DNA from: Thalassospira sp. MCCC 1A01148
GTDB lineage: Bacteria; Pseudomonadota; Alphaproteobacteria; Rhodospirillales; Thalassospiraceae
Assembly (NCBI RefSeq): GCF_001613795.1
Contig: NZ_LPVZ01000012.1
Span: 496,001 to 560,000, forward strand
Direction: 5' to 3'
DNA: 64,000 nt
Both the position numbers and the translations under genes were made by a program. Under the pieces are notes generated by a model. It was not told the origin of the DNA. It made no database searches and saw only the letters and a program-made list of their open reading frames with translations. The stretch's first letter is position 1. Every line of letters begins with the position of its first letter. Shown piece after piece: positions 1 through 64,000 of this stretch.

Positions 1-295
1 AAAGGCGCATCGCATCAGCAGCAACAACGTCAACCAGATCCCAGGTTACGTTGTTTGCTTCGTTCATTGCACGCAGCTTTGCTACAGCTTCGTTGGAGCT
101 TTCATCCCAAGTGATCGAAACACCCGGGTTCATTTCCATGTAAGGCTCAGCATAAGCCTTGATCTGGCTGTTCTGATAAGCACCACCCCAGCTGACCAGC
201 GTCATGTCCGACGCCATATGGTCGTCGGCATATGCTGCACCAGTTGCGACAACAAGCATAGCTGTTGATGCTGTAAGGGTTTTAATGAGTTGCAT
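1..295 (-). CDS. Polyamine-type ABC transporter periplasmic substrate-binding protein (N-terminal part)
   Basis: Partial gene running off the left edge; 98 residues are visible. The first 23 or so residues form a classic Sec signal peptide (MQLIKTLTAS, then a hydrophobic core, then AAYA), and the mature protein opens with TLVSWGGAYQNSQIKAY, the usual start of PotD/PotF-like binding proteins of the spermidine/putrescine family. It would capture substrate in the periplasm. It lies 88 bases downstream of the matching ATPase gene on the same strand, so the two are very probably one operon whose permease genes lie outside the window. The substrate cannot be read from this fragment; polyamine or a related small cation is inferred from the family. 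Confidence 0.85.
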   Translation of the reverse strand, partial: MQLIKTLTASTAMLVVATGAAYADDHMASDMTLVSWGGAYQNSQIKAYAEPYMEMNPGVSITWDESSNEAVAKLRAMNEANNVTWDLVDVVAADAMRL

Positions 296-383
296 TAATA
301 GACTCCCTGATTGTTTCCCGGACTATTCGTTGAGGACCAGCACCCGGGCGTACCGGTCCTGTATCTGCCTGACTCTGAGATGA

Positions 384-1493
384 TTACGACGCGTCAAGCG
401 CGCGGCAATCCTCTGCAAGCCAGCCGATCTCGATTTCCTGACCAGGTGTCAGACGGACCTGATCCGGTGCGTTCCTGGTCTTGATGATGAACTCATCATT
501 GCCAGCCACGCGCAAACGTGTACGGAAGATGTCACCCATATAGATGAATTCCAGCACCTCTGCCTTAAGCGTATGAGCATCTTCGTGCAGACGATCACGG
601 TTATATTCAACACGTTCAGGACGGATTGAAACGCGGGTACGTTCGCCCACTTCGGTCACATTGACCGGTACAGCATCGATGATCTCGCCGCCATCAAGCT
701 GGACGACACAAGTGTTGCCCTTGATTTCCTTGATGATACCCTCAAGCGTGTTGTTCTCACCGATAAACTGCGCAACGAAGCTGTTTTCCGGCTCTTCGTA
801 AAGTTTGTCGGGCGCTGCAAGCTGCTGAATACGGCCATCATCAAACACAGCGACACGATCTGACATCGTCAGTGCTTCGGTCTGGTCATGGGTCACGTAA
901 ACAGTTGTAATACCCAGCTGATGCGCAAGGTGCGTAATTTCAAACTGCATCTTCTCGCGAAGCTGTTTGTCGAGCGCGCCAAGTGGCTCATCCATCAGAA
1001 CCAGTTCCGGTTCGAACACCAGCGCACGTGCCAAGGCGACACGCTGCTGCTGACCACCTGAAAGCTGTGCAGGACGACGCCCACCAAAGCTGCCCATTTC
1101 GACCATGTCGAGGGCGCGCTTAACCTTTTCTTCCTGCTCTGCCTTTCCCAATTTGCGAACTTCAAGCGGGAAAGCCAGGTTTTCCGCAATCGTCATATGC
1201 GGGAAAAGCGCGTAGTTTTGGAAGACCATACCGATACCACGCTTGTGCGGCGGAATATCGTTGATCGAAACACCGCCCAGACGAATATCGCCATGAGTCG
1301 CGGTTTCAAAACCTGCGAGCATCATGAGGCAAGTGGTTTTTCCCGAACCTGACGGACCAAGCATCGTCAGGAATTCGCCCTTCGGCATAGTTAGGTTGAG
1401 ATCTTTAACGACAAGAGATTCGCCGTCATAGCTTTTTTGTACACGTTCAAATTCAACGAACGCTTCGTTCGATGCACCGTCTGCCAAACCCAA
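384..1493 (-). CDS. ABC transporter ATP-binding protein, PotA-like
   Basis: ATPase subunit of a spermidine/putrescine-type importer, 369 residues. Walker A GPSGSGKT at about 46-53, signature LSGGQQQR at 144-151 and Walker B LVLMDEP at 165-170 are intact. The C-terminal third (from about 285) is the TOBE-type regulatory domain typical of PotA/FbpC/MalK ATPases, and the length is normal for the family. The first in-frame start is a TTG at 1493, only two bases after an AGGGGG stretch; a second TTG two codons later (1487) has better spacing, so the true start may be there. It is the upstream gene of the operon that continues into the binding protein at the left edge. The transported substrate is inferred only. 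Confidence 0.9.
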   Translation of the reverse strand: MGLADGASNEAFVEFERVQKSYDGESLVVKDLNLTMPKGEFLTMLGPSGSGKTTCLMMLAGFETATHGDIRLGGVSINDIPPHKRGIGMVFQNYALFPHMTIAENLAFPLEVRKLGKAEQEEKVKRALDMVEMGSFGGRRPAQLSGGQQQRVALARALVFEPELVLMDEPLGALDKQLREKMQFEITHLAHQLGITTVYVTHDQTEALTMSDRVAVFDDGRIQQLAAPDKLYEEPENSFVAQFIGENNTLEGIIKEIKGNTCVVQLDGGEIIDAVPVNVTEVGERTRVSIRPERVEYNRDRLHEDAHTLKAEVLEFIYMGDIFRTRLRVAGNDEFIIKTRNAPDQVRLTPGQEIEIGWLAEDCRALDAS

Positions 1494-1930
1494 TACCCCC
1501 TGATATGTCTTTGTTTGTTCAGCGTTAACGCTATTGGTGATTTTTGTATGCGGAAATTCACTGGAACCAATTCAGAATGACGGCTCGTGAACCCCGAGGA
1601 TAGAAGCATTGCGACACTACCGCGTAATAGGTGCGCTGCATCTATCTGTTTTCTCTCTCAAGATGATGTGCGCATTAAGCCTGCCTGTCTCGCCCTGCAT
1701 ATTTCGATTTCGATTAATTTCTGCAGCGCGACATTAAAACAAACCTGATATAGCACTTCAACCCCTCATAACTCATAAAGATTTTTCCGCTAGGAAATCC
1801 GCCATTCTTTAGATTGTTCAGAATAAAATTCGCCAGCAAGGTCAAATCCGCATTTTTTCTTCCATAAATCGGAATACGATACATTTGCTTTACGCTGGCA
1901 ATTTCATAAAAACACACCTATAAGGTCGCC
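1494..1930. other. AT-rich intergenic region between a minus-strand and a plus-strand gene
   Basis: A 437-base gap between the divergent polyamine transporter operon and ruvX. It is visibly richer in A and T than the flanking genes and must hold the promoters of both. I could not pick out a convincing -35/-10 pair, terminator hairpin or known RNA. A 67-codon reading frame on the minus strand (1714-1917) has no ribosome binding site and no recognisable sequence, and I do not call it a gene. Confidence 0.5.
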
Positions 1931-2455
1931 ATGATTTGCAATGATACTCAGGAATTGCTGCGGTTCTTACCACCGGCAGCACGTGTGTTGGGCCTTGATC
2001 TGGGCACCAAGACCATTGGCGTGGCCCTTTCGGATGTCGGGCTTCAGATTGCTTCACCTTATGAGCTGATCTCGCGCAAGAAGTTTTCGCGCGATATGGC
2101 GCAGCTTTCTTCGATGATTGATAAGCAGAATGTTGGCGGCATCATCATTGGCTTCCCGCGCGAACTTGACGGTTCGATCGGCAAGGCATGCCATCGCGTC
2201 TATGCGTTCATCGATGAAATGGAAAAGTATATCGACCTGCCGGTCTTGATGTGGGACGAGCGACTGTCGACCAATGCGGTCGAGCGCGTATTGATTGACG
2301 AAGTCGACATGACCCGCAAACGCCGTGCCGAGGTCGTGGACAAAACCGCGGCTGCCTATATTTTGCAAGGCGCACTGGATCACATGAACCGTCATACCGA
2401 TCCGGGCGAAAATGCCGAGGCAGATGATGACGATATAGAAGGCGAAGAAGACTAA
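1931..2455 (+). CDS. ruvX: RuvX/YqgF family pre-16S rRNA processing nuclease
   Basis: 174-residue RNase H-fold protein. The hallmark LGLDLGTKTIGVALSD lies at about 20-35 and the second conserved block WDERLSTNAVERVL about two thirds along; both carry the acidic residues of the active site. In E. coli the homologue YqgF is essential and matures the 5' end of 16S rRNA. The N-terminal 18 or so residues before the core and the acidic tail (EADDDDIEGEED) are extensions to the usual 135-150 residue family size. The start ATG at 1931 has only a weak ribosome binding site. It stands alone and ends at a bidirectional terminator. Family call secure; exact cellular role taken from homologues. Confidence 0.9.
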   Translation: MICNDTQELLRFLPPAARVLGLDLGTKTIGVALSDVGLQIASPYELISRKKFSRDMAQLSSMIDKQNVGGIIIGFPRELDGSIGKACHRVYAFIDEMEKYIDLPVLMWDERLSTNAVERVLIDEVDMTRKRRAEVVDKTAAAYILQGALDHMNRHTDPGENAEADDDDIEGEED

Positions 2456-2491
2456 AGCCGTTTGCTCTGTCGCTATCGAGCCAATCAATCC

Positions 2492-2522
2492 AAAGCTGCC
2501 TGCATCTTCAGGCAGCTTTTTT
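2492..2522. terminator. Bidirectional rho-independent terminator between ruvX and the VOC gene
   Basis: Perfect stem AAGCTGCCTG / CAGGCAGCTT with a CATCTT loop, followed by a run of T on the plus strand and preceded by A residues, so it can end transcription of ruvX and, in the other direction, of the convergent glyoxalase-like gene, whose stop codon lies inside its right arm. Confidence 0.85.
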
Positions 2523-3336
2523 ATTGGGCCTTGATCACCATCATGACACCGAAGAACCGGGATGGCGGAAGCACAAGATCGCCGTTGTGTTCAATCGCGC
2601 CCATGGCGATGGCCGCCTCGGAAATCTTGGAAATATCATCCACAATCAACTCAAACCCGGCAAACCCATCGGTGGGAAAGGCCGGATCCTCGACCCCATA
2701 TCGCGAAACCAGCTCGTCGCCATGCAATGCGTCGAAAATCCCGTCGATCCCGATTTCGCCATAAAATTCCTGCACGACCTCGGCAGCCCAATGATTAAGC
2801 AACACTTTGCCAATCGCAACGGCCCCGTTCGTGTGGCTTTGGTAAGCCGGAAAATAGAAATTCTGAACCGGATGACGGTGCTGGCAAACAAAGGTTACCG
2901 CATGCCGCAACAAGGGATGGTTTGCATAGGCCAGAGAAAACGCAACACCGACAGTATCGCCGTCCGGCGTCTTTGCATCGCGCTCGAAGTGAAAGACCGG
3001 CGGAACCGCAGCACCTGCTTCGATGAATTTGTCGCGATCATGTTCGGCATCATCAGATTGCAAGGCCAGCATCGACATGCCTTCGCGATGGCGCAGGTAA
3101 TCCCGATTGTATATCGGAAACGAAAAAGGCTGCGCCAGATCAGTCTCAGCGACCTTGGCAGGGTCCACAACGGAAAGAAGTTCGATATACATCCCGTCAA
3201 GCTGCACTAGCGCGTTGCCTGTGCCAAAAGGATGAACTGCACGCGGAGTCACCGTAAAGCCAAGCTGTGAATATGCAGAGATCGCGGAGTCCAGATCGTT
3301 CACACACAAGACAATGTGATCTATCGCGCGTGGCAT
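2521..3336 (-). CDS. VOC (glyoxalase-like) family protein
   Basis: 271 residues. The N-terminus AIDHIVLCVNDLDSAISAYSQLGF is the typical opening beta-alpha unit of a vicinal-oxygen-chelate module, and a second module follows in the C-terminal half (GFAGFELIVDDISK). This is the two-module arrangement of the glyoxalase-like domain family, whose members bind a divalent metal and act on small molecules, often in isomerase, dioxygenase or resistance roles. His7 is a likely metal ligand; the others cannot be placed with certainty. It is convergent with ruvX and has no operon partner, so the context gives no substrate. Confidence 0.75.
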   Translation of the reverse strand: MPRAIDHIVLCVNDLDSAISAYSQLGFTVTPRAVHPFGTGNALVQLDGMYIELLSVVDPAKVAETDLAQPFSFPIYNRDYLRHREGMSMLALQSDDAEHDRDKFIEAGAAVPPVFHFERDAKTPDGDTVGVAFSLAYANHPLLRHAVTFVCQHRHPVQNFYFPAYQSHTNGAVAIGKVLLNHWAAEVVQEFYGEIGIDGIFDALHGDELVSRYGVEDPAFPTDGFAGFELIVDDISKISEAAIAMGAIEHNGDLVLPPSRFFGVMMVIKAQ

Positions 3337-3586
3337 GGCATCCCTTTCCGTGAAGTTTCAGCGACCTGGACGACTTTCAAGCGCCTGCACTGTATAGACG
3401 CCCAAATCCGTTGGCTGTGCTGACTATCACATCGGAAAACACAGAGCAAAGCGCAACTGGGCCTAAATGAATTTTAGTCACCTGCCCAAACGCATGAAGG
3501 GCAGTATATTTCCCCCGGTCCCCATTTAATGATAACAGTAGGCGGAATTCTTAAAGCTCTCCGCACATGGTACCGAAAGCCGCTTT

Positions 3587-4510
3587 ATGATCGCCATCTT
3601 GTCAGCTTTGCTGCCTACTTTTGCCCTGATTGTTTTGGGTTATATCCTGCGTGAACGCAAATTCCTGCCTGACAGCTTCTGGCCGGGCGCAGAGAAGCTG
3701 ACCTATTTCGTCACCTTTCCTGCCCTTTTATTTTCCAATACAGCCAAGGCCGACCTTGGCAGCCTGCCGCTTTTCGGGATTGCGACCGCTATGCTTGGCA
3801 CGATCGCCATCTGTACCATCCTGATCCTTGCGGTACGTCCCGCCCTGAGGGTCTCTGGCCCGACCTTTTCATCATTGGTACAGGGTGCCATTCGCCCCAA
3901 CACCTATATCGGGCTTGCCGTTGCTGCCGCACTGCTTGGAACGCATGGCCTGACGGTTACGGCCCTGTGCGTTGCGCTGGTTGTACCAACGGTGAATGTC
4001 ATATCGGTTCTGGCTTGTGCGCATCTGGGCGACAATGATCGCAATCCGGGCTTATTGTCCCTGCTCCGTGACGTGGCAAAAAACCCGCTTCTGATGGCTT
4101 GCGTTTTGGGCAGTGTGTTTAACGTCCTCGGGATTGGGTTGCCGCCAATTGCCGGACCGTTCCTTGAAGTGCTGGGTCGTGCCGCACTTCCCGTGGGTCT
4201 GCTTGCCGTCGGAGCGGGTCTTGATCTTGGTGCCGCGAGACGCGCGGGGTTTCCGGTTGGCATTTCAACTGTCGGGAAATTGATGCTTAGCCCGGCAATA
4301 GCTGCTGGCCTTTGTCTGGCACTTGGACTGCCGGCCACTGAACTGGCAGCTGTCGTGCTGTATGCAGCCCTGCCCTGTTCCGCCAGTGCATATGTGCTGG
4401 CCCGCCTGATGGGCGGTGACGCACAAATGATGGCCAGCATCATCACGGTTCATACCCTTGCCGCAATTGCCACGATGCCGGTGATTGCAATTCTGGTTCA
4501 GGTTGTTTGA
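3587..4510 (+). CDS. AEC (auxin efflux carrier) family transporter
   Basis: 307-residue integral membrane protein with about ten hydrophobic segments along its full length, beginning MIAILSALLPTFALIVLGYILR, the standard first helix of the AEC/malonate-transporter family. Short loops rich in Pro and Gly (for example GLPPIAGPFLEVLGRAALP) separate the helices as expected. Bacterial members export or import small organic acids such as malonate or malate; no ligand can be assigned here. It is separated from pyrB by a short gap holding a palindromic operator-like sequence, so co-transcription with pyrB is uncertain. Confidence 0.85.
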   Translation: MIAILSALLPTFALIVLGYILRERKFLPDSFWPGAEKLTYFVTFPALLFSNTAKADLGSLPLFGIATAMLGTIAICTILILAVRPALRVSGPTFSSLVQGAIRPNTYIGLAVAAALLGTHGLTVTALCVALVVPTVNVISVLACAHLGDNDRNPGLLSLLRDVAKNPLLMACVLGSVFNVLGIGLPPIAGPFLEVLGRAALPVGLLAVGAGLDLGAARRAGFPVGISTVGKLMLSPAIAAGLCLALGLPATELAAVVLYAALPCSASAYVLARLMGGDAQMMASIITVHTLAAIATMPVIAILVQVV

Positions 4511-4522
4511 CATGCGGACCGT

Positions 4523-4538
4523 CTGACCAAACGGTCAG
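4523..4538. promoter_or_regulatory. Palindromic operator-like sequence upstream of pyrB
   Basis: CTGACC-AAAC-GGTCAG is a perfect 6-4-6 inverted repeat in the gap between the AEC carrier stop and pyrB. The core GACCAAACGGTC resembles operators of TetR-family repressors. There is no T-run, so it does not look like a terminator. An overlapping alternative pairing (ACCGT at 4518-4522 with ACGGT at 4531-4535) is also possible. Confidence 0.4.
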
Positions 4539-4594
4539 GAAATCACAGTCTATTGGTGGGAATATTTACCTTTTCGTGACTGGGGCAATTCGTT

Positions 4595-5614
4595 ATGCTC
4601 CGCGCGAAATTCTTGCAAGACCATCCAAGGGAAATGTGCAACGCCATGAGCGTCATGGGACCAGCGGCGGATCATTATCCGCACCCACACCTCCTCGGCA
4701 TAGAGGGTCTGACCCCCGGGGAAATCACCCTTATTCTTGATCGCGCACAGCACTATGCGGAAAAAAACCGCTCCGCTGACAAAACCAGCAATATTCTGGC
4801 TGGTGCGACGGTTGTTAACCTGTTTTATGAAAACTCTACCCGGACACTGACATCGTTCGAACTTGCGGCCAAACGGCTCGGCGCAGACGTTATCAACATG
4901 ACGGTCGGCACCAGTTCGGTCAAAAAGGGTGAAACCCTGATCGATACGGCTATGACCCTTAATGCCATGAACCCGGATGCACTGGTTGTTCGCCATGGCG
5001 ACAGTGGTGCGGTCAAGCTTCTGAGCGAAAAGGTCAATTGTGCGGTTCTGAATGCGGGCGACGGTCGCCACGAACACCCGACACAGGCCCTTCTTGATGC
5101 GCTGACCATTCGCCGCCACAAGGGACGCTTGCATCGCCTGAATGTTGCGATTTGCGGCGATATCGCCCATTCCCGGGTCGCGCGTTCCAATATCCTGCTT
5201 TTGAACACCATGGGATCACGTGTGCGCCTTGTTGCTCCGCCAACCCTGATCCCGTCCAAAATCGACCGGATGGGTGTGGAAATCTTCCATGATATGGAAG
5301 AAGGCCTTAAAGACTGCGACATCGTCATGATGCTGCGCCTGCAGCTTGAACGCATGGAAGGAAGCTTTATCCCGTCGGTGCGTGAATACTTCCATTTTCA
5401 CGGTCTTGATCGCGCCAAGCTTGCCAATGCCAAACCCGACGCCCTGATCATGCATCCCGGCCCAATGAACCGGGGTGTCGAAATCGACAGTGAAGTCGCA
5501 GATGACGTTGAACGTTCCGTCATTCGCGAACAGGTCGAAATGGGTGTCGCGGTACGTATGGCAGCGCTTGAATTGCTCGTGCAGAACCACAGAAAAATCG
5601 GAGGTCAGGCATGA
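4595..5614 (+). CDS. pyrB: Aspartate carbamoyltransferase catalytic subunit
   Basis: Transfers the carbamoyl group of carbamoyl phosphate to aspartate, the committed step of pyrimidine synthesis. The carbamoyl-phosphate loop STRT (in [18 protein letters not shown]) and the HPTQALLD block are intact, as are the aspartate-binding C-terminal motifs ([20 protein letters not shown]). At 339 residues it has an N-terminal extension compared with the E. coli catalytic chain, as in class A enzymes that pair with a dihydroorotase-like subunit. The start is uncertain: ATGs at 4595, 4634 and 4646 are all in frame, and the conserved part begins after the last. It overlaps the next gene by four bases (ATGA), so the two products are translationally coupled. 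No pyrI is present. Confidence 0.95.
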
Positions 5615-6933
5615 GCCCCGCAATTCGCGCCAAAGGTGCTGGCAAAAAAGCATTCATCAATGCCCGCCTGCTTGACCCGGTCAAACAAACCGACGAGGTC
5701 GGCGGCCTCCTGATCGAAGACGACACGATTGTCAAAAGTGGTTCGGACATCACCGAACGCTCGGTTCCCGATGGCTTCGAGATCATCGACCTTGGTGGTG
5801 CCTGCCTGGCCCCCGGTCTGGTCGACATGCGTGCCCAGTTGCGTGAACCGGGCTTCGAGCATCAGGAAACCATCGAAACAGCCGGAAAGTCGGCAGCAAT
5901 CGGCGGTGTTACCACCATCATTGCCCTGCCCAACACTGACCCGGTTATCGATGATGTGGCGGGCGTCGAATTTATTGCGCGGCGCGCGCGCAAGGTTGGA
6001 CTGGCCAAGGTATTTGTCTATGGCGCCGTTTCCAAAGGGATCGCAGGACAGGAAATTACCGAGATGGGCCTGTTGCATCAGGCAGGTGCGGTTGCCTTCT
6101 GCGATGGCGTCAAAACAATTGCAAGCGCGCGACTATTGCGTCAGGCGCTGTCCTACTCTGCTTTCTTTGACGGCATGATCGTCCAGCACCCCGAAGAGCC
6201 AGAGCTTTCAAAGGGTGCTGCCATGAATAGCGGTGAGCTGGCGACCCGCCTTGGCCTTTCCGGGGTGTCACCGCTGGCCGAGGTCATCCAGATCGAACGT
6301 GACCTGCGCCTTGTCGAAATGACGGGCGGGCGCCTGCATTTCGCGCATATCTCGACCGGTGAATCGGTCGAGGTCATCCGCAAGGCCAAAAAACGCGGTT
6401 TGAAAGTGACCTGTGATACGGCGCCGCCCTATTTTGCGCTAAATGAAAACGCGGTCTCTGATTACCGTACATTTGCCAAGCTTTCACCGCCGCTACGATC
6501 TGAAGATGATCGACAGGCGATTGTCGCGGGCCTTGCAGATGGCACAATTGACGCCATCGCATCGGACCACGACCCGCAAGATGCCGATTCAAAACGCCTG
6601 CCCTTTGCGCAGGCCGCGGCAGGTGCCGTCGGCTTTGAAACCCTTTTGCCGATGGCGTTGGAGCTTTATCACAACGAGCACATGTCGCTTCTTGAGGTTA
6701 TCACCAAGCTAACGCGTGTTCCCGCCGAACTGGTTCGTATTAAAGGTGCAGGAACGCTAGATGAAGGAACGGCGGCCGATCTTGTGATATTTGATCCGGA
6801 TCGCCCGTGGAAAATTGATCCCTACCAGTTCCAGTCGAAATCCAAAAACTCCCCATTCGATGGCCGATTGACGCAGGGGCGCGTGCTGCGCACCCTGATT
6901 GATGGCCGCGAAGTGTTCTCGGAAGGTGCCTGA
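5611..6933 (+). CDS. Dihydroorotase-like protein, probably non-catalytic (PyrC'/PyrX type)
   Basis: 440-residue amidohydrolase-fold protein of dihydroorotase family I, translationally coupled to pyrB. The first metal-binding motif, normally HxH in PGxxDxHxHLREPG, reads [14 protein letters not shown] (about 68-81), so both histidines are replaced (Arg74, Gln76). The usual AFSDDG block reads AFCDGV and TPHHL reads APPYF, while HIST and SDHDPQ remain. Loss of the zinc ligands is the hallmark of the pseudo-dihydroorotases that scaffold class A aspartate carbamoyltransferase in Pseudomonas and relatives, so I infer a structural role with the neighbouring pyrB product. A separate catalytic dihydroorotase should then exist elsewhere in the genome. 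The downstream gene plsY starts one base after the stop. Confidence 0.88.
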
Positions 6934-6934
6934 A

Positions 6935-7582
6935 ATGGAACTTGATGCCACGTACAAAGCGATGTTGATGTCGCTTCAGGTTGCCACAGTGTGTGGTTAT
7001 CTGCTGGGCTCAATCCCGTTTGGTCTTGTGCTTACCAGAATGGCGGGCCTTGGCGATATCCGTCAAATCGGTTCTGGCAATATTGGTGCGACCAACGTGC
7101 TGCGCACCGGGCGCAAGGGCCTTGCCTTTCTGACCCTGATCGGGGATGCAGGCAAAGGTGCCTTTGCGGCATTGCTGTTCACCCATCTTTATGGTGCTGA
7201 GCAAGGTATCTTCGCGGGCGGCGCAGCGGTCGTTGGGCACATGTTCCCGATCTGGCTGCGTTTTAAAGGCGGCAAAGGCGTTGCAACCACGCTTGGAACA
7301 TTGGCAGCCGTAAACTGGATCATGGGCCTTTGTGCCGCGCTGACCTGGCTTGTCATGGCGCTTGTTTTCCGCATATCGTCCCTTTCGGCGCTGATCGCGA
7401 TGATTGCCGCCCCACTGGCCGCCTTTTTCATTGCCAAAGATCCGGGTGCCGGATGGCTTGGTGTATTTCTTGCCGTGATTGTCTGGCTGGCCCATCACGC
7501 GAACATCAGACGCTTGATACGCGGCGAAGAACCCAAAATCGGTCAAAAGAAAAAGCAGGCTGACGAAGATACTTCAGCTTAA
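6935..7582 (+). CDS. plsY: Glycerol-3-phosphate acyltransferase PlsY
   Basis: 216-residue inner-membrane protein that acylates glycerol-3-phosphate from acyl phosphate, the first step of phospholipid synthesis with PlsX. The three conserved loops are visible: GSIPFGLVL, then GSGNIGATNVLR, then FKGGKGVATTLG. Five or so hydrophobic segments match the family topology. I chose the ATG at 6935, one base after the stop of the preceding gene, because the conserved first helix (GYLLGSIPFG) begins soon after it; a longer frame would run back into the dihydroorotase-like gene. It looks like the third gene of the pyrB operon. The C-terminal tail is short and lysine-rich. Confidence 0.95.
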   Translation: MELDATYKAMLMSLQVATVCGYLLGSIPFGLVLTRMAGLGDIRQIGSGNIGATNVLRTGRKGLAFLTLIGDAGKGAFAALLFTHLYGAEQGIFAGGAAVVGHMFPIWLRFKGGKGVATTLGTLAAVNWIMGLCAALTWLVMALVFRISSLSALIAMIAAPLAAFFIAKDPGAGWLGVFLAVIVWLAHHANIRRLIRGEEPKIGQKKKQADEDTSA

Positions 7583-7619
7583 GGGACGCAAACCGCCCCT
7601 TCGAATAGCTTGACGAAAG

Positions 7620-7648
7620 AACGCCCGGATGACCACAATCCGGGCGTT
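7620..7648 (+). terminator. Perfect hairpin between plsY and dprA, possible terminator
   Basis: AACGCCCGGAT / ATCCGGGCGTT is an 11-base perfect inverted repeat with a GACCACA loop. It is followed by ATGCATTTTCC, only a weak T-tract. It falls inside the dprA frame if the upstream TTG at 7610 is used but directly precedes the ATG at 7649, which argues that it ends (or attenuates) the pyrB-plsY transcript and that dprA starts after it. Confidence 0.5.
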
Positions 7649-8926
7649 ATGCATTTTCCAGAGCAACAACCACAGCGATTGCCACAATCTGAACGCCTTG
7701 CTCGTATGCGGCTTGCGCGGAGCACCAATATCGGCCCGGTCAGCTTTCGCAAGATGCTGGATCAGTTTGGCACGGCTCGACTTGCGATAGAGGCGCTTCC
7801 GGACATTGTCGGCCAAGCCAAAGGTTCACGGAAAATCGAACTCGCAGGCCGAGAAGAAACCATTGCGGAAATCGAAGCGGCAAAAGCTTGCAAGGCCAAA
7901 CCCGTCATTTTTGGTGATCCCGAATACCCTGAGCTACTTGCCAGAATTGATGATGCGCCGGCGTATTTCTACGCCATCGGCAACCTGGAGCTGCTGGGTA
8001 AAACAGCGGTTGGAATTGTCGGTGCCCGGAATGCATCCGCCACCGGATGTGGTTTTGCGCGCAAACTCAGTCATGAACTTGTCAGCGCCGGTTATGTTGT
8101 CGTATCCGGCATGGCGCGCGGGATCGACGGGGCTGCGCATGCGGCAGCGATGCAGTGTGCTGGCAAAGACACCGGCGGCACGATTGCAGTGCTCGGTGGT
8201 GGCGTTGATGTGGTGTATCCCCGCGAACATCAGGACCTTTATTCGCAGCTCTGCGAACAGGGCTGCGTAATATCGGAAATGCCACCCGGTCTAAAGCCGC
8301 AGGCAAGGCACTTCCCCCGTCGCAATCGCATTATATCGGGTCTGTCTTATGGCGTTATTATTGTCGAGGCCGGACGAAATTCAGGGTCGTTGATAACCGC
8401 GCGGTTCGCAGGAGAACAAGGTCGCGACGTTTTTGCAGTTCCGGGTTCACCGACGGATCCCCGTGCGAGCGGACCAAACAGCCTGATCCGTGATGGCGCA
8501 ATATTGTGCGACTCTGCCGACGTCGTTTTGGATACGATCCGGCAGGCAGAGCAAAACAACTATCTGTCCGAAGAAATTCATGCTTTCACTCGAGAGCCCT
8601 CTGCAAAGCCTAATGGCTCATCCTCACCCCGATACGCAGAGATACTTTCTTCGCTTGAACGTGACGCTATCTCAGAGGACGAGAAAAAAGCAGAACAACC
8701 AATTGAAATAAATGAACTTTCATCCTGTGCCGACACTGAAATAAATCCGATAGAGGACACTGAAAAACTGTTTGATTTACTCTCCTCCTCACCCCTTCTT
8801 GTGGATGAACTCATCCGTACGTCGGACTTGCCCGCCGAGCAGGTTTCGACAATTTTGATTGAACTAGAACTTGCAGGAAGGGTTGAACGTCACCCCGGAA
8901 ATAGGGTATCGCGTATCGCCAAATGA
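7649..8926 (+). CDS. dprA: DNA-processing protein DprA
   Basis: 425 residues from this start. DprA loads RecA onto incoming single-stranded DNA during natural transformation. The Rossmann-like core is plain: GIVGARNASATG, SGMARGIDGAAH, AVLGGGVDVVYP, RHFPRRNRIISGLS, VVEAGxxSGSLITARFA-type block (here IVEAGRNSGSLITARFA) and AVPGSPTDPRASGPNSLI. The N-terminal helix-hairpin-helix-like region precedes it, and the C-terminal 70 residues form a winged-helix-like domain (LLVDELIRTSDLPAEQVSTI). Between core and tail is a low-complexity acidic linker. The frame can be extended to a TTG at 7610, but that would place a perfect hairpin inside the coding sequence. No ribosome binding site is obvious for either start. 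Confidence 0.92.
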   Translation: MHFPEQQPQRLPQSERLARMRLARSTNIGPVSFRKMLDQFGTARLAIEALPDIVGQAKGSRKIELAGREETIAEIEAAKACKAKPVIFGDPEYPELLARIDDAPAYFYAIGNLELLGKTAVGIVGARNASATGCGFARKLSHELVSAGYVVVSGMARGIDGAAHAAAMQCAGKDTGGTIAVLGGGVDVVYPREHQDLYSQLCEQGCVISEMPPGLKPQARHFPRRNRIISGLSYGVIIVEAGRNSGSLITARFAGEQGRDVFAVPGSPTDPRASGPNSLIRDGAILCDSADVVLDTIRQAEQNNYLSEEIHAFTREPSAKPNGSSSPRYAEILSSLERDAISEDEKKAEQPIEINELSSCADTEINPIEDTEKLFDLLSSSPLLVDELIRTSDLPAEQVSTILIELELAGRVERHPGNRVSRIAK

Positions 8927-8985
8927 GAGTCGCGCCGAATATGGACGTGACAAATATTGTTGTGATTTGCCGCATTTTGCGCAAT

Positions 8986-9015
8986 TTGATCTGAAAAACA
9001 GCGACACACTATAAT
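8986..9015 (+). promoter_or_regulatory. Predicted sigma-70 promoter of topA
   Basis: TTGATC (8986-8991), 18-base spacer, then a consensus TATAAT (9010-9015). The predicted transcript start is near 9022, about 75 bases before the topA ATG, which rules out the upstream GTG at 9022 as the translation start. Confidence 0.65.
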
Positions 9016-9096
9016 ATATGTGTGCAAAACTTCAGGTTACTGACCACACAGCATAATGACCGCCTTCGGGCGCAAGAACCGGACACGAAAAACGTA

Positions 9097-11727
9097 ATGA
9101 ATCTTGTCATCGTCGAATCCCCGGCCAAAGCCAAGACGATCAACAAATATCTCGGTGACGATTTTAAGGTGCTGGCCTCATTTGGTCATATCCGTGACCT
9201 GCCCTCAAAGGATGGTTCCGTCGATACCGACAACGACTTTTCGATGGTCTGGGAAACAGACAGCCGGTCGGAAAAACAGATTCGCGAAATTGCATCGGCA
9301 GCACGTGACTCTGATACCATCTACCTCGCGACTGACCCGGATCGCGAGGGGGAAGCTATTTCGTGGCATATTCTTGAAGTTCTAGAGCAGAAAAAGCTGC
9401 TCCGCGGTCGTGATGTTCATCGCGTAGTGTTCCACGAGATCACCAAGAAAGCCGTCACCGAAGCCATCGCCAATCCGCGCGAACTCAATCAGGAGCTGGT
9501 TGATGCCTATCTGGCGCGCCGCGCGCTGGATTATCTTGTTGGCTTTAACCTTTCTCCGGTTCTGTGGCGCAAACTGCCCGGGTCGCGTTCAGCAGGGCGT
9601 GTCCAGTCCGTTGCGTTGCGGCTAATCTGCGAACGCGAAATCGAGATCGAAGCCTTCAAGCCTGATGAATACTGGTCGCTTGAGGCAGGATTTGCTGTGC
9701 CAGAAGGCAAGTTTTCAGCCCGCCTCACCCATTTGAATGGCGAGAAACTCGATAAACTTGCACTTGGCGATGAAAACGCTGCCAAGGTCGCCAAGGAAAA
9801 GGTTGAAAGCCGCAGTTACAAGGTATCGAAGGTCGAGCGCAAGGACGTAAAACGCCGTCCGCAGCCACCTTTCACGACTTCAACCCTGCAGCAGGAAGCT
9901 TCACGTAAGCTTGGCTTTGGTGCGAAGCGCACAATGCAGTTGGCCCAGCGCTTGTATGAAGGTGTCGATATCGGTGGCGAGACGGTTGGTTTGATCACCT
10001 ATATGCGTACGGATGCCGTGGTGCTTTCACAGGAAGCACTCGCCGCCGCACGCCGCCTGATCGGCAAGGATTATGGCGATCAATACCTTCCGGCCAATGC
10101 GCGCAGCTTTGCCAACAAGGCCAAGAACGCGCAGGAAGCCCACGAAGCCGTCCGTCCGACCGATCTTTTCCGCCGCCCGGAACAGGTGTCGCGTCATCTT
10201 GATAAGGACCAGTTGGCCCTTTACACGCTGATCTGGAAGCGGACCGTAGCGTGTCAGATGGAAGATGCACGCTTTGATCAGGTCGCTGTGGATCTGTCAT
10301 CGAATGACAATCACGTGGTCCTGCGCGCCAACGGATCTGTCGTTAAGTTTGATGGTTTCCTGAAGCTTTATCAGGAAGGCAAGGATGACGATTCTGATGA
10401 CGAAAAAGATCGTCGTCTGCCGCCGCTCGCAGAAGGCCAGAAGCCTGACCTGGGCAAAGTCAGCATAGATCAGCACTTCACCCAGCCTCCGCCCCGCTAT
10501 ACCGAGGCGAGCCTGGTCAAGAAGATGGAAGAGCTTGGGATTGGCCGGCCATCGACCTACGCATCAATCATCTCGGTCCTTCAGGATCGAAACTACGTCT
10601 TGCTGGATCGTCGCCGTTTCGTCGCACAGGACCGTGGTCGCCTCGTGACCGCCTTCCTGTCGAAGTTCTTTGAACGGTATGTGCAGTACAACTTCACCGC
10701 AGACCTCGAAAACCAGCTTGATGAAATCTCGATGGGCAAGCTCGCCTGGAAAGATGTTCTCAAGGATTTCTGGAAATCGTTCAAAGGCAATGTTGACGAG
10801 GCCAAGGAACTAAAGATCACCGACGTTCTTGATGCGCTTCAGGTAATGCTGGAAAACTATTTGTTCCCGCCGCGTGAAGACGGAACCGATCCGCATAAAT
10901 GCCCGAAATGCGAAGACGGTAAACTCAGCCTGAAACTTGGCAAGTTTGGCGCATTCCTTGGCTGTTCGAACTATCCGGAATGCAATTATACGCGGCCGCT
11001 TGTTGCCAATGAAAACGGTGCGGATTCCGAACTGGATGCCGGCCCCAAGGTCCTGGGTATCGACAAGGAAACCGGTAAGGAAATCACCCTTCGCAAGGGC
11101 CCGTATGGTGTTTACGTCCAGCTTGGCGAGGAAGAAGAAGTCGAAGGCAAGAACGGCAAGCCGAAAAAGGTCAAGCCAAAGCGGACCTCCCTGCCCAAGG
11201 GACTGGAACCATCTGTCGTTGACCTGACAAAGGCCGAAGAACTTCTGACCTTGCCGCGCGTTGTCGGGATCTATCCCGAAACCGGCGAGGAAATGAAAGC
11301 CAACATTGGCCGCTTTGGCCCCTATGTTCAGGCGGGCAGCATCTTTGCCTCGCTCAAAGCCGACGATGATGTTCTGACCATTGGTGAAAACCGTGCCATT
11401 ACCCTGATCGCCGACAAGCGCGAGAAGGCTGGCAAGGAAATCGGCAAACACCCCGATGATGGTGAACCGATCTTTGTTGCCGTCGGGCGCTGGGGACCGT
11501 TCGTTAAACACAAAAAAACCATCGCCAATATCCGCGATGTAGAGCGTGACGACATTACCCTTGAGATGGCAATAAAGGCCATCAAGGAAAAAGAAGCCAA
11601 ATCGGGTAAGACCACCAAGGCTTCTGCGAAAAAGACGGCGACGAAAAAAGCGCCAGCAAAAAAGAAAACCGCTGCCAAGAAACCGGCAGCGAAAAAGACC
11701 ACCAAGAAAAAGGCGGCGGCAGATTAA
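9097..11727 (+). CDS. topA: DNA topoisomerase I
   Basis: 876-residue type IA topoisomerase that relaxes negative supercoils. It starts MNLVIVESPAKAKTINKYLG, the invariant Toprim opening. The Toprim DxD block (LATDPDREGEAISWH) and the active-site tyrosine in LITYMRTDA (Tyr302) are present. One four-cysteine zinc ribbon (CPKCxxG...CSNYPEC) and repeated topoisomerase C-terminal modules (GPYGVYVQLG, GRFGPYVQAG, GRWGPFVKH) follow. The tail is a Lys/Ala-rich stretch typical of alphaproteobacterial TopA that probably binds DNA or RNA polymerase. The ATG at 9097 was chosen over a GTG 25 codons upstream because that one coincides with the predicted transcript start. rnr follows 48 bases downstream. 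Confidence 0.97.
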   Translation: MNLVIVESPAKAKTINKYLGDDFKVLASFGHIRDLPSKDGSVDTDNDFSMVWETDSRSEKQIREIASAARDSDTIYLATDPDREGEAISWHILEVLEQKKLLRGRDVHRVVFHEITKKAVTEAIANPRELNQELVDAYLARRALDYLVGFNLSPVLWRKLPGSRSAGRVQSVALRLICEREIEIEAFKPDEYWSLEAGFAVPEGKFSARLTHLNGEKLDKLALGDENAAKVAKEKVESRSYKVSKVERKDVKRRPQPPFTTSTLQQEASRKLGFGAKRTMQLAQRLYEGVDIGGETVGLITYMRTDAVVLSQEALAAARRLIGKDYGDQYLPANARSFANKAKNAQEAHEAVRPTDLFRRPEQVSRHLDKDQLALYTLIWKRTVACQMEDARFDQVAVDLSSNDNHVVLRANGSVVKFDGFLKLYQEGKDDDSDDEKDRRLPPLAEGQKPDLGKVSIDQHFTQPPPRYTEASLVKKMEELGIGRPSTYASIISVLQDRNYVLLDRRRFVAQDRGRLVTAFLSKFFERYVQYNFTADLENQLDEISMGKLAWKDVLKDFWKSFKGNVDEAKELKITDVLDALQVMLENYLFPPREDGTDPHKCPKCEDGKLSLKLGKFGAFLGCSNYPECNYTRPLVANENGADSELDAGPKVLGIDKETGKEITLRKGPYGVYVQLGEEEEVEGKNGKPKKVKPKRTSLPKGLEPSVVDLTKAEELLTLPRVVGIYPETGEEMKANIGRFGPYVQAGSIFASLKADDDVLTIGENRAITLIADKREKAGKEIGKHPDDGEPIFVAVGRWGPFVKHKKTIANIRDVERDDITLEMAIKAIKEKEAKSGKTTKASAKKTATKKAPAKKKTAAKKPAAKKTTKKKAAAD

Positions 11728-11775
11728 CTGCCGCCTTCCTTTTCTCTGGAATACCTATGAAAGGACGCCGCAACG

Positions 11776-14208
11776 TTGGCGAACGATACAGAAGACAAAA
11801 AGCACTTCCCGACCAAGGAAGAGATTATCGAATTCATCGATATGAGCCCGACACCCGTTGGGAAGCGAGAGATCGCGCGCGCCTTTAACATCAAGGGCGC
11901 AGCCAAGATCGAACTCAAGAAGATCCTGAAAGAACTGAAAATCGGCGGCGATGTCGTCAAGGGACGGCGGCGCTTTGACAAGCCTGACCGCCTGCCCCCG
12001 GTTGAGGTGCTTGAAATCACCGGGATTGATGATGATGGCGAAGTCCTGGCCAAACCGAATGTCTGGAAGCATGACTATGACCCGCCGCTGATCGTGGTGA
12101 AGTCGATCCGCCGTGGCGGCCCAAGTGCACCGGGTATCGGTGACAAGATTTTGGCCAAGCTGCGCTATACCGGCAAGCATACCTATGAAGCCAGCATCAT
12201 GCGGGTCCTTGGAAGCGGGCCACAGCGCGTCTTGGGACTTTATCGCCCCAACGAACGCGAAGGCCGCGTTGTGCCCACAGATCGCAAGGATAGCGGCGAG
12301 ATTGCAGTCCCGCTTGATGATCATCCTGATCTGGAAAGCGGTGCACTGGTTCTGACCGAAATCCTGCCGGGCAAGCATTTCGGATTGCGCAAAGGCCGTA
12401 TCACCGAGGTTCTTGGCAATATCAACGAGCCAAAATCCATTAGCCTGGTGTCGATCCATGCGCGCGGCATTCCGTTTGAATTCCCGCCTGAAGTCGAGCT
12501 TCAGGCGCGTGAGTCCAAGGCCACACCACTGGGCAAACGTACAGACCTGCGCGATATTCCGCTGGTCACCATTGATGGCGCCGATGCGCGGGACTTTGAC
12601 GATGCTGTCTGGGCTGAAGCCGACCCGGATCCCGCCAATGAGGGTGGCTGGCACATCATGGTCGCGATTGCCGACGTGTCTTGGTACGTGCGTCCGGGCG
12701 ATGCGCTTGATCGTGAGGCGGTCAAACGCGGCAATAGCTGCTATTTCCCGGATCGCGTGGTACCGATGCTGCCGTTTGAGCTTTCGAATGGCTGGTGTTC
12801 GCTTGTCCCGCATGAAGATCGCGGTTGCATGGCGGTAGAGATGTGGCTTGATAAGCACGGCCACAAACTTCGTCATAAATTCTGCCGTGGCATGATGCGC
12901 TCGGCGGCGCGTCTGACCTATGATCAGGTTCAGCGCGCTATGGACGGCCAGCCGGACGAAACCACCGGTCCGCTGGTTGATACCATCATCAAACCGCTTT
13001 ACGGCGCGTTCAATGCATTTTTGGAAGCTCGCAAGAAGCGTGGCGTACTCGAACTTGATGTGCCCGAACGCAAAATCGAGCTGAATGATCAGGGACAGAT
13101 CATTGCCATCGCACCGCGCGCACGATTTGACAGTCACAAGCTGATCGAAGAGTTCATGATCGCGGCCAACGTGTGTGCGGCAGAAGAGCTCGAACGCATC
13201 AAACAGCCCTGCATGTACCGTATCCACGATGCCCCGAGCGAAGAGAAGCTTGAAGCCCTGCACGAATTCCTTGAGGGTGCCGGATACAAGCTAAACAAGG
13301 CATCGGTCCTCAAACCGCGTGATTTCAACCGCATCCTTGAGCTCGCCAAGGACACGCCTGAGGCTGAACTGATTAACACAGTCGTGCTCCGCAGCCAGTC
13401 ACAGGCAATGTATAGCCCCGACAATATCGGGCACTTCGGGCTTGCGCTTAAGAAATACGCGCACTTCACCTCCCCGATCCGTCGTTATGCCGACCTTCTG
13501 GTCCATCGCGCCCTGATCGCAGGCCTCAAGCTTGGTGAAGGCGGACTAACGCCTGAAGAAGGCGAACGGTTCGAGCAGATCGGTGAAGATATATCGGGCA
13601 CCGAACGGCGTGCCGCCATGGCCGAGCGCGATGCGGTTGACCGGTATGTTGCGGCCTATATGTCCGATAAGGTCGGCGCAGAGTTCCCCGGCAAGATTTC
13701 CGGGGTGACGCATTTCGGACTGTTCATATCGCTGAACGAAACCGGTGCCGACGGCTTGGTTCCGATATCCACCCTCCCCGATGACTATTACATCCATGAT
13801 GCGGCGAGCCACGCGCTGGTCGGGCAGAACCGGGGAAAGAAATTCCAGTTGGGCGATACGGTTGTCGTTCGGATCGCCGATGCTGATGCCGCCACGGGTT
13901 CTTTGGCCCTGCGCCTTGCAGAGCATGCCGACATCACCGAACGTGACCTGATTGAGCGCCCGCGTGGACGTCGTGGATCTGGCAAACGGCGCGGTAGCCC
14001 GGGTGATCGCAACCACCGGCATGGCAGCAAGCCAGGATTCCGGTCTGGTCCGCGCGACGCACACGGTGCCGGCGGGGCCTCCGCGACCAAGTCGAAGGGC
14101 AGGAAAGCCGGAGCCAAGAAAAAGACAACGCCGAAAAAGCAACGCAAACTGGTGGCATCCAACCGTGCGGCGCGCAACTCGGCAAAACAGGGGCCGAAGT
14201 CGGATTAA
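11776..14208 (+). CDS. rnr: Ribonuclease R
   Basis: 810-residue 3'-5' exoribonuclease of the RNB family, able to degrade structured RNA. The N-terminal winged helix (PTPVGKREIARAF) and cold-shock domains lead into the catalytic RNB block beginning IDGADARDFDDAV near residue 266, whose aspartates bind magnesium. A C-terminal S1 domain (GKISGVTHFGLFISL) and a Gly/Arg/Lys-rich basic tail of about 90 residues complete the normal layout. The start is a TTG at 11776 with AAAGGA about ten bases upstream; an ATG at 11757 is out of frame. It is probably co-transcribed with topA and ends at a strong terminator. Confidence 0.95.
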   Translation: MANDTEDKKHFPTKEEIIEFIDMSPTPVGKREIARAFNIKGAAKIELKKILKELKIGGDVVKGRRRFDKPDRLPPVEVLEITGIDDDGEVLAKPNVWKHDYDPPLIVVKSIRRGGPSAPGIGDKILAKLRYTGKHTYEASIMRVLGSGPQRVLGLYRPNEREGRVVPTDRKDSGEIAVPLDDHPDLESGALVLTEILPGKHFGLRKGRITEVLGNINEPKSISLVSIHARGIPFEFPPEVELQARESKATPLGKRTDLRDIPLVTIDGADARDFDDAVWAEADPDPANEGGWHIMVAIADVSWYVRPGDALDREAVKRGNSCYFPDRVVPMLPFELSNGWCSLVPHEDRGCMAVEMWLDKHGHKLRHKFCRGMMRSAARLTYDQVQRAMDGQPDETTGPLVDTIIKPLYGAFNAFLEARKKRGVLELDVPERKIELNDQGQIIAIAPRARFDSHKLIEEFMIAANVCAAEELERIKQPCMYRIHDAPSEEKLEALHEFLEGAGYKLNKASVLKPRDFNRILELAKDTPEAELINTVVLRSQSQAMYSPDNIGHFGLALKKYAHFTSPIRRYADLLVHRALIAGLKLGEGGLTPEEGERFEQIGEDISGTERRAAMAERDAVDRYVAAYMSDKVGAEFPGKISGVTHFGLFISLNETGADGLVPISTLPDDYYIHDAASHALVGQNRGKKFQLGDTVVVRIADADAATGSLALRLAEHADITERDLIERPRGRRGSGKRRGSPGDRNHRHGSKPGFRSGPRDAHGAGGASATKSKGRKAGAKKKTTPKKQRKLVASNRAARNSAKQGPKSD

Positions 14209-14231
14209 ACCGATTGATCCCGCGAAACGAC

Positions 14232-14259
14232 AAAAGGCGGCCTATATGGCCGCCTTTTT
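14232..14259. terminator. Rho-independent terminator after rnr
   Basis: AAAAGGCGGCC-TATA-TGGCCGCCTTTTT: strong GC stem flanked by A residues on the left and T residues on the right, so it can serve both rnr and the convergent Hpt-domain gene. Confidence 0.85.
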
Positions 14260-14288
14260 CAGTTTACCACGAACGTTCCGGCAAATGA

Positions 14289-15071
14289 TCAGAGCATGGT
14301 TTCGATGAACTTCGCGAGATGTTCGGCAGTCTGCTTGCCCCGGTTGCTAATGATCGCGACGTTCTGCGGCAAACCTTCCAGATCCGGATGAGACGCATCG
14401 AAGCTTGTCAAAAGGCCCAGTTTTTTGTCCGCCAGCGTTTTCATCGCCGCCAGAGCGCGGATCAGTTCAATCCCGCTCAGCCCATCCAGCACGGCAGCGG
14501 TAATCACGGCATCCGGGCGTGATTGCACGACGGTCTCGAACGCCTCGACCGCTGAGCGGGCCGTAATGGTCCGGAATCCCTTTTCACGCAGCTCACGCTG
14601 CAGAAAATGGCCCTGCACGGCTGTAGCTGTGACCAAAAGGACTTCCTTGTTCTGTGCGACCGCCACGTTCGAGGTCTTGTTCTTTTCATCGGCTTTGACG
14701 CTTCGGGTCGGCAAGGAGCGAAGGATACGGGTTTCTTCTTCTGCCTGCGGGTTCGTACCGCTTTCGATGATCTCTCGAATCCAGCTGGTGAAATCGACCA
14801 ACGATGCCGCTTCAAGGTCATCAATTTCGCTCAGATCCGCGATATAGTCCTCAAGTCGATGGGCAATCGCACCGACCAAAGGAAACCCGAACGATCCGGC
14901 CAGACCTTTGACGGTGTGGGCTTCGCGCCGAAGTTCAGCAATACCCGGCTCTGCTTCATCCATGCCGCCCGCAACACGGTCGATCGTTGTTTCAATGCGA
15001 TCAATGCGTTCCAGCGTGTCCTCAATGAAGTCCTGTTTCAGACCGGCAACGACGGCATCTGCATTTCCCAT
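14289..15071 (-). CDS. Hpt-domain protein with degenerate receiver domain
   Basis: 260 residues. The N-terminal half is a histidine phosphotransfer domain with the phospho-acceptor His52 in AHTVKGLAGSFGF followed by the usual HRLEDY helix. After a linker, residues 143-260 have receiver-like secondary structure (VLLVTATAVQ, then DAVITAAVLDGLSGIELIRAL), but the acidic pocket (DD) is replaced by TAT and the phospho-acceptor Asp by Ala near 192. So the Hpt part looks functional and the receiver does not. The start ATG at 15071 has an AAAGGAGT ribosome binding site seven bases away; a frame ten codons longer has none. It sits on the opposite strand between rnr and the DUF983 gene, without a kinase nearby, so its phosphorelay partners are unknown. 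Confidence 0.75.
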   Translation of the reverse strand: MGNADAVVAGLKQDFIEDTLERIDRIETTIDRVAGGMDEAEPGIAELRREAHTVKGLAGSFGFPLVGAIAHRLEDYIADLSEIDDLEAASLVDFTSWIREIIESGTNPQAEEETRILRSLPTRSVKADEKNKTSNVAVAQNKEVLLVTATAVQGHFLQRELREKGFRTITARSAVEAFETVVQSRPDAVITAAVLDGLSGIELIRALAAMKTLADKKLGLLTSFDASHPDLEGLPQNVAIISNRGKQTAEHLAKFIETML

Positions 15072-15259
15072 TGGGCACTCCTTTGGCAACTGTTCGATCA
15101 AGCAAACGTTACCATAAATGCGCCCGCAAGGTGAAAATGGCGGGTCGATTTTACTTGCCTGCGCGATCGAACATCATGATGATGGCTTACCGTTTCAATG
15201 CCCGTTTTCGTCACCCGGATCAAGTGCGCGTTGAGAGGCGACAGGAGTAAATTTTGACC

Positions 15260-15664
15260 ATGAATGCCCCACACGATCTTTCCCCGCAAACAAATGACAC
15301 CGCCCCCGACCAGAATGGCAGTCGCATCATGACTGGCCTGCGTCGTGGTTTTCGGCGAAAATGTCCGAACTGTGGCCATGGCTTTGCCTTTGGCGGGTAT
15401 CTGAAGTTACGCCCGGAATGTGATGTGTGCAGCCATCCGATTGGTGAGTACCGCTGCGACGATGCCCCACCCTATTTCACAATCTTTTTGGTCGGGCATA
15501 TTGTCGTGCCGGGCGCACTGGCGATGGAACAAAATTTCAGCCCGTCGATGGCATTGCAGCTTTCGATTTGGCTTCCGGCAACAGTCGCGCTGTGTCTTGC
15601 AATATTGCCCTTTATCAAGGGGGCTGTCCTTGGCACTCAGTGGGCCATGCGCATCAAGGGATAG
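15260..15664 (+). CDS. DUF983 family zinc-ribbon membrane protein
   Basis: 134 residues from the ATG; a TTG two codons upstream (15254) is closer to the AGGAG at 15243-15247 and may be the real start. Two CxxC pairs (CPNCGHGF and CDVCSHPI) form a zinc ribbon near the N-terminus, followed by DDAPPYFTIFLVGHI, the signature of DUF983, and two transmembrane segments. The function of this family is unknown. In many Rhodospirillales it lies next to rnr and rpmG, as here. Confidence 0.85.
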   Translation: MNAPHDLSPQTNDTAPDQNGSRIMTGLRRGFRRKCPNCGHGFAFGGYLKLRPECDVCSHPIGEYRCDDAPPYFTIFLVGHIVVPGALAMEQNFSPSMALQLSIWLPATVALCLAILPFIKGAVLGTQWAMRIKG

Positions 15665-15735
15665 TCGTTAGCCAACCAGCATTTTTTTGATTAGAATGCG
15701 TAGGTTACCTTACCTGAAATCAACGGATTGTTTAG

Positions 15736-17367
15736 TTGGTCGCACCAGGCATTTTTCAGAACACCAGTGACACAATCGACAACGGCATACGCTGTTTCCA
15801 ACGCATATGCGCGGTTGTTGGCCTTTCTGTTGTTCTGTCTGCTTGCGCAAGTTCACCGAACGTTGGTGTTAGCTCGCCAGATGATCCACAAACTCAGGAA
15901 TTGATTTCCCAGACAATCGAACTGGTCGCAACGCGCTATATAGACCCAATCAGCCGCGAGCAGATCCTGGTTAATACTCTGGATGGCCTCTCAGCAATTG
16001 ACGATGACATCCGCGTTGATATCACGCCCAATGACCTGATCCTGCAGTATGAAAAGAAAACCGTCGACCGGATCGCATTGCCAGTTGTCTCTGGCGAAGC
16101 CAATGATCAGGACAATCTGCAGATTTGGTCAGAGATCACGCTTCGTGGCCTTGCAAGCTATCGTGCGCATTCTGCCAAACTCCGAAACACGGCGACGAAA
16201 GACGTCGAGTCCGCTCTGATCAGCGGTGCGATCCGTAATCTTGACCGATATAGCCGCTATGAGGGCCCGGAACGCGCAGAAAATGCACGTAACCGCCGTG
16301 ATGGATATATCGGCATTGGCGTAAGGGTTGTTGGCGGCACCGGCTATCCCGTCGTCAAACTTGTTCATGCCGACAGCCCCGCCGCACGCGCAGGGCTTAA
16401 TGCTGGCGACCAGATTGTTACCGTCAATGGTCTGGACATGTATGGCAAGGCCAGCCGATACACCGCTGACCTGTTGCATGGCGAAGAAGGAAGTTCCGTC
16501 CTGATTGAGGTAAATGCCGCCAATAGTGGTGCGATTACCCCGATCGAAATTCTGCGTGAAAGGGTGATTGACCGAACTGTCTTCACCGAGATCCGCGACA
16601 ACGTCCTGATCGCACGGATTAGCAGCTTTAACTCGGCAACAGCGTCAACTCTTGCCGATAACATCATGAAGGCCAAGCTTTATAACGGCGGTCTTCATGG
16701 GGTTATTCTTGATCTTCGCGGCAATCGCGGTGGGTTGCTTCAACAGGGTGTGGCCGTCGCAGACCTGTTTCTTGCCGACGGCCCAATCGGCAAGACCTTT
16801 TCACGTGTTATGGCCGCGCGTCACGAATTTCAGGCAGAAACAAAAGACCTGACCGAAGGTGCGCCGCTTGTGATCCTGATTGACGGGCGTACAGCGTCTT
16901 CTGCCGAACTGGTCGCAGCAGCCCTTCAGGACCGTCATCGCGCTGTTCTGATTGGCTCGACAAGCTTTGGCAAGGGTTCCGTGCAGGCAATCAACGATTT
17001 ACCGAACCATGGAACGCTGACCTTTACCTGGTCACGCATCACCGCACCGTCTGGTTACACTTTTGACAGGATTGGTCTGTTCCCGGCGATTTGCACGCAG
17101 CCAGAGGACGGTACCACACCGATACATTACGTCACCGACGCCCTGTCGCAACGTGACAAAATCGCTTCTGTGATGACGAAATGGCGCAACCTCGACTATC
17201 AGGATGAAAAATCCCGTCGCGAGCTTCGCGATGTCTGTCCCGCGAGTTCAAATGGGACAGCATTTGATGTCGACGTCGCCCTGGAACTTCTGAAAAATCA
17301 CCGTGAATACAAGAATCTGGCCTATGCCGGACAAGAGGAAATCGCGGATACATTTGCCAGCCAATAA
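15736..17367 (+). CDS. S41 family C-terminal processing protease, predicted lipoprotein
   Basis: 543 residues. A lipobox LSAC (34-37) after a hydrophobic stretch predicts a lipoprotein anchored at Cys37. A PDZ domain (GYIGIGVRVVGG, then DSPAARAGLNAGDQIVTVNG) is followed by the S41 core, with the serine in TASSAEL (Ser389) and the lysine in FGKGSVQ (Lys413) forming the Ser/Lys dyad. Such proteases cut the C-termini of periplasmic or membrane proteins and can trim peptidoglycan hydrolases. Only a TTG start at 15736 is available upstream of the signal region. It lies between the DUF983 gene and rpmG, a position where this family is not obligatory, so no specific substrate can be suggested. Confidence 0.85.
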   Translation: MVAPGIFQNTSDTIDNGIRCFQRICAVVGLSVVLSACASSPNVGVSSPDDPQTQELISQTIELVATRYIDPISREQILVNTLDGLSAIDDDIRVDITPNDLILQYEKKTVDRIALPVVSGEANDQDNLQIWSEITLRGLASYRAHSAKLRNTATKDVESALISGAIRNLDRYSRYEGPERAENARNRRDGYIGIGVRVVGGTGYPVVKLVHADSPAARAGLNAGDQIVTVNGLDMYGKASRYTADLLHGEEGSSVLIEVNAANSGAITPIEILRERVIDRTVFTEIRDNVLIARISSFNSATASTLADNIMKAKLYNGGLHGVILDLRGNRGGLLQQGVAVADLFLADGPIGKTFSRVMAARHEFQAETKDLTEGAPLVILIDGRTASSAELVAAALQDRHRAVLIGSTSFGKGSVQAINDLPNHGTLTFTWSRITAPSGYTFDRIGLFPAICTQPEDGTTPIHYVTDALSQRDKIASVMTKWRNLDYQDEKSRRELRDVCPASSNGTAFDVDVALELLKNHREYKNLAYAGQEEIADTFASQ

Positions 17368-17394
17368 ATTTGCATTCTTTTTTGCCAAAATGGC

Positions 17395-17422
17395 TTGACA
17401 CTCTGCTGATAACCTTTATGTT
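17395..17422 (+). promoter_or_regulatory. Predicted sigma-70 promoter of rpmG
   Basis: Consensus TTGACA (17395-17400), 16-base spacer and TATGTT (17417-17422), 40 bases ahead of the rpmG ATG. This gives rpmG its own transcript, bounded downstream by a strong terminator. Confidence 0.7.
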
Positions 17423-17461
17423 CCGCGGCCTGAGATACACCTGAACACAGGATGCAGAGAC

Positions 17462-17629
17462 ATGGCGAAGCCCGCTTCGATCCTCGTAAAGTTGGTAAGC
17501 ACCGCAGACACCGGTTACTTCTATGTTGTTAAGAAGAACCCGCGGAATACCACCGAGAAATTCCAGTTTCGCAAGTACGACCCGGTCGTGCGTAAGCACG
17601 TCGTGTTCAAAGAAGCGAAAATGAAGTAA
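17462..17629 (+). CDS. rpmG: 50S ribosomal protein L33
   Basis: 55-residue ribosomal protein ([20 protein letters not shown]... ending [11 protein letters not shown]). It is the proteobacterial form without zinc-binding cysteines. Length and sequence match alphaproteobacterial L33 along the whole chain, including [18 protein letters not shown]. It has its own promoter and terminator. Confidence 0.96.
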
Positions 17630-17659
17630 TCCAGTTCTTCGGAACCGGTTACAAAGATC

Positions 17660-17697
17660 AAAAAAGGACGTGTTCTTCGGAACACGTCCTTTTTTGT
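17660..17697 (+). terminator. Rho-independent terminator of rpmG
   Basis: AAAAAGGACGTGTTC-TTCG-GAACACGTCCTTTTTT: a long perfect stem closed by a stable TTCG tetraloop and a T-run. It is symmetrical enough to serve the convergent DUF423 gene too. Confidence 0.93.
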
Positions 17698-17742
17698 TTC
17701 TACCCGCCTCTACCTGCTGCGATGCTAGACTTGATGTCGATA

Positions 17743-18117
17743 TCAGCCAAAGCGGCGATACCCTGCTGCTGCCAGCAACAACCAGCCACCGATAAAGGCA
17801 AAGCCACCAATCGGCGCGACCGCACCAAAGGCGGAAATGCTGCTAAAGGCGATGGCATACAACGATCCGCAAAAGAACAAGATACCGATCAGCATCGCAT
17901 ATGCGGCAAAGCGCAGGAACTTTTCGTCCCGCACATGATGCACAAGACCGGCAACTGCAGCCAGTGCAACTGCATGGGTCAACTGATAGTGAGCGCCCTT
18001 CTCAACAAGGCTGCGCGCATAGTCCATATCACTGCCTGTCATACCATGCGCAGCAAACGCGCCTAGCGCGACGGCCATAGCACCATTCAATCCGGCCATA
18101 ACGACAGATAAACGCAT
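17743..18117 (-). CDS. DUF423 family small membrane protein
   Basis: 124 residues with four predicted transmembrane segments. It opens with AGLNGAMAVALGAFAAHGM, the family signature (AALxGxxAVxLGAFGAHGL), and ends GGFAFIGGWLLLAAAGYR. The family (E. coli YgdD) has no established function. GGGGA eight bases ahead of the ATG supports the start. It stands downstream of a candidate small RNA locus and the Crp-family gene on the same strand. Confidence 0.88.
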   Translation of the reverse strand: MRLSVVMAGLNGAMAVALGAFAAHGMTGSDMDYARSLVEKGAHYQLTHAVALAAVAGLVHHVRDEKFLRFAAYAMLIGILFFCGSLYAIAFSSISAFGAVAPIGGFAFIGGWLLLAAAGYRRFG

Positions 18118-18194
18118 TGTTGATCCCCTGTCTTAATAAGCATTTGTCTTGCTTACCTTAGTCAGGCCGCTGATGGTGCGCCATGCGAAAACGC

Positions 18195-18226
18195 AAAAAA
18201 ATGGCCGTACAATAAATGTACGGCCA
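18195..18226 (-). terminator. Strong rho-independent terminator (minus strand) in the crp-DUF423 gap
   Basis: TGGCCGTACA-TTTAT-TGTACGGCCA followed by seven T residues on the minus strand. It lies about 130 bases past the Crp-family stop codon, further than expected for a simple gene terminator, which leaves room for a separate small transcript. Confidence 0.88.
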
Positions 18227-18271
18227 GTAACTCTCTTGGGGGAGATGTGCCGGATCATCGAAACGTCCGCC
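18195..18271 (-). ncRNA. Candidate small RNA downstream of the Crp-family gene
   Basis: Inference, not a recognised family. A perfect CRP-type site is centred about 45 bases before a possible start near 18270; CATAAC (minus strand, 18277-18282) could be the -10 element. A strong terminator ends the putative 75-base RNA. The RNA would carry AUCUCCCCCAAG, an unpaired anti-Shine-Dalgarno-like stretch. That stretch is complementary to the ribosome binding site of the Crp-family gene (CUUGGGGGGAU just before its ATG) over eleven pairs with one bulged U. Alternatively this is merely the 3' untranslated region of the regulator's mRNA. Confidence 0.3.
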
Positions 18272-18307
18272 ACACCGTTATGTTTACCTGTCGATTTAAC
18301 CTTACTC

Positions 18308-18323
18308 TGTGACAGCCATCACA
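18308..18323. promoter_or_regulatory. CRP-type binding site
   Basis: TGTGA-CAGCCA-TCACA is a perfect match to the E. coli CRP arms TGTGA-N6-TCACA. It lies between the stop codon of the Crp-family gene and DUF423, about 45 bases upstream of the possible start of the small RNA, the spacing expected of an activator site overlapping the -35 region. Confidence 0.6.
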
Positions 18324-18352
18324 TATCGGCCAAAAAATCACACAAATCGCAG

Positions 18353-19033
18353 TTAATGAATTGACTCGCTTAGGAATTCTTCAAGCCTGCGAACATCAGG
18401 CACAATCAGACCACTATCGGCCTTCTGCACCAGTTGCCGACGTCCAAGCGTGCTCATCACCCGCGCCACAGTCTCGCGCGAGGTGCTTACGCGACTGGCG
18501 ACTTCAGAGTGCACCGGAACGGGTGACAACAACGCAGCACCGTTTTCATCACTTACATTGCGCGCACGGCGTAGAACTTCTGCGACCACGCGTTCGTTTG
18601 CGCCCAATGTGCTGACATCAACAATCCTGCGGGTGGAATTACGCACAATTCTGGCCAGTTCCCCGATGACGTTCCAGGCAACCGATGGGTGACTTTTGAC
18701 AACCTTTTCAAAATTGGCAGGGCTCAGGATGCCAACACTGGTATCGTCAACCGCGATAACACAGGCTGAGCGCGGCTCCCCGTCAATTGCAGACAACTGC
18801 CCGACACAGCCACCAGCGCCGATTTCCTCAAGCGTGATTTCACGCCCTGACAAGGAATAATTGACGATCCGGACGCGCCCCGAAAGGATCAGATAAACGT
18901 CCGAACTGTCCGACTCAGGTTCGATAATTTGCGCCCCGGCAGAAAATGTCTTTCGGTTAACGTGGCGTTCGACATCTGTTATCGCACTCTCATCGAGATC
19001 TGCGAATATGCCGACCACAGATAATTTGACCAT
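18353..19033 (-). CDS. Crp/Fnr family transcriptional regulator
   Basis: 226 residues. The N-terminal cyclic-nucleotide-binding domain carries the phosphate-binding cassette GQLSAIDGEPRSA, including the arginine and serine/alanine that contact cAMP in CRP. The C-terminal winged helix has EVASRVSTSRETVARVMSTL as recognition region. There are no N-terminal cysteines for an iron-sulfur cluster, so it is a CRP-like rather than an FNR-like sensor. The G-rich ribosome binding site GGGGGG sits two bases from the ATG. It is divergent from the alpha/beta hydrolase gene. The perfect CRP-type palindrome just downstream may be one of its own targets. Confidence 0.88.
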   Translation of the reverse strand: MVKLSVVGIFADLDESAITDVERHVNRKTFSAGAQIIEPESDSSDVYLILSGRVRIVNYSLSGREITLEEIGAGGCVGQLSAIDGEPRSACVIAVDDTSVGILSPANFEKVVKSHPSVAWNVIGELARIVRNSTRRIVDVSTLGANERVVAEVLRRARNVSDENGAALLSPVPVHSEVASRVSTSRETVARVMSTLGRRQLVQKADSGLIVPDVRRLEEFLSESIH

Positions 19034-19282
19034 ATCCCCCCAAGCTTCTCACTAAAATGTTGTTCTGTTCCGAACGACAGATCACCTGCGTCCGATCACA
19101 TCTTTTGCTGTCCCTTGGGTAATCATAAGCAAACAACCTCAGACTGACAATCATTGCCAAACCAAAGAGGCATTCATACTTGTGAATGGACAAAAACATG
19201 CTGCATGTGCGAACATACACCACGGCTTTTCAATTAAAGCGTCAGTTTGCACCCATCCCGCTTAGCGAGGAGGAGACCGGCC

Positions 19283-20119
19283 ATGAACACCGAACTGGAG
19301 ATTTTTCGCCGCAGTCCAACCGGCAAACCCAAAAGCAAGCATCCCCTTGTCTTTACTCATGGCGCCTATACCGGCGCGTGGTGCTGGAACGAACACTTCC
19401 TGACCTGGTTTGCCGAACGCGGTTTTGAGACCGTGGCTTTCTCCTTACGTGGTCATGGGGGAAGTGGTGGTCGCGAACTGCGCAGTCTTGCGTCCATTGA
19501 CGATTACGTCGAGGACCTTGAAGAGGTTGTCGAAACCCTTGGCAAGAAACCCGTCCTGATCGGGCATTCCATGGGCGGCTATATCGTTCAGAAATATCTT
19601 GAACGCCACAGTGCCGAGGCCGCAATACTGATGGCATCCGTCCCGCCCGAAGGATTGATTGCCAGCAATGCCATGATGGCGATGGCCCAGCCAGACCTTT
19701 ATTTCCAGATGTTCTGGCTGCAAGCCATCGGCCCGCACACCTTGCTGCGTGAACGACTTGGCCGTGCAATGCTTTCGCCCGATATCGCGGAAGACGAAGG
19801 TATGATCTATTTCGGGCGACTTGAAACGGAAAGTCAGCGCGCAATTGCCGACATGATGGGAGCCAACCCGATCTTTCTGTCAAAGGATGAGGTTCCGTCC
19901 ATGCTGGTGCTTGGCGCACGTGATGACGAAATCATCCAGAGCGAGCTGATCCACCACACCGCCAAACGCTATGGCGCGGATTATGCCCTGATCGAGGACA
20001 TCCACCACGCCATGATGCTTGATAAAAACTGGGAAAAAGTGGCTGAAACCATAATGGAATGGCTACAAGTCAAGCTCGTCACACAAGCGCGCAGCAAGGG
20101 TAACAAAACTGCTGCCTGA
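19283..20119 (+). CDS. Alpha/beta hydrolase
   Basis: 278 residues with the standard alpha/beta-hydrolase order: oxyanion region HGAYTGAWCW, nucleophile elbow GHSMGG, acidic residue in the LGARDDEII block, and a C-terminal His in DIHHAMML. The start ATG at 19283 has an excellent GAGGAGGAG ribosome binding site; a longer frame from 19247 would read through it. It resembles esterases and lactonases of the MenH/PcaD/AidH type; the substrate cannot be deduced. It ends at its own terminator ahead of ggt. Confidence 0.88.
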   Translation: MNTELEIFRRSPTGKPKSKHPLVFTHGAYTGAWCWNEHFLTWFAERGFETVAFSLRGHGGSGGRELRSLASIDDYVEDLEEVVETLGKKPVLIGHSMGGYIVQKYLERHSAEAAILMASVPPEGLIASNAMMAMAQPDLYFQMFWLQAIGPHTLLRERLGRAMLSPDIAEDEGMIYFGRLETESQRAIADMMGANPIFLSKDEVPSMLVLGARDDEIIQSELIHHTAKRYGADYALIEDIHHAMMLDKNWEKVAETIMEWLQVKLVTQARSKGNKTAA

Positions 20120-20150
20120 AAAACCAGCCACAGATTTTTCTGCCCATTTG

Positions 20151-20180
20151 CACCCGCATCTGCCACGATGCGGGTGTTTT
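20151..20180 (+). terminator. Rho-independent terminator between the hydrolase gene and ggt
   Basis: CACCCGCATC-TGCCAC-GATGCGGGTG followed by TTTTG. It separates the hydrolase transcript from ggt. Confidence 0.85.
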
Positions 20181-20220
20181 GTTTTACGCAAACCTTCAAG
20201 CAACCAAAGAGGTCTGGAAC

Positions 20221-22008
20221 ATGCCCCACGAAGCTTCCATCTCTGTCAAAATGATCAAGGCTGTTGCTGTGGCAGGACTATTGTCGACCTGCCTTGTCCA
20301 AGGAACTTCTGCCCAGCAAACAACAGACGCCATTGCACCCGAAGCAAGTACAACCAGCTTATCCAATCAGACACGCGGCTCCGACATCGCCAATGACTGG
20401 ATGATCAGTGCCGCCAACCCGCTTGCGGTCGAGGCTGGTGCGAATATCCTGCGTTCCGGCGGCAATGCCATTGATGCCATGGTCGCTATTCAAACCATGC
20501 TGGGTCTTGTGGAGCCGCAATCATCCGGGCTTGGGGGTGGTGCGTTTCTGGTTTACTTCGATGCGACCACTGGAAAGCTGATCACCCTTGATGGCCGCGA
20601 AACCGCCCCACTGAACGCAACACCCACACTGTTTCAGGATGAAAACGGTGAACCGCTTAAATTCTATGATGCGGTTGTTGGCGGAAGGTCGGTTAGTACA
20701 CCTGGCACCCCTGCCCTGATGAAGGCTGCGCATGAAAAATGGGGCCAACTTCCATGGAATAGCCTGTTCGATCCAGCAATCCAGACAGCGACAAAGGGAT
20801 TTGAAGTTTCACCGCGTCTTGCGGCACTCATCGCAAACGATGCCGAGAAACTGTCACGCGACCCCGAAGCCAAGGGGTATTTCTTTGACCAGGATGGCCT
20901 GCCACTTGCCGCAGGTACACTTCTTCAAAACCCGGAATATGCCAAAACCTTGCAAGACCTTGCAGCCAACGGCACCGTAAATTTCTATCAAGGCAAGATC
21001 GCGCGCGACATTGTCGACAAGGTTAAGGCGGCTGTCTGGAACCCCGGCGTGCTTTCACTTGCGGATTTCGCCACCTATCAGGTCAAGGAACGTCCGGCTG
21101 TCTGTATCGAGTATCGCAAACATGACGTGTGCGGCATGGGGCCGCCTTCTTCGGGCGCGCTGACGGTTGGACAGATACTTGGATTGCTTGAACCATATGA
21201 CATCGCAGCGATGGGCCCTCGTTCCCCACAAAGCTGGCGTTTGATTGGCGATGCATCGCGTTTGGCATTTGCTGATCGCGGCCGTTACATGGCCGATATT
21301 GACTTTGTTCCGATGCCATTGACCGGTTTGCTCGATAAAACCTATCTGACGGAACGATCCAGACTGCTTGATCGGAAGACCGCGCTTGAAACCGTCGACC
21401 CCGGCATGCCGAGCTTCAGCCACGCCATGAAATGGGCTGACGACAACGCGATTGAACTGCCAAGCACCAGTCATTTCTCGATTGTTGATATCTATGGCAA
21501 TGCGGTTTCGATGACGACCACGATTGAAAACGGATTTGGTTCACGCCTTATGGTCAACGGGTTTATGCTCAATAACGAGCTGACGGATTTCTCATTCCGT
21601 ACCCATTCCGATGGCGTACCGATTGCCAATGCTCTGGCACCGGGCAAACGGCCACGTTCATCCATGGCGCCCACCATCGTCATGAAGGACGACAAACCGC
21701 TTATTGTGACCGGCTCCCCGGGGGGATCGCGCATCATTGGTTATGTTGCGCAATCACTGATCGGCATGATTGACTGGAACATGTCCCCGCAGGAAGCCAT
21801 TAACATGCCCCATCTAGTCAACCGGTTTGGCACCTTTGACCTTGAGGCCGAAACAGATGCGGAAATGCTTGCCCCTGCCCTTGAGGACATGGGCTTCAAG
21901 ACCAGCATTCGCGACCTTAATTCCGGAATTCACACCATTATGGTGACACAAGACGGCTTGATTGGCGGGGCCGACCCCCGCCGCGAAGGCATTGTTATCG
22001 GTCAGTAA
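20221..22008 (+). CDS. ggt: Gamma-glutamyltransferase
   Basis: 595 residues with an N-terminal signal peptide (hydrophobic AVAVAGLLSTCLVQG, likely cut after TSAQ), so periplasmic. It hydrolyses or transfers the gamma-glutamyl group of glutathione and related peptides. The protein matures by self-cleavage before a threonine, here in STSHFSIVD, and the small subunit holds SMTTTIENGFGSRL and the GSPGGSRI oxyanion region; the large subunit starts ANPLAVEAGANILRSGGNAIDA. Length is normal. An ATG at 20221 with AGAGG upstream is preferred over an in-frame TTG at 20179. A terminator follows, and the gene is convergent with the HAD gene. Confidence 0.94.
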   Translation: MPHEASISVKMIKAVAVAGLLSTCLVQGTSAQQTTDAIAPEASTTSLSNQTRGSDIANDWMISAANPLAVEAGANILRSGGNAIDAMVAIQTMLGLVEPQSSGLGGGAFLVYFDATTGKLITLDGRETAPLNATPTLFQDENGEPLKFYDAVVGGRSVSTPGTPALMKAAHEKWGQLPWNSLFDPAIQTATKGFEVSPRLAALIANDAEKLSRDPEAKGYFFDQDGLPLAAGTLLQNPEYAKTLQDLAANGTVNFYQGKIARDIVDKVKAAVWNPGVLSLADFATYQVKERPAVCIEYRKHDVCGMGPPSSGALTVGQILGLLEPYDIAAMGPRSPQSWRLIGDASRLAFADRGRYMADIDFVPMPLTGLLDKTYLTERSRLLDRKTALETVDPGMPSFSHAMKWADDNAIELPSTSHFSIVDIYGNAVSMTTTIENGFGSRLMVNGFMLNNELTDFSFRTHSDGVPIANALAPGKRPRSSMAPTIVMKDDKPLIVTGSPGGSRIIGYVAQSLIGMIDWNMSPQEAINMPHLVNRFGTFDLEAETDAEMLAPALEDMGFKTSIRDLNSGIHTIMVTQDGLIGGADPRREGIVIGQ

Positions 22009-22018
22009 GGATCCCGTA

Positions 22019-22056
22019 AAAAGGGCAGCGCCTTTGCGGTGCTGCCCTTGTTTTCA
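22019..22056. terminator. Terminator between ggt and the HAD gene
   Basis: AAGGGCAGC ... GCTGCCCTT stem with a T-rich right side and A-rich left side, suited to stop both convergent transcripts. Confidence 0.75.
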
Positions 22057-22076
22057 GATCACCTGCCTAGGTACTT

Positions 22077-22751
22077 TCACCAGACCAACACCCAGTCTTC
22101 CAGCAGGCGATAGAGATCGTTGTGATCGGTTGCAATATGATGCGCGCCTGCATCAAGCAGATATTCAGCGGGCGTAATGTCCACAAGACCGACAGTCGTC
22201 GCCCCGGATGCAACGCCCGCCCGTACACCATTCTGGCTGTCATCCACGACGATACAGTCGCTGATATCCACACCGATCTTTTCTGCTGCCAGCAAGAACA
22301 CGTCTGGATGCGGTTTGGCGTTGGCAACATCATGGGCAGAGCATACCCGCCCCGCAAAGCGGTCTTTCAACCCCACCTTTCCAAGCGACACTTCCATCTT
22401 TGCATGCGGGCCATTGCTTCCGATTGCCATCGGAATGTTATTTTGGTCAAGCAGATCAAGCACCGGGTCAAGATGCGGGAACGGTTTCAGATCATTGCGA
22501 AACGCAACAAATGTCCGCTCATAACATTCAGCAAGCCAGTCGTCGGGCAATGTCACCCCGAACATCGTTTCCATCTTTGGCGGCACCATGGCCAATGTCC
22601 CGCCAATGAAAAGGTCATGTGTTTTGGCCATATTCATGTCGCAGCCATAATCACAGAGCTGTTCGGTCAACACCCGGCATGCCAATGTCTCGGTATCAAC
22701 CAACACACCATCACAATCAAAAATCACGCCACGAACGACAGGCTTGTCCAT
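22077..22751 (-). CDS. HAD superfamily phosphatase, phosphoglycolate phosphatase-like
   Basis: 224 residues. Motif I FDCDGVLVDTE near residue 10-20 contains the nucleophilic and acid/base aspartates; motif II is IGSNGPHAK; motif III/IV is KPHPDVFLLAAEKIG with VVDDSQNGVRAG. This is the beta-phosphoglucomutase/phosphoglycolate phosphatase subfamily with a helical cap. The ATG at 22751 follows AAGGGGA and was preferred over an ATG six codons earlier. The upstream ArsC-like gene ends 14 bases before this start, so the two are probably co-transcribed. The substrate is not predictable. Confidence 0.88.
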   Translation of the reverse strand: MDKPVVRGVIFDCDGVLVDTETLACRVLTEQLCDYGCDMNMAKTHDLFIGGTLAMVPPKMETMFGVTLPDDWLAECYERTFVAFRNDLKPFPHLDPVLDLLDQNNIPMAIGSNGPHAKMEVSLGKVGLKDRFAGRVCSAHDVANAKPHPDVFLLAAEKIGVDISDCIVVDDSQNGVRAGVASGATTVGLVDITPAEYLLDAGAHHIATDHNDLYRLLEDWVLVW

Positions 22752-22765
22752 AGGTTTTCCCCTTA

Positions 22766-23116
22766 TCAACCGGCCAGTTCCGTCCAGCGTGCCTCATCAT
22801 AAGACACTGTGCGGGTAGATCCGAAATCGACAACCGGGCGCTTGATTACAGTCGGGTTGGCAGCAAGGATTGTGGCAGCCGCAGCACCGCCCTGATCAAG
22901 CGTTGCCTTGTCGTCATCGCTTAAGTTGCGATAGCTCGGCCCGCGCTTATTGATCAAAACCTTGCCACCGACTTCATCAAGCCAACCTTCGATAGTCTTG
23001 GCAACAATACCGTCAGCACGGAAATCATGGAGCTTGTTTTCAATGCCCTTTGCATCAAACCATTTCAGGGTTTTGCGGACAGTATCGCAGTTCTTGATGC
23101 CGTAAATCGTAACCAT
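22766..23116 (-). CDS. ArsC/Spx family (YffB-like) protein
   Basis: 116 residues with a thioredoxin-like fold. It starts MVTIYGIKNCDTVRKTLKW, the family opening with a single cysteine (Cys10), and keeps the arginine of IKRPVVDFG that in arsenate reductase binds the oxyanion. Its size and the NCDTVRK form match the YffB branch, which is probably a glutathione-dependent thiol reductase and not a true arsenate reductase. No arsenic genes are nearby. It is the first gene of a two-gene unit with the HAD phosphatase. Confidence 0.87.
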   Translation of the reverse strand: MVTIYGIKNCDTVRKTLKWFDAKGIENKLHDFRADGIVAKTIEGWLDEVGGKVLINKRGPSYRNLSDDDKATLDQGGAAAATILAANPTVIKRPVVDFGSTRTVSYDEARWTELAG

Positions 23117-23260
23117 ATCAATTCCTGTGCTTTAATATCTTCGGGATGCAGCCATGCATCACGCAATCGGTTTTGACCCTAAATCCCGGAACCTATATAA
23201 AGACCGCGCTTGGAATACAGCAACCCTCTTCACCCCGCTTTGATGAAAAACGGTAGGCAT

Positions 23261-24256
23261 ATGACTGTTAATCGGCGTATTTCCGTCGCCCCGATGATGG
23301 ATTGGACGGACCGGCATGATCGCTATTTCCTGCGGCAGATCAGTCGTCATACGTTGCTTTATACCGAAATGGTCACAACCGGCGCCATCCTGCATGGCCG
23401 GGTAGACCGGCATCTGCGTTATAACAATGTCGAACATCCGGTTGCACTTCAGCTTGGCGGTAGCGATCCGGATGATCTGGCTCGTGCGTGTGAGATCGCC
23501 AATGAGTATGCCTATGACGAAATCAATCTGAATTGCGGTTGCCCGTCTGATCGCGTCCAGAACGGCGCATTTGGCGCCTGTCTGATGGCGACACCCGATA
23601 TTGTTGCAAACTGCGTGAAATCGATGATCTCGGCCAGTGACGCGCCGGTTACGGTCAAGAACCGCATTGGCATCGATGATCAGGAAGATTACCCGTCGCT
23701 CAAACGCTTTACCGAAACGGTTGCCGAGGCCGGCTGCAAGACCTTTATCGTTCATGCCCGCAAGGCGTGGCTCAAGGGGCTGTCTCCGAAGGAAAACCGT
23801 GAGGTACCGCCGCTTAAATACGAATTGGTCTATCAGCTCAAACAGGAATTCCCCGAACTGGAAATCCTGATCAATGGCGGTATCAAGACGCTTGATGACA
23901 CAGAAGAACATCTGAAGCAGGTAGACGGTGTCATGATCGGGCGCGAAGCCTATCAAAACCCGTATATTCTGGCCGATGTGGATCGACGTTTTTACGGCGA
24001 CGACGCCAAGGCACCAACCCGCCACCAGGTGGTTGAAGCCATGCTGCCCTATATCGAAGAGCACCTGAAAGAGGAACATGGCACCATTGGCCATGTTACG
24101 CGGCACATGCTGGGCCTTTTCCAGCAAATGCGTGGGGCAAAACAATGGCGTCGCTACCTTAGCGAAAATGCCCATCGCAAAGGGGCTGGTACCGACGTCG
24201 TGCGCGAAGCCCTGTCCCTTGTCCCCGAACAGGATGACGAGGTCCTGTCTGCATGA
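23261..24256 (+). CDS. dusA: tRNA-dihydrouridine(20/20a) synthase DusA
   Basis: 331 residues from this start. A flavin-dependent enzyme that reduces uridine 20/20a in the D-loop of tRNA. It opens [19 protein letters not shown]; the catalytic cysteine lies in [22 protein letters not shown], and the flavin-binding [16 protein letters not shown] and ILINGGI are intact; these are specific to DusA rather than DusB/C. ATG at 23261 follows GGTAGG; another in-frame ATG at 23243 is possible. The stop overlaps the start of mnmC by four bases, so two tRNA modification enzymes are translationally coupled. Confidence 0.93.
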
Positions 24257-26286
24257 CCGCAGATCAAAATGCCGACGAAAAAGATCAAAAGGCCGGTGAC
24301 ATCACTTGGCGTGATGGTGACGTACCCTACTCCCCGCATTTTGGTGACATCTATTTCAACCCCAAGGACGGGCTGGCGGAAACGCGCTATGTGTTTCTGG
24401 GGGGCAACAACCTGCCCAATGCTTGGCAGCACCGGGAAAACTTCACGATTGGCGAGACCGGCTTTGGCACGGGGCTTAACTTCCTGGCTGCATGGCAATG
24501 CTGGGATAGCGATGCCAATCGCTCCAAACGCCTGCATTTCGTTTCGGTCGAGAAATACACGCTTACCCGCAATGACATGATCCGCGCCCATCAGAGCTGG
24601 CCAGAACTGTCGCAATACTCCAAAAAGCTTGCCGATATCTGGCCCCATGAGACCATGCTACCGGGCGTGCATCGGTTTTCCCTGGCGGATGGTGCGATCA
24701 GCCTCACCCTTCTGATCGGCGATGCGATTGAATGCTGGTCGGGATATGACGGCAAAATTGATTGCTGGTTTCTTGATGGTTTTGCGCCGTCGCGCAATCC
24801 CGAGATGTGGCATCCAGACTTATTTGCAGCGCTTGCCAGTGCCTCTTGCCCAACTGGCGCAAGCCTCGCGACTTTTACTGCAGCGCGCATCGCGCGCGAC
24901 GGACTGGAAAGTGCTGGCTTTGAAATCAACAAGCGCAAAGGATTTGGCTATAAGCGCGACATGATCACGGCGACGCTTTCTGCGTTTGAAGAAGCTGACA
25001 ATAAACCGCCAGTATTCGAGATCGCAGATGATCCATGGTTCAATCTGCCAACGCCCGAAAATGCAAAAGCGGTGGCCATCATCGGTGGTGGCCTTGCCGG
25101 TGCATCTTGCGCCGATGCCTTAAACGCACGCGGATGTGCCGTGACGCTTTTCGAGAAGGCCGATCAACTGGCGAATGCCGCATCGGGCAATCCAATTGGC
25201 ATGCTGGAGCCCTATCTGACCGTTGATGACGCAATCATGGGTCGATTTTATGAGGCAGGCTATCGTTTCAGCCATCGCAAGATCAAAAGGCTTGCCGATC
25301 AGGGACAGGTAGAAGCCGAATTTTGCGGCGTGATTGATCTTGCCACCAACGCACGTAAACACGAACGGCTGGATGGTTTGATTGCCCGTCTTGGTGACAA
25401 AACTGATCTTGTTGAGGCGCTTGATGCAAACCAGGCGTCAGAGCGGTTTGGCCTGGCCTTGCCGTTCGGTGGCGTGTTCTATCCATCGGCGGGATGGGTC
25501 AATCCGCCGTCTGTCGTTCAGGCGTTTGCAAGCGGTATAGACATTCACCTATCGAGGACAATCATACGCATCCGTGATTGCGATAAAGGCAAATGCCTGA
25601 CAGACGAGAACGGCAATGAATACGGTCCGTTTGACGCCGTTATCATTGCTGGCGCATTGGAGACCCTGACGCTGGATCAGACAAGCTGGCTTTCCAGTCA
25701 TCTTAACCCCGTGCGAGGCCAAATCAGTTACCTGCCAGCAGAGCTTGTCGCAAAAACCGGCGAGCACGCCCGGATTAAATGTGTCCTGAGTCATAAGGGA
25801 TACATTACGCCCGCCAGAAACGGCGTTCACGTGTTTGGCGCAACTTTCGGCCGCGATGATGCCCGGATTGATCTGCGCGATGATGATCACGATTTTAACG
25901 TCAAACAACTTGCCAAGGTCCTGCCCGATATCGCAGCAAATTTGTCGGCGACGAAGTTAGACGGGCGTGCATCCTTGCGGACCACAACCGCCGATCATTT
26001 GCCCCTGATCGGCCCTGCGCCGGATTTCGATGCCTATCTGGCCTCCTATGGCGATATAGACAAAGGCAAAAAAGGCGCCCGATATCCGGATGCGCCCTAC
26101 CACAAAGACGTGTATATCTGTACCGGCTTCGGGGCGCGCGGCTTGATCGGTGCCCCACTTGCCGCCGAGATTATTGCCAGTGAGATTTGCGATATGCCCC
26201 TGCCTCTGGAAAAGGTGCTGATAGATGCCATCCACCCTGCGCGTTTCATCATTCGCGGCCTCAAACGACGGCAAATCACGGTATGA
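24253..26286 (+). CDS. mnmC: Bifunctional tRNA wobble-uridine modification protein MnmC
   Basis: 677 residues in two domains. The N-terminal half is a SAM methyltransferase with the motif [12 protein letters not shown] and the [14 protein letters not shown] block; the C-terminal half is a FAD-dependent oxidoreductase with the dinucleotide motif [15 protein letters not shown] near residue 275. Together they convert the cmnm5 group on U34 of some tRNAs to mnm5. Fusion and order match E. coli MnmC. It overlaps dusA upstream and the MFS gene downstream by four bases each (ATGA), so the three are one translationally coupled unit. Confidence 0.93.
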
Positions 26287-27500
26287 AAACACCAAGCGCC
26301 GCCGCGGCCTCAACGCCAAGACCAGACAAAGACCCTGATCGCATGAAAACGGCGACCGTACTGGCGCTGTTCTTTTCCGGCCTGTTTCTGATTCAAGGGG
26401 TATTTCTGCCATATTGGCCGGTTTGGCTGAAATCACAGGGTTTGTCGGCGGCCGAAATTGGTATTTTGCTGTCGTTGCCCAACTGGGTACGCGTCTTTGC
26501 CGATCCTTTGATTGCCCAGCGCGCTGACCGTACCGGCAACCGCAAAACGCCTATGCTATGGCTTGCGGGCATCTATGTGATCTCCATTTTGGCCTTTCCG
26601 CTCTCAAGCGACTTCTGGTGGCTTGCAGCCCTTTCAGTGGTTATCGGCTTTACGTTCTCCCCGCTTTTGCCCCTTGGCACCACAATTACGGTGCATGAAT
26701 GCAAGGCGCGTGAGCTTGATTACGGACGGGTACGGCTTTGGGGATCGCTTGCCTTTATTCTGGCCTCCTATGGCGCAGGCTGGGTTCTTGACAGCACATC
26801 GACGGAATGGATCGTCTGGATGCTGTTCGTTGCCGGAATTGTGAATTTTGCCATCACAACCCGCATGCCTGATCCGCAAACGGACCGCCCGTTGCGGTCT
26901 GGGTCATCCCTGATTTATCTCCTGCGCAAACCGGTTTTCCTGATCTATCTGGCCTGCATCGGCTTTGCCCAAGGGGCACACGGCACCTATTACGCATTTG
27001 CGTCTGTCCACTGGGAATCGGTTGGTTTTTCCCATGAAATGATCGGTATTTTCTGGTCGATTGGTGTGATTGCGGAAATCGTTCTGTTTGCGGTCGCCGG
27101 ACGCTTTGTCCGCGGTCGCCACCCGGGCATATTGTTTGCGCTGGGTGCCGCTTCAGGGATTTTGCGATGGATTGTACTGGGCACAAGCGACAATCTATGG
27201 TTGATTATTCTTGTCCAGCCTCTTCACGCCATGACTTTCGGGATCACGCATTTGGCAGCTGTCAGCTTTATCGCCCGCGCCATACCGCAACAACTTGCGA
27301 CGTCGGCGCAAAGCCTAATGGCCACCTTGTCGATGGGTGTGTTCCTTGGCAGCAGCATCTGGGTTTCCGGACCGCTTTATGAACAGTTTGGGTCGCAGGT
27401 TTATTACCTGATGGCGGCTTTCTCTGCGATTGCATTTGGCTTTGCTATATGGCTATTGCAAAGCTGGCGCGGCGAGGATCAGACCTTTTGCGACGATTGA
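26283..27500 (+). CDS. MFS transporter, HcaT-like (phenylpropionate/nucleoside permease type)
   Basis: 405 residues with twelve predicted transmembrane helices. The N-terminal GLFLIQGVFLPYWPVWLKSQGLSAAEIG and the loop ADRTGNRK are typical of the MFS_1-like branch containing E. coli HcaT and LacY-like nucleoside/phenylpropionate permeases. I chose the ATG at 26283, which overlaps the mnmC stop; an alternative ATG at 26343 would trim a polar N-terminal tail. Co-translation with two tRNA modification genes is curious; no link between the functions is known to me. Confidence 0.85.
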   Translation: MKTPSAAAASTPRPDKDPDRMKTATVLALFFSGLFLIQGVFLPYWPVWLKSQGLSAAEIGILLSLPNWVRVFADPLIAQRADRTGNRKTPMLWLAGIYVISILAFPLSSDFWWLAALSVVIGFTFSPLLPLGTTITVHECKARELDYGRVRLWGSLAFILASYGAGWVLDSTSTEWIVWMLFVAGIVNFAITTRMPDPQTDRPLRSGSSLIYLLRKPVFLIYLACIGFAQGAHGTYYAFASVHWESVGFSHEMIGIFWSIGVIAEIVLFAVAGRFVRGRHPGILFALGAASGILRWIVLGTSDNLWLIILVQPLHAMTFGITHLAAVSFIARAIPQQLATSAQSLMATLSMGVFLGSSIWVSGPLYEQFGSQVYYLMAAFSAIAFGFAIWLLQSWRGEDQTFCDD

Positions 27501-27555
27501 AACCAGCCAATAAGAAACGACTGAACGCCACATTGAATTCAAAGGGGCCTTTGCA

Positions 27556-28413
27556 ATGACCTCCATGCCGTTCTCTCGCAGAATGCGTCGCTGGAAACTG
27601 GGTTTGAAGACCCTGTTTGGCAACGCGCCAGCAGGCTATTTCATTCCATACCGCTACGCCAATGAGACAGGCAAGGCCGTTGGACGCCCTACCTACCCGG
27701 CAATTGAAAACATGATGGACGGCGCGGCCCCCACCATGAAAGCATGGCTTACAAAGGCTGCACAGTATCATGATGCATTTGCGAGTTTCGGCAACGCCAC
27801 CCCGCCCAACCCGCGCTGGCAGCAAAGTTGGTTTCCGCGCCTTGACGGCATGATGGCATATGTCTTTACGCGTGAATTTCGCCCTGATCGCATCATTGAA
27901 ATCGGATCTGGTCATTCAACCAGATTCTATTACCGCGCGATCAAAGACGGCGAACTTGAAACATCATTTCACGCCATCGACCCGGCACCACGTGCCGATA
28001 TCGCAAAGCTGCCAATCACGGTCGAGCGCACCATCGTCCAGAAGGCCGATCCGAAGGTGTTCGATACGCTGACAGGCGCAGACATCTTGTCCATCGACTC
28101 AAGCCATATTCTGATGCCCGGAACGGACGTTGACCTGCTTTTCTCATCGGTCATCCCGGCCCTGCCAAGCGGGGCGATCATTCATATCCACGACATCACC
28201 CTGCCTGATGACTACCCGGAAATCTGGCAATGGCGCGGATATAACGAACAACAGGGGGTCGCGGCCCTTCTGGCCGGCGGCGGGTTTGAAATCATGTGGT
28301 CAAGCGCATATGCCACGACCCGCATGCGTGACGAGGTTGATCACTCCATAGCCAACGGCATCCACCTTCCCGAAGGCGCGCATGAAACAAGTCTTTGGCT
28401 GCGCAAGCGCTAG
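27556..28413 (+). CDS. Class I SAM-dependent methyltransferase-like protein
   Basis: 285 residues. The middle contains a Rossmann-type motif I, RIIEIGSGHSTRFYYRAI, followed by an acidic loop (HAIDPAPR) and motif-like segments ILSIDSSHIL and GAIIHIHDI, the pattern of the methyltransferase family 24 group often found with glycosyltransferases. The target cannot be predicted. AGGGG eight bases ahead of the ATG supports the start. It follows the MFS gene by 55 bases and may be the last gene of the dusA unit. A strong terminator comes just downstream. Confidence 0.78.
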   Translation: MTSMPFSRRMRRWKLGLKTLFGNAPAGYFIPYRYANETGKAVGRPTYPAIENMMDGAAPTMKAWLTKAAQYHDAFASFGNATPPNPRWQQSWFPRLDGMMAYVFTREFRPDRIIEIGSGHSTRFYYRAIKDGELETSFHAIDPAPRADIAKLPITVERTIVQKADPKVFDTLTGADILSIDSSHILMPGTDVDLLFSSVIPALPSGAIIHIHDITLPDDYPEIWQWRGYNEQQGVAALLAGGGFEIMWSSAYATTRMRDEVDHSIANGIHLPEGAHETSLWLRKR

Positions 28414-28431
28414 ATAACCTCGCTCAGAACA

Positions 28432-28462
28432 GCAAAAGGCAGCCTACGCGGCTGCCTTTTGC
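28432..28462. terminator. Bidirectional terminator closing the long minus-strand operon
   Basis: GCAAAAGGCAGCC-TACGC-GGCTGCCTTTTGC: a 13-base perfect stem with A/T tracts in both arms. It can terminate both the methyltransferase transcript and the convergent eleven-gene glycan/ABC transporter unit, whose last stop codon is 22 bases away. Confidence 0.92.
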
Positions 28463-28483
28463 ATGTGTGATGGTTATCGTGTG

Positions 28484-29653
28484 TCAGTTCTTGTAGGGGT
28501 CGGCCGCATCGCGCAACCCATCACCCAGGAAGTTAAAGGCTAGCACCACGACAACCACTGGGACAACCGGCAACATCAGCCAGGGATAAACCGCGACCGC
28601 ATTGATGTTTTGCGCTTCATTAAGCAAAACACCCCAACTGGTCACCGGCGCACGAAGCCCCAGCCCAAGAAAACTAAGCGCTGTCTCGCCAAGGATCATG
28701 TTCGGGATTGAAAGTGTTACCGATGCGATAAGGTGGCTGGCAAAGTTTGGCAAAAGATGACGCCCGATGATGCGTTTTGGTTTTGCACCCATCAGGCGGG
28801 CTGCCAGGGCATAGTCTTCTTCGCGCAGAGCCAAAAGCTTTGACCGCACAGCGCGGGCAAGTCCGGTCCAATCAATCAGGCCCAGAATGATGGTGATACC
28901 GAAATAGATCAGGATCGGGCTCCATGTGACCGGCAAGGCCGCCGATAATGCCATCCAGAGCGGGATTTCCGGCAAGGAGCGAATTACTTCGATCGAACGC
29001 TGAGCTGTTGAGTCGACCCAGCCACCGTAATAGCCGGCCGCCCCGCCGATCAGAATGCCGAGCAAGAAACTTACCGCAATCCCGACAAGGCCAATGGTCA
29101 GCGAAACACGCGCGCCATAGATGATGCGCGAAAACATGTCGCGTCCCAGTCTGTCGGTACCAAATAAGAACAGTGTGCCGTTCTCTGAGGGGCAGATGAA
29201 ATGGAAGTCCATATCAACCATGCCCCAGAATGCGTACTCATCCCCGGAACAGAAGAAACGAAGCTGTTCAAGCCGGTCAGGGTTAACCGTATAGATCGGC
29301 TTGAGCGTTTCCATATCCACCGAGAAATCCGTGCCATAGGTAAATGGCCCAACAAATTCCCCGTCATGGAAAAGATGCACCCCCTGCGGCGGATGGTGGA
29401 TGTATTCGGAATTACGCGTTTCCTGTGCATAAGGCGCAATGAATTCGACGATAAAGACCGACGCGTACATAATCGCCAAAATAATCAGCGAAAAATAGGC
29501 CAGCCGGTGGCGTTTCAAACGCCACCACATCAATTGCCATTGCGAAGCGAGGAAATACTTTTCCTGCTCTGGCGTCAGTTCCTCGCGGTCCCAGGGATTG
29601 AACGGTGCAGTATCAACAAAATGTTCGTTCCGCTTTTCTGTTTCCTTGCTCAT
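28484..29653 (-). CDS. ABC transporter permease, DppC/OppC type with periplasmic insert
   Basis: 389 residues; inner-membrane permease of a peptide/oligosaccharide-type importer. The N-terminal OppC signature (SQWQLMWWRLKRHRLAYFSL) leads to the first helix, then a periplasmic segment of about 110 residues (containing YGTDFSVDMETLKPIYTV) before LFGTDRLGRDMFSRIIYGAR and five more helices. The cytoplasmic coupling loop is AARLMGAKPKRIIGRHLLPN. The long insert is unlike DppC/OppC of E. coli and recalls permeases of alphaproteobacterial oligosaccharide importers such as Agp; that comparison is from memory. It overlaps the other permease by four bases and is the last gene of the operon. Confidence 0.88.
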   Translation of the reverse strand: MSKETEKRNEHFVDTAPFNPWDREELTPEQEKYFLASQWQLMWWRLKRHRLAYFSLIILAIMYASVFIVEFIAPYAQETRNSEYIHHPPQGVHLFHDGEFVGPFTYGTDFSVDMETLKPIYTVNPDRLEQLRFFCSGDEYAFWGMVDMDFHFICPSENGTLFLFGTDRLGRDMFSRIIYGARVSLTIGLVGIAVSFLLGILIGGAAGYYGGWVDSTAQRSIEVIRSLPEIPLWMALSAALPVTWSPILIYFGITIILGLIDWTGLARAVRSKLLALREEDYALAARLMGAKPKRIIGRHLLPNFASHLIASVTLSIPNMILGETALSFLGLGLRAPVTSWGVLLNEAQNINAVAVYPWLMLPVVPVVVVVLAFNFLGDGLRDAADPYKN

Positions 29654-30648
29654 TTGCCAACCCCTCCCTGCAAGCGGATACGAGGGTCAAGCCAAGCAAG
29701 CAAAACATCGGAAACAAACATCCCGACAACCGTCAGCAGTGCCAGAAACATCAGGAACGAACCAGCCAGATACATGTCCTGACTTTGCAAAGCGGTAAGC
29801 AACATCGGCCCCGTAGTGGGCAATGACATCACAACCGATACCAGAACCGACCCCGAGACCACCTGTGGCAGGATGTTACCGATATCGGCAATGAATGGGT
29901 TAAGAGCCATACGGAGCGGATACTTGAACAGTACCTTGGTCGGTGAAAGCCCCTTGGCATGGGCGGTCACAACATACTGTTTGCCCAACTCATCAAGAAG
30001 GTTCGCACGCAGACGGCGGATCATGGATGCCGTGCCAGATGTCCCGATAACGACGACAGGCGCCCAAAGGTGTTCGACCACCGACATCATCTTGCCCAAG
30101 GACCAGCCTTGGTTGATGTATTCCGGGTCCATCAGGCCACCGATTGATGTGCCAAAAACGACGTTGGCATAGTAAAGCAGGATCAACGCGAACAGGAAGT
30201 TCGGCATGGCAAGACCAAGGAATCCCAGAAGGGTAAAGCCATAGTCGCCCCAGCTATATTGCCGGGTTGCAGAATAAATCCCGATCGGGAAGCTGACGAT
30301 ATAGATGAACAGAACCGTGCTGAAATTCAGGACCAGAGACAACCAAAGGCGGTCGCCAACCACGTCGGTTACCGGCAGGTTGTATTCAAAGGAGAACCCA
30401 AGATCACCCTGCAAAAGGCCCCACGCCCATTCGGCGTACTGAATATAAATCGGCTGATCGAGCCCATATTGCCGTTTGAGAAACTCGATCTTGGCTGGAT
30501 CGACCGCCTCACCCTGTGCTTGAAGCTCGTTGAGATAGGTGGTCAGAAAATCACCGGGTGGCAGCTGAATGATCACAAAGACCAGCACACTGATTATCAA
30601 CAGTGTGGGTATCATCACAAAAAGCCGTCTTGCCAGATAGGTCAGCAT
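29650..30648 (-). CDS. ABC transporter permease, DppB/OppB type
   Basis: 332 residues, six transmembrane helices. It begins MLTYLARRLFVMIPTLLIISV, the standard DppB/OppB start, and contains the coupling loop TAHAKGLSPTKVLFKYPLR and the motif RRLRANLLDELGKQYV. It forms the transmembrane channel with the OppC-type partner encoded directly downstream (four-base overlap). It follows the binding protein gene after a 76-base gap. Confidence 0.92.
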   Translation of the reverse strand: MLTYLARRLFVMIPTLLIISVLVFVIIQLPPGDFLTTYLNELQAQGEAVDPAKIEFLKRQYGLDQPIYIQYAEWAWGLLQGDLGFSFEYNLPVTDVVGDRLWLSLVLNFSTVLFIYIVSFPIGIYSATRQYSWGDYGFTLLGFLGLAMPNFLFALILLYYANVVFGTSIGGLMDPEYINQGWSLGKMMSVVEHLWAPVVVIGTSGTASMIRRLRANLLDELGKQYVVTAHAKGLSPTKVLFKYPLRMALNPFIADIGNILPQVVSGSVLVSVVMSLPTTGPMLLTALQSQDMYLAGSFLMFLALLTVVGMFVSDVLLAWLDPRIRLQGGVGK

Positions 30649-30724
30649 CGGCGCTGTTGCTCCCCCGATGCTGTTTCACGCCATTCCCTCAACAGCGCAA
30701 AACAGCAGGTTTCCAGTTAAAAGA

Positions 30725-32656
30725 TTATCGATCCCACCAAAAGGTATCAGGTCGATAAATCCCAAAGAACGCGCCCGGCTCCCAGCTGTGGATGCCTTTT
30801 TCCGGCACGTTGCGCATATTCTTGTCGATGATCACCGGTTGCGGCACGTTACCGATCAGACCGATCGAAAACATGTTTTCGGAATTGATGTCCAGAATGG
30901 CCTGCCATGCTTTTTTCTGGCCGGCTTTATTGCTGGTTTGCCATTTGCGGTATTGTTCCATCAGTTCCTTGGCCGCAGGCATATCCGGTGCCTCGCCCGC
31001 TTCGCCGTCGGTTTGATAGTACTGCCCCCATTTGGGCCATTGCAGGCTGTCTTGCAGAACGGGAACGAACTCATCCGGTGCGGTATTGGGCGTGGCCAGT
31101 CCGTTATCAATACCGTTGAAGATCGACATGATCGTCTCGCCGCTATAGGCACGGCTACGCATTACTTCGCGCTGCAAGCCTTTGACGAACAACTTGATCC
31201 CGACCTTGCGCCAGCTGTCACCAATCAGTTCAAGCATATCGTCATGTTCGGGGTTCTCGCCAGATGTCTCTACAATGATTTCCATCGGGCGGCCATCGGG
31301 CAGAAGACGGATACCTTCGCCATTGCGTTCATCCAATCCGATCGCATCAAGCAGCCTGTTGGCTGCCTTGACATCGAAATCGGTATAGCTTTCGCGGTAT
31401 TCCGGTTTGAAAAGCGGGCTTTTTGGCAGAACAGTGTTGTTGGTCGGCTTGGCCAGCCCAAAGAACATGACCCGATTGATCTCGGTCCGGTTGATCGCCA
31501 GTGACAACGCACGACGGAAACGCACATCGCGCAAAACTTCGCGCCAGACCGGATCGCTACATGTCAGGTTCGGGTACAGGGCGGCATAAGCCCCTGCCCC
31601 GACATCCCACAGACGCACATTATAATTCTGTTTGGCCTCGGACTGTTTTAGGAAGGTGTAATCCTTGAGCGACAGAATTCGGCTTTGCAGATCAACTTCG
31701 CCCGCACCGACCTTTGCCGGAACCAGTTTGGCATTCGAGATATCAAAAACCATCCGGTCGATATAAGGAAGCTGGTTACCTTCCGGATCGACCCGGTGGT
31801 AATACGGGTTTCTGACAAAAACAAACCGGTCAGACGGCTCTTCGGTTGTGATCAACCATGGTTCAAGCGACGGGCGCTGAATATTGGAAAGCTTGTAGGG
31901 CCGGTCCATGTCCGTATGTAAAACTGCCCAGCTTCGTAGCCCGCGCTCTTGAACAATTGCTTCAAGTTCGCTGGCGTCGCGATAGTTCTCGTGAAACTGT
32001 TTCAGATAATGCGCAGGACGATAAATGAAGGGCGGACGGGTTCCGGCCAGCTCCGTCAGGAAGAACGGGTTTGGCTGCGACCAGCTATAGCGCACTGTAT
32101 ATTCGTCAAGAATTTCAAAGGTTGCCGGTTCGTCGCCAACAAACAGGAAACGCGGCGGACCAACCGGAAACAATTCATCGTTATTGACGATATCTTCCCA
32201 ATAATAGCGGAAATCCTCTGCCGTGAATGGTTCGCCATCTGACCATTTGTGGCCTTTGCGAATATGCAACGTGAAAACATTGCCTTCTTCATTCACTTCA
32301 AGATCTTCAAGGATATCGGGCTCAAGGTTCAAGTCCTGGTCATACCCGATCAGTCGCGCATACCCATAAACGACGGCCATCCGAATATCCTTCGACCGCC
32401 CCATAATCGTTACGAATTCCCCGCCATATTTGCCGATTTCCTTGTCCTCGGCAGCGAAGTCAATGACATGCGGGTGTTCCGGCAGGCGGTCGTTCATCGC
32501 GGGTAAGGAACCACTAGCAACCGCGTCCTCGAAATATGGGATTTCTGCATTGGCAGTCGACGCAATCGCACCTGCCCCCACGATGCCTGCTGTCATCACC
32601 AGACCGGTCAAGGCGCATTGAATCATAGACTTCGGCTGGTTCGAGGGACTGATCAT
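30725..32656 (-). CDS. ABC transporter periplasmic binding protein, family 5
   Basis: 643 residues; signal peptide about 37 residues long (hydrophobic LTGLVMTAGIVGAGAIA, cut near ANAE). The mature protein shows the family 5 (peptide/nickel/oligosaccharide) pattern: GKYGGEFVTI, LTLHIRKGHKWSDGEPFTAEDF-type motif (here FTLHIRKGHKWSDGEPF) and RALSLAINRTEIN. Its length exceeds DppA/OppA (about 535) and fits the longer binding proteins seen with oligosaccharide-type Opp systems. The gene order ATPase, binding protein, permease, permease and the four-base overlap with the ATPase gene make a complete importer. The ligand is unknown; location next to a glycan cluster suggests an oligosaccharide or muropeptide. 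Confidence 0.9.
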   Translation of the reverse strand: MISPSNQPKSMIQCALTGLVMTAGIVGAGAIASTANAEIPYFEDAVASGSLPAMNDRLPEHPHVIDFAAEDKEIGKYGGEFVTIMGRSKDIRMAVVYGYARLIGYDQDLNLEPDILEDLEVNEEGNVFTLHIRKGHKWSDGEPFTAEDFRYYWEDIVNNDELFPVGPPRFLFVGDEPATFEILDEYTVRYSWSQPNPFFLTELAGTRPPFIYRPAHYLKQFHENYRDASELEAIVQERGLRSWAVLHTDMDRPYKLSNIQRPSLEPWLITTEEPSDRFVFVRNPYYHRVDPEGNQLPYIDRMVFDISNAKLVPAKVGAGEVDLQSRILSLKDYTFLKQSEAKQNYNVRLWDVGAGAYAALYPNLTCSDPVWREVLRDVRFRRALSLAINRTEINRVMFFGLAKPTNNTVLPKSPLFKPEYRESYTDFDVKAANRLLDAIGLDERNGEGIRLLPDGRPMEIIVETSGENPEHDDMLELIGDSWRKVGIKLFVKGLQREVMRSRAYSGETIMSIFNGIDNGLATPNTAPDEFVPVLQDSLQWPKWGQYYQTDGEAGEAPDMPAAKELMEQYRKWQTSNKAGQKKAWQAILDINSENMFSIGLIGNVPQPVIIDKNMRNVPEKGIHSWEPGAFFGIYRPDTFWWDR

Positions 32657-34581
32657 ATGGCGATCTCCTTAAAGTCGGCACGTTCGGCGCGAACAAAGTG
32701 ATCTTCGGCGACCTGCATCATCGTGGGGTCGCTGGTCTGATTGATCGTGAATGGTGCAGGCCAACGGGACGGATCAGACGCCTTTCCATCCACGATCTTG
32801 TCAAAATCAAGCAGGTGGTCCAGATCCGCAAACGGCACAGCATGCAGCAACGCCTGGGTGTACGGATGGATCGGATTTTTAAACAGCAACTCACGCGGTG
32901 CAGACTCAACAATGCGCCCGGCACACATCACTGCAATCCTGTCTGCCACATAATCCACCACCGCCAGATTGTGCGATATAAACAGATACGTCAAATTAAG
33001 ATCACGCTGCAAATCTTTCAAAAGATTAAGTATTTGCGCCTGAACTGACACATCAAGTGCGGATGTCGGTTCGTCAAAGATCAGCAAATCGGGTTTAAGG
33101 CTAAGCGCACGTGCAATCCCGATACGCTGGCGCTGTCCGCCCGAAAAACTGTGCGGATAGCGGTTCAAAAAGCGGGGATCAAGACCGACCAAATCCATCA
33201 GTTCCAGCACCATTTTCTGCCGATAGGCACTGTCCCCGACACCGTGGATAAGCATCGGCTCTGTGATGATGTCCTGTATCGTCATCCGCGGATTAAGCGA
33301 TCCGAACGGATCCTGAAAAACAAATTGTATCCGTTTCCGGTATGGATTTAGCTGATCTTCATCAAGACCGGTCAATTCGGTCAACTGACCGCTTTCACCC
33401 CGAAACATAATGGACCCTTCATCCGGGCTCATCGCGCGCATGATAAGCTTCGACAACGTCGTCTTGCCGCAGCCACTTTCCCCCACAAGCCCGACACATT
33501 CACCCCGATTGACGGTCAGCGAAACGTCTGCGACTGCGGGTATAAGATGCTTTTCAGACTTGATCCAGTTGCCCTTGCGGGTGGTAAAACTTTTGCTCAG
33601 GTGACGCACCGCAAGAACCGGCTCGCTTGCCATGGTCGGATGCAACGCCAGCGACGCGGGAACATCGGATGGCTCACGGTCCGTTACCTTGTCACCAGCA
33701 TCCGCCAGCAAACTGCCTGTTTTTGGCTTGATCTCGCGCAGGGGACGCAAACGTTCATCCGGTCCCATGTCAAAATGAGGAACAGCCGCCAACAATGACC
33801 GTGTATAGGCATGCCCGGGATTGATGAACACGTCATCGGTCTTTCCCGATTCCACAACGCGCCCGTCATAAATGACAACCATCCGATCTGCCATATTCGC
33901 CACAACGCCCAGATCATGGGTGATCAATAAAAGCGACATCTGAAGTTCTGACTGCACCTCCTTGATCAGGCGCAGAATTTGCGCCTGGATCGTCACATCA
34001 AGCGCAGTCGTCGGCTCATCAGCAATCAGCAATGCCGGTCGGCAAACCAATGCCATCGCGATCATTGCGCGCTGGCGCAAGCCACCGGAAAGTTCAAATG
34101 GATAGGTTTTAAGTGAATGGTTGGGCTGCGGAAATCCGACCAATGTCAGCATCTCAACGGCAAGTTCACGCGCCTCGGCCGCGCCAACCTTGCGATGAAG
34201 CTTTACTGCCTCGCAGATCTGGTCACCAATGGTGTGCAGTGGAGACAGGGAACTCATCGGTTCCTGAAAAATCATCGAGATTCGACCGCCGCGGATAGAA
34301 CGCATTTCCGAGCCGGAACGATCCAGCATAGCAATATCGACACGCGTACCCGGCTTTTTAGGATCGGCAAAGATGATTGATCCGTTGGTAACTTCGGCCA
34401 CCCTTGGCAGCAGCCCCATAATGGCCTGCGAGATCGTACTTTTACCTGATCCAGACTCGCCCACCAGCGCGACGGTTTCCTGCGCACCAATGCGAAAGCT
34501 TACATTCTCGACCGCCTTGACACGCATGTGCGGCAGAACAAACTCAACTTTCAGATCCTTGATACGCAGAATATCGGTCAT
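32653..34581 (-). CDS. ABC transporter ATP-binding protein, fused DppD-DppF type
   Basis: 642 residues containing two complete ATPase domains in one chain, as in YejF and GsiA. The first has Walker [10 protein letters not shown] and signature LSGGLRQR; the second has GESGCGKTT and FSGGQRQR; both have Walker B ([11 protein letters not shown] and [11 protein letters not shown]). It drives the importer encoded by the next three genes. It starts 17 bases after the stop of the small membrane protein gene, with no terminator in between, tying the transporter to the glycan genes upstream. Confidence 0.94.
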
Positions 34582-34598
34582 TTCCAGTTCGTACCACC

Positions 34599-35219
34599 CT
34601 AAGTGCGTTCGGATGCGGCGGCCTTGACCAGCGTTTCCGCCTCATCCATGCGCATCAAGTTTGTTCTTGTGACGTCATCAACCAGCAATTGGTTATCTTT
34701 CGCCCAATCACGAGAAATTTCAAGGAGATCGTCAAATCCGTCCAGTGTCGATTCTGCGACAATTTTGGCTTCACCAGCTTGTAAGGTCAGCTCGAACCAC
34801 CCCTTGTTACCGTCACGCTTGGTACTAAAGTAACGCAAACGGAACTTGGAAAGTTCCGGCCACGCGAAAGCCGTTCCTCCGCGCAGACTGGAAAGACGTA
34901 TCCCGTACTCCGAAACATAAATCTTCGACTGGAACCGCAAAATCGTGCGCGCAAAATAGAATACGAACAGCAACGCCAGCCCTGCCGCGGTCCATTGAAT
35001 AATTTCAAGCATCTCGGGGATCAGCGCGATTACCCCGCAAATCAGCAAACCGACAACAGACTTTGCCAAATCAGGCGCCATCAGCTTTGACGGATAGCCC
35101 ATGGTCTGAACTTCGCTGTCACCAACACCAGCCGGTTTTACGGGATCCGCAGCACTGGGCGTTGCAGGCATGCTGGTGGTTGCATCTGGCTCCAGATGTT
35201 CTTTGGGACTTACTGCCAT
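34599..35219 (-). CDS. Small membrane protein with PH-like cytosolic domain
   Basis: 206 residues, not recognised as a named family. A polar N-terminus of about 40 residues precedes two hydrophobic segments (VVGLLICGVIALI and TAAGLALLFVFYFARTIL), after which comes a predominantly beta domain (KIYVSEYGIRLSSLRGGTAF, then WPELSKFRLRYFS, then WFELTLQAGEAKIVAES) resembling bacterial PH domains, and a helical tail. The ATG at 35219 has a GGAG seven bases upstream, and the gene overlaps the preceding one by ten bases. Position between glycan genes and an ABC transporter suggests an accessory role at the inner membrane; this is inference. Confidence 0.65.
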   Translation of the reverse strand: MAVSPKEHLEPDATTSMPATPSAADPVKPAGVGDSEVQTMGYPSKLMAPDLAKSVVGLLICGVIALIPEMLEIIQWTAAGLALLFVFYFARTILRFQSKIYVSEYGIRLSSLRGGTAFAWPELSKFRLRYFSTKRDGNKGWFELTLQAGEAKIVAESTLDGFDDLLEISRDWAKDNQLLVDDVTRTNLMRMDEAETLVKAAASERT

Positions 35220-35968
35220 GGAAATACTCCGGGTATTCTCAGCCAGCACAAAGCTGAATGGTCCATCGAAAACAGATTATCAAGGAACTTCGTGGTGGCT
35301 TCGTCATGCACAAGATGATGGGTCAGAATGCCGGTTGGTTCATCGGCATCCACCTGACCGGTTCGTCTGGCGGCAAGGTGACTGATCATTGCCCCAAGGG
35401 CGATATCTTCGCCAACAAAGCCACGACTGCCTCGCCAATCAATAACATCCACATGTGTGTTGACCTGCATGATGCCTTTGTATGGCTCTGCCACCTTGCG
35501 CGGATTAAACGTGCTAATTCCGCAAAAGCCAAGGGAATGCAACGCCGCCACGACATCTTCGGCCACCCTGTTCCATGGCGGCACCAAGACCGGCAGAAAA
35601 CGATTACCAAACCGCGATTGTAATACAGAAAATCCGTTACGCAGATCAGCGACCACATCGCCGATGTCACGCACGTCATCAAGTTCCTGTTTCTTGCGCC
35701 CTTCTGGCATATGGTTCTGATGAGACCAGCCATGCTGCAAGACCCGCGTATCGAGGGTCTCAACCAGACGTTCAACCAAGTCGTCCTGCAGTTCTGCCGG
35801 GATAACAGCCAGTGCAAGCGGAACCTTGTAATCCTGCTCCAAGGCTAAAAGGGTCTCAAGTTCAGGGGTAACGGAAACCGCATCATCGTCGCGCCACCAT
35901 GCCGTGGCCGTCCTTCCTTCGGACTGCCACAGATCAAGTTCCGCGCGCAAATGGTCCCAACTGCTCAT
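35210..35968 (-). CDS. Polysaccharide deacetylase-like protein
   Basis: 252 residues without signal peptide. WWRDDDA (24-30) provides the metal-binding and catalytic aspartates; HGWSHQNH (79-86) matches the HxxxH metal motif; VPPWNR and the THVDVIDWRG segment match later family motifs, as does ILTHHLVHDE. The fold is that of carbohydrate esterase family 4-like deacetylases. A cytosolic enzyme of this kind could act on a lipid-linked or nucleotide-linked sugar. Four-base overlap with the upstream glycosyltransferase gene. Confidence 0.78.
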   Translation of the reverse strand: MSSWDHLRAELDLWQSEGRTATAWWRDDDAVSVTPELETLLALEQDYKVPLALAVIPAELQDDLVERLVETLDTRVLQHGWSHQNHMPEGRKKQELDDVRDIGDVVADLRNGFSVLQSRFGNRFLPVLVPPWNRVAEDVVAALHSLGFCGISTFNPRKVAEPYKGIMQVNTHVDVIDWRGSRGFVGEDIALGAMISHLAARRTGQVDADEPTGILTHHLVHDEATTKFLDNLFSMDHSALCWLRIPGVFPWQ

Positions 35969-37107
35969 GCCTGCCCTTTTATATTTTCTGCGATGATAGA
36001 CGCAGTTCTCGCCGCGCCATCCAAGTCAATCTTAATCCCGCTTGGATCTCTGGCGTTATCTATTTGTTTTGCTAATGATTGCGCAGACAGGCCATCAAGA
36101 TCAAGCAGGGAAATAACCCCTTCATCTGCAAGAACTTCCGCACGCTCCGTTTGTTCGCTTTCACCGCCTTCTGCAAACGGCACCATAACCGCAGGTGTTT
36201 GCGTTGCCAGCACATCCATAAGTGTATTGTATCCGGCCTGGGACACGGAAACCGCTGCGCCCGCCATCCGGTCACGAAAATCAGACAAGAACCGATGCAA
36301 AACGACACCGTCGGGCAGGTCTTTGTTCAGCATTTCAAAATGCGCTGACGGGAAATGCGGGCCAGTCACAATATCCCATTTGGCGTCATGGTAGTTCCGA
36401 GAGTGGGCGCGCGCAGCAATGGCATGTCTGATCAAATCGGCCCCGACGGCCCCGCCACCTGCAGAAACCAAAACCCCCTGGCGATGGCCATTACCAGTGT
36501 TGCTCGGCGGGTTCGGGACTGTTGGTGCGACATAGCCCGTGTAGGTAATCAGATCAGCGATACCGTCAGCAAGCTCAAAACTGCGGTCAAACCCGAACAG
36601 TTTCTGATCTCCGTGGACCAGCACTGCATCAAGATATTTGCGCGCAGTATCATGCATCCACTGTGTTTTACGGATGTCTTTTTTGCGCACCAAAAGGTCT
36701 CTGACAGAACAAACCACGGGCACTCCGGCTTCTTTTGCCGCGTCAAACAGCGGAATCAATTCAAACCGGAACGCTCTGCGGCCGAACGGGAACATCTCAA
36801 TCAAAAGAAGCTTGGGCGATGATGATTTGAAAGCCGCCAAAAGCTGACTCTTACGCTTTTCCTGCCAATCATCACCTAATGGATTCCCATAGGGATCGAC
36901 AAGCGCAGAGAAACCCGTATCAGACGTCTTGCACGGTGATAGCTGAACCACCTCATCAGCCGCAAAATCAAGATTGTCATCCGGGACACCGCCGCTTGCG
37001 ACGATCACACTCAGACCCCGGTTACGAAGCGCCTGATTGATCAGCGCCATGCGGCGTACATGCCCAATACCAAGCAGGTGCTGCACATAAACCAGAACGT
37101 CGCTCAT
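35965..37107 (-). CDS. MurG-like GT-B glycosyltransferase
   Basis: 380 residues. The N-terminus MSDVLVYVQHLLGIGHVRR carries the GxGHxxR loop, and the C-terminal half has SQAGYNTLMDVLATQTPAVMVP, the nucleotide-sugar-binding pattern of the MurG/glycosyltransferase 28 group. The ATG at 37107 overlaps the histidine phosphatase stop (ATGA); a frame 31 codons longer would run into that gene. It is a paralogue of the glycosyltransferase at 40164-41366, sharing GHxRR and GYNT. Probably cytosolic and membrane-associated; acceptor and donor unknown. Confidence 0.82.
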   Translation of the reverse strand: MSDVLVYVQHLLGIGHVRRMALINQALRNRGLSVIVASGGVPDDNLDFAADEVVQLSPCKTSDTGFSALVDPYGNPLGDDWQEKRKSQLLAAFKSSSPKLLLIEMFPFGRRAFRFELIPLFDAAKEAGVPVVCSVRDLLVRKKDIRKTQWMHDTARKYLDAVLVHGDQKLFGFDRSFELADGIADLITYTGYVAPTVPNPPSNTGNGHRQGVLVSAGGGAVGADLIRHAIAARAHSRNYHDAKWDIVTGPHFPSAHFEMLNKDLPDGVVLHRFLSDFRDRMAGAAVSVSQAGYNTLMDVLATQTPAVMVPFAEGGESEQTERAEVLADEGVISLLDLDGLSAQSLAKQIDNARDPSGIKIDLDGAARTASIIAENIKGQA

Positions 37108-37706
37108 AACTCTGGCTCCGAGGATACAAGTGGCACGTTCAATGCCTCGATAGATAGGCCAGACATCTCGGACCAGCCAAACACCTGCAGACATTGCCAA
37201 TCAAGTTTGTCAGGAATCTTGCCCATCATGTTCCAGCCACGCGCGGCGGCATAAACCGATCGTATGACACCCTTGTGGGTCACGACACCAAAACTTGGCA
37301 TATCGCAGCCCCGCAAAAACGCTGTGACACGTTCAAGAACATCTCGCGGACTTTCACCCTTATCCGGTCGAAAGTCCCAACCACGGTCCTCGTTCTCGCG
37401 AAGCTGTTCTCCAAGTCGGGTGCGAAGATCAGGAAGTTTCTCGCCTTCCCACATACCCCAATCCATTTCAATAAAAGGTGATGCTGGCGCTATGGACCCG
37501 ATCCCCAAAGCGTTAGCTGTTTCACGGGTGCGCGATAGCGGAGAAGTAAACCAGGGCACCTGACACCAGTCCTCGGGCAATTTGTGCTTTTGATACCAGG
37601 CAACGGTTTCTGGCGTGATTGATATATCTGTGTGCCCCTGAATGCGTTTTTCAGCATTCCATTGGGTTACGCCGTGGCGCAGCAGGGCAAAACGGGTATT
37701 GATCAT
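37104..37706 (-). CDS. Histidine phosphatase family protein (phosphoglycerate mutase-like)
   Basis: 200 residues. The catalytic LLRHGVTQWNAEKRIQGHTD is at the N-terminus, followed by SPLSRTRETA and the second catalytic histidine in VVTHKGVIR. This is the broad cofactor-independent phosphatase branch. Embedded between two glycosyltransferase genes with four-base overlaps on each side, it may dephosphorylate a sugar phosphate or lipid phosphate in the same pathway; that is inference. Confidence 0.85.
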   Translation of the reverse strand: MINTRFALLRHGVTQWNAEKRIQGHTDISITPETVAWYQKHKLPEDWCQVPWFTSPLSRTRETANALGIGSIAPASPFIEMDWGMWEGEKLPDLRTRLGEQLRENEDRGWDFRPDKGESPRDVLERVTAFLRGCDMPSFGVVTHKGVIRSVYAAARGWNMMGKIPDKLDWQCLQVFGWSEMSGLSIEALNVPLVSSEPEL

Positions 37707-38857
37707 GCGCTGCTTTGCCCGTCCTGTTGATTTCCGTAGTTTGATACGACCTGTGTGATGGTTGCTGACAGCAGGTCTGCTGCAGCCTCAACCGTATGAA
37801 GCTGTTTGGCTTTCGACGCACCCGCATGCCCAATGGTCCGCAACACCGGCGCATCGTCCTTGATACAGCGGGAAAGTCGGTCTGCAAAGGCGTTCACGTC
37901 CCCAACCGGAACAAGCCAACCTGTTACCCCACCAGACACAATACCGGACACGCCGCCTGCATCCCCAGCCAAGACAGGAAGGCCGCTGGCTTGGGCTTCG
38001 AGCAGCGCCATGCCGAATGCTTCGTTGATGGCTGGCCAGACAAACAAATCAGACTTGCCAAGAATGTCGCGGGTTTGCTGCGGCGTGGTTAACCCCATAA
38101 ACGACACTGCATTTTGCCCAATGCTGGCATCATCAAACAAGTGTTCGACCGTTTGGCGTGCCGGACCATCGCCAATAACCGTCAGATGCCAGTTATCAAT
38201 CCCCTCCCCCAAAAGTTTCCCCAATGCCTTTGCCAGCGCCTCGTAGGATTTCAGTTTGTCACCATCGCGCATCATTGCAGTTGTCACCAATCGGATGCAG
38301 TCGCGATTGATCTCGGGGCGCTCGGTGACTGTCCAGTCATCTACCCGGTTAAAGGGGTGTAAAAAATGCAAACGGCTTGATGGGCACACCTGTTCAAGGC
38401 ACGCCATATCCGCGCGGTTTAGGGAAAAAACTGCATCCGCCTGTTGCAAGGCGGTTTTAACGGCCACATGGCTTTGCGCCCATAAACCAGTGGCGCGTTT
38501 TGGTGCGAAAGATGCTTCGGCCACGACATAGGGAATACCCAATGCATCCGCGACAATCGGCCCGATCCAGTCTGGTGCCTTGTAATAGAGATGATAGGTA
38601 AACCACACGTCCGGTTTGGGGCGGAACCCGGAGTGATATTGGCGAAGCAACCTTGCCGCAAGATTTGTCCCGACTTCTGCCATCCGCGCCTGCCTGAAGG
38701 CGTTCCCATCCGCGACCCGGCTTCGAAGGCGCACCGCAACGTTAACGTTCATACCTGCCGATTGCAGGGCGTCGCAAAGCATGCGCGCGATCAGACGATC
38801 ACCAGACGGAACTGGATGATCAATCGGTTTTAGGGGCGCATAAAAGGCAACCTGCAA
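37703..38857 (-). CDS. Glycosyltransferase, GT4-like
   Basis: 384 residues, GT-B fold. The C-terminal half has the GT4 pattern VIGDGPARQTVE, then FVWPAINEAFGMALLEAQASGLPVLA and GGVSGIVSGGVTGWLVP, with the catalytic glutamates in NEAFGMALLE. The start is a TTG at 38857 backed by AGGAGG eight bases upstream; no ATG is available in the right place. Eleven bases separate it from the preceding gene. Retaining transfer from a nucleotide sugar is expected of the family; the sugar is unknown. Confidence 0.86.
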   Translation of the reverse strand: MQVAFYAPLKPIDHPVPSGDRLIARMLCDALQSAGMNVNVAVRLRSRVADGNAFRQARMAEVGTNLAARLLRQYHSGFRPKPDVWFTYHLYYKAPDWIGPIVADALGIPYVVAEASFAPKRATGLWAQSHVAVKTALQQADAVFSLNRADMACLEQVCPSSRLHFLHPFNRVDDWTVTERPEINRDCIRLVTTAMMRDGDKLKSYEALAKALGKLLGEGIDNWHLTVIGDGPARQTVEHLFDDASIGQNAVSFMGLTTPQQTRDILGKSDLFVWPAINEAFGMALLEAQASGLPVLAGDAGGVSGIVSGGVTGWLVPVGDVNAFADRLSRCIKDDAPVLRTIGHAGASKAKQLHTVEAAADLLSATITQVVSNYGNQQDGQSSA

Positions 38858-38868
38858 ATGTTTGCCTC

Positions 38869-40143
38869 CTACTCTGCAGCAGATTGATCGGTGGGCCTTG
38901 AGCCCTGTTCTGCTGGCTGAACCACACCAAAGCGGTCTGCCAGATCTTTCATGCCGCGATAGAATGAGAAGTCACGGCGGACGATTTCGTTGCCCTTGCG
39001 CCCCATTTCTTCGCGGAGCTTCGGGTCAACAATCATGGTTTCAAGAGCAACCGCCAAAGACGCGGGATCACGTTCAGGCACAAGCTTGCCGTTCACACCG
39101 TCCTCGATCAGCTCAGGAATGGCCGATATCGCCGTTGAAACTGCCGAAAGTCCGCAAAGCTGTGCTTCCATCAAGACGTTTGGCAGACCATCGCGGTCGC
39201 CATCCTTCTCAATGCGACTGGCCAGCACAAACAAATCAGATGACTGACAAGCAGCAATCACTTCCTTCTGATCACGCGCGCCTTGCCAATCGCAGCGATC
39301 GGCAATGCCAAGTTCCCTGGCCAGCTGTTGGTATAATTCGCCACTGCCGCCACCAATGTGGACAAAACGCCAATGAAGGCCATCGGGCAGTTTCGCCAAT
39401 GCGCGCAGAAGATCGTCATACCCCTTCTTCCCAACCAACCGCCCGACAGACAGGATCACCACCGGGTTTTCAGGATCGCTGCCATCGCGCAAGGGCCGTT
39501 CTGACAAATCTTCCGGGAACCGGGAAAAATCCAGACCATGATAAAGAAGATGAACCTTTGCGGGGTCTTCGGCAAGCGTACGCAGGTAGTCGACATTGGC
39601 CTTGGTGCAGGTCACGAGCCAATCCATATCACGCAGCTTTTCACGCATATCCCAGTCCTGACTGGTATAGATATCCTTGGCGTGGGCCGAACAGGACCAC
39701 GGGAGACCACGCATGATGGCGCAATATCGGGACACAGAAGCCGGTGTATGCAAGAAGTGCGCGTAAATGCGCGTGATATCATCTGGAAGTTCTGCGGCCA
39801 TCACCATTGCCTGCGCAAATCGGCGTGCGCGATTGGCTGTACGGTCGCGCCGGTAATCCTGCCACCAGAGATTCACGGCACGACGGTATCCCGGCATCTT
39901 GCGGGCCTTGAACCAGCCACGCAAAACGCGCATCGGTTCCTGATAGACATATTCAGGCAAGTAATCGACCGAACCGGCAATGCGCTCATTGATCGGGTGA
40001 CGTTTTTTGTCGGTTGGATGACGCAGTGAGACAATCCGATAAGGAATTCCGGCCTGTTGAATGCCGAGAATTTCCTGCGCTATGAAGGTCTCCGACAATC
40101 GCGGATATCCCTTCACCACGATTGCCAGACTATCGCGTGCCAT
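38869..40143 (-). CDS. Glycosyltransferase, GT4-like
   Basis: 424 residues. It opens LAIVVKGYPRLSETFIAQEIL, the typical start of colanic-acid/WcaL-type GT4 enzymes, and the donor-binding half has ILSVGRLVGKKGYDDLLRAL, HIGGGSGELYQQL, DRDGLPNVLMEAQLCGL and EDGVNGKLVP. TTG (40146) or ATG (40143) could start it. Gap of 20 bases to the glycosyltransferase upstream. WcaL-type enzymes add sugars to lipid-linked exopolysaccharide repeat units, which suggests an envelope polysaccharide here. Confidence 0.88.
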   Translation of the reverse strand: MARDSLAIVVKGYPRLSETFIAQEILGIQQAGIPYRIVSLRHPTDKKRHPINERIAGSVDYLPEYVYQEPMRVLRGWFKARKMPGYRRAVNLWWQDYRRDRTANRARRFAQAMVMAAELPDDITRIYAHFLHTPASVSRYCAIMRGLPWSCSAHAKDIYTSQDWDMREKLRDMDWLVTCTKANVDYLRTLAEDPAKVHLLYHGLDFSRFPEDLSERPLRDGSDPENPVVILSVGRLVGKKGYDDLLRALAKLPDGLHWRFVHIGGGSGELYQQLARELGIADRCDWQGARDQKEVIAACQSSDLFVLASRIEKDGDRDGLPNVLMEAQLCGLSAVSTAISAIPELIEDGVNGKLVPERDPASLAVALETMIVDPKLREEMGRKGNEIVRRDFSFYRGMKDLADRFGVVQPAEQGSRPTDQSAAE

Positions 40144-40163
40144 CAACTTGTTTTCCCGATGCG

Positions 40164-41366
40164 TTACTCTGCGGCCATTTGCGGCGGAAGCCAGCGATCC
40201 ACAAGATCACCCACGCGATCCAGCCCGCCCATAAGGTTCGGAACAGTGACATTGGACGGTTTTGGCTGCTGGATCAAACCATGCAGTGCATCCGCCATCT
40301 CACGCGGATCACGCCCGTCATCCTCTGTAAGCATTTTGACCAGGCCAAGTTTTTCAGCTGCCGAAGCGCGCACATATTGTTCAAGGCGTGGCACGGTGCG
40401 TGGCACGATGACAGCTGGCTTGTCAAAGGACAGGATCTCGCAGAACGTATTGTAACCGCCCATGCCGATCACCCCGGCCGACTTGTGCATCAGTACTTCG
40501 ACATTGGCATCAAAGGTAATGACAGACAGCTTGTCGATCTTCTCGGCACGCTTCATGAATTCATTTTGTTGCACCGGGCCCATGAATGGCCCAAGAACCA
40601 CAAGTGAGGGTACCGGAATGGTCGGGTCGGTCTCGTAGGCACTGATCACCCAATCCACCAGATTGACCCCATCCCCACCGCCACCGGTGGTAACCAGATA
40701 AAACGGCTCTTCCAGGCCAAGCGCGCCGTGCTCTGGTGCTGGCCGGCGGGTCGCCGTACGCGGCAGATAGCCGGTATAGGTCATCTTTTCTTCAACGCCC
40801 GGGGGCAAATCGATCCCTTCGAGCGGATTGCAGATTTCCTTGAGACCATAGACCCATATTTCATCATACAGATCTGCCAGAGCCGGAACGCATTGCTTCC
40901 TGTCCCATTCCTCGCGCAGGTGCACCGGATCATCCATCACATCTCGCAAGCCCATCACCAAACGGGTGCGGCGATGGCGCAGCATCTGCAGCGTAGATTC
41001 GACCTCGCCGCGCAAACCAAGCGGTTCCTTGTCGACGATAAATATGTCCGGGTTGAATACATCTGCCGTGTGCTGAATGATCGACTCTCGCATCGCGAGG
41101 ATCTGGTCGACATCAATATTGAGATTGAGCGAGGTATATTCGCCATTGGAAAGCTTGATCACACCCGGAATGCGGACAAAGTCAACGCGCGAACGAAACT
41201 CGAAACTGCCAATGATCGGCGAGCCTGACAAAATCAGAACCGATACATCATCACGTCGTGAAACCATCGCATGCGCAATGGTGCGGCAACGGCGCAAATG
41301 CCCAAGCCCGAACGTATCATGGCTATAAATCAGAACCCGATAACCGGAATTCCCTACGATTGACAT
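40164..41366 (-). CDS. MurG-like GT-B glycosyltransferase
   Basis: 400 residues. It begins MSIVGNSGYRVLIYSHDTFGLGHLRRCRTIA, with the GxGHLRR loop of MurG-like enzymes, and ends with GMGGYNTFCEILSFDKPAVIVPR. It is a paralogue of 35965-37107. An upstream TTG at 41444 could add 26 residues, but conservation begins near the ATG. It is the first gene of the eleven-gene minus-strand unit, 133 bases after the start-side neighbour, so the operon promoter is expected in 41367-41499; I see no clear sigma-70 pair there. Confidence 0.82.
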   Translation of the reverse strand: MSIVGNSGYRVLIYSHDTFGLGHLRRCRTIAHAMVSRRDDVSVLILSGSPIIGSFEFRSRVDFVRIPGVIKLSNGEYTSLNLNIDVDQILAMRESIIQHTADVFNPDIFIVDKEPLGLRGEVESTLQMLRHRRTRLVMGLRDVMDDPVHLREEWDRKQCVPALADLYDEIWVYGLKEICNPLEGIDLPPGVEEKMTYTGYLPRTATRRPAPEHGALGLEEPFYLVTTGGGGDGVNLVDWVISAYETDPTIPVPSLVVLGPFMGPVQQNEFMKRAEKIDKLSVITFDANVEVLMHKSAGVIGMGGYNTFCEILSFDKPAVIVPRTVPRLEQYVRASAAEKLGLVKMLTEDDGRDPREMADALHGLIQQPKPSNVTVPNLMGGLDRVGDLVDRWLPPQMAAE

Positions 41367-41499
41367 ATACCCGCCCGTCTGCGTAGTGGTCTCACACCCC
41401 GACACAACCTGATAACAGGGTGACAGGTTCTTCTTGTTTGACAAGTGAATCCGTGACTTCGGGGTTTTCCCCCTTCATTTGGCTTCCGGGTAATTGCTC

Positions 41500-43074
41500 T
41501 CACACTGACCCGATATCGCGCAAGACTTTTTCGAGCATCTCCTTCCTTTCTTCTGCCGTTTCAAGCGAACGCAGCTTCTCGGAAAGTGCTGTTACTGTAC
41601 CTGCATAAAGGTTGTGCCAGTCATCACGCGACAGTTCTTCCCCTGAAAGTCTTGCGGCCGGAACCTCCGTTTGTGCCTTGCCCTTCTTGAGCGTGACCGT
41701 GTCATCAAGCATTGGCATGGCAATCAGTTTTTCGTCAATGCCCTGCCCCATCAGCACTTCGCGGAATGCCGCACGCGCGCCCTCTTCACCGTGGGTAAGG
41801 AAAATGCGCCGCGACACCGGCAGACGACTTTTTGTCCAGTTCAGAAGCATATCCTGATCGGCGTGACCAGAATAGACATCAAGGGTTCGAATACGTGCGC
41901 GAACCTCGATTTCTTCGCCATGGATACGCACATGTTTCGCACCACCCTGCAGAACGCGCCCAAATGACCCCGCCGCCTGAAATCCGACGAGCAGAACCGT
42001 GCAGTTAGATCGCCACAGATTGTTTTTCAGATGATAACGAATGCGGCCCGCGTCGCACATGCCGCTCGCCGAAATGATGATGGCGCCACTTTTAACCTGA
42101 GCCAGTTGTTTGCTGGCCTGTACGTCGGGCACCATATGGAATTTCGGGTGGGACAATGCCTGTGCATCGCCACGTTTAAGGTGTTTGGCAAACACATCGG
42201 TCGCACGCTGTGCAAGTGGACTGTCGACAAAGACATTTGCAGGCGGCAACTTTCCACGGTTAAACAGATGCGCCAGATCGACCAGCAACTCTTGGGTTCT
42301 GGCCACCGCAAAGCTTGGAATTACCAGATTGCCCCCACTGCCAAGCGCATCCTGCACTTCCTGCCCCAGCAGTTCGCGGCGTTCTTCGTCGGAGATGACC
42401 GGACGATTTCTATCCCCATAAGTCGTTTCGACAAACAGGTAATCCAGATCTGTCGGGGCCTCAGGGGCCTCGTTAAACACGGCCTCACCGGTGCCAACAT
42501 CGCCGGAAAACAGTAATCGGGTAGGTTTGTAGTCTTTATCGCCGTTTTCGATTTCAATTTCGATCGAAGCAGACCCCAGAAGATGTCCTGCGTCCCAGAA
42601 ACGGGCCCGAACACCATCAATCACCGGTAGCCATTCGTGGTATTCGACCGTTTTGAGCTGTGAAAGCGTATTCTCGGCATCTTCACGCGTATAAATCGGT
42701 GTGACTTCCGGACGGCCACGACGCGCATTGCGACGGTTGAGTCGTTCGACTTCGCTTTCCTGAATGTAACCGGAGTCCGGCAGCATATATGTCAGCAGAT
42801 CACATGTCGGCTCCGTGGCATAAATCGGGCCACTGAAACCGGCCTTAACCAGTTTGGGAACCAGACCTGTATGATCGATATGCGCATGGGTCAGCAGTAC
42901 CGCTGAAATCCGGGATGCTTCAAACGGGAACTTGCCATAATTCAGTTCACGGACCGTTTTGCTGCCTTGGAACATGCCGCAATCGACAAGGAAATTACCG
43001 TGACCGGTTTGCAAAAAATAGCAAGACCCGGTCACACCGCCAGCCGCACCACAAAACGTCACCGATATTGTCAT
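41500..43074 (-). CDS. MBL-fold beta-CASP metallo-hydrolase, RNase-like
   Basis: 524 residues. It starts MTISVTFCGAAGGVTGSCY and carries the zinc motif HAHIDHTG (63-70), the following metal ligands (DAGHLLGSA, LFSGDVG), and the beta-CASP/RMMBL elements (VFVDSPLA, ASGMCDAGRIRYHL, YSGHADQ). Closest in pattern to YSH1/CPSF-like bacterial RNases and exonucleases. Members cleave RNA or DNA; the substrate here is unknown. The coding frame extends 42 codons upstream, but the conserved domain begins at the chosen ATG and no ribosome binding site supports the extension. Confidence 0.88.
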   Translation of the reverse strand: MTISVTFCGAAGGVTGSCYFLQTGHGNFLVDCGMFQGSKTVRELNYGKFPFEASRISAVLLTHAHIDHTGLVPKLVKAGFSGPIYATEPTCDLLTYMLPDSGYIQESEVERLNRRNARRGRPEVTPIYTREDAENTLSQLKTVEYHEWLPVIDGVRARFWDAGHLLGSASIEIEIENGDKDYKPTRLLFSGDVGTGEAVFNEAPEAPTDLDYLFVETTYGDRNRPVISDEERRELLGQEVQDALGSGGNLVIPSFAVARTQELLVDLAHLFNRGKLPPANVFVDSPLAQRATDVFAKHLKRGDAQALSHPKFHMVPDVQASKQLAQVKSGAIIISASGMCDAGRIRYHLKNNLWRSNCTVLLVGFQAAGSFGRVLQGGAKHVRIHGEEIEVRARIRTLDVYSGHADQDMLLNWTKSRLPVSRRIFLTHGEEGARAAFREVLMGQGIDEKLIAMPMLDDTVTLKKGKAQTEVPAARLSGEELSRDDWHNLYAGTVTALSEKLRSLETAEERKEMLEKVLRDIGSV

Positions 43075-43159
43075 TCTATTCACTTTCACGGATTGTAAGA
43101 GATCCAAACGTCCGGCAAAGCACCTCGCTTTGCAATGACATGGATCATTACGGGCGCAA

Positions 43160-44413
43160 TCACTGTAGCCCTTGTAACGGCAGATAGAGAACCTGATCAC
43201 CCTTCACGACCTGCCCGCAATCTTCGGGCAGTTCAATCAGACCTTCGGCCCACACCATGGATGACAACATGCCCGAACTGGTCGAGGCAAAGGCAAGCGC
43301 TTCGAGCTCACCATTATCATTCCGAACAAGACGTGCGCGCAACCATTCACGACGCCCGGTGCCACGTTTGAAATCGAACCCTGCGCGCACAGGAATGCGC
43401 GTGGGTGCGAGGTGTGACCGGGCAGCCCCCATCGCATGACGCAACAGCGGTTGAACGTAAAGCAATCCTGAAACCAGCACAGATACCGGGTTCCCCGGCA
43501 ACCCGATAACCAGGCAATCACCGATCTTGCCCCGCATCAGGGGTTTTCCCGGCTTGATCGCAAGTTTCCATGCCGTGATATCGCCCAGACTTTCGACAAC
43601 CGGCTTCAACAGATCAGCCTTGCCAACCGAAACACCGCCTGACGTCATAATGACATCGTGGGTGTCAGCCGCATTCGCCAACGCGTTCTGCAAAACGTCA
43701 AAATCATCTGCCAGCAGGCCAAGGTCGGTGACATCGCAGCCAATGGCTCGCAGCATGCCGATCATGGCAAACCGGTTGGAGTCATAAATGCCACCGGGCG
43801 GCAATGGGTCCCCGGGTTTTGCCAACTCGTCACCGGTTGAAAAAACCGCCACCTTCAATGGACGGGCCACCGACAGAACACCCACCCCTTGCCCGGCGGC
43901 GATCGCAATATCCTGCGGGTGCAGGACGGCTCCTGCCTTAAGAACGATATCCCCGGCTTTGATATCTTCACCTTGCCAGCGGATGTTTTGGTGCAGACTG
44001 GTACGTGCGATCACATCAGCAGAAATTTCAATTACCGTTTCATCAGCGTTGGCCGTGACATTTTCCTGAATGACCACACAATCCGCCCCGCCAGGGATCG
44101 CTGCACCTGTCGCAATGCGAATTGCAGCACCCTTTGGCAGCATTCCCTCATACGGATGACCGGCCAGCGAAACACCTGCCACCGAAACCGGTCCGTCGAT
44201 CGCGGCAATATCCGAATGACGCAGCGCATAGCCATCCATGGCAGAGTTATCCACTGATGGAACAGAGACCCTTGCGATCACATCCTCACGCAATATGGAA
44301 CCGTAGCATTCGTTAAGCGGACGTTGTTCGGCGGGCGTCATAACCGGCACTTCGGCAAAAGCAATATCGAGCGCATCGGAAAGCGTTGTGAGCCCCGGTT
44401 TGAGATCACTCAT
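43160..44413 (-). CDS. moeA: Molybdopterin molybdotransferase MoeA
   Basis: 417 residues. Inserts molybdate into adenylylated molybdopterin, the last step of molybdenum cofactor synthesis. Conserved blocks: SAMDGYALR-type motif (here NSAMDGYALR), GAAIPGGADCVVIQE, STGDEL and TSGGVSVGKADLL, GKPLMRG and LPGNPVSVLV. AGGAGA nine bases ahead supports the ATG. No other molybdenum cofactor genes are in the window. It follows the iron permease gene after 80 bases. Confidence 0.95.
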   Translation of the reverse strand: MSDLKPGLTTLSDALDIAFAEVPVMTPAEQRPLNECYGSILREDVIARVSVPSVDNSAMDGYALRHSDIAAIDGPVSVAGVSLAGHPYEGMLPKGAAIRIATGAAIPGGADCVVIQENVTANADETVIEISADVIARTSLHQNIRWQGEDIKAGDIVLKAGAVLHPQDIAIAAGQGVGVLSVARPLKVAVFSTGDELAKPGDPLPPGGIYDSNRFAMIGMLRAIGCDVTDLGLLADDFDVLQNALANAADTHDVIMTSGGVSVGKADLLKPVVESLGDITAWKLAIKPGKPLMRGKIGDCLVIGLPGNPVSVLVSGLLYVQPLLRHAMGAARSHLAPTRIPVRAGFDFKRGTGRREWLRARLVRNDNGELEALAFASTSSGMLSSMVWAEGLIELPEDCGQVVKGDQVLYLPLQGLQ

Positions 44414-44493
44414 CTGGAAAGTCTCCTGCTTGCGGTCGCCATATATTGTTCCGCTGATTTGATATCAGGACAGCCCGGACACAAACCGGTGTA

Positions 44494-46254
44494 TCATGAT
44501 TGTCCACTGTGCCCCGGACGGGATTTTGAAATCGCACGACTAAGCATAATCACCGGCACCACCCCGACAACCACAATTGTCAATGCGCCCAATGCAGCCT
44601 GTTCGATCATTTCATCCTTGGCAAATTGATAAACATGGGTGGCCAGCGTATCAAAATTGAAAGGACGCAGAATAAGTGTGGCTGGCAGTTCCTTCATACC
44701 ATCGACAAACACCAGTACCGACGCGGCCAGAATGCCCCCACGAACCATCGGAAAATGAATGCGCTTAAGCGTTCCCCAAGGGCTTTCACCAAGGGTACGG
44801 GCCGCGTCATCCATGCTTGGACGTACCTTGCCAAGGGCAGCTTCGATCGAGCCATAGGATACCGCCATAAACCGCACCGCATAGGCAAAGACAAGCGCAA
44901 ACACCGTCCCACTTAACAGCAATCCGGTCGAAATCCCGAAGGTGTCGCGCATAACAGCATCAAGGGCATTGTCAAATCGCGCAAACGGGATCAGCACCCC
45001 GATCGAAAGCACAGCACCGGGCACCGCATAGCCAACCGATGACAGGCGGACAAAGAACTTCAGAAGCGGTTGCGGGAAAAGGCGCAGGGCATAGGCCATG
45101 AAGATCGCGCACCCTACCGCCAAAAGTGTCGCCAACCCTGATACAAGAAGGCTGTTGCCTGCAAACTCGAAAAAGTCTGCTGTCCAGCTTTGATCAAAAT
45201 AGCCGATGGAATAGTAGATCAGCACCATCGACGGTACGACAAAGCCCAGAACAATCGGCAGAATGCAAATCGCCAGCGCAGCGGTCTTGGCCAACGGGGC
45301 CAGTTCATAGCCCGGCAGTTCCTGAAAACGGCTGGTCGTGTCGTGGAAACGTTGACGGCGGCGGGAATAACGTTCGATCACCATAAGGGCGATTACAACG
45401 GCAAGCATGGTCAGTGCAATTTGTGCCGCACCACCGGCATTGCCCATCCCCAGCCAAACATTGAAAATACCGGCCGTCAGGGTATGCACGGCAAAGAAAT
45501 CAATCGTTCCAAAGTCATTGAGGGTTTCCATCAACGCAATGACAACACCCACGACAATTGCCGGGCGCGCCAGCGGCAAGGCCACGGTAAGAAACGAACT
45601 CCACGAACTACGACCAAGAATACGGGCAGCTTCAATCGCGCAGATTGATTGCGACAAGAATGCAGCACGCGCCAGCATGTACACATAGGGATAAAGCGTC
45701 AGGCTAAGCACGATGATTGCACCACCCTTGGTGCGAATATCCGGGAACCAGTAATCCATCGCCGTCTGCCAGCCAAACAGGTCGCGCAGCATTCTTTGCA
45801 CCGGACCGGCATATTCCAGAAGATCGGTATAAACATAGGCGACAATATAGGCCGGGACAGCCATCGGAAGCAGCATTGCCCACTCAAAGAACCGCTTGCC
45901 CGGCAATCGGCACATGGTCACGACCCATGCCGAAGACACACCAATCAAAGTCACGCCGATGCCAACGCCCAGCATCAGAATACCGGTGTTCTTGAGGTAC
46001 CTTGGCAACATGGTCGATGCCAGATGCGGCCAGATATTCTCTGTTGGAAACAGTGCAATCCAGGCAACAGCGACAATCGGTGCAGCCACCATCGCCGCAA
46101 CAACAAATGCCCCGATCAACCAGAACGCCGATTGACCACGCGGCAGCCACCGCATTGCGGTAAGCCCTGTCGGGGAGCGCATCGGGTCAAAGGTATCCGC
46201 AACGGCGGCGGGCCGAATGTCGTCATCCTTTTGCGTCTGGAAAGCGTTATTCAA
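44494..46254 (-). CDS. Iron(III) ABC transporter permease (FbpB/AfuB type)
   Basis: 586 residues, about twelve transmembrane helices in two repeated halves, each with an ABC permease coupling loop (AARILGRSSWSSFLTVALPLARPAIV and DAARTLGESPWGTLKRIHFPMVRGGI). This doubled permease is characteristic of FbpB-type ferric importers. It follows the binding protein gene by 81 bases. No ATPase gene is found in the cluster, so the energising subunit must be encoded elsewhere. Confidence 0.92.
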   Translation of the reverse strand: MNNAFQTQKDDDIRPAAVADTFDPMRSPTGLTAMRWLPRGQSAFWLIGAFVVAAMVAAPIVAVAWIALFPTENIWPHLASTMLPRYLKNTGILMLGVGIGVTLIGVSSAWVVTMCRLPGKRFFEWAMLLPMAVPAYIVAYVYTDLLEYAGPVQRMLRDLFGWQTAMDYWFPDIRTKGGAIIVLSLTLYPYVYMLARAAFLSQSICAIEAARILGRSSWSSFLTVALPLARPAIVVGVVIALMETLNDFGTIDFFAVHTLTAGIFNVWLGMGNAGGAAQIALTMLAVVIALMVIERYSRRRQRFHDTTSRFQELPGYELAPLAKTAALAICILPIVLGFVVPSMVLIYYSIGYFDQSWTADFFEFAGNSLLVSGLATLLAVGCAIFMAYALRLFPQPLLKFFVRLSSVGYAVPGAVLSIGVLIPFARFDNALDAVMRDTFGISTGLLLSGTVFALVFAYAVRFMAVSYGSIEAALGKVRPSMDDAARTLGESPWGTLKRIHFPMVRGGILAASVLVFVDGMKELPATLILRPFNFDTLATHVYQFAKDEMIEQAALGALTIVVVGVVPVIMLSRAISKSRPGHSGQS

Positions 46255-46335
46255 AGCTGTTTCCGTTTCATCCGTCGCGGGTCACACACCCGATGCAGGC
46301 CGGCTGGTTTTGATACATTGGGGTTAATCGCAGGT

Positions 46336-47361
46336 CTACTCGTTGAAGCCGACCTCATCAATCAGACGGATTGCCGCCCCACGATTGGCCGCCACCGTGC
46401 TAAGCGTCAGGTCATCGTGAACAAAGGTGCCCCATGCCCGAACCCGCTCGGACCAGGCCACACCCGGCTTGACCGGATATTCAAAATTGATATCGGCATA
46501 CATGTGCTGGGCTTCGGTGCTCGAGAGGAATTCCACCAGTTTGATGGCGTTTTCCTTGTTGGGTGCATGCTTCATCAGCGCAACACCGGAAATATTAACA
46601 TGTGTGCCGCGCCCGCCCTGATTGGGGAAGACGATGCGCACCTGTTTGGCGGCACCCGCTTTATTCGGGTCATCAAGCATCTTGCCATAATAGTATGAGT
46701 TGCCAATTGCCACATCACACACGCCTTGTGACACGGCCTCGATCTGGTCGGTGTCACCACCCTGCGGTTTGCGCGCAAGATTGTCCTTAACTGCAGTCAG
46801 CCAGGCTTTGGTTTCTGCTTCGCCATGATGGGCAATCATCGATGCGATCAGGGCAATATTATAAACATGCATGGCCGAGCGCACACAAATGCGCCCATTC
46901 CATTTCGGATCCGCCAGTTCCTCGTAGGTGGTGATGGCATCCGGCGCGACACGATCAAGCGAGGTATAAAATACACGCGCACGTGTCGTCATCCCCACCC
47001 AAAGCCGGTCATCATCGCGAAACTGATCGGGAATGTTCGCGTCCAGAACAGCACTTTCGATCGGTTGGGCAATGTCGGCGTCAACCGCGTCCTGAATGCG
47101 TCCGATATCCACCGTTAAAAGCAGGTCAGCCGGGGTATTGCGCCCTTCATGTTTGATCCGTTCCACCAGACCGCTTTGCGAAAACAACGTATTGACGCGA
47201 ATGCCCGTTTCCTCGGTAAAGCGCTTGAACATCGGTTCGATCAGGAACGGCTGTCTGAGCGAGTAGACATTGACCTCTTCTGCGGCATGCGCGGCGGGCA
47301 AAAGGGAAAGCCCCATCGCCGACATAACAAGACCAAGAACGGTTTTGCGCAGAGAAATCAT
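46336..47361 (-). CDS. Iron(III) ABC transporter binding protein (first of two)
   Basis: 341 residues, signal peptide of about 25 residues (LGLVMSAMGLSLLPAAHAAEE). The mature protein EVNVYSLRQPFLIEPMFKRF belongs to the FbpA/FutA transferrin-like family; the tyrosines of NSYYYGKML are the usual ferric ligands. It resembles the protein encoded just upstream along its whole length and probably arose by duplication. GAGG ahead of the ATG supports this start over one eleven codons earlier. Probably co-transcribed with the permease. Confidence 0.92.
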   Translation of the reverse strand: MISLRKTVLGLVMSAMGLSLLPAAHAAEEVNVYSLRQPFLIEPMFKRFTEETGIRVNTLFSQSGLVERIKHEGRNTPADLLLTVDIGRIQDAVDADIAQPIESAVLDANIPDQFRDDDRLWVGMTTRARVFYTSLDRVAPDAITTYEELADPKWNGRICVRSAMHVYNIALIASMIAHHGEAETKAWLTAVKDNLARKPQGGDTDQIEAVSQGVCDVAIGNSYYYGKMLDDPNKAGAAKQVRIVFPNQGGRGTHVNISGVALMKHAPNKENAIKLVEFLSSTEAQHMYADINFEYPVKPGVAWSERVRAWGTFVHDDLTLSTVAANRGAAIRLIDEVGFNE

Positions 47362-47539
47362 AAATGCCTCGTTTGGATCAGTTGCAGGTGGCACAGCAAT
47401 TAGGAATGATTTGTATTTGCTGCGGCCGAAATTAAAGGGCCTGCACCGCCTTTTGCAAGCAAGAAAACCACATAAGAGCCATACACATGGTCACGAATCC
47501 GCGACAATCCCCCACCCTTCGCCTGACATTGGAAATGCA

Positions 47540-47570
47540 AAAAAGGGGTGGCATTGCACCACCCCTTTCA
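47540..47570 (-). terminator. Terminator between the two iron-binding protein genes
   Basis: On the minus strand: AAAGGGGTGG-TGCAATG-CCACCCCTTTTTT. Placed right after the stop of the upstream binding protein gene, so that gene is transcribed alone or reads through only in part to the second binding protein and permease. Confidence 0.85.
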
Positions 47571-47598
47571 AAAAGCCATTCAAGCTCAGTCGGTTTGA

Positions 47599-48615
47599 CT
47601 ATTCGTTATAACCGATCTCATCGACCATCTTGATCGCATCCGGGCTAAGGCGGGCGATTTCCGCCAGCGACAGGTCATCGGCCTTGAACGTGCCCCATGA
47701 CTTTACGTTGTCAGCCCATTCGACGCCCGGTTTGACTGGATATTCGTAATTGACCTCGGCGTAGATTCCCTGCGCAACGTCGTCAGACAGGAATTCCATC
47801 AGCTTGATCGCGTTTTCGCGGTTTGGCGCGTCGGCGATCAGGCTCATGCCCGAAATATTCATCGACATGCCACGGCCATTCTGGTTGGGGAATACAAGGT
47901 TGACGGCATCTGCCCACGGACGCTGTTCCTCGTTATCAAGCATTTTGCCGTAATAATAGGTGTTGCCAATTGAAAGGTCGCACACGCCTTCCTTGATCGC
48001 CTTGACCTGTGCGCGGTCATTGCCCTGCGGTTTGCGTGCAAGGTTGTTCTTGAGACCCTGCAACCATTCCTTGGCCTTTTCTTCGCCATGAACGCTGATC
48101 ATGGATGCGAACAATGCCACGTTATAAACATGGCTGCCTGAACGGGTGCAAATGCGCCCTTCCCATTTCGGGTCGGCCAGATCTTCGTAAGAGGTAATCT
48201 CACCTTCTGCGACGCGATCCTTGGAGGCATAGATCGCACGACCGCGCTGGGTCAGGGCAAACCAATGGCCTTCCGGATCACGGAGATGGGCCGGGATATT
48301 GGCGGCCAATGTATCGTTGGAAACGGCCTCGGTCACGCCGGCGTCAACCGCCTGCTGGATACGGCTGATGTCAACCGTCATCAGGATATCGGCCGGGCTG
48401 TTCGCCCCTTCCTGCTTGATGCGTTCGACCAAGCCTTTTTCGGCAAAGATCACATTAACGTCGATGCCGGTTTCAGCCGTGAATTTCTCAAACAGCGGTT
48501 CGACCAAAAAGGCCTGACGCAGGGAGTAGACATTAACTTCCTGTGCAACTGACGAAGTAGCAGCCAGCGCAGTCGCGCCGAACACGGCACCACCGATGAG
48601 TTTTTTGATATCCAT
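47599..48615 (-). CDS. Iron(III) ABC transporter binding protein (second of two)
   Basis: 338 residues with a signal peptide (GGAVFGATALAATSSVAQ). Starts EVNVYSLRQAFLVEPLFEKF and has the ferric-ligand tyrosines in NTYYYGKML, FbpA/FutA family. A GGGGA eight bases upstream supports the ATG. It is followed by its own terminator, giving it a higher expected expression than the downstream permease, a usual feature of binding proteins. A palindromic operator array lies 50-75 bases upstream and suggests metal-responsive control. Confidence 0.93.
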   Translation of the reverse strand: MDIKKLIGGAVFGATALAATSSVAQEVNVYSLRQAFLVEPLFEKFTAETGIDVNVIFAEKGLVERIKQEGANSPADILMTVDISRIQQAVDAGVTEAVSNDTLAANIPAHLRDPEGHWFALTQRGRAIYASKDRVAEGEITSYEDLADPKWEGRICTRSGSHVYNVALFASMISVHGEEKAKEWLQGLKNNLARKPQGNDRAQVKAIKEGVCDLSIGNTYYYGKMLDNEEQRPWADAVNLVFPNQNGRGMSMNISGMSLIADAPNRENAIKLMEFLSDDVAQGIYAEVNYEYPVKPGVEWADNVKSWGTFKADDLSLAEIARLSPDAIKMVDEIGYNE

Positions 48616-48663
48616 GAGAACGATCCCCGTTGAATTTGGTTCAGGCGCGATGCGCCTTGACGA

Positions 48664-48690
48664 TGCAAATCACTTGCATACGCAATGCAA
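48664..48690. promoter_or_regulatory. Overlapping palindromes upstream of the iron-binding protein gene
   Basis: TGCAAAT-C-ACTTGCA (48664-48678, one mismatch) overlaps TTGCAT-ACGCA-ATGCAA (48674-48690, perfect). Three half-sites are spaced by about one helical turn. The 7-1-7 form with TGCAA/TTGCA ends resembles alphaproteobacterial Fur/Mur-type boxes, as I recall them. Position 50-75 bases ahead of a ferric binding protein ATG fits iron control. The regulator is inferred. Confidence 0.5.
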
Positions 48691-48796
48691 TTAAGATCAA
48701 ATCGCACTTAATTCAACAGAATTTCGCCTATTCCGACAAAAAAATGTGAACAAACTCACACCAAAGCATACCCGTCATGTCTGAATAAACCAGCAA

Positions 48797-49630
48797 TCAC
48801 AGCGCGTTAAACGATCCGTCACTTGATTGCCGCCAGGCATCAAGAAACTCCTGATAGGCGGGAATGTCCCCTGCCCGTTCTTCAAGCCAACCCACGGTCA
48901 AATTGATCGCATGATTGTAGCCATCATGATCGGTCAGCCCGGTATGAAGCGCGTGACGCAGATACAGCAAATAAGTATTGAGAACATCAGTCTCGCAATA
49001 ACGGCGAATGCCATCGATCTCGCCATTGTCATACATATCCGAGATCTTGCTGCCATCAACCCCGGTCTTGCCCGGCAGATCAAGGGCCGCACACACCTCG
49101 TTCATCTTTGTGCGTGCCGATGCACCGTAATCCGATAACACCTCGGCCAGATCGCAATGCCAATGCGGCGCATAGCGCGCGGTATAGTTTTCCCACTTGT
49201 TCGATGCCTGATGCAGCCAGCCCGCCGACACCCCATGCTTCATCGCGCGGTACTTCAACACCGGCAGATCAAACCCGCGACCATTGAAACTGACCAATCG
49301 CGGATACAACTTGCCGCAATAGGCAAAGAACCCGTTCACAAGGTCCTTTTCCTCGGATGCCAGTTCTCCACCCGATCGCAGTTCCTCTATCTCGTACATT
49401 TCGGTATCGCCGTCGCGCTGAATGGTTGCGCGCAGGAAGCTGATCGCCACCACCTTGTGAAACGGCTGACGCGGGAAGCCATTGCGGCCACTGGTGATTT
49501 CAAGATGATAATCTTCGAGCATCTTGCGCCCGGTTTCCGGATCGGGTGCCGTTTCACCGGTCAATTGCGGCAAGACATCAATATCGGGGACGGTTTCGAT
49601 GTCAAAGACGAACAGGCTGGAATGCATCAT
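48797..49630 (-). CDS. PolB-type 3'-5' exonuclease homologue
   Basis: 277 residues. LFVFDIETVPD near the N-terminus is the ExoI motif DxE of DnaQ-like exonucleases; the later SFNGRGFDLPVLKYRAM is the ExoII region and DVLNTYLLYLRH the ExoIII region, the pattern of the exonuclease domain related to DNA polymerase B found as a stand-alone protein in bacteria. Stand-alone function is unknown. The ATG at 49630 follows a G-rich stretch and directly precedes the conserved domain. Confidence 0.82.
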   Translation of the reverse strand: MMHSSLFVFDIETVPDIDVLPQLTGETAPDPETGRKMLEDYHLEITSGRNGFPRQPFHKVVAISFLRATIQRDGDTEMYEIEELRSGGELASEEKDLVNGFFAYCGKLYPRLVSFNGRGFDLPVLKYRAMKHGVSAGWLHQASNKWENYTARYAPHWHCDLAEVLSDYGASARTKMNEVCAALDLPGKTGVDGSKISDMYDNGEIDGIRRYCETDVLNTYLLYLRHALHTGLTDHDGYNHAINLTVGWLEERAGDIPAYQEFLDAWRQSSDGSFNAL

Positions 49631-50008
49631 GGTGGCCCCCGATGGTGTGTGCCGGTGAATGTCGCGGGTTTGTCCTGCGCCCAACATAACGACAAAGCCA
49701 GACAAATTCACGGGCGGAATTAAACCAATCTCTACGACAACCGTAAATCATAGTACCTGACATCTCCTGCCATTCCTGTCAGGAGCATTGTGCAATGATC
49801 TCAGGGCCCAAACGACATCACGTCACCGTTACATTCCATACCCGGGGTTGCACCTGCCTGAGAGCCATGTCTAGAATTGGTGCACCTGTATCAGGGGCAC
49901 GGTCATATGAATGCTCCGGACCAAAAGCGATCCGGACGTTTGCGGGGGATACCGCACCGACCATGCATTTGATGCGATTCCGGACCGCAACAACGAAGGG
50001 ACAGAAGG
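49631..50008. other. Intergenic region with repeated TCCGGAC elements
   Basis: 378 bases between divergent genes. It contains TCCGGAC at 49915-49921, 49931-49937 and 49979-49985 (starts 16 and 48 bases apart) and a near-repeat of TGCACCTG at 49851-49858 and 49881-49888. No riboswitch or terminator was recognised. A regulatory role for the betaine-type binding protein gene downstream is possible. Confidence 0.35.
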
Positions 50009-51040
50009 ATGAAAACCCTGCCTACCGGAGCCGCAATGCTGATGGCCGCTGGCCTCGCATTTATTTCTCATTCAAGCGCAAACGCGCAAGAAGCAACCTG
50101 CGAGATTGATCGACCGGTGATGTTTGCCGGGCTCAATTACGACAGTGCGCTTTTCCATAATGCCGTTGCCCGCTTCATTATTGAAAAGGGCTATGGCTGT
50201 CAGACCGATGCCCTACCGGGCGATGTCATTCCGCTTTTGACGGGTGCAGGCAAGGGGGACGTTGATGTCGTCATGGAAATCTGGCGCGACAACGTTGCCG
50301 AAGCCTGGACCAAGGCCGAGGACGCTGGCAATGTCAGCCAGATCGGGGTGAATTTCGATGACGCCGTTGAAGGCTGGTTCGTGCCAAGCTACGTGATCGA
50401 AGGGGATGCTGATCGCGGCATTGAACCGATGGCACCCGACCTTAAATCGGTCGATGATCTGGCAAAATACACCGAGCTGTTCGAAGACCCGGAAGAACCC
50501 GGCAAGGGCCGTTTTTATAACTGCCCGTCAGGCTGGGTCTGTGAAAAGGTCAATTCGGCCAAACTTGGTGCCTATGATCTTGATGACAGCTTCACCAACT
50601 TCCGCCCGGGCACGGGTGCAGCCCTTTCGGCTGCCATCGCATCGGCGCATAAACGCGGCAAACCGGCCCTTTATTACTATTGGGGGCCGACCTGGGTCAT
50701 GGGTCTTTATGACAGCACGCGTCTTGAAGAACCGGCTTATGACAAGGCGATCTTTGATGCGCTGAAAACAGAAGAAAACCCGACCAAGGCAACAGCTTAC
50801 CCGCAAAGCACGATCACGATTGGTGTCAATAACGACTTCAAAGCCGCCGCACCAACTCTGATCACCTTCCTGACCAACTACGAAACCAGCAACGCGCTGG
50901 TCTCGGAAATGCTGGCCTATATGCAGGAAAACAACGAAAAGCCGGATGGGGCTGCGATGTATTTCCTGAAATCCAAGCCGGACGTCTGGAAAGCCTGGGT
51001 ACCGGAGGATGTTGCTGCACGTGTTGAAAGCGCGATGTAA
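50009..51040 (+). CDS. Glycine betaine/choline-type ABC transporter binding protein
   Basis: 343 residues with an N-terminal signal peptide (GAAMLMAAGLAFISHSSANAQ). The mature part is the OpuAC-type domain: FAGLNYDSALFHNAVARFIIEKGYG and DVVMEIWRDN, plus YYWGPTWVMGLYD with the aromatic residues that form the quaternary-ammonium box. It would supply a compatible solute or nutrient amine to the permease and ATPase encoded 0.7 kb downstream. Terminator follows directly. Confidence 0.88.
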   Translation: MKTLPTGAAMLMAAGLAFISHSSANAQEATCEIDRPVMFAGLNYDSALFHNAVARFIIEKGYGCQTDALPGDVIPLLTGAGKGDVDVVMEIWRDNVAEAWTKAEDAGNVSQIGVNFDDAVEGWFVPSYVIEGDADRGIEPMAPDLKSVDDLAKYTELFEDPEEPGKGRFYNCPSGWVCEKVNSAKLGAYDLDDSFTNFRPGTGAALSAAIASAHKRGKPALYYYWGPTWVMGLYDSTRLEEPAYDKAIFDALKTEENPTKATAYPQSTITIGVNNDFKAAAPTLITFLTNYETSNALVSEMLAYMQENNEKPDGAAMYFLKSKPDVWKAWVPEDVAARVESAM

Positions 51041-51063
51041 TCGACCTAGACCGGAAAGCGATC

Positions 51064-51099
51064 AAACACCCCGCAGAAGAAATCTTGCGGGGTGTTTTG
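51064..51099 (+). terminator. Rho-independent terminator after the betaine-binding protein gene
   Basis: AAACACCCCGCA ... TGCGGGGTGTTTTG, strong stem and T-run. It separates the binding protein transcript from the permease-ATPase pair. Confidence 0.88.
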
Positions 51100-51132
51100 T
51101 TTGGCGATCCTAATACTTTTGAAATTGGCCAA

Positions 51133-51516
51133 TCAGTTTTGTCGCGGCTGATCCGCGACAGCCGCAACTTGGCAATGAGTAAGGCGTTTGAAGCGCCATG
51201 CGGCCCACAGTCGATATACAAGATTTGCGATCTGCCGAATAACCGGCAGCGCAACAACGGCTGCCAAAACACGCCATCGGTCAAGCTGGCGCCAGATCAG
51301 AATGAACGCATCTGCACCTGCATGCCATTGCCCGTCTGAATCCAGTGCACGCATTTGCTTTAACCCTTCGACAAGGGAGATGCCGTGCTTTTCAAGATCA
51401 CCTGCGTGTTCCCTGACGTCGCGCCATTCGAAAACGCCGCTTGGTGCGATATTGCGGTAGTAATTGATTTCGCGCGAACACAGACCGCATTTTGCGTCAT
51501 AGAACACCGTGATCAT
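51133..51516 (-). CDS. DCC family thiol-disulfide oxidoreductase-like protein (DUF393)
   Basis: 127 residues. Starts MITVFYDAKCGLCSREINYYR, with the CxxC motif in the YDAxCxxC context that names the family, and has the C-terminal RxW...YR helix region. Redox activity is predicted but unproven. GAGAGG six bases ahead supports the ATG at 51516. It lies on the opposite strand, interrupting an otherwise complete betaine-type transporter operon. Confidence 0.87.
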   Translation of the reverse strand: MITVFYDAKCGLCSREINYYRNIAPSGVFEWRDVREHAGDLEKHGISLVEGLKQMRALDSDGQWHAGADAFILIWRQLDRWRVLAAVVALPVIRQIANLVYRLWAAWRFKRLTHCQVAAVADQPRQN

Positions 51517-51711
51517 CGCAACCTCTCTGGAAAGCAATATTGTCTTTGAGTTACGACTATAGCTGGCCTCTGGATTATCAATCACAGGAATAGGCTACCA
51601 AAAGAAGTCAGGAGATGTCAGTCAGAGTTCGATTTACGGTCGCGCGGCCCACGTGATCTTGTTAGGCTCTTACGCTCATTGATTTTTTGAGCAGATCGGG
51701 CCAATTGCGCC

Positions 51712-52575
51712 ATGTTTCCAGAACAGTTGAATGTGCCTTTGGGCAAGTGGGTCAATCAGTTTGTTGATTGGCTGGTGGTCAATTACGGCGCGGCGTTTGA
51801 GGCCTTTGCCGACAGTTTGCTGACCGTTCTGGTCGCACTTGAGCAGGTTCTGCGTGGTGCACCCTGGTGGGTGGTTTTGATCGCCATTGCTGCCATCACC
51901 TGGCACGCCAGCAAAAACTGGAAGCTGGTTGTCGGGCTGGTTGTGGCGATGTTTGCCATTGGCATGCTGGGCCTGTGGGACAAGGCGATGCAAACCCTGG
52001 CCCTGATGATTGTCGCCACATCGCTTTCGGTTCTGATTGGCATTCCGGTGGGAATTGCCATGGCAATGTCCAATCGCTTGCGGGCCGTCATGCTGCCTAT
52101 CCTTGACACCATGCAGACCATGCCGAGTTTTGTCTATCTGATCCCGGCCCTGATGTTGTTTGGATTGGGCAAGGTTCCGGCCATTCTGGCGACGGTGATT
52201 TATGCTGCCCCGCCCGTCATGCGCCTGACCGATCTTGGTATCCGTCTTGTTGATCAGGAAGTGCTCGAAGCATCCCGGTCATTTGGCGCCAGCCGAAAGC
52301 AAATCCTGTTTGGTGTGCAGTTGCCACTCGCCCTTCCCAACATCATGGCCGGGATCAACCAGACGACGATGATGTCAATCTCGATGGTCGTGATTGCCTC
52401 GATGATTGGCGCGCGTGGATTGGGGGAACAGGTTCTGATGGGTATTCAGCGTCTTGATGTCGGGGCTGGCATGGAAGCCGGTATTGCGATTGTGCTGCTG
52501 GCCGTGGTGTTTGACCGGATCGGTCAGGCCTATGGCAAGCGATCACAACGATCGCACGATGCGGAGGACGCGTAA
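51712..52575 (+). CDS. Glycine betaine-type ABC transporter permease (ProW/OpuAB-like)
   Basis: 287 residues, five to six transmembrane helices. The LGKWVNQFVDWLVVNYG start and the permease core (SNRLRAVMLPILDTMQTMPSFVYLIPALMLFG, then SRSFGASRKQILFGVQLPLALPNIMAGINQT) match ProW/OpuAB. It overlaps the ATPase gene by one base (TAATG). Confidence 0.93.
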   Translation: MFPEQLNVPLGKWVNQFVDWLVVNYGAAFEAFADSLLTVLVALEQVLRGAPWWVVLIAIAAITWHASKNWKLVVGLVVAMFAIGMLGLWDKAMQTLALMIVATSLSVLIGIPVGIAMAMSNRLRAVMLPILDTMQTMPSFVYLIPALMLFGLGKVPAILATVIYAAPPVMRLTDLGIRLVDQEVLEASRSFGASRKQILFGVQLPLALPNIMAGINQTTMMSISMVVIASMIGARGLGEQVLMGIQRLDVGAGMEAGIAIVLLAVVFDRIGQAYGKRSQRSHDAEDA

Positions 52576-53600
52576 TGAGTTACATCGAAATCCGCAATAT
52601 ATTCAAGATCTTCGGGCCCGATCCGCAATCCGCACTTGAACTGGCAAAGGGCGGTTCAGACAAGGATGAAATCCTTGCAAAAACCGGTCATACGGTGGGC
52701 CTTCATGATGTGTCGCTGTCGATTGAACAGGGTGAAACCTTTGTCGTCATGGGCCTGTCCGGATCGGGCAAGTCGACCCTGATCCGTCATCTTAATCGCC
52801 TGATTGATCCGACTGCAGGCTGCATCTCATTTGGTGGTGAAGATATCCTTGCGATGGATATTCCGACCCTGAATGCGTTTCGCCGCAAGCGGCTTGGTAT
52901 GGTGTTTCAGCGCTTTGGCCTGCTCCCCCATCGCAATGTGATGGATAACGTTGCCTACGGGCTCGAAATTCAGGGTACTGTGCGCAAGGAGCGCGAGGCC
53001 GCGGCATCGAAATGGATCGAGCGGGTTGGTCTTGCCGGATATGAGACCAAATATCCCGATCAGCTATCCGGTGGCATGCAGCAACGCGTCGGCCTTGCCA
53101 GGGCCTTAGCGACCGATCCGGAAGTTTTGCTGATGGATGAAGCGTTCTCGGCCCTTGATCCACTGATCCGGTCTGACATGCAGGATGAGCTGATGAAGCT
53201 TCAGGCGGAGCTTCACAAGACCATCGTGTTTATCACCCACGATCTGGATGAGGCACTGAAGATCGGGGATCGGATTGCGATCCTGAAAGACGGCAAGCTT
53301 GTGCAGGTCGGCCGGCCAGAAGAAATCGTGCTTAGACCGGCAGATGACTATGTGCAGGCCTTTACCCGCGACGTGAACAGATCACGCGTCTTGCGCGCAA
53401 AGTCGATTATGGAACCGATCAATTCTGGAGAAAGCCAAGCAGTACGTGAAGACTGGCCAAGCATTCAGGCACATGCGCGTCTTGCCGATATCCTGCCTGT
53501 TGCGCTTGCCAATGGCACGTCAATGACGGTGCGTGATGCCAAAGACACCCCGATTGGTACCCTGTCGCCACAGCAGATTGTCGATGCGCTAGAAAGTTAA
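52575..53600 (+). CDS. Glycine betaine-type ABC transporter ATP-binding protein (ProV-like)
   Basis: 341 residues. The N-terminal IRNIFKIFGPDP and the insertion before the core are characteristic of ProV/OpuAA; Walker A GLSGSGKST, signature LSGGMQQR and Walker B LLMDEAFSALDP are intact. The C-terminal part after about 270 is shorter than in E. coli ProV (400 residues), with only one partial CBS-like region. Coupled to the permease gene by a one-base overlap. Confidence 0.94.
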   Translation: MSYIEIRNIFKIFGPDPQSALELAKGGSDKDEILAKTGHTVGLHDVSLSIEQGETFVVMGLSGSGKSTLIRHLNRLIDPTAGCISFGGEDILAMDIPTLNAFRRKRLGMVFQRFGLLPHRNVMDNVAYGLEIQGTVRKEREAAASKWIERVGLAGYETKYPDQLSGGMQQRVGLARALATDPEVLLMDEAFSALDPLIRSDMQDELMKLQAELHKTIVFITHDLDEALKIGDRIAILKDGKLVQVGRPEEIVLRPADDYVQAFTRDVNRSRVLRAKSIMEPINSGESQAVREDWPSIQAHARLADILPVALANGTSMTVRDAKDTPIGTLSPQQIVDALES

Positions 53601-53621
53601 ACCCAGGCGTCTTGCGAACAC

Positions 53622-54125
53622 CTAGCTGTCAGCAATCTGGCAGCGTCGAAAATAGCGCAGTTCCGATTGCGCTGCCGCGTCGGTGGTTGTTTGGTGAATG
53701 ATGCGATAAAGCCCGCTATCGCCTGCGCGATTGTGTTCGGTGGCAATTATCAGCCACAGAAAACCGTTTTCATCGGCTCGGGCCCGGTCTGTCGGCGATG
53801 GCAATGCCTTGCCATTGGGGTGGGAATGAAAACACCCGACCACCCGTTCACCCTTTTGCCGGGCCGTACGGTGACAATCAATCAGGGTCTGCGGATCGAT
53901 CTCGAACGTTGTGAGCGGTTCTTCTGCCACGTTTTTGGCGAAAACGACCCGTTCGATCCGGTTTGGGGTATCCTTGGCGGCGATCAAAAGACCACAAGCC
54001 TCTTCTGGCCATTGCAAGGCGCATAAATCACGAACTTCTTCGTGCAGGGCATTGGTGAACACGATACAGGTGTGATCATCCTCACCAGCTGTTCTGTTGC
54101 TTGCAATCCCCTGCCCGTTCCCCAT
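53622..54125 (-). CDS. M67 family (JAMM/Mov34) metallopeptidase-like protein
   Basis: 167 residues. The JAMM motif is complete: Glu in EEACGLL (41-47), then HSHPNGKALPSPTD with His100, His102, Ser110 and Asp113. Bacterial members of this type cleave C-terminal extensions of ubiquitin-like sulfur-carrier proteins. No carrier or ThiF-like protein is encoded next to it, so the substrate is unknown. It is convergent with the ProV-like gene and downstream of a small membrane protein gene on the same strand. Confidence 0.85.
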   Translation of the reverse strand: MGNGQGIASNRTAGEDDHTCIVFTNALHEEVRDLCALQWPEEACGLLIAAKDTPNRIERVVFAKNVAEEPLTTFEIDPQTLIDCHRTARQKGERVVGCFHSHPNGKALPSPTDRARADENGFLWLIIATEHNRAGDSGLYRIIHQTTTDAAAQSELRYFRRCQIADS

Positions 54126-54152
54126 TTCGGCATGCTTTCCCTTAAGACCGGG

Positions 54153-54524
54153 TCACTGTTCAGACGATTGCAGGATGATGCGACCAAGAACCTTTTTCTC
54201 GACCAGCGAAACGACAACGAGGCGTGCGCCTTCACCATGGCGGCTTTCGATATGAAGAGTGGCCTGCGCGCCATTTATCGAATAGCCGACAAGTCGTTCG
54301 CCCTCATCCACATCAATTGCGATGTCGCCGAATGCATCCAGCGTCGTTTGCCCGATAACAGTTTTGGTTCCGGCAACCGGAACCGACGGGGTTACAGTCG
54401 GTTCGCTTGTTTCAACGCTTGTATCCGCATTGTTCTTGTCCAGTGACAGGCCATAGACGACCAACCCGATGCCTACCACGATCAGAACACCCATGAACGC
54501 GACCAAAGCCTTAACTACACGCAT
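54153..54524 (-). CDS. Small single-pass membrane protein
   Basis: 123 residues, unnamed. One transmembrane segment near the N-terminus (VKALVAFMGVLIVVGIGLVVYGLSL), then a Thr/Val/Pro-rich linker and a predicted beta domain (TTLDAFGDIAIDVDEGERL, then RLVVVSLVEKKVLGRI). Similar small proteins, perhaps the DUF6476 group, occur beside rluD in alphaproteobacteria; this is recollection. A GGA six bases ahead supports the ATG at 54524. Function unknown. Confidence 0.6.
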   Translation of the reverse strand: MRVVKALVAFMGVLIVVGIGLVVYGLSLDKNNADTSVETSEPTVTPSVPVAGTKTVIGQTTLDAFGDIAIDVDEGERLVGYSINGAQATLHIESRHGEGARLVVVSLVEKKVLGRIILQSSEQ

Positions 54525-54743
54525 TGTATTTCCAACTGACAAAGCTTGATGAAACCTGCATGCTCGCTTTAAACGCGATCATACGAAACCATGTTCAAGG
54601 CCATAGCGGCAAGCACACCCAATTGCAAGGCAACAAACACCACATGATATCGCAATTCGTTGCAATCGCCGCATAAAGCGCTACAAGCTGCCAGAACCGA
54701 TTTGACCCTGGTTACGACCAACACTACAGCGCGACAGCCAACT

Positions 54744-55715
54744 ATGTCTGACAATCTGAGTTACACCGCAACGGCCGATGACGAAGGCGCCCGCCTGGAC
54801 AAGGTGCTGGCGTCCGCCTGGCCCGACCAGTCGCGTTCACGGATCAAGGCATTGATCGAAGACGGCCAGCTCAGCGTTAATGGCAATCCGACGACCAAGA
54901 TGTCTGCCAAGGTCAAGGCAGGCGACGCTTTTGAGCTGGTCATCCCGGAGCCGGAATTGGCAGAGCCCGTCCCAGAGGACATCAAGCTTGATGTTCTTTA
55001 TGAGGATGAAGACCTTCTGGTGATCAACAAACCAGCAGGCATGGTTGTACACCCGGCGGCAGGCAATGAAAGCGGAACACTTGTGAATGCGCTTCTTGCC
55101 CATTGTGGCGACAGCTTGTCGGGTATTGGCGGCGTCAAACGCCCGGGTATTGTCCATCGACTGGACAAGGACACCAGCGGTGCCATGGTGGTTGCCAAGA
55201 ATGACATGGCCCACCGCGCGCTTTCCAATCTGTTCTCCGAGGACAAGGAAAATATCGACCGCGCTTACCTTGCAGTTGTATGGGGTACCCCAAGGCCACT
55301 GAATGGCGATATCGAGGGAAATATTGGCCGCAGCCCGCGTAACCGCAAGAAGATGGCCGTGGTCAAAAACGGGGGAAAATATGCACTCACCCACTACAAA
55401 ACCCTGCAATCTAGAGACGACTCGTTGGTATCACTGGTTGAGTGCCGTCTCGCAACCGGGCGTACGCATCAAATCCGCGTTCATATGAACCATATTGGCC
55501 ACTCACTTGTGTGTGATCCTGTTTACAGCCGAAATAGAGCTATTCAAAAGTTCAACTTTAAGGCGCAAGAGATTTTGAAAGGATTCAACAAACAGGCGTT
55601 ACATGCTCGAACCTTAGGATTTCTGCACCCGCGCACCGGTAACTACATATCGACCGAGGCCCCAATTCCGGATGATCTTTTATGCCTAATGAATGCCCTG
55701 GAACTATACGTGTGA
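54744..55715 (+). CDS. rluD: 23S rRNA pseudouridine synthase RluD-like
   Basis: 323 residues. An N-terminal S4-like RNA-binding region (ARLDKVLASAWPDQSRSRIKALIEDGQLSVNG) is followed by the RluA/RluD catalytic core with the nucleophilic Asp in IVHRLDKDTSGAMVVAK and the block ATGRTHQIRVHMNHIGH. Assigned to RluD by length, S4 domain and neighbourhood with rpoH; RluC is less likely. The ATG at 54744 starts the conserved region; an upstream TTG is not supported. Confidence 0.88.
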   Translation: MSDNLSYTATADDEGARLDKVLASAWPDQSRSRIKALIEDGQLSVNGNPTTKMSAKVKAGDAFELVIPEPELAEPVPEDIKLDVLYEDEDLLVINKPAGMVVHPAAGNESGTLVNALLAHCGDSLSGIGGVKRPGIVHRLDKDTSGAMVVAKNDMAHRALSNLFSEDKENIDRAYLAVVWGTPRPLNGDIEGNIGRSPRNRKKMAVVKNGGKYALTHYKTLQSRDDSLVSLVECRLATGRTHQIRVHMNHIGHSLVCDPVYSRNRAIQKFNFKAQEILKGFNKQALHARTLGFLHPRTGNYISTEAPIPDDLLCLMNALELYV

Positions 55716-55749
55716 GTAGTTAAGACTAACCTTAATGTCTAATTTTCCA

Positions 55750-55777
55750 TTGACGGTATCTAATACCCCCGTATAAG
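55750..55777 (+). promoter_or_regulatory. Predicted sigma-70 promoter of rpoH
   Basis: TTGACG (55750-55755), 16-base spacer and TATAAG (55772-55777), about 58 bases before the rpoH ATG. Confidence 0.65.
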
Positions 55778-55834
55778 ATTTTTGAAAGTGCAAGGGGATA
55801 AACGCACTTTTTGAAAGCAATACGGGAGGCTTCA

Positions 55835-56701
55835 ATGAAACAGGGAAACGCTCTTCCAACCATCTCTCAAGACGGTCTCACAGTTTATTTGCAGCGTATT
55901 CGCCGCTACCCGATGCTTACCCCGGAACAGGAAACAACTTATGCCTGCGATTTCCGGGACAAGGATTGTGACAAATCCGCAGAAAAACTGATCACCAGCC
56001 ATCTGCGTCTCGTCGCCAAGATCGCAATGAGTTACCGTGGTTATGGCTTACCCCTTAACGAACTGATTTCCGAAGGCAATGTCGGGCTGCTCCAGTCTGT
56101 CAAACGGTTTGATCCTGACAAGGGCTTCCGCCTTGCGACTTACGCCATGTGGTGGATCCGTGCCGCCATTCAGGAATATATCCTTCATTCATGGTCGCTT
56201 GTGAAAATGGGCACGACGGCCGCCCAGAAGAAGCTTTTCTTCAATCTGCGCAAACTTAAAAGCCAGATGCAGGCAATTGATGAAGGTGACCTGCAGCCTG
56301 AACAGGTCGAATTGATCGCAACCAAACTTAACGTGTCTGAAGATGACGTCGTCATGATGAACCGTCGTCTGGCCGGTCCGGATCATTCGCTGAATGCGCC
56401 TGTACGCATCGAAGGCGATGGTGAATGGGTCGACTGGATTGAAAGTGACGATGAAGACCAGGAAAGCCTGTATGGCAAACGCGAAGAATTCCTGCAGCGT
56501 ATGGGCATGCTCAAGGACGCCATGTCACATCTTAATGATCGCGAACGCGACATTCTGACTCAGCGTCGCCTGCTTGAAAGCCCGGTAACGCTTGAAAACC
56601 TTAGCGTCACCTACGGTATTTCGCGTGAACGCATTCGCCAGATCGAAGTGCGCGCCTTTGAAAAGGTCCGCAAATCAATCCATACGGACCTGCCCCACTA
56701 A
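55835..56701 (+). CDS. rpoH: RNA polymerase sigma-32 factor (heat shock)
   Basis: 288 residues. Region 2 (LRLVAKIAMSYRGYGLPLNELISEGNVGLLQSVKRFDPDKGFRL-like, with the ATYAMWWIRAAIQEYIL strand-melting part) and the RpoH box QKKLFFNLRK are present; region 4 ends ITYGISRERIRQIEVRAFEKVRKSI-like. The RpoH box identifies it over other sigma-70 factors. A GGGAGG ribosome binding site precedes the ATG at 55835. The temperature-sensing mRNA structure of E. coli is not evident. A terminator follows. Confidence 0.95.
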   Translation: MKQGNALPTISQDGLTVYLQRIRRYPMLTPEQETTYACDFRDKDCDKSAEKLITSHLRLVAKIAMSYRGYGLPLNELISEGNVGLLQSVKRFDPDKGFRLATYAMWWIRAAIQEYILHSWSLVKMGTTAAQKKLFFNLRKLKSQMQAIDEGDLQPEQVELIATKLNVSEDDVVMMNRRLAGPDHSLNAPVRIEGDGEWVDWIESDDEDQESLYGKREEFLQRMGMLKDAMSHLNDRERDILTQRRLLESPVTLENLSVTYGISRERIRQIEVRAFEKVRKSIHTDLPH

Positions 56702-56734
56702 CAACTTTTCATCTTTTCCCTTCTGAAATGACTT

Positions 56735-56764
56735 GCGGCGGACCTTTGTCCGCCGCTTTCTTTT
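56735..56764 (+). terminator. Rho-independent terminator of rpoH
   Basis: GCGGCGGAC-CTTT-GTCCGCCGC followed by TTTCTTTT. Confidence 0.88.
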
Positions 56765-56797
56765 GCAAACAGCATTTGCGTCGTGTTTCACGTCTGG

Positions 56798-57280
56798 TCA
56801 GTTTCCAGACCGGTCCACTTCCTTGATCAAGCTGTCTCCCCAGGTCTTGATCAGGCCACGTTGTTTTTTGCGAAGTTCACTGACGCGACGCTGCGCCGAC
56901 AGGTTCAGAACATTTGCCACAATCGGCGGCATTGCCAAATACAGCAACCAGCCAAGCCCGGCCGCCCCATACATGATCGAAAGTGCAAGCGGCTGGAAGA
57001 TTTCCTGCGTGGCACCGCCAACCGTTTGTGCGGGTTGCTGCCAGATTTCAAGAATATAGGGCGCGACGCCCGAAAAATTCAGACCAAACACACACCGTGC
57101 CATCGTTCGGCCCGGACTGCGATCAAAGATAAAAGCGACCAGCGACGGCAACAAACCCACTGTTAGGGTAATGAAGGTCGGAAGTGCCACCATGAACAAC
57201 AGCACAGCGGAGGCAACAACCGACAAGCCGGAAAATGCGCTGCGACCGCCCTTTGACCGTGAACCTTTGCCTTTTGCCAT
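56798..57280 (-). CDS. Small membrane protein paired with the pseudokinase
   Basis: 160 residues, unrecognised. A basic N-terminal tail (MAKGKGSRSKGGRS) precedes two or three hydrophobic segments (VVASAVLLFMVALPTFITLTVGLLPSL and AAGLGWLLYLAMPPIVANVL), and a basic C-terminal tail (RKKQRGLIKTWGDSL) follows. The gene starts nine bases after the pseudokinase stop on the same strand, so the two are co-transcribed. It may be a membrane partner of that protein. Confidence 0.6.
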   Translation of the reverse strand: MAKGKGSRSKGGRSAFSGLSVVASAVLLFMVALPTFITLTVGLLPSLVAFIFDRSPGRTMARCVFGLNFSGVAPYILEIWQQPAQTVGGATQEIFQPLALSIMYGAAGLGWLLYLAMPPIVANVLNLSAQRRVSELRKKQRGLIKTWGDSLIKEVDRSGN

Positions 57281-57289
57281 GTCGTTCCC

Positions 57290-59425
57290 TTAAAAGATAT
57301 GCATCAAGAACAGCGCAGATACCGTCAACAACGCGATCATCGTCGATGCAAACGCCGCAGCCTGTTGCCCGACTTTCTCTGCCAGTTCCATTCGCGCTGG
57401 TCCCGAAGATTCCAGATCAAAGACTTCGCTTTCCGCTTCAGAATATTCGGCAACTGCCTCGACAAACTCTGACTGGTCTTTGCGGCGTTCCTGCTCGTCA
57501 TTGATCAGATTGTAAAGTTCGACCAGATTGCCGCGTTTTGCCAACTTCGGGATCTCGGTTTCAACACGTTCTCTCCGTGCCTTGCTGTGAAACACCTTGA
57601 TCGCCGGTTCCATCAAACGCGCAACCCAGTGCGACAGATTCTGAAGATTGTCCGGACCATGACGCCATTGCACGATCGCCAGCATGCTGATGATCGCGCG
57701 GCTGTATTCGACCTCGTCCGACGGGTTTTGCATTGCCATCAGCTGACCCTCGACATCGTCTTCAAGACGGGTCGCGATAAATGCCGCGATATGACGATCA
57801 ACCGGCCAGCTGTCTTCTGACGCCGTCTCTGCTGCCTTTTCCAGTGCGGGCAGAAGATCGGCAACATCAATGACGAACTCCTCTTCGACCAAGGGGCTCA
57901 GGCAATGCTGGTTGCGCACGGTGGCATACAAACAACGCTCATAGCCATACCCGGCACTTTGCTGCTGAATGTAGTAGCGCAGATTTTTGTATAGCTGCTG
58001 CTGTTTCTGAACTTCGGGACTGTATCCTTCCTGTCGTCCGAACCAGAAAGACGGAATATCGCGCACGATTACATCGGCAAAACGTTGCGGTCCGCGCCCA
58101 TGCTGCACGTCATAGGAAAGCATGAAGCCAAGTCCATCGACCATCGCCGAGAACCCCTTGAACCTGACAGGTCCTGATGGATCGAGAATCAGGATTGAAC
58201 GCGCAACCAACACGTCTTCGGCCGAACGTTTATCCGTTCCGGCCCATTGCAATTGCCGCATGGCATCTGACAGCGCCTTGGCACGTTCATTGTCGCCCAA
58301 CCCGCGCCGCAACCAGATTTCAACCGTGCTGTCACGCAGCGGGCCAAGTGCCGTTACCCAGTTCTTGGAAATCGCCTGTGCCAGTGCACGAACGGTATAG
58401 TAGTCCCGGCCGGCAAGGTTTTGGGCACGTGCGGCGCGTTTTTCCGTGTTGGCCTGAACCGGTTTGGTCCTGCGTCCGTCAAGCCAGGCATTCAGTTCGG
58501 CAAATCCCCAACGTTCTTCAGGGTCATCGCACAACAAACCGCGCACGGGTTCAATCAAGATAAGCGGCAGTTTTTCCTGCGAAGCAATCGCCTGAAAAGA
58601 GCCCTTGGCCAGTTTCAGCTCCATGATCTCTTGATCATTGAGTTTCTTGAGCGGTTGTCGCCCAACGCCCAATTCCGCCAGCATCATGCCAAGCGCGTAA
58701 AAATCATCGGTAAGATTGCCCGACCCACGCCCAGCGGGTTCGGCACTCATCCGCGCAGTGGTTTCATAGACGGAAGGTTGATCATATCCGGGCGGGCCAC
58801 TGGCACAGTCACCCAGAACAACCTTTTCGCGCATCGGGTCGGCGAAAAACAGGTTATCTGCACGAATGTTGCGATGCGCAAGGCCCTTTTCGCCAAAGGC
58901 CTGCAGGACACTCAGCAACGGCTCGACCACGACAGTTCCGATGTCATGTTCGTCGATTGCCAGTTTTTTGTTTTCTCTGGGAACGACTTTCCCGCCAGAA
59001 GGCTTGTCATAGAAAAGCACCATGGTCTTGCGACCAAATGGCGGCCAAAAAGCGATTTCGTAATCAATCAGGTCAATTTGACCGGCCATATGCATGCCGG
59101 TCAGAAAAACAAGATGGTCGTGGCGGGTTGGCAAAACAGGATCGGTTACCAGCGCAAAGGCATTCCCCTCATCCCGGCGCAGGTTGTCTGCGGAAAAGGC
59201 CTTGCAATGACCCATGTCGAATTCGGGCAAGCGCAAGTCCATAAAGACACGGAAATTACCGATCTCGACACTTTTGCCACCGGCATTAAGTGCGACATCT
59301 TCGGAATCAGAACCTGTTTCCGGTTCTTCAGGCGCAACAGAACCGCCGCCCGGTGCATCCATCACCGGCTCAGTCGCAGCACCATTCGAAACGTCCTGTT
59401 CCTGATCTTCTGCTTGCTCTGCCAT
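57290..59425 (-). CDS. Tail-anchored protein kinase-like protein (probable pseudokinase)
   Basis: 711 residues. An acidic, disordered N-terminus (1-50) is followed by a eukaryotic-type kinase-like domain. The catalytic loop reads HRNIRADN (184-191), with Asn in place of the catalytic Asp, and the DFG-equivalent is LGDCASG (204-210); a helical F-like segment DDFYALGMMLAELG follows. No clear Gly-rich loop or VAIK lysine is seen. The remaining 400 residues are unassigned alpha-helical sequence. The last 23 residues form a transmembrane segment, a tail anchor, so the kinase-like part faces the cytosol. Function unknown. Confidence 0.72.
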   Translation of the reverse strand: MAEQAEDQEQDVSNGAATEPVMDAPGGGSVAPEEPETGSDSEDVALNAGGKSVEIGNFRVFMDLRLPEFDMGHCKAFSADNLRRDEGNAFALVTDPVLPTRHDHLVFLTGMHMAGQIDLIDYEIAFWPPFGRKTMVLFYDKPSGGKVVPRENKKLAIDEHDIGTVVVEPLLSVLQAFGEKGLAHRNIRADNLFFADPMREKVVLGDCASGPPGYDQPSVYETTARMSAEPAGRGSGNLTDDFYALGMMLAELGVGRQPLKKLNDQEIMELKLAKGSFQAIASQEKLPLILIEPVRGLLCDDPEERWGFAELNAWLDGRRTKPVQANTEKRAARAQNLAGRDYYTVRALAQAISKNWVTALGPLRDSTVEIWLRRGLGDNERAKALSDAMRQLQWAGTDKRSAEDVLVARSILILDPSGPVRFKGFSAMVDGLGFMLSYDVQHGRGPQRFADVIVRDIPSFWFGRQEGYSPEVQKQQQLYKNLRYYIQQQSAGYGYERCLYATVRNQHCLSPLVEEEFVIDVADLLPALEKAAETASEDSWPVDRHIAAFIATRLEDDVEGQLMAMQNPSDEVEYSRAIISMLAIVQWRHGPDNLQNLSHWVARLMEPAIKVFHSKARRERVETEIPKLAKRGNLVELYNLINDEQERRKDQSEFVEAVAEYSEAESEVFDLESSGPARMELAEKVGQQAAAFASTMIALLTVSALFLMHIF

Positions 59426-59618
59426 GATCCCGATATTCTTTATGCGTTATCATTCCCCGAGTGACGCGCAGTCCACTGACTGACAGTCCTCCTGACCTAT
59501 CCATCAGAACGCTATCCTCAAAAGGTTGATAAAACGATACTTGTGATCCCCCTTGCGGGCAAGCTGTTATCCATGTGCAACACCACGTGACAGCGTACAG
59601 ACTGTTCATCTGCAAACG

Positions 59619-59647
59619 AAAAAAGCCACCGGCAGTTTGCCGGTGGC
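59619..59647 (-). terminator. Rho-independent terminator of purA
   Basis: On the minus strand GCCACCGGCA-AAC-TGCCGGTGGC followed by TTTTTT, 29 bases past the purA stop. Confidence 0.9.
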
Positions 59648-59675
59648 CTTCAAGATCAGGTGTCGTCAGGTGCGA

Positions 59676-60971
59676 TCACGCGCTGAACGGATCATGTACC
59701 AGGATGGTGTCATCACGTTCCGGGCTGGTCGACAGAAGCGCAACCGGCGCCTCAATCAGTTCCTCGATGCGGCGTACATATTTGATCGCAGCGGCCGGCA
59801 AATCAGCCCAGCTGCGTGCACCCATCGTCGTATCAGACCAACCTTCAATGGTTTCGTAGACCGGCTTTGCCTTGGCCTGCAGACGCTGGTTTGCTGGCAG
59901 ATGATCATAGATTTTGCCGTCAATGTCATAGCCGGTGCAGATTTTGATTTCGTCAAAACCGTCAAGCACATCAAGCTTGGTCAGTGCGATACCGGTAATA
60001 CCGTTTACCTTGACCGACTGACGGACAAGGGCCGCATCAAACCAGCCACAACGGCGCTTGCGCCCGGTAACCACACCGAATTCATGACCACGCTCGCCAA
60101 GACGGGTGCCATCGTCGTCAAACAGTTCGGACGGGAACGGACCCTCGCCAACGCGGGTGGTATAGGCCTTGGTGATCCCAAGGACATAACCGACACCAGA
60201 CGGCCCCATGCCGGAACCGGCAGCAGCCTGCCCGGAAACGGTGTTCGAGGAGGTCACGAACGGGTACGTGCCATGATCAACATCAAGCATCGTGCCTTGC
60301 GCGCCTTCAAACAGGATACGCTTGCCCGCTTCCTTGAACTGGTTCAGCGATTTCCAAACCGTGTCAGAAAACGGCAGGATTTTTGGTGCAATTTCCTTAA
60401 GCTGATCAAGCAGCTCTGCACCATCAACCTCCGGCTGGCCAAGGCCACGCAGCAATGCATTGTGATGGGTCAGAAGGTTTTCGACCTTTGCTTCGAGCAA
60501 ATCGACATCTGCCAGATCACCAACACGGATCGCACGGCGACCAACGCGGTCTTCATATGCCGGGCCGATACCACGACCAGTGGTGCCGATCTTGTTGTCA
60601 CCCGATGCTGCGGCTTCGCGTGCACGGTCAAGGTTGCCATGCAGCGGCAGGATCAGGCAGGCATTTTCCGCCAGACGCAGGTTTTCCGGGGTAATATCCA
60701 CGCCCTGCTCTTTGAGGCGGGCGATTTCGGCCAGAAGCGCCCAAGGATCAACAACAACACCGTTGCCGATCACGGACAGCTTTTTCTCGCGCACGATGCC
60801 TGATGGCAGCAAGCTGAGCTTGTAAGTCTTTCCGTCGATCACCAAAGTATGACCGGCGTTATGACCGCCCTGGAAACGCACAACAACGTCTGCCCGTTCG
60901 GACAGCCAGTCGACGATCTTGCCTTTACCTTCGTCCCCCCACTGGGAACCGATCACGGCAACATTGGTCAT
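59676..60971 (-). CDS. purA: Adenylosuccinate synthetase
   Basis: 431 residues, full length. Joins aspartate to IMP using GTP, the first step towards AMP. The P-loop-like [16 protein letters not shown] starts at residue 8, followed by the catalytic GHNAGHT and the IMP-binding [15 protein letters not shown]. It lies 49 bases downstream of hisZ and ends at a strong terminator. Confidence 0.97.
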
Positions 60972-61020
60972 CGCAAAACTCCTTGTGCGATAAAAAGTTC
61001 GTTCAGTAAGGGCCAGAACC

Positions 61021-62187
61021 CTAAGCGTTTAGCGGCACAACCTTACCGCCAAGATAAATGTGGTTGCAGCCCATGGCTTCTGCCTCAACCCGGGCAGCGG
61101 CCTCGGTTTTGGCTTCGGCAGCCCCTTCAAGGGCAGCAACGGTATAATGACCTTCTGCACGCAATTTGCGCGCTTCGCGCTGTGGCGTGCCCAACGGCAG
61201 GTAAACCCGATCAATCAACTCTGCATCCGGAAGGCCGCGCAAAATGCTGTCCATGTATAGTGACATACCTGTTGCAGCCTCGCCCGAAGCACCACCGGCA
61301 CGGTAGCGACCGCCGCGGCCGATCTCGCCACGCACGTTGCGGGCAAACAGGGTAAAGCTGACACCTGTCTGATAGCGGAAACCGGCCATTTCGACCGGAT
61401 CAATGGTCAGGGCCGCATCAAGGCCAGATGCCAGGACACGTTCAGCGACATCAATCAGTCGATAGAGTTCTTCGGAAGCACCGAGCGGCAATTCAAGTTT
61501 TTTGAGTTTCGGCAACGCCGATTGAGCTGGACCGGCCGCTTCAAGCAATGCCACCAGAACGCCTGTAACCTTGCCGTCAGCAGCACGCAAGGCCGCAACA
61601 TCGCGGCGTTCAAGTGCTTCGGTCAAAGCTTCGCGGTCATCGCGCGACACACCAAAGGCATCAAACAAACGTACTGGCAAAGTCGGGAGGTTAAGGTCTA
61701 CCGAGACGTCGGCAAGGCCAATGCTATCGAGCGCTTCCAGAGCAAGGAGGACGATTTCGGTATCAGCTGCGGCACTTGATACACCAATCAGCTCTGCGCC
61801 TACTTGCGCGAACTGACGTTCTGGACGCAGATGCGATCCCTTAATGCGCAGAACATCGCCGGAATACGAAAGGCGCAGCGGGCGCGGCGCATCGACCAGA
61901 CGGGTTGCAGCAATACGCCCGACCTGCGGGGTCATATCCGAACGCAGTCCCATCATACGGCGCGATTCAGGATCCATCAGACGAAATGTCTGCGTCGCCA
62001 ATTCCGGTGCAGCACCTTCAAGCAGGCTTTCCTCAAACTCGACAAGCGGCGTTTTCACGCGGTCGTAGCCTGCATGCGCCAGGCTGGCCATCAGCTTTTC
62101 ACGGATTTCAGCTTCCCGTGCGGCGGTTCCTGGCAGGACATCCTGCAGGCCGGCGGGCAAAAGAGCTTTCCTGGCAAGTTCGGTCAT
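61021..62187 (-). CDS. hisZ: ATP phosphoribosyltransferase regulatory subunit HisZ
   Basis: 388 residues, related to histidyl-tRNA synthetase but lacking the anticodon-binding domain. It begins [20 protein letters not shown] and keeps [19 protein letters not shown] and the [15 protein letters not shown] region; the C-terminal half is shorter than in HisS. HisZ partners the short form of HisG in histidine synthesis. The ATG at 62187 precedes the conserved start; twelve upstream codons are not supported. It is followed by purA. Confidence 0.92.
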
Positions 62188-62343
62188 GTTGTGTGCTTTC
62201 CCGGACGAGGCGCGCAAATTCAAATTGATAATATCCCAAGCAACGCTCAGGGCTCACTATCCGGTAGCGGTTACTACCGCGTTGTGCCGGACAGGGCAAC
62301 GGGGAAAACCCCTGTAACGCAAATAATACGTACGAATTATTTC

Positions 62344-63525
62344 CTAGCTGGCCTGAAATTCGGCCTTAACAACCGCATAAGCCCAATCCAGCCACGGCAG
62401 CAACGCCTTGATATCACTGGGCTCAACGGTTGCCCCGCCCCAAATACGCAAGCCGGCTGGCGCATCACGATATCCGTTGATATCAAGTGCGACATTTTCC
62501 GCTTCAAGAAGCTGGGAAATCTTTTTTGGCAGTGCCGCCTGCTGATCAGCTGGCAAATTCAATGCCCACGGATCAACAATTTTGATGCACATCGACGTGT
62601 TTGATGCCGTTGCCGGATCCTCGGCAAGATCGGCGGCCCAATCACTGTTCGCAAGCCAGGCATCAAGGTGCGCCCGGCTTGCCTGCGTGCGGCTCAAAAG
62701 CCCTTCAAGCCCACCGAGCCCTTCTGCCCATTTCAGGGCATCAATCGCATCCTCGACCACAAGCATCGACGGGGTATTGATGGTTTCACCACGGAAAATG
62801 CCATCAATCAGTTTGCCACCTTTGGTCATGCGGAAGATTTTTGGTAACGGCCATGCTGGGGTATAGCTTTCAAGGCGTTCAACGGCGCGCGGGCTCAGAA
62901 TAATGATCCCGTGACCACCCTCGCCGCCCAGAACTTTCTGCCAGCTATAAGTCACGACATCGAGCTTATCCCACGGCAATTCCATTGCAAAGATGGCCGA
63001 GGTCGCATCACAGATCGTCAGACCCTTGCGGTCATCAGCGATCCAGTCACCATTGGGAACGCGGACACCCGCGGTCGTGCCGTTCCAGGTGAAGACAACA
63101 TCACGGTCGAAATCAACTGCGTTCAGATCTGGCAATTTGCCATAGTCACCTTCAAGGGTTCGCACATCGTCAAGTTTGAGCTGCTTGATCACATCGGCAA
63201 CCCAGGTCGACCCGAAGCTTTCCCAAGCAAGCATGTCAACGCCGCGCGCACCCAACATCGACCACAGCGCCATTTCAACAGCCCCTGTATCGGATGCCGG
63301 AACCACGCCCAAAAGATAGTCATCAGGCAGGTTCAGGATGGCCCGCGACCGGTCAATTACCTCTTCAAGGCGTTGCTTGCCGAATTTGGAACGATGCGAA
63401 CGACCAAGAACTTCCGTCTGCAATGCTTCTGCGGACCAACCCGGGCGCTTTTTGCACGGACCCGATGAAAAATTCGGGCTGGTCGGACGAAGTGTTGGCT
63501 TTGCAATTTCGGCAGTCTGGGCCAT
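62344..63525 (-). CDS. serC: Phosphoserine aminotransferase
   Basis: 393 residues, PLP-dependent enzyme of serine synthesis. Starts [17 protein letters not shown], typical of the alphaproteobacterial form, and has the PLP-lysine in [16 protein letters not shown] and substrate-binding [12 protein letters not shown]. It is preceded by a good promoter and AGGAA. In related genomes serA usually follows serC; here hisZ follows directly after 156 bases. Confidence 0.95.
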
Positions 63526-63588
63526 CTGTAAGTTCCTGAGAAAGAAGAATAACCGCCAAGGGCTATGTCAGATCAATTGAGGAGCCTG

Positions 63589-63616
63589 ATCCTATTGCCC
63601 CGAAGGCAAAAGTCAA
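63589..63616 (-). promoter_or_regulatory. Predicted sigma-70 promoter of serC
   Basis: On the minus strand TTGACT (63616-63611), 16-base spacer and TAGGAT (63594-63589), about 57 bases of untranslated leader before serC. Confidence 0.6.
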
Positions 63617-63700
63617 ACGCCTTCCGCACAGACATGACAGCCATTTTTGCATGGCTTAAGTCGCATGAAATTGGCGTCATCCTGCCCGAATTAACAAAAC

Positions 63701-64000
63701 TCAGAATGCCATGTCGTAGTACCATGGCGCAAAGAGGCTGAATGCGATCCAAAGAACGATAATCAGCGGCGTTCCGGCCTTGAGGAAGTCGATAAACCGG
63801 TAATGCCCGGGGCCCATAACCAACAGGTTTGTCTGATACCCGACAGGTGAGGCAAACGAACAGTTGGCCGCCATCACCACCGCAATCGCAAACACATGTG
63901 GCTCCACGCCAAGTTGCTGGGCCATACCAATGCCGATGGGTGTAAACAGAACCGCACAGGCATTGTTTGACAGCACATTGGTAAAACCGGCCACAATCAG
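63701..64000 (-). CDS. SLC13-type permease (C-terminal part)
   Basis: Partial gene cut by the right edge; about 99 C-terminal residues are visible, reading LIVAGFTNVLSNNACAVLFTP onward. The Asn-rich TNVLSNNACAVL motif and ASPVGYQTNLLVMGPGHYRFIDFLK are the ion and substrate-binding hairpin of the SLC13/YfbS (divalent anion:sodium symporter) superfamily. The substrate is unknown; sulfate or dicarboxylates are family options. Confidence 0.82.
   Translation of the reverse strand: MIVAGFTNVLSNNACAVLFTPIGIGMAQQLGVEPHVFAIAVVMAANCSFASPVGYQTNLLVMGPGHYRFIDFLKAGTPLIIVLWIAFSLFAPWYYDMAF

Follow-up and report, generated by a model that had tools for sequence, protein, structure and literature searches.

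The known systems closest to the one considered here include the binding protein SPH1118 of Sphingomonas sp. A1, which, according to PMC9314435, handles foreign pectin, functions in both chemotaxis and pectin assimilation, and has a cognate ABC transporter still to be clarified. As regards rhizobial counterparts, the polysaccharide genes of Sinorhizobium meliloti pSymB dealt with in PMC5498481 appear to be different from those of the present cluster, while a glycosyltransferase gene of the Rhizobium johnstonii cluster (a putative assignment) may already have a root-colonisation phenotype. Targeted searches of open full-text papers, employing multi-term queries or guessed locus tags, retrieved no described system of this kind, as the earlier note on this DNA had stated; no paper was found on the families of the block together (multi-term queries), on COG4671, on the pSymB locus (guessed locus tags), on a cyclic-nucleotide-linked exporter accompanied by glycosyltransferases or on the version of the cluster associated with alginate export. 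The eleven genes reported here, located within a 64,000-nucleotide stretch of Thalassospira sp. MCCC 1A01148 DNA (the window), appear to form one undescribed system, which is found together in many alphaproteobacteria and in rearranged form in root-nodule bacteria.

Composition and layout of the eleven-gene block

The eleven genes of Thalassospira sp. MCCC 1A01148 are arranged in one direction on the minus strand, from 41366 to 28484. Their predicted products comprise four glycosyltransferases (two GT28-like, two GT4), a histidine phosphatase, a NodB-like deacetylase, a PH-like membrane protein and a complete Opp-type importer (Table 1), the open reading frames, their order and their strand being as previously described. 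According to the ORF coordinates, the junctions from g01 to g06 consist of gaps of 17 and 11 bases followed by three overlaps of 4 bases (that of g04/g05 being counted with the g05 ATG start at 37107), while those from g07 to g11 consist of a gap of 17, an overlap of 4, a gap of 76 and an overlap of 4 bases. The claim that every junction was either an overlap of four bases or a gap no longer than 76 bases therefore holds at nine junctions but not at g06/g07, where the overlap is 10 or 40 bases, depending on whether g07 starts at 35219 or 35249.

Table 1. Features of the eleven-gene block and its 3′ flank
Feature	Coordinates	Strand	Predicted product or nature	Length (aa)	Basis
g01	40164..41366	-	GT28-like (MurG/PseG-like) glycosyltransferase	400	Glyco_tran_28_C, 34.3 bits
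g02	38869..40146	-	GT4 glycosyltransferase	425	Glycos_transf_1, 107.5 bits
g03	37703..38857	-	GT4 glycosyltransferase	384	Glycos_transf_1, 93.4 bits
g04	37104..37706	-	Histidine phosphatase	200	His_Phos_1, 101.2 bits
g05	35965..37107	-	Second GT28-like glycosyltransferase		Glyco_tran_28_C, 49.3 bits (scanned from 37110); family alignment
g06	35210..35968	-	CE4/NodB-like deacetylase	252	Invariant motifs in 39 sequences
g07	34599..35249 (start 35249 or 35219)	-	Two membrane helices and PH-like domain		AlphaFold2 model
g08	32653..34581	-	Fused double ATPase of Opp-type importer	642	Two ABC_tran and two oligo_HPY stretches
g09	30725..32656	-	Family 5 substrate-binding protein	643	SBP_bac_5, 213.6 bits
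g09/g10 gap	30649..30724	-	76-base gap with long stem-loop		z -2.53 for 30640-30740
g10	29650..30648	-	Importer permease B		BPD_transp_1, 102.4 bits
g11	28484..29653	-	Importer permease C	389	NCBIfam Opp4C, 260 bits (cut-off 350), and other OppC-type models
Hairpin	28425..28470		Strong hairpin after g11, between convergent genes		-27.2 kcal/mol, z -6.19
Methyltransferase	27556..28413	+	Convergent class I SAM methyltransferase, possible accessory		Methyltransf_24

A division into two transcription units at the g07/g08 gap (34599/34581) was considered and rejected, as no stable hairpin was present in this gap (z -0.26) and the consensus scan listed neither a promoter nor a terminator within it; an internal promoter and terminator at this position had previously been named as evidence against a single operon. 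The stem-loop of the g09/g10 gap is perhaps an mRNA stabiliser; of 20 relatives, many have a stem-loop here too, differing in sequence and for the most part weakly supported by its z-score. The single strong terminator proposed for the end of the block coincides with a strong hairpin, but one whose U-tract is short, which lies between convergent genes and which is absent from the list produced by the consensus scan. A homologue of the adjacent methyltransferase gene was present in 24 of 80 loci outside the genus, and was convergent with g11 in all 24.

Matches to Pfam (ten of the eleven proteins) and NCBIfam (the sole scan applied to g11) bore out the glycosyltransferases, histidine phosphatase, fused ATPase, family 5 binding protein and permeases of the earlier note, although all NCBIfam glycosyltransferase matches among the best 25 listed fell under the curated cut-off. 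In a 27-row alignment of the g01 family, 80 columns are invariant, and residues R10-H11, R59, E80 and H144 of g04 are invariant across 19 aligned sequences. The g06 product scored 14.2 bits against the Pfam polysaccharide deacetylase model (Polysacc_deac_1), below its 23.1-bit cut-off; its orthologues are annotated as polysaccharide deacetylase family proteins, and the CE4 (NodB) signature, which we take to comprise an Asp, a metal site of the form His-x3-His and catalytic motifs further along, was found in all 39 aligned sequences (the window protein and 38 of 100 listed relatives), with D27/D28, H79, H83, PPWNR (130-134) and H217 invariant. No signal peptide was visible by eye in g06. The AlphaFold2 model of g07 (predicted from 35225; mean pLDDT of 89.7) resembled PH domains and EROS weakly in Foldseek, with no match at E 0.001. 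Searches of the PDB with g01 and g06 profiles yielded nothing at E 0.01, and so the sugar donor and acceptor could not be read off.

Conservation of the block and a candidate export protein

All eleven genes were retained together in each of 20 Thalassospira loci (from 20 of the 28 other genomes of the genus); separation of the ABC and glycan genes among these close relatives, which the earlier note had regarded as damaging, did not occur. Beyond the genus, the four importer genes lie downstream of g06, in the same order, in 59 of 80 loci (from 82 g06-positive genomes, with G093 and G252 omitted owing to fragmentary g06 matches) and a few kilobases upstream of g01 in four more, while four of the 80 had room for, yet lacked, a linked importer. 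Chance linkage or an annotation artefact was rejected on the basis of this conserved gene order. Among 289 genomes of the class, g06 was present in 84, an orthologue of the binding protein (E 1e-120) in 90 and the insertion characteristic of the candidate exporter described below in 98; all three were present in 79 genomes and none in 188, whereas three of the 84 g06-carrying genomes were without a binding-protein match. Fisher values for the co-occurrence of g06 with the binding protein and the exporter were computed ignoring relatedness. Functional coupling of the glycan cassette to the importer is strongly supported, at the level of comparative sequence analysis, by this conserved order and shared pattern of presence and absence. 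Viral spread was likewise rejected, as exact peptide patterns taken from the ATPase retrieved no relative when scanned against IMG/VR.

The earlier note had reported the absence of a flippase, which is true of the block itself, as Pfam and NCBIfam revealed no flippase, polymerase or ABC-2 exporter (Wzx/Wzy, Wzm/Wzt) among its eleven proteins. New to this analysis, however, is a candidate for the export step encoded outside the window, namely, an MsbA-like ABC protein with an insertion of approximately 250 residues in its ATPase domain and with a cyclic-nucleotide-binding domain that is either linked or fused to it. In Thalassospira sp. MCCC 1A01148 a gene on another contig encodes the two as a fusion, while in many relatives the exporter gene adjoins g01. 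The exporter was present in 82 of the 84 g06-carrying genomes, within 20 kb in 49. Of the 47 loci in which it and g01 were both clustered, 44 have it on the other strand, upstream of g01. Its transmembrane region and overall fold resemble those of MsbA/ChvA-type ABC exporters, and a model of one representative (L213; pLDDT of 85.6) has a type IV exporter fold, with PDB matches to P-glycoprotein, TmrAB and MsbA. Besides the insertion and the cyclic-nucleotide-binding domain, it differs from such exporters in its mostly altered ATP-site motifs, as among 31 proteins a classic Walker A was retained in 2, the catalytic Glu in 18 and the H-loop His in 10. Because these motifs are altered in most copies, the protein is possibly not a pump; the site is less degenerate in Thalassospira, where Walker A and the catalytic Glu are kept and the H-loop His is missing.

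Rearranged counterparts were evident on rhizobial plasmids. The S. meliloti pSymB cluster (NC_003078, approximately 822 to 846 kb) shares g01, g02, g03, g05, g06, the importer, the exporter and the cyclic-nucleotide-binding protein, and the R. johnstonii pRL11 cluster shares g01, g02, g05 and the same three components; both differ from the Thalassospira block in gene arrangement, in the addition of a cyclase, a DUF3095 protein and a UDP-sugar dehydrogenase, and in the lack of a match to g04 and g07 (as well as to g03 and g06 in the pRL11 stretch), and that of S. meliloti additionally harbors a lyase gene adjoining the importer. On two Azospirillum plasmids the exporter, importer and g01 to g06 all run in one direction, and an Azospirillum oryzae plasmid carries only g01 and a piece of g02. 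Across 11 plasmid regions (L260 and L262 being left out), matches near the cluster to UDP-sugar dehydrogenase occurred in seven and to polysaccharide lyase in three; among 184 loci the corresponding counts were four and zero. More distantly, an Escherichia sp. plasmid encodes, one after another, homologues of g01, g02 and g03 and then an ABC protein, at approximately 30% identity, but differs in its phosphotransferase-family and alginate export genes and in having no importer in the stretch; a "Candidatus Manganitrophus" plasmid holds a looser version of the latter cluster, with an alginate lyase and a histidine phosphatase.

An alginate export protein is annotated in both of these distant clusters, whereas the annotations of the alphaproteobacterial cluster regions inspected include no polysaccharide-type outer membrane exporter, a difference that would suit an osmotically regulated glycan resembling OPGs in role, made inside the cell, transferred by the MsbA-like protein, retained in the periplasm and recycled by the importer. 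Mechanosensitive channel genes beside the S. meliloti and Sulfitobacter clusters point in the same direction. We nevertheless regard an OPG-like role as unlikely, given that no block protein matched OpgG, OpgH or NdvB in Pfam or NCBIfam, that channels are annotated in just these two of the regions inspected and that the lack of an outer membrane exporter is read from annotation, with incomplete gene tables for the plasmids.

The importer and its possible ligand

The products of g08 to g11 exhibit the composition of an Opp/Dpp-type (family 5) importer, comprising an SBP_bac_5 protein, two permeases and two ATPase domains with oligo_HPY ends, the ATPase motifs of g08 being intact by eye and g11 being recognized through Opp4C/OppC-type NCBIfam matches, all of which are under the curated cut-offs. 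The best PDB match of g09 was 5ipw, which is named as oligopeptide binding and for which, according to PMC9314435, no peptide complex has been reported; it was followed by SPH1118 (7ver), AgpA (6epy) and a chitin-oligosaccharide-binding protein (1zty), with long alignments to 5ipw, SPH1118 and AgpA. Two of the 14 SPH1118 contacts with trigalacturonate, Arg466 and the stacking Trp594, are invariant in the g09 family (24 of 24 proteins), whereas the other 12 are not identical across it: Glu216 is replaced by Asp in 21 of the 24, the Phe592 position is aromatic in 22 and that of Asn53 is basic in all 24, while Arg57, Leu295, Ser298, Asn324, Arg438, Asp483, Val484, Arg496 and Glu505 are not retained. 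Arg294, which contacts MES in SPH1118, is invariant.

The kinship of g09 with pectin- and alpha-galactoside-binding proteins, coupled with the fact that several cluster carriers are plant-associated rhizobia or Azospirillum, would be consistent with the import of a foreign plant or algal oligosaccharide, which the cassette would then extend or modify. Such import followed by decoration is, in our estimation, improbable, since g06 is present in all 29 searched genomes of the marine-type genus Thalassospira, and since many of the named loci, taken from the 80 best-scoring of 582 confirmed stretches, are metagenome-assembled genomes whose titles (some of them doubtful, e.g., Mycobacterium sp. KBS0706) suggest lakes, groundwater or open water. 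Moreover, sugar-degrading families were unrecognized among the ORF clusters, most of which are unannotated.

By analogy with the dual use of SPH1118 in chemotaxis and assimilation (PMC9314435), g09 might instead let the importer act as a product sensor, informing chemotaxis or the glycan-synthesizing enzymes of how much glycan the periplasm contains. Another family 5 binding protein of the Thalassospira sp. MCCC 1A01148 genome adjoins a hybrid histidine kinase. The retention of a double ATPase and two permeases in 59 of 80 loci goes beyond the needs of a sensor, and this role is considered quite improbable.

Family 5 importers also transport metallophores, and the deacetylase would expose amines, such that the product could be a diffusible secreted signal or a metallophore-like amino-oligosaccharide recovered by the importer; we deem this very improbable, as SPH1118, AgpA and the chitin-oligosaccharide-binding protein outrank nickel-named binding proteins among the matches of g09.

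Proposed pathway and its significance

The reading that we tentatively favor, at a likelihood somewhat short of even, is that of a conserved envelope-oligosaccharide system which synthesizes and exports its product and takes up that product, or a fragment thereof, again. In the pathway we infer, the two GT28-like and two GT4 enzymes would build a short glycan in the cytoplasm; the NodB-like g06 would deacetylate it at one position, and the histidine phosphatase g04 would take off a phosphate. The MsbA-like ABC protein, under the control of the cyclic-nucleotide-binding domain, would then carry the product across the inner membrane, and the dedicated Opp-type importer would recover it, or a fragment, for recycling or feedback. 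Re-import of a glycan fragment, as put forward previously, fits the relatives of g09 and the Sinorhizobium lyase beside the importer, although that lyase family (PF14099) has no match in the Thalassospira sp. MCCC 1A01148 genome. Counting against the favored reading are the oligopeptide-binding name of 5ipw, the small number of SPH1118 contacts kept in g09, the altered ATP site of the exporter, the rarity of dehydrogenase and lyase matches among the 184 loci, and the loci, genomes and Azospirillum oryzae plasmid that lack the importer or most of the block. The weak ligand-contact evidence for g09 is offset by the Walker A and Glu kept in the Thalassospira exporter. The product may be acidic (uronate containing); a requirement for uronate is retained as a possibility because dehydrogenase and lyase neighbors occur in some taxa only.

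A more elaborate version, which we consider somewhat unlikely, is a closed, cyclic-nucleotide-gated circuit in which an acidic, partly deacetylated oligosaccharide is released by the ABC protein under cAMP or cGMP gating and monitored or recycled by the importer. If true, this would be the glycan equivalent of the loops by which peptides are exported and re-imported; it would be widely distributed among the Alphaproteobacteria, the ATP site of its ABC protein having decayed in most lineages.

If the envelope-oligosaccharide system is real, it would represent a whole envelope pathway lacking a described product, whose importer half stands in conserved order beside the glycan half in most of the loci outside the genus (59 of 80). 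It would connect synthesis to both an importer and a cyclic-nucleotide-linked ABC protein, with a rearranged counterpart in model rhizobia, and a glycan-recycling or glycan-sensing loop would thereby become directly testable in laboratory strains.

Structure and conservation of the cluster

Gene content and order of the cluster described in the earlier note were reproduced by ORF and domain scans, which recovered eleven minus-strand genes with the claimed domains, namely, GT28-like glycosyltransferases (g01 and g05), GT4 glycosyltransferases (g02 and g03), a histidine phosphatase (g04), a CE4/NodB-like deacetylase (g06), a predicted PH-like membrane protein (g07, from modeling), and an Opp-type importer composed of a double ATPase (g08), a family 5 solute-binding protein (SBP; g09) and two permeases (g10 and g11). 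The tight junctions claimed for these genes held everywhere except between g06 and g07, where the overlap spans 10 bases or 40, according to which start codon is used. At 34599/34581, where the earlier note had considered an internal promoter or terminator, the 17-base gap contains no notable hairpin and the scan was empty, while the strong structure proposed at the operon end corresponds to a hairpin of -27.2 kcal/mol (z -6.19) located between convergent genes. At this end site in 20 relatives, several carry strong hairpins of differing sequence and others none within 90 bases.

A long stem-loop lies between the SBP and permease genes, and many relatives have stem-loops of different sequence there. 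The operon is faced by a convergent SAM methyltransferase gene, which may be an accessory gene, since a homolog is convergent downstream in 24 of the 80 loci retrieved from outside the genus.

In close relatives, for which a check of gene order had been proposed earlier, all eleven genes were matched in 20 of 20 Thalassospira loci (20 of 28 relatives taken), and g06 is present in all 29 genomes of the genus. Among the best 80 of 582 confirmed stretches, the closest named relatives of g01 belong to Thalassospira and one Rhodospirillales metagenome-assembled genome, while four loci from records titled Betaproteobacteria (L184, L187, L196 and L234) display the same order with no g04 match. Sampling 398 genomes across the phylum gave g01 matches at 1e-60 in 31, two of which lie outside the class.

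Of 289 genomes sampled across the class, 84 carry g06, and 82 of those lie outside Thalassospira; 80 of the 82 were fetched and assessed by tblastn (cut-off 1e-8, loci cut by contig ends included). All eleven genes occur on one strand in 37 of the 80 loci and all but g07 in 45, with single-gene matches ranging from 56 (g07) to 80 (g06). The four importer genes follow g06 in conserved order in 59 loci; a further five are cut by the contig end and were counted with g08 alone, three end before any importer gene, and five hold a partial importer despite room (three without an SBP between g08 and g10, two without a permease match). No importer gene follows g06 in eight loci with room. Because four of these eight (L083, L103, L108 and L129) carry a full four-gene importer a few kilobases upstream of g01, two divergently and two co-directionally, the importer is linked at least in part in 68 of 72 loci with room. 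The remaining four, all with room on the contig, comprise one with g01 to g06 and no linked importer (L136) and three with g06 and neither importer nor the rest of the cassette (L078, L123 and L125).

Candidate export protein

ORF clustering across 154 loci from outside the genus returned one further large family resembling real coding sequence, an ABC protein of approximately 883 residues (69 loci). The clustering included both this protein and g01 in 47 loci, and in 44 of them the ABC gene sits upstream of g01 and is read from the other strand. A cyclic nucleotide (cNMP)-binding protein of approximately 150 residues was present in 41 loci, 36 of which match a CRP-like phosphate-binding motif. 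Among seven named or own-genome copies, those of Thalassospira, Rhizobium johnstonii and Sinorhizobium meliloti match this motif, and those of two Azospirillum, Sulfitobacter and Shinella do not. The present Thalassospira encodes both parts, ABC and cNMP, as a single fusion protein of 1080 residues.

The ABC protein is MsbA-like, with an insertion of approximately 250 residues and ATP-site motifs altered in most copies; an AlphaFold2 model of one copy (L213; mean pLDDT 85.6) has the fold of a type IV exporter, and its ATPase domain carries a helical insertion. A "TLxENLLFG"-like segment was seen by eye three times in this domain. The ATP site is unusual: among 31 copies, a classic Walker A is kept in 2, the catalytic-position glutamate in 18 and the H-loop histidine in 10; the Thalassospira protein retains Walker A and the glutamate and lacks the histidine. 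In most relatives the ABC protein may not be an ordinary pump but a transporter that is regulated or non-canonical.

The exporter-specific insertion was detected in 98 of 289 class genomes, including 82 of the 84 positive for g06; in 49 of the 82 with both, the two lie no more than 20 kb apart. An SBP ortholog occurs in 90 of the 289; 79 genomes hold g06, SBP and insertion, and 188 none, counts which ignore relatedness.

Importer ligand and plasmid-borne relatives

Alignments over most of the length of g09 were obtained with Thermotoga maritima 5ipw, pectin-binding SPH1118 and the alpha-galactoside-binding AgpA (the last with gaps), followed by a chitin-oligosaccharide-binding protein, while nickel- and dipeptide-named proteins scored lower. 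5ipw is named OppA; according to PMC9314435, no peptide complex is reported for it, and 14 SPH1118 residues contact a galacturonate trisaccharide. Two of these 14, Arg466 and Trp594 (R496 and W625 in the window), are invariant in 24 of 24 g09 proteins; at three others, Glu216 is Asp in 21, Phe592 is aromatic in 22 and Asn53 is Arg/Lys in all 24, and nine, including the key Arg57 and Arg438, are replaced or fall in gaps. Arg294, an MES contact of SPH1118, is also invariant. The ligand of g09 is likely a sugar, perhaps an acidic one.

A second family 5 SBP of this genome, 28% identical to g09, directly precedes a CckA/VirA-type hybrid histidine kinase, an arrangement which suggests an SBP-based sensor.

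The megaplasmid clusters of S. meliloti and S. fredii (the latter by tblastn only) additionally hold a cyclase, DUF3095 and a nucleotide-sugar dehydrogenase, with a PF14099 polysaccharide lyase immediately upstream of the importer; comparable sets, with no lyase match, occur on R. johnstonii pRL11 and on a Shinella plasmid. In Sulfitobacter, a single run comprises the dehydrogenase, g01 to g06 and the exporter, and the importer lies close by. Two Azospirillum plasmids carry exporter, importer and g01 to g06 co-directionally; in a third, g01 is accompanied by no more than part of g02. On a Hyphomicrobiales plasmid, g01 to g06 and g08 to g11 are ordered as in the window. More distant plasmids of Escherichia sp. 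and Ca. Manganitrophus (L275 and L276) encode g01- and g02-like (GT28-like/GT4) enzymes and an alginate export protein, with no importer in the stretch; phosphotransferase-family genes lie alongside.

The dehydrogenase was matched in 7 of 11 plasmid regions (two being S. meliloti strains and one a weak Escherichia match) and the lyase in 3, against four and no matches, respectively, among 184 genome loci. In the present genome (4.31 Mb), PF14099 found no match, and the two genes of the dehydrogenase family are both on contigs other than that of the window.

Coordinates of the cluster and associated features (L, fetched loci; C19 and C20, contigs of the genome of the window, G000)
Feature	Location	Strand or setting
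g01 to g11	window 41366-28484	minus
Stem-loop, SBP/permease genes	window 30649-30724	
SAM methyltransferase gene	window 27556-28413	convergent with operon
Fused ABC-cNMP protein	C19, ~51.8-55.1 kb (L266:9845-13087)	
Second SBP and hybrid histidine kinase	G000:C20, ~825-829 kb (L268:9912-14222)	
Mechanosensitive channel, S. meliloti	L264:37-2157	adjoins cluster
Mechanosensitive channel, Sulfitobacter	L273:14085-16340	adjoins cluster
Second, divergent Opp-type importer set, Rhizobium lusitanum	L270:29304-34000	other strand, ~10 kb from g01

Proposed function

According to PMC11103875, pRL110056, an "O-antigen biosynthesis enzyme," is among the genes important in root colonization. Since g01 is approximately the fiftieth gene of pRL11, counting locus tags from the plasmid start, and g01, g02 and g05 are the only glycosyltransferases annotated within 1 to 81 kb in an incomplete gene table, pRL110056 is probably one of these three.

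Sequence comparison establishes the conserved order, the shared phylogenetic pattern and the intact catalytic-type motifs of g04 and g06. It is proposed that a short glycan would be assembled and deacetylated in the cytoplasm and would then pass through the cNMP-linked ABC protein, with the importer recovering the product or a fragment thereof. Targeted searches of open full-text papers returned no description of this combination. The enzyme and transporter families are already known; what is new is their combination, how widely it is conserved, and its ABC partner, which is unusual and cNMP-linked.
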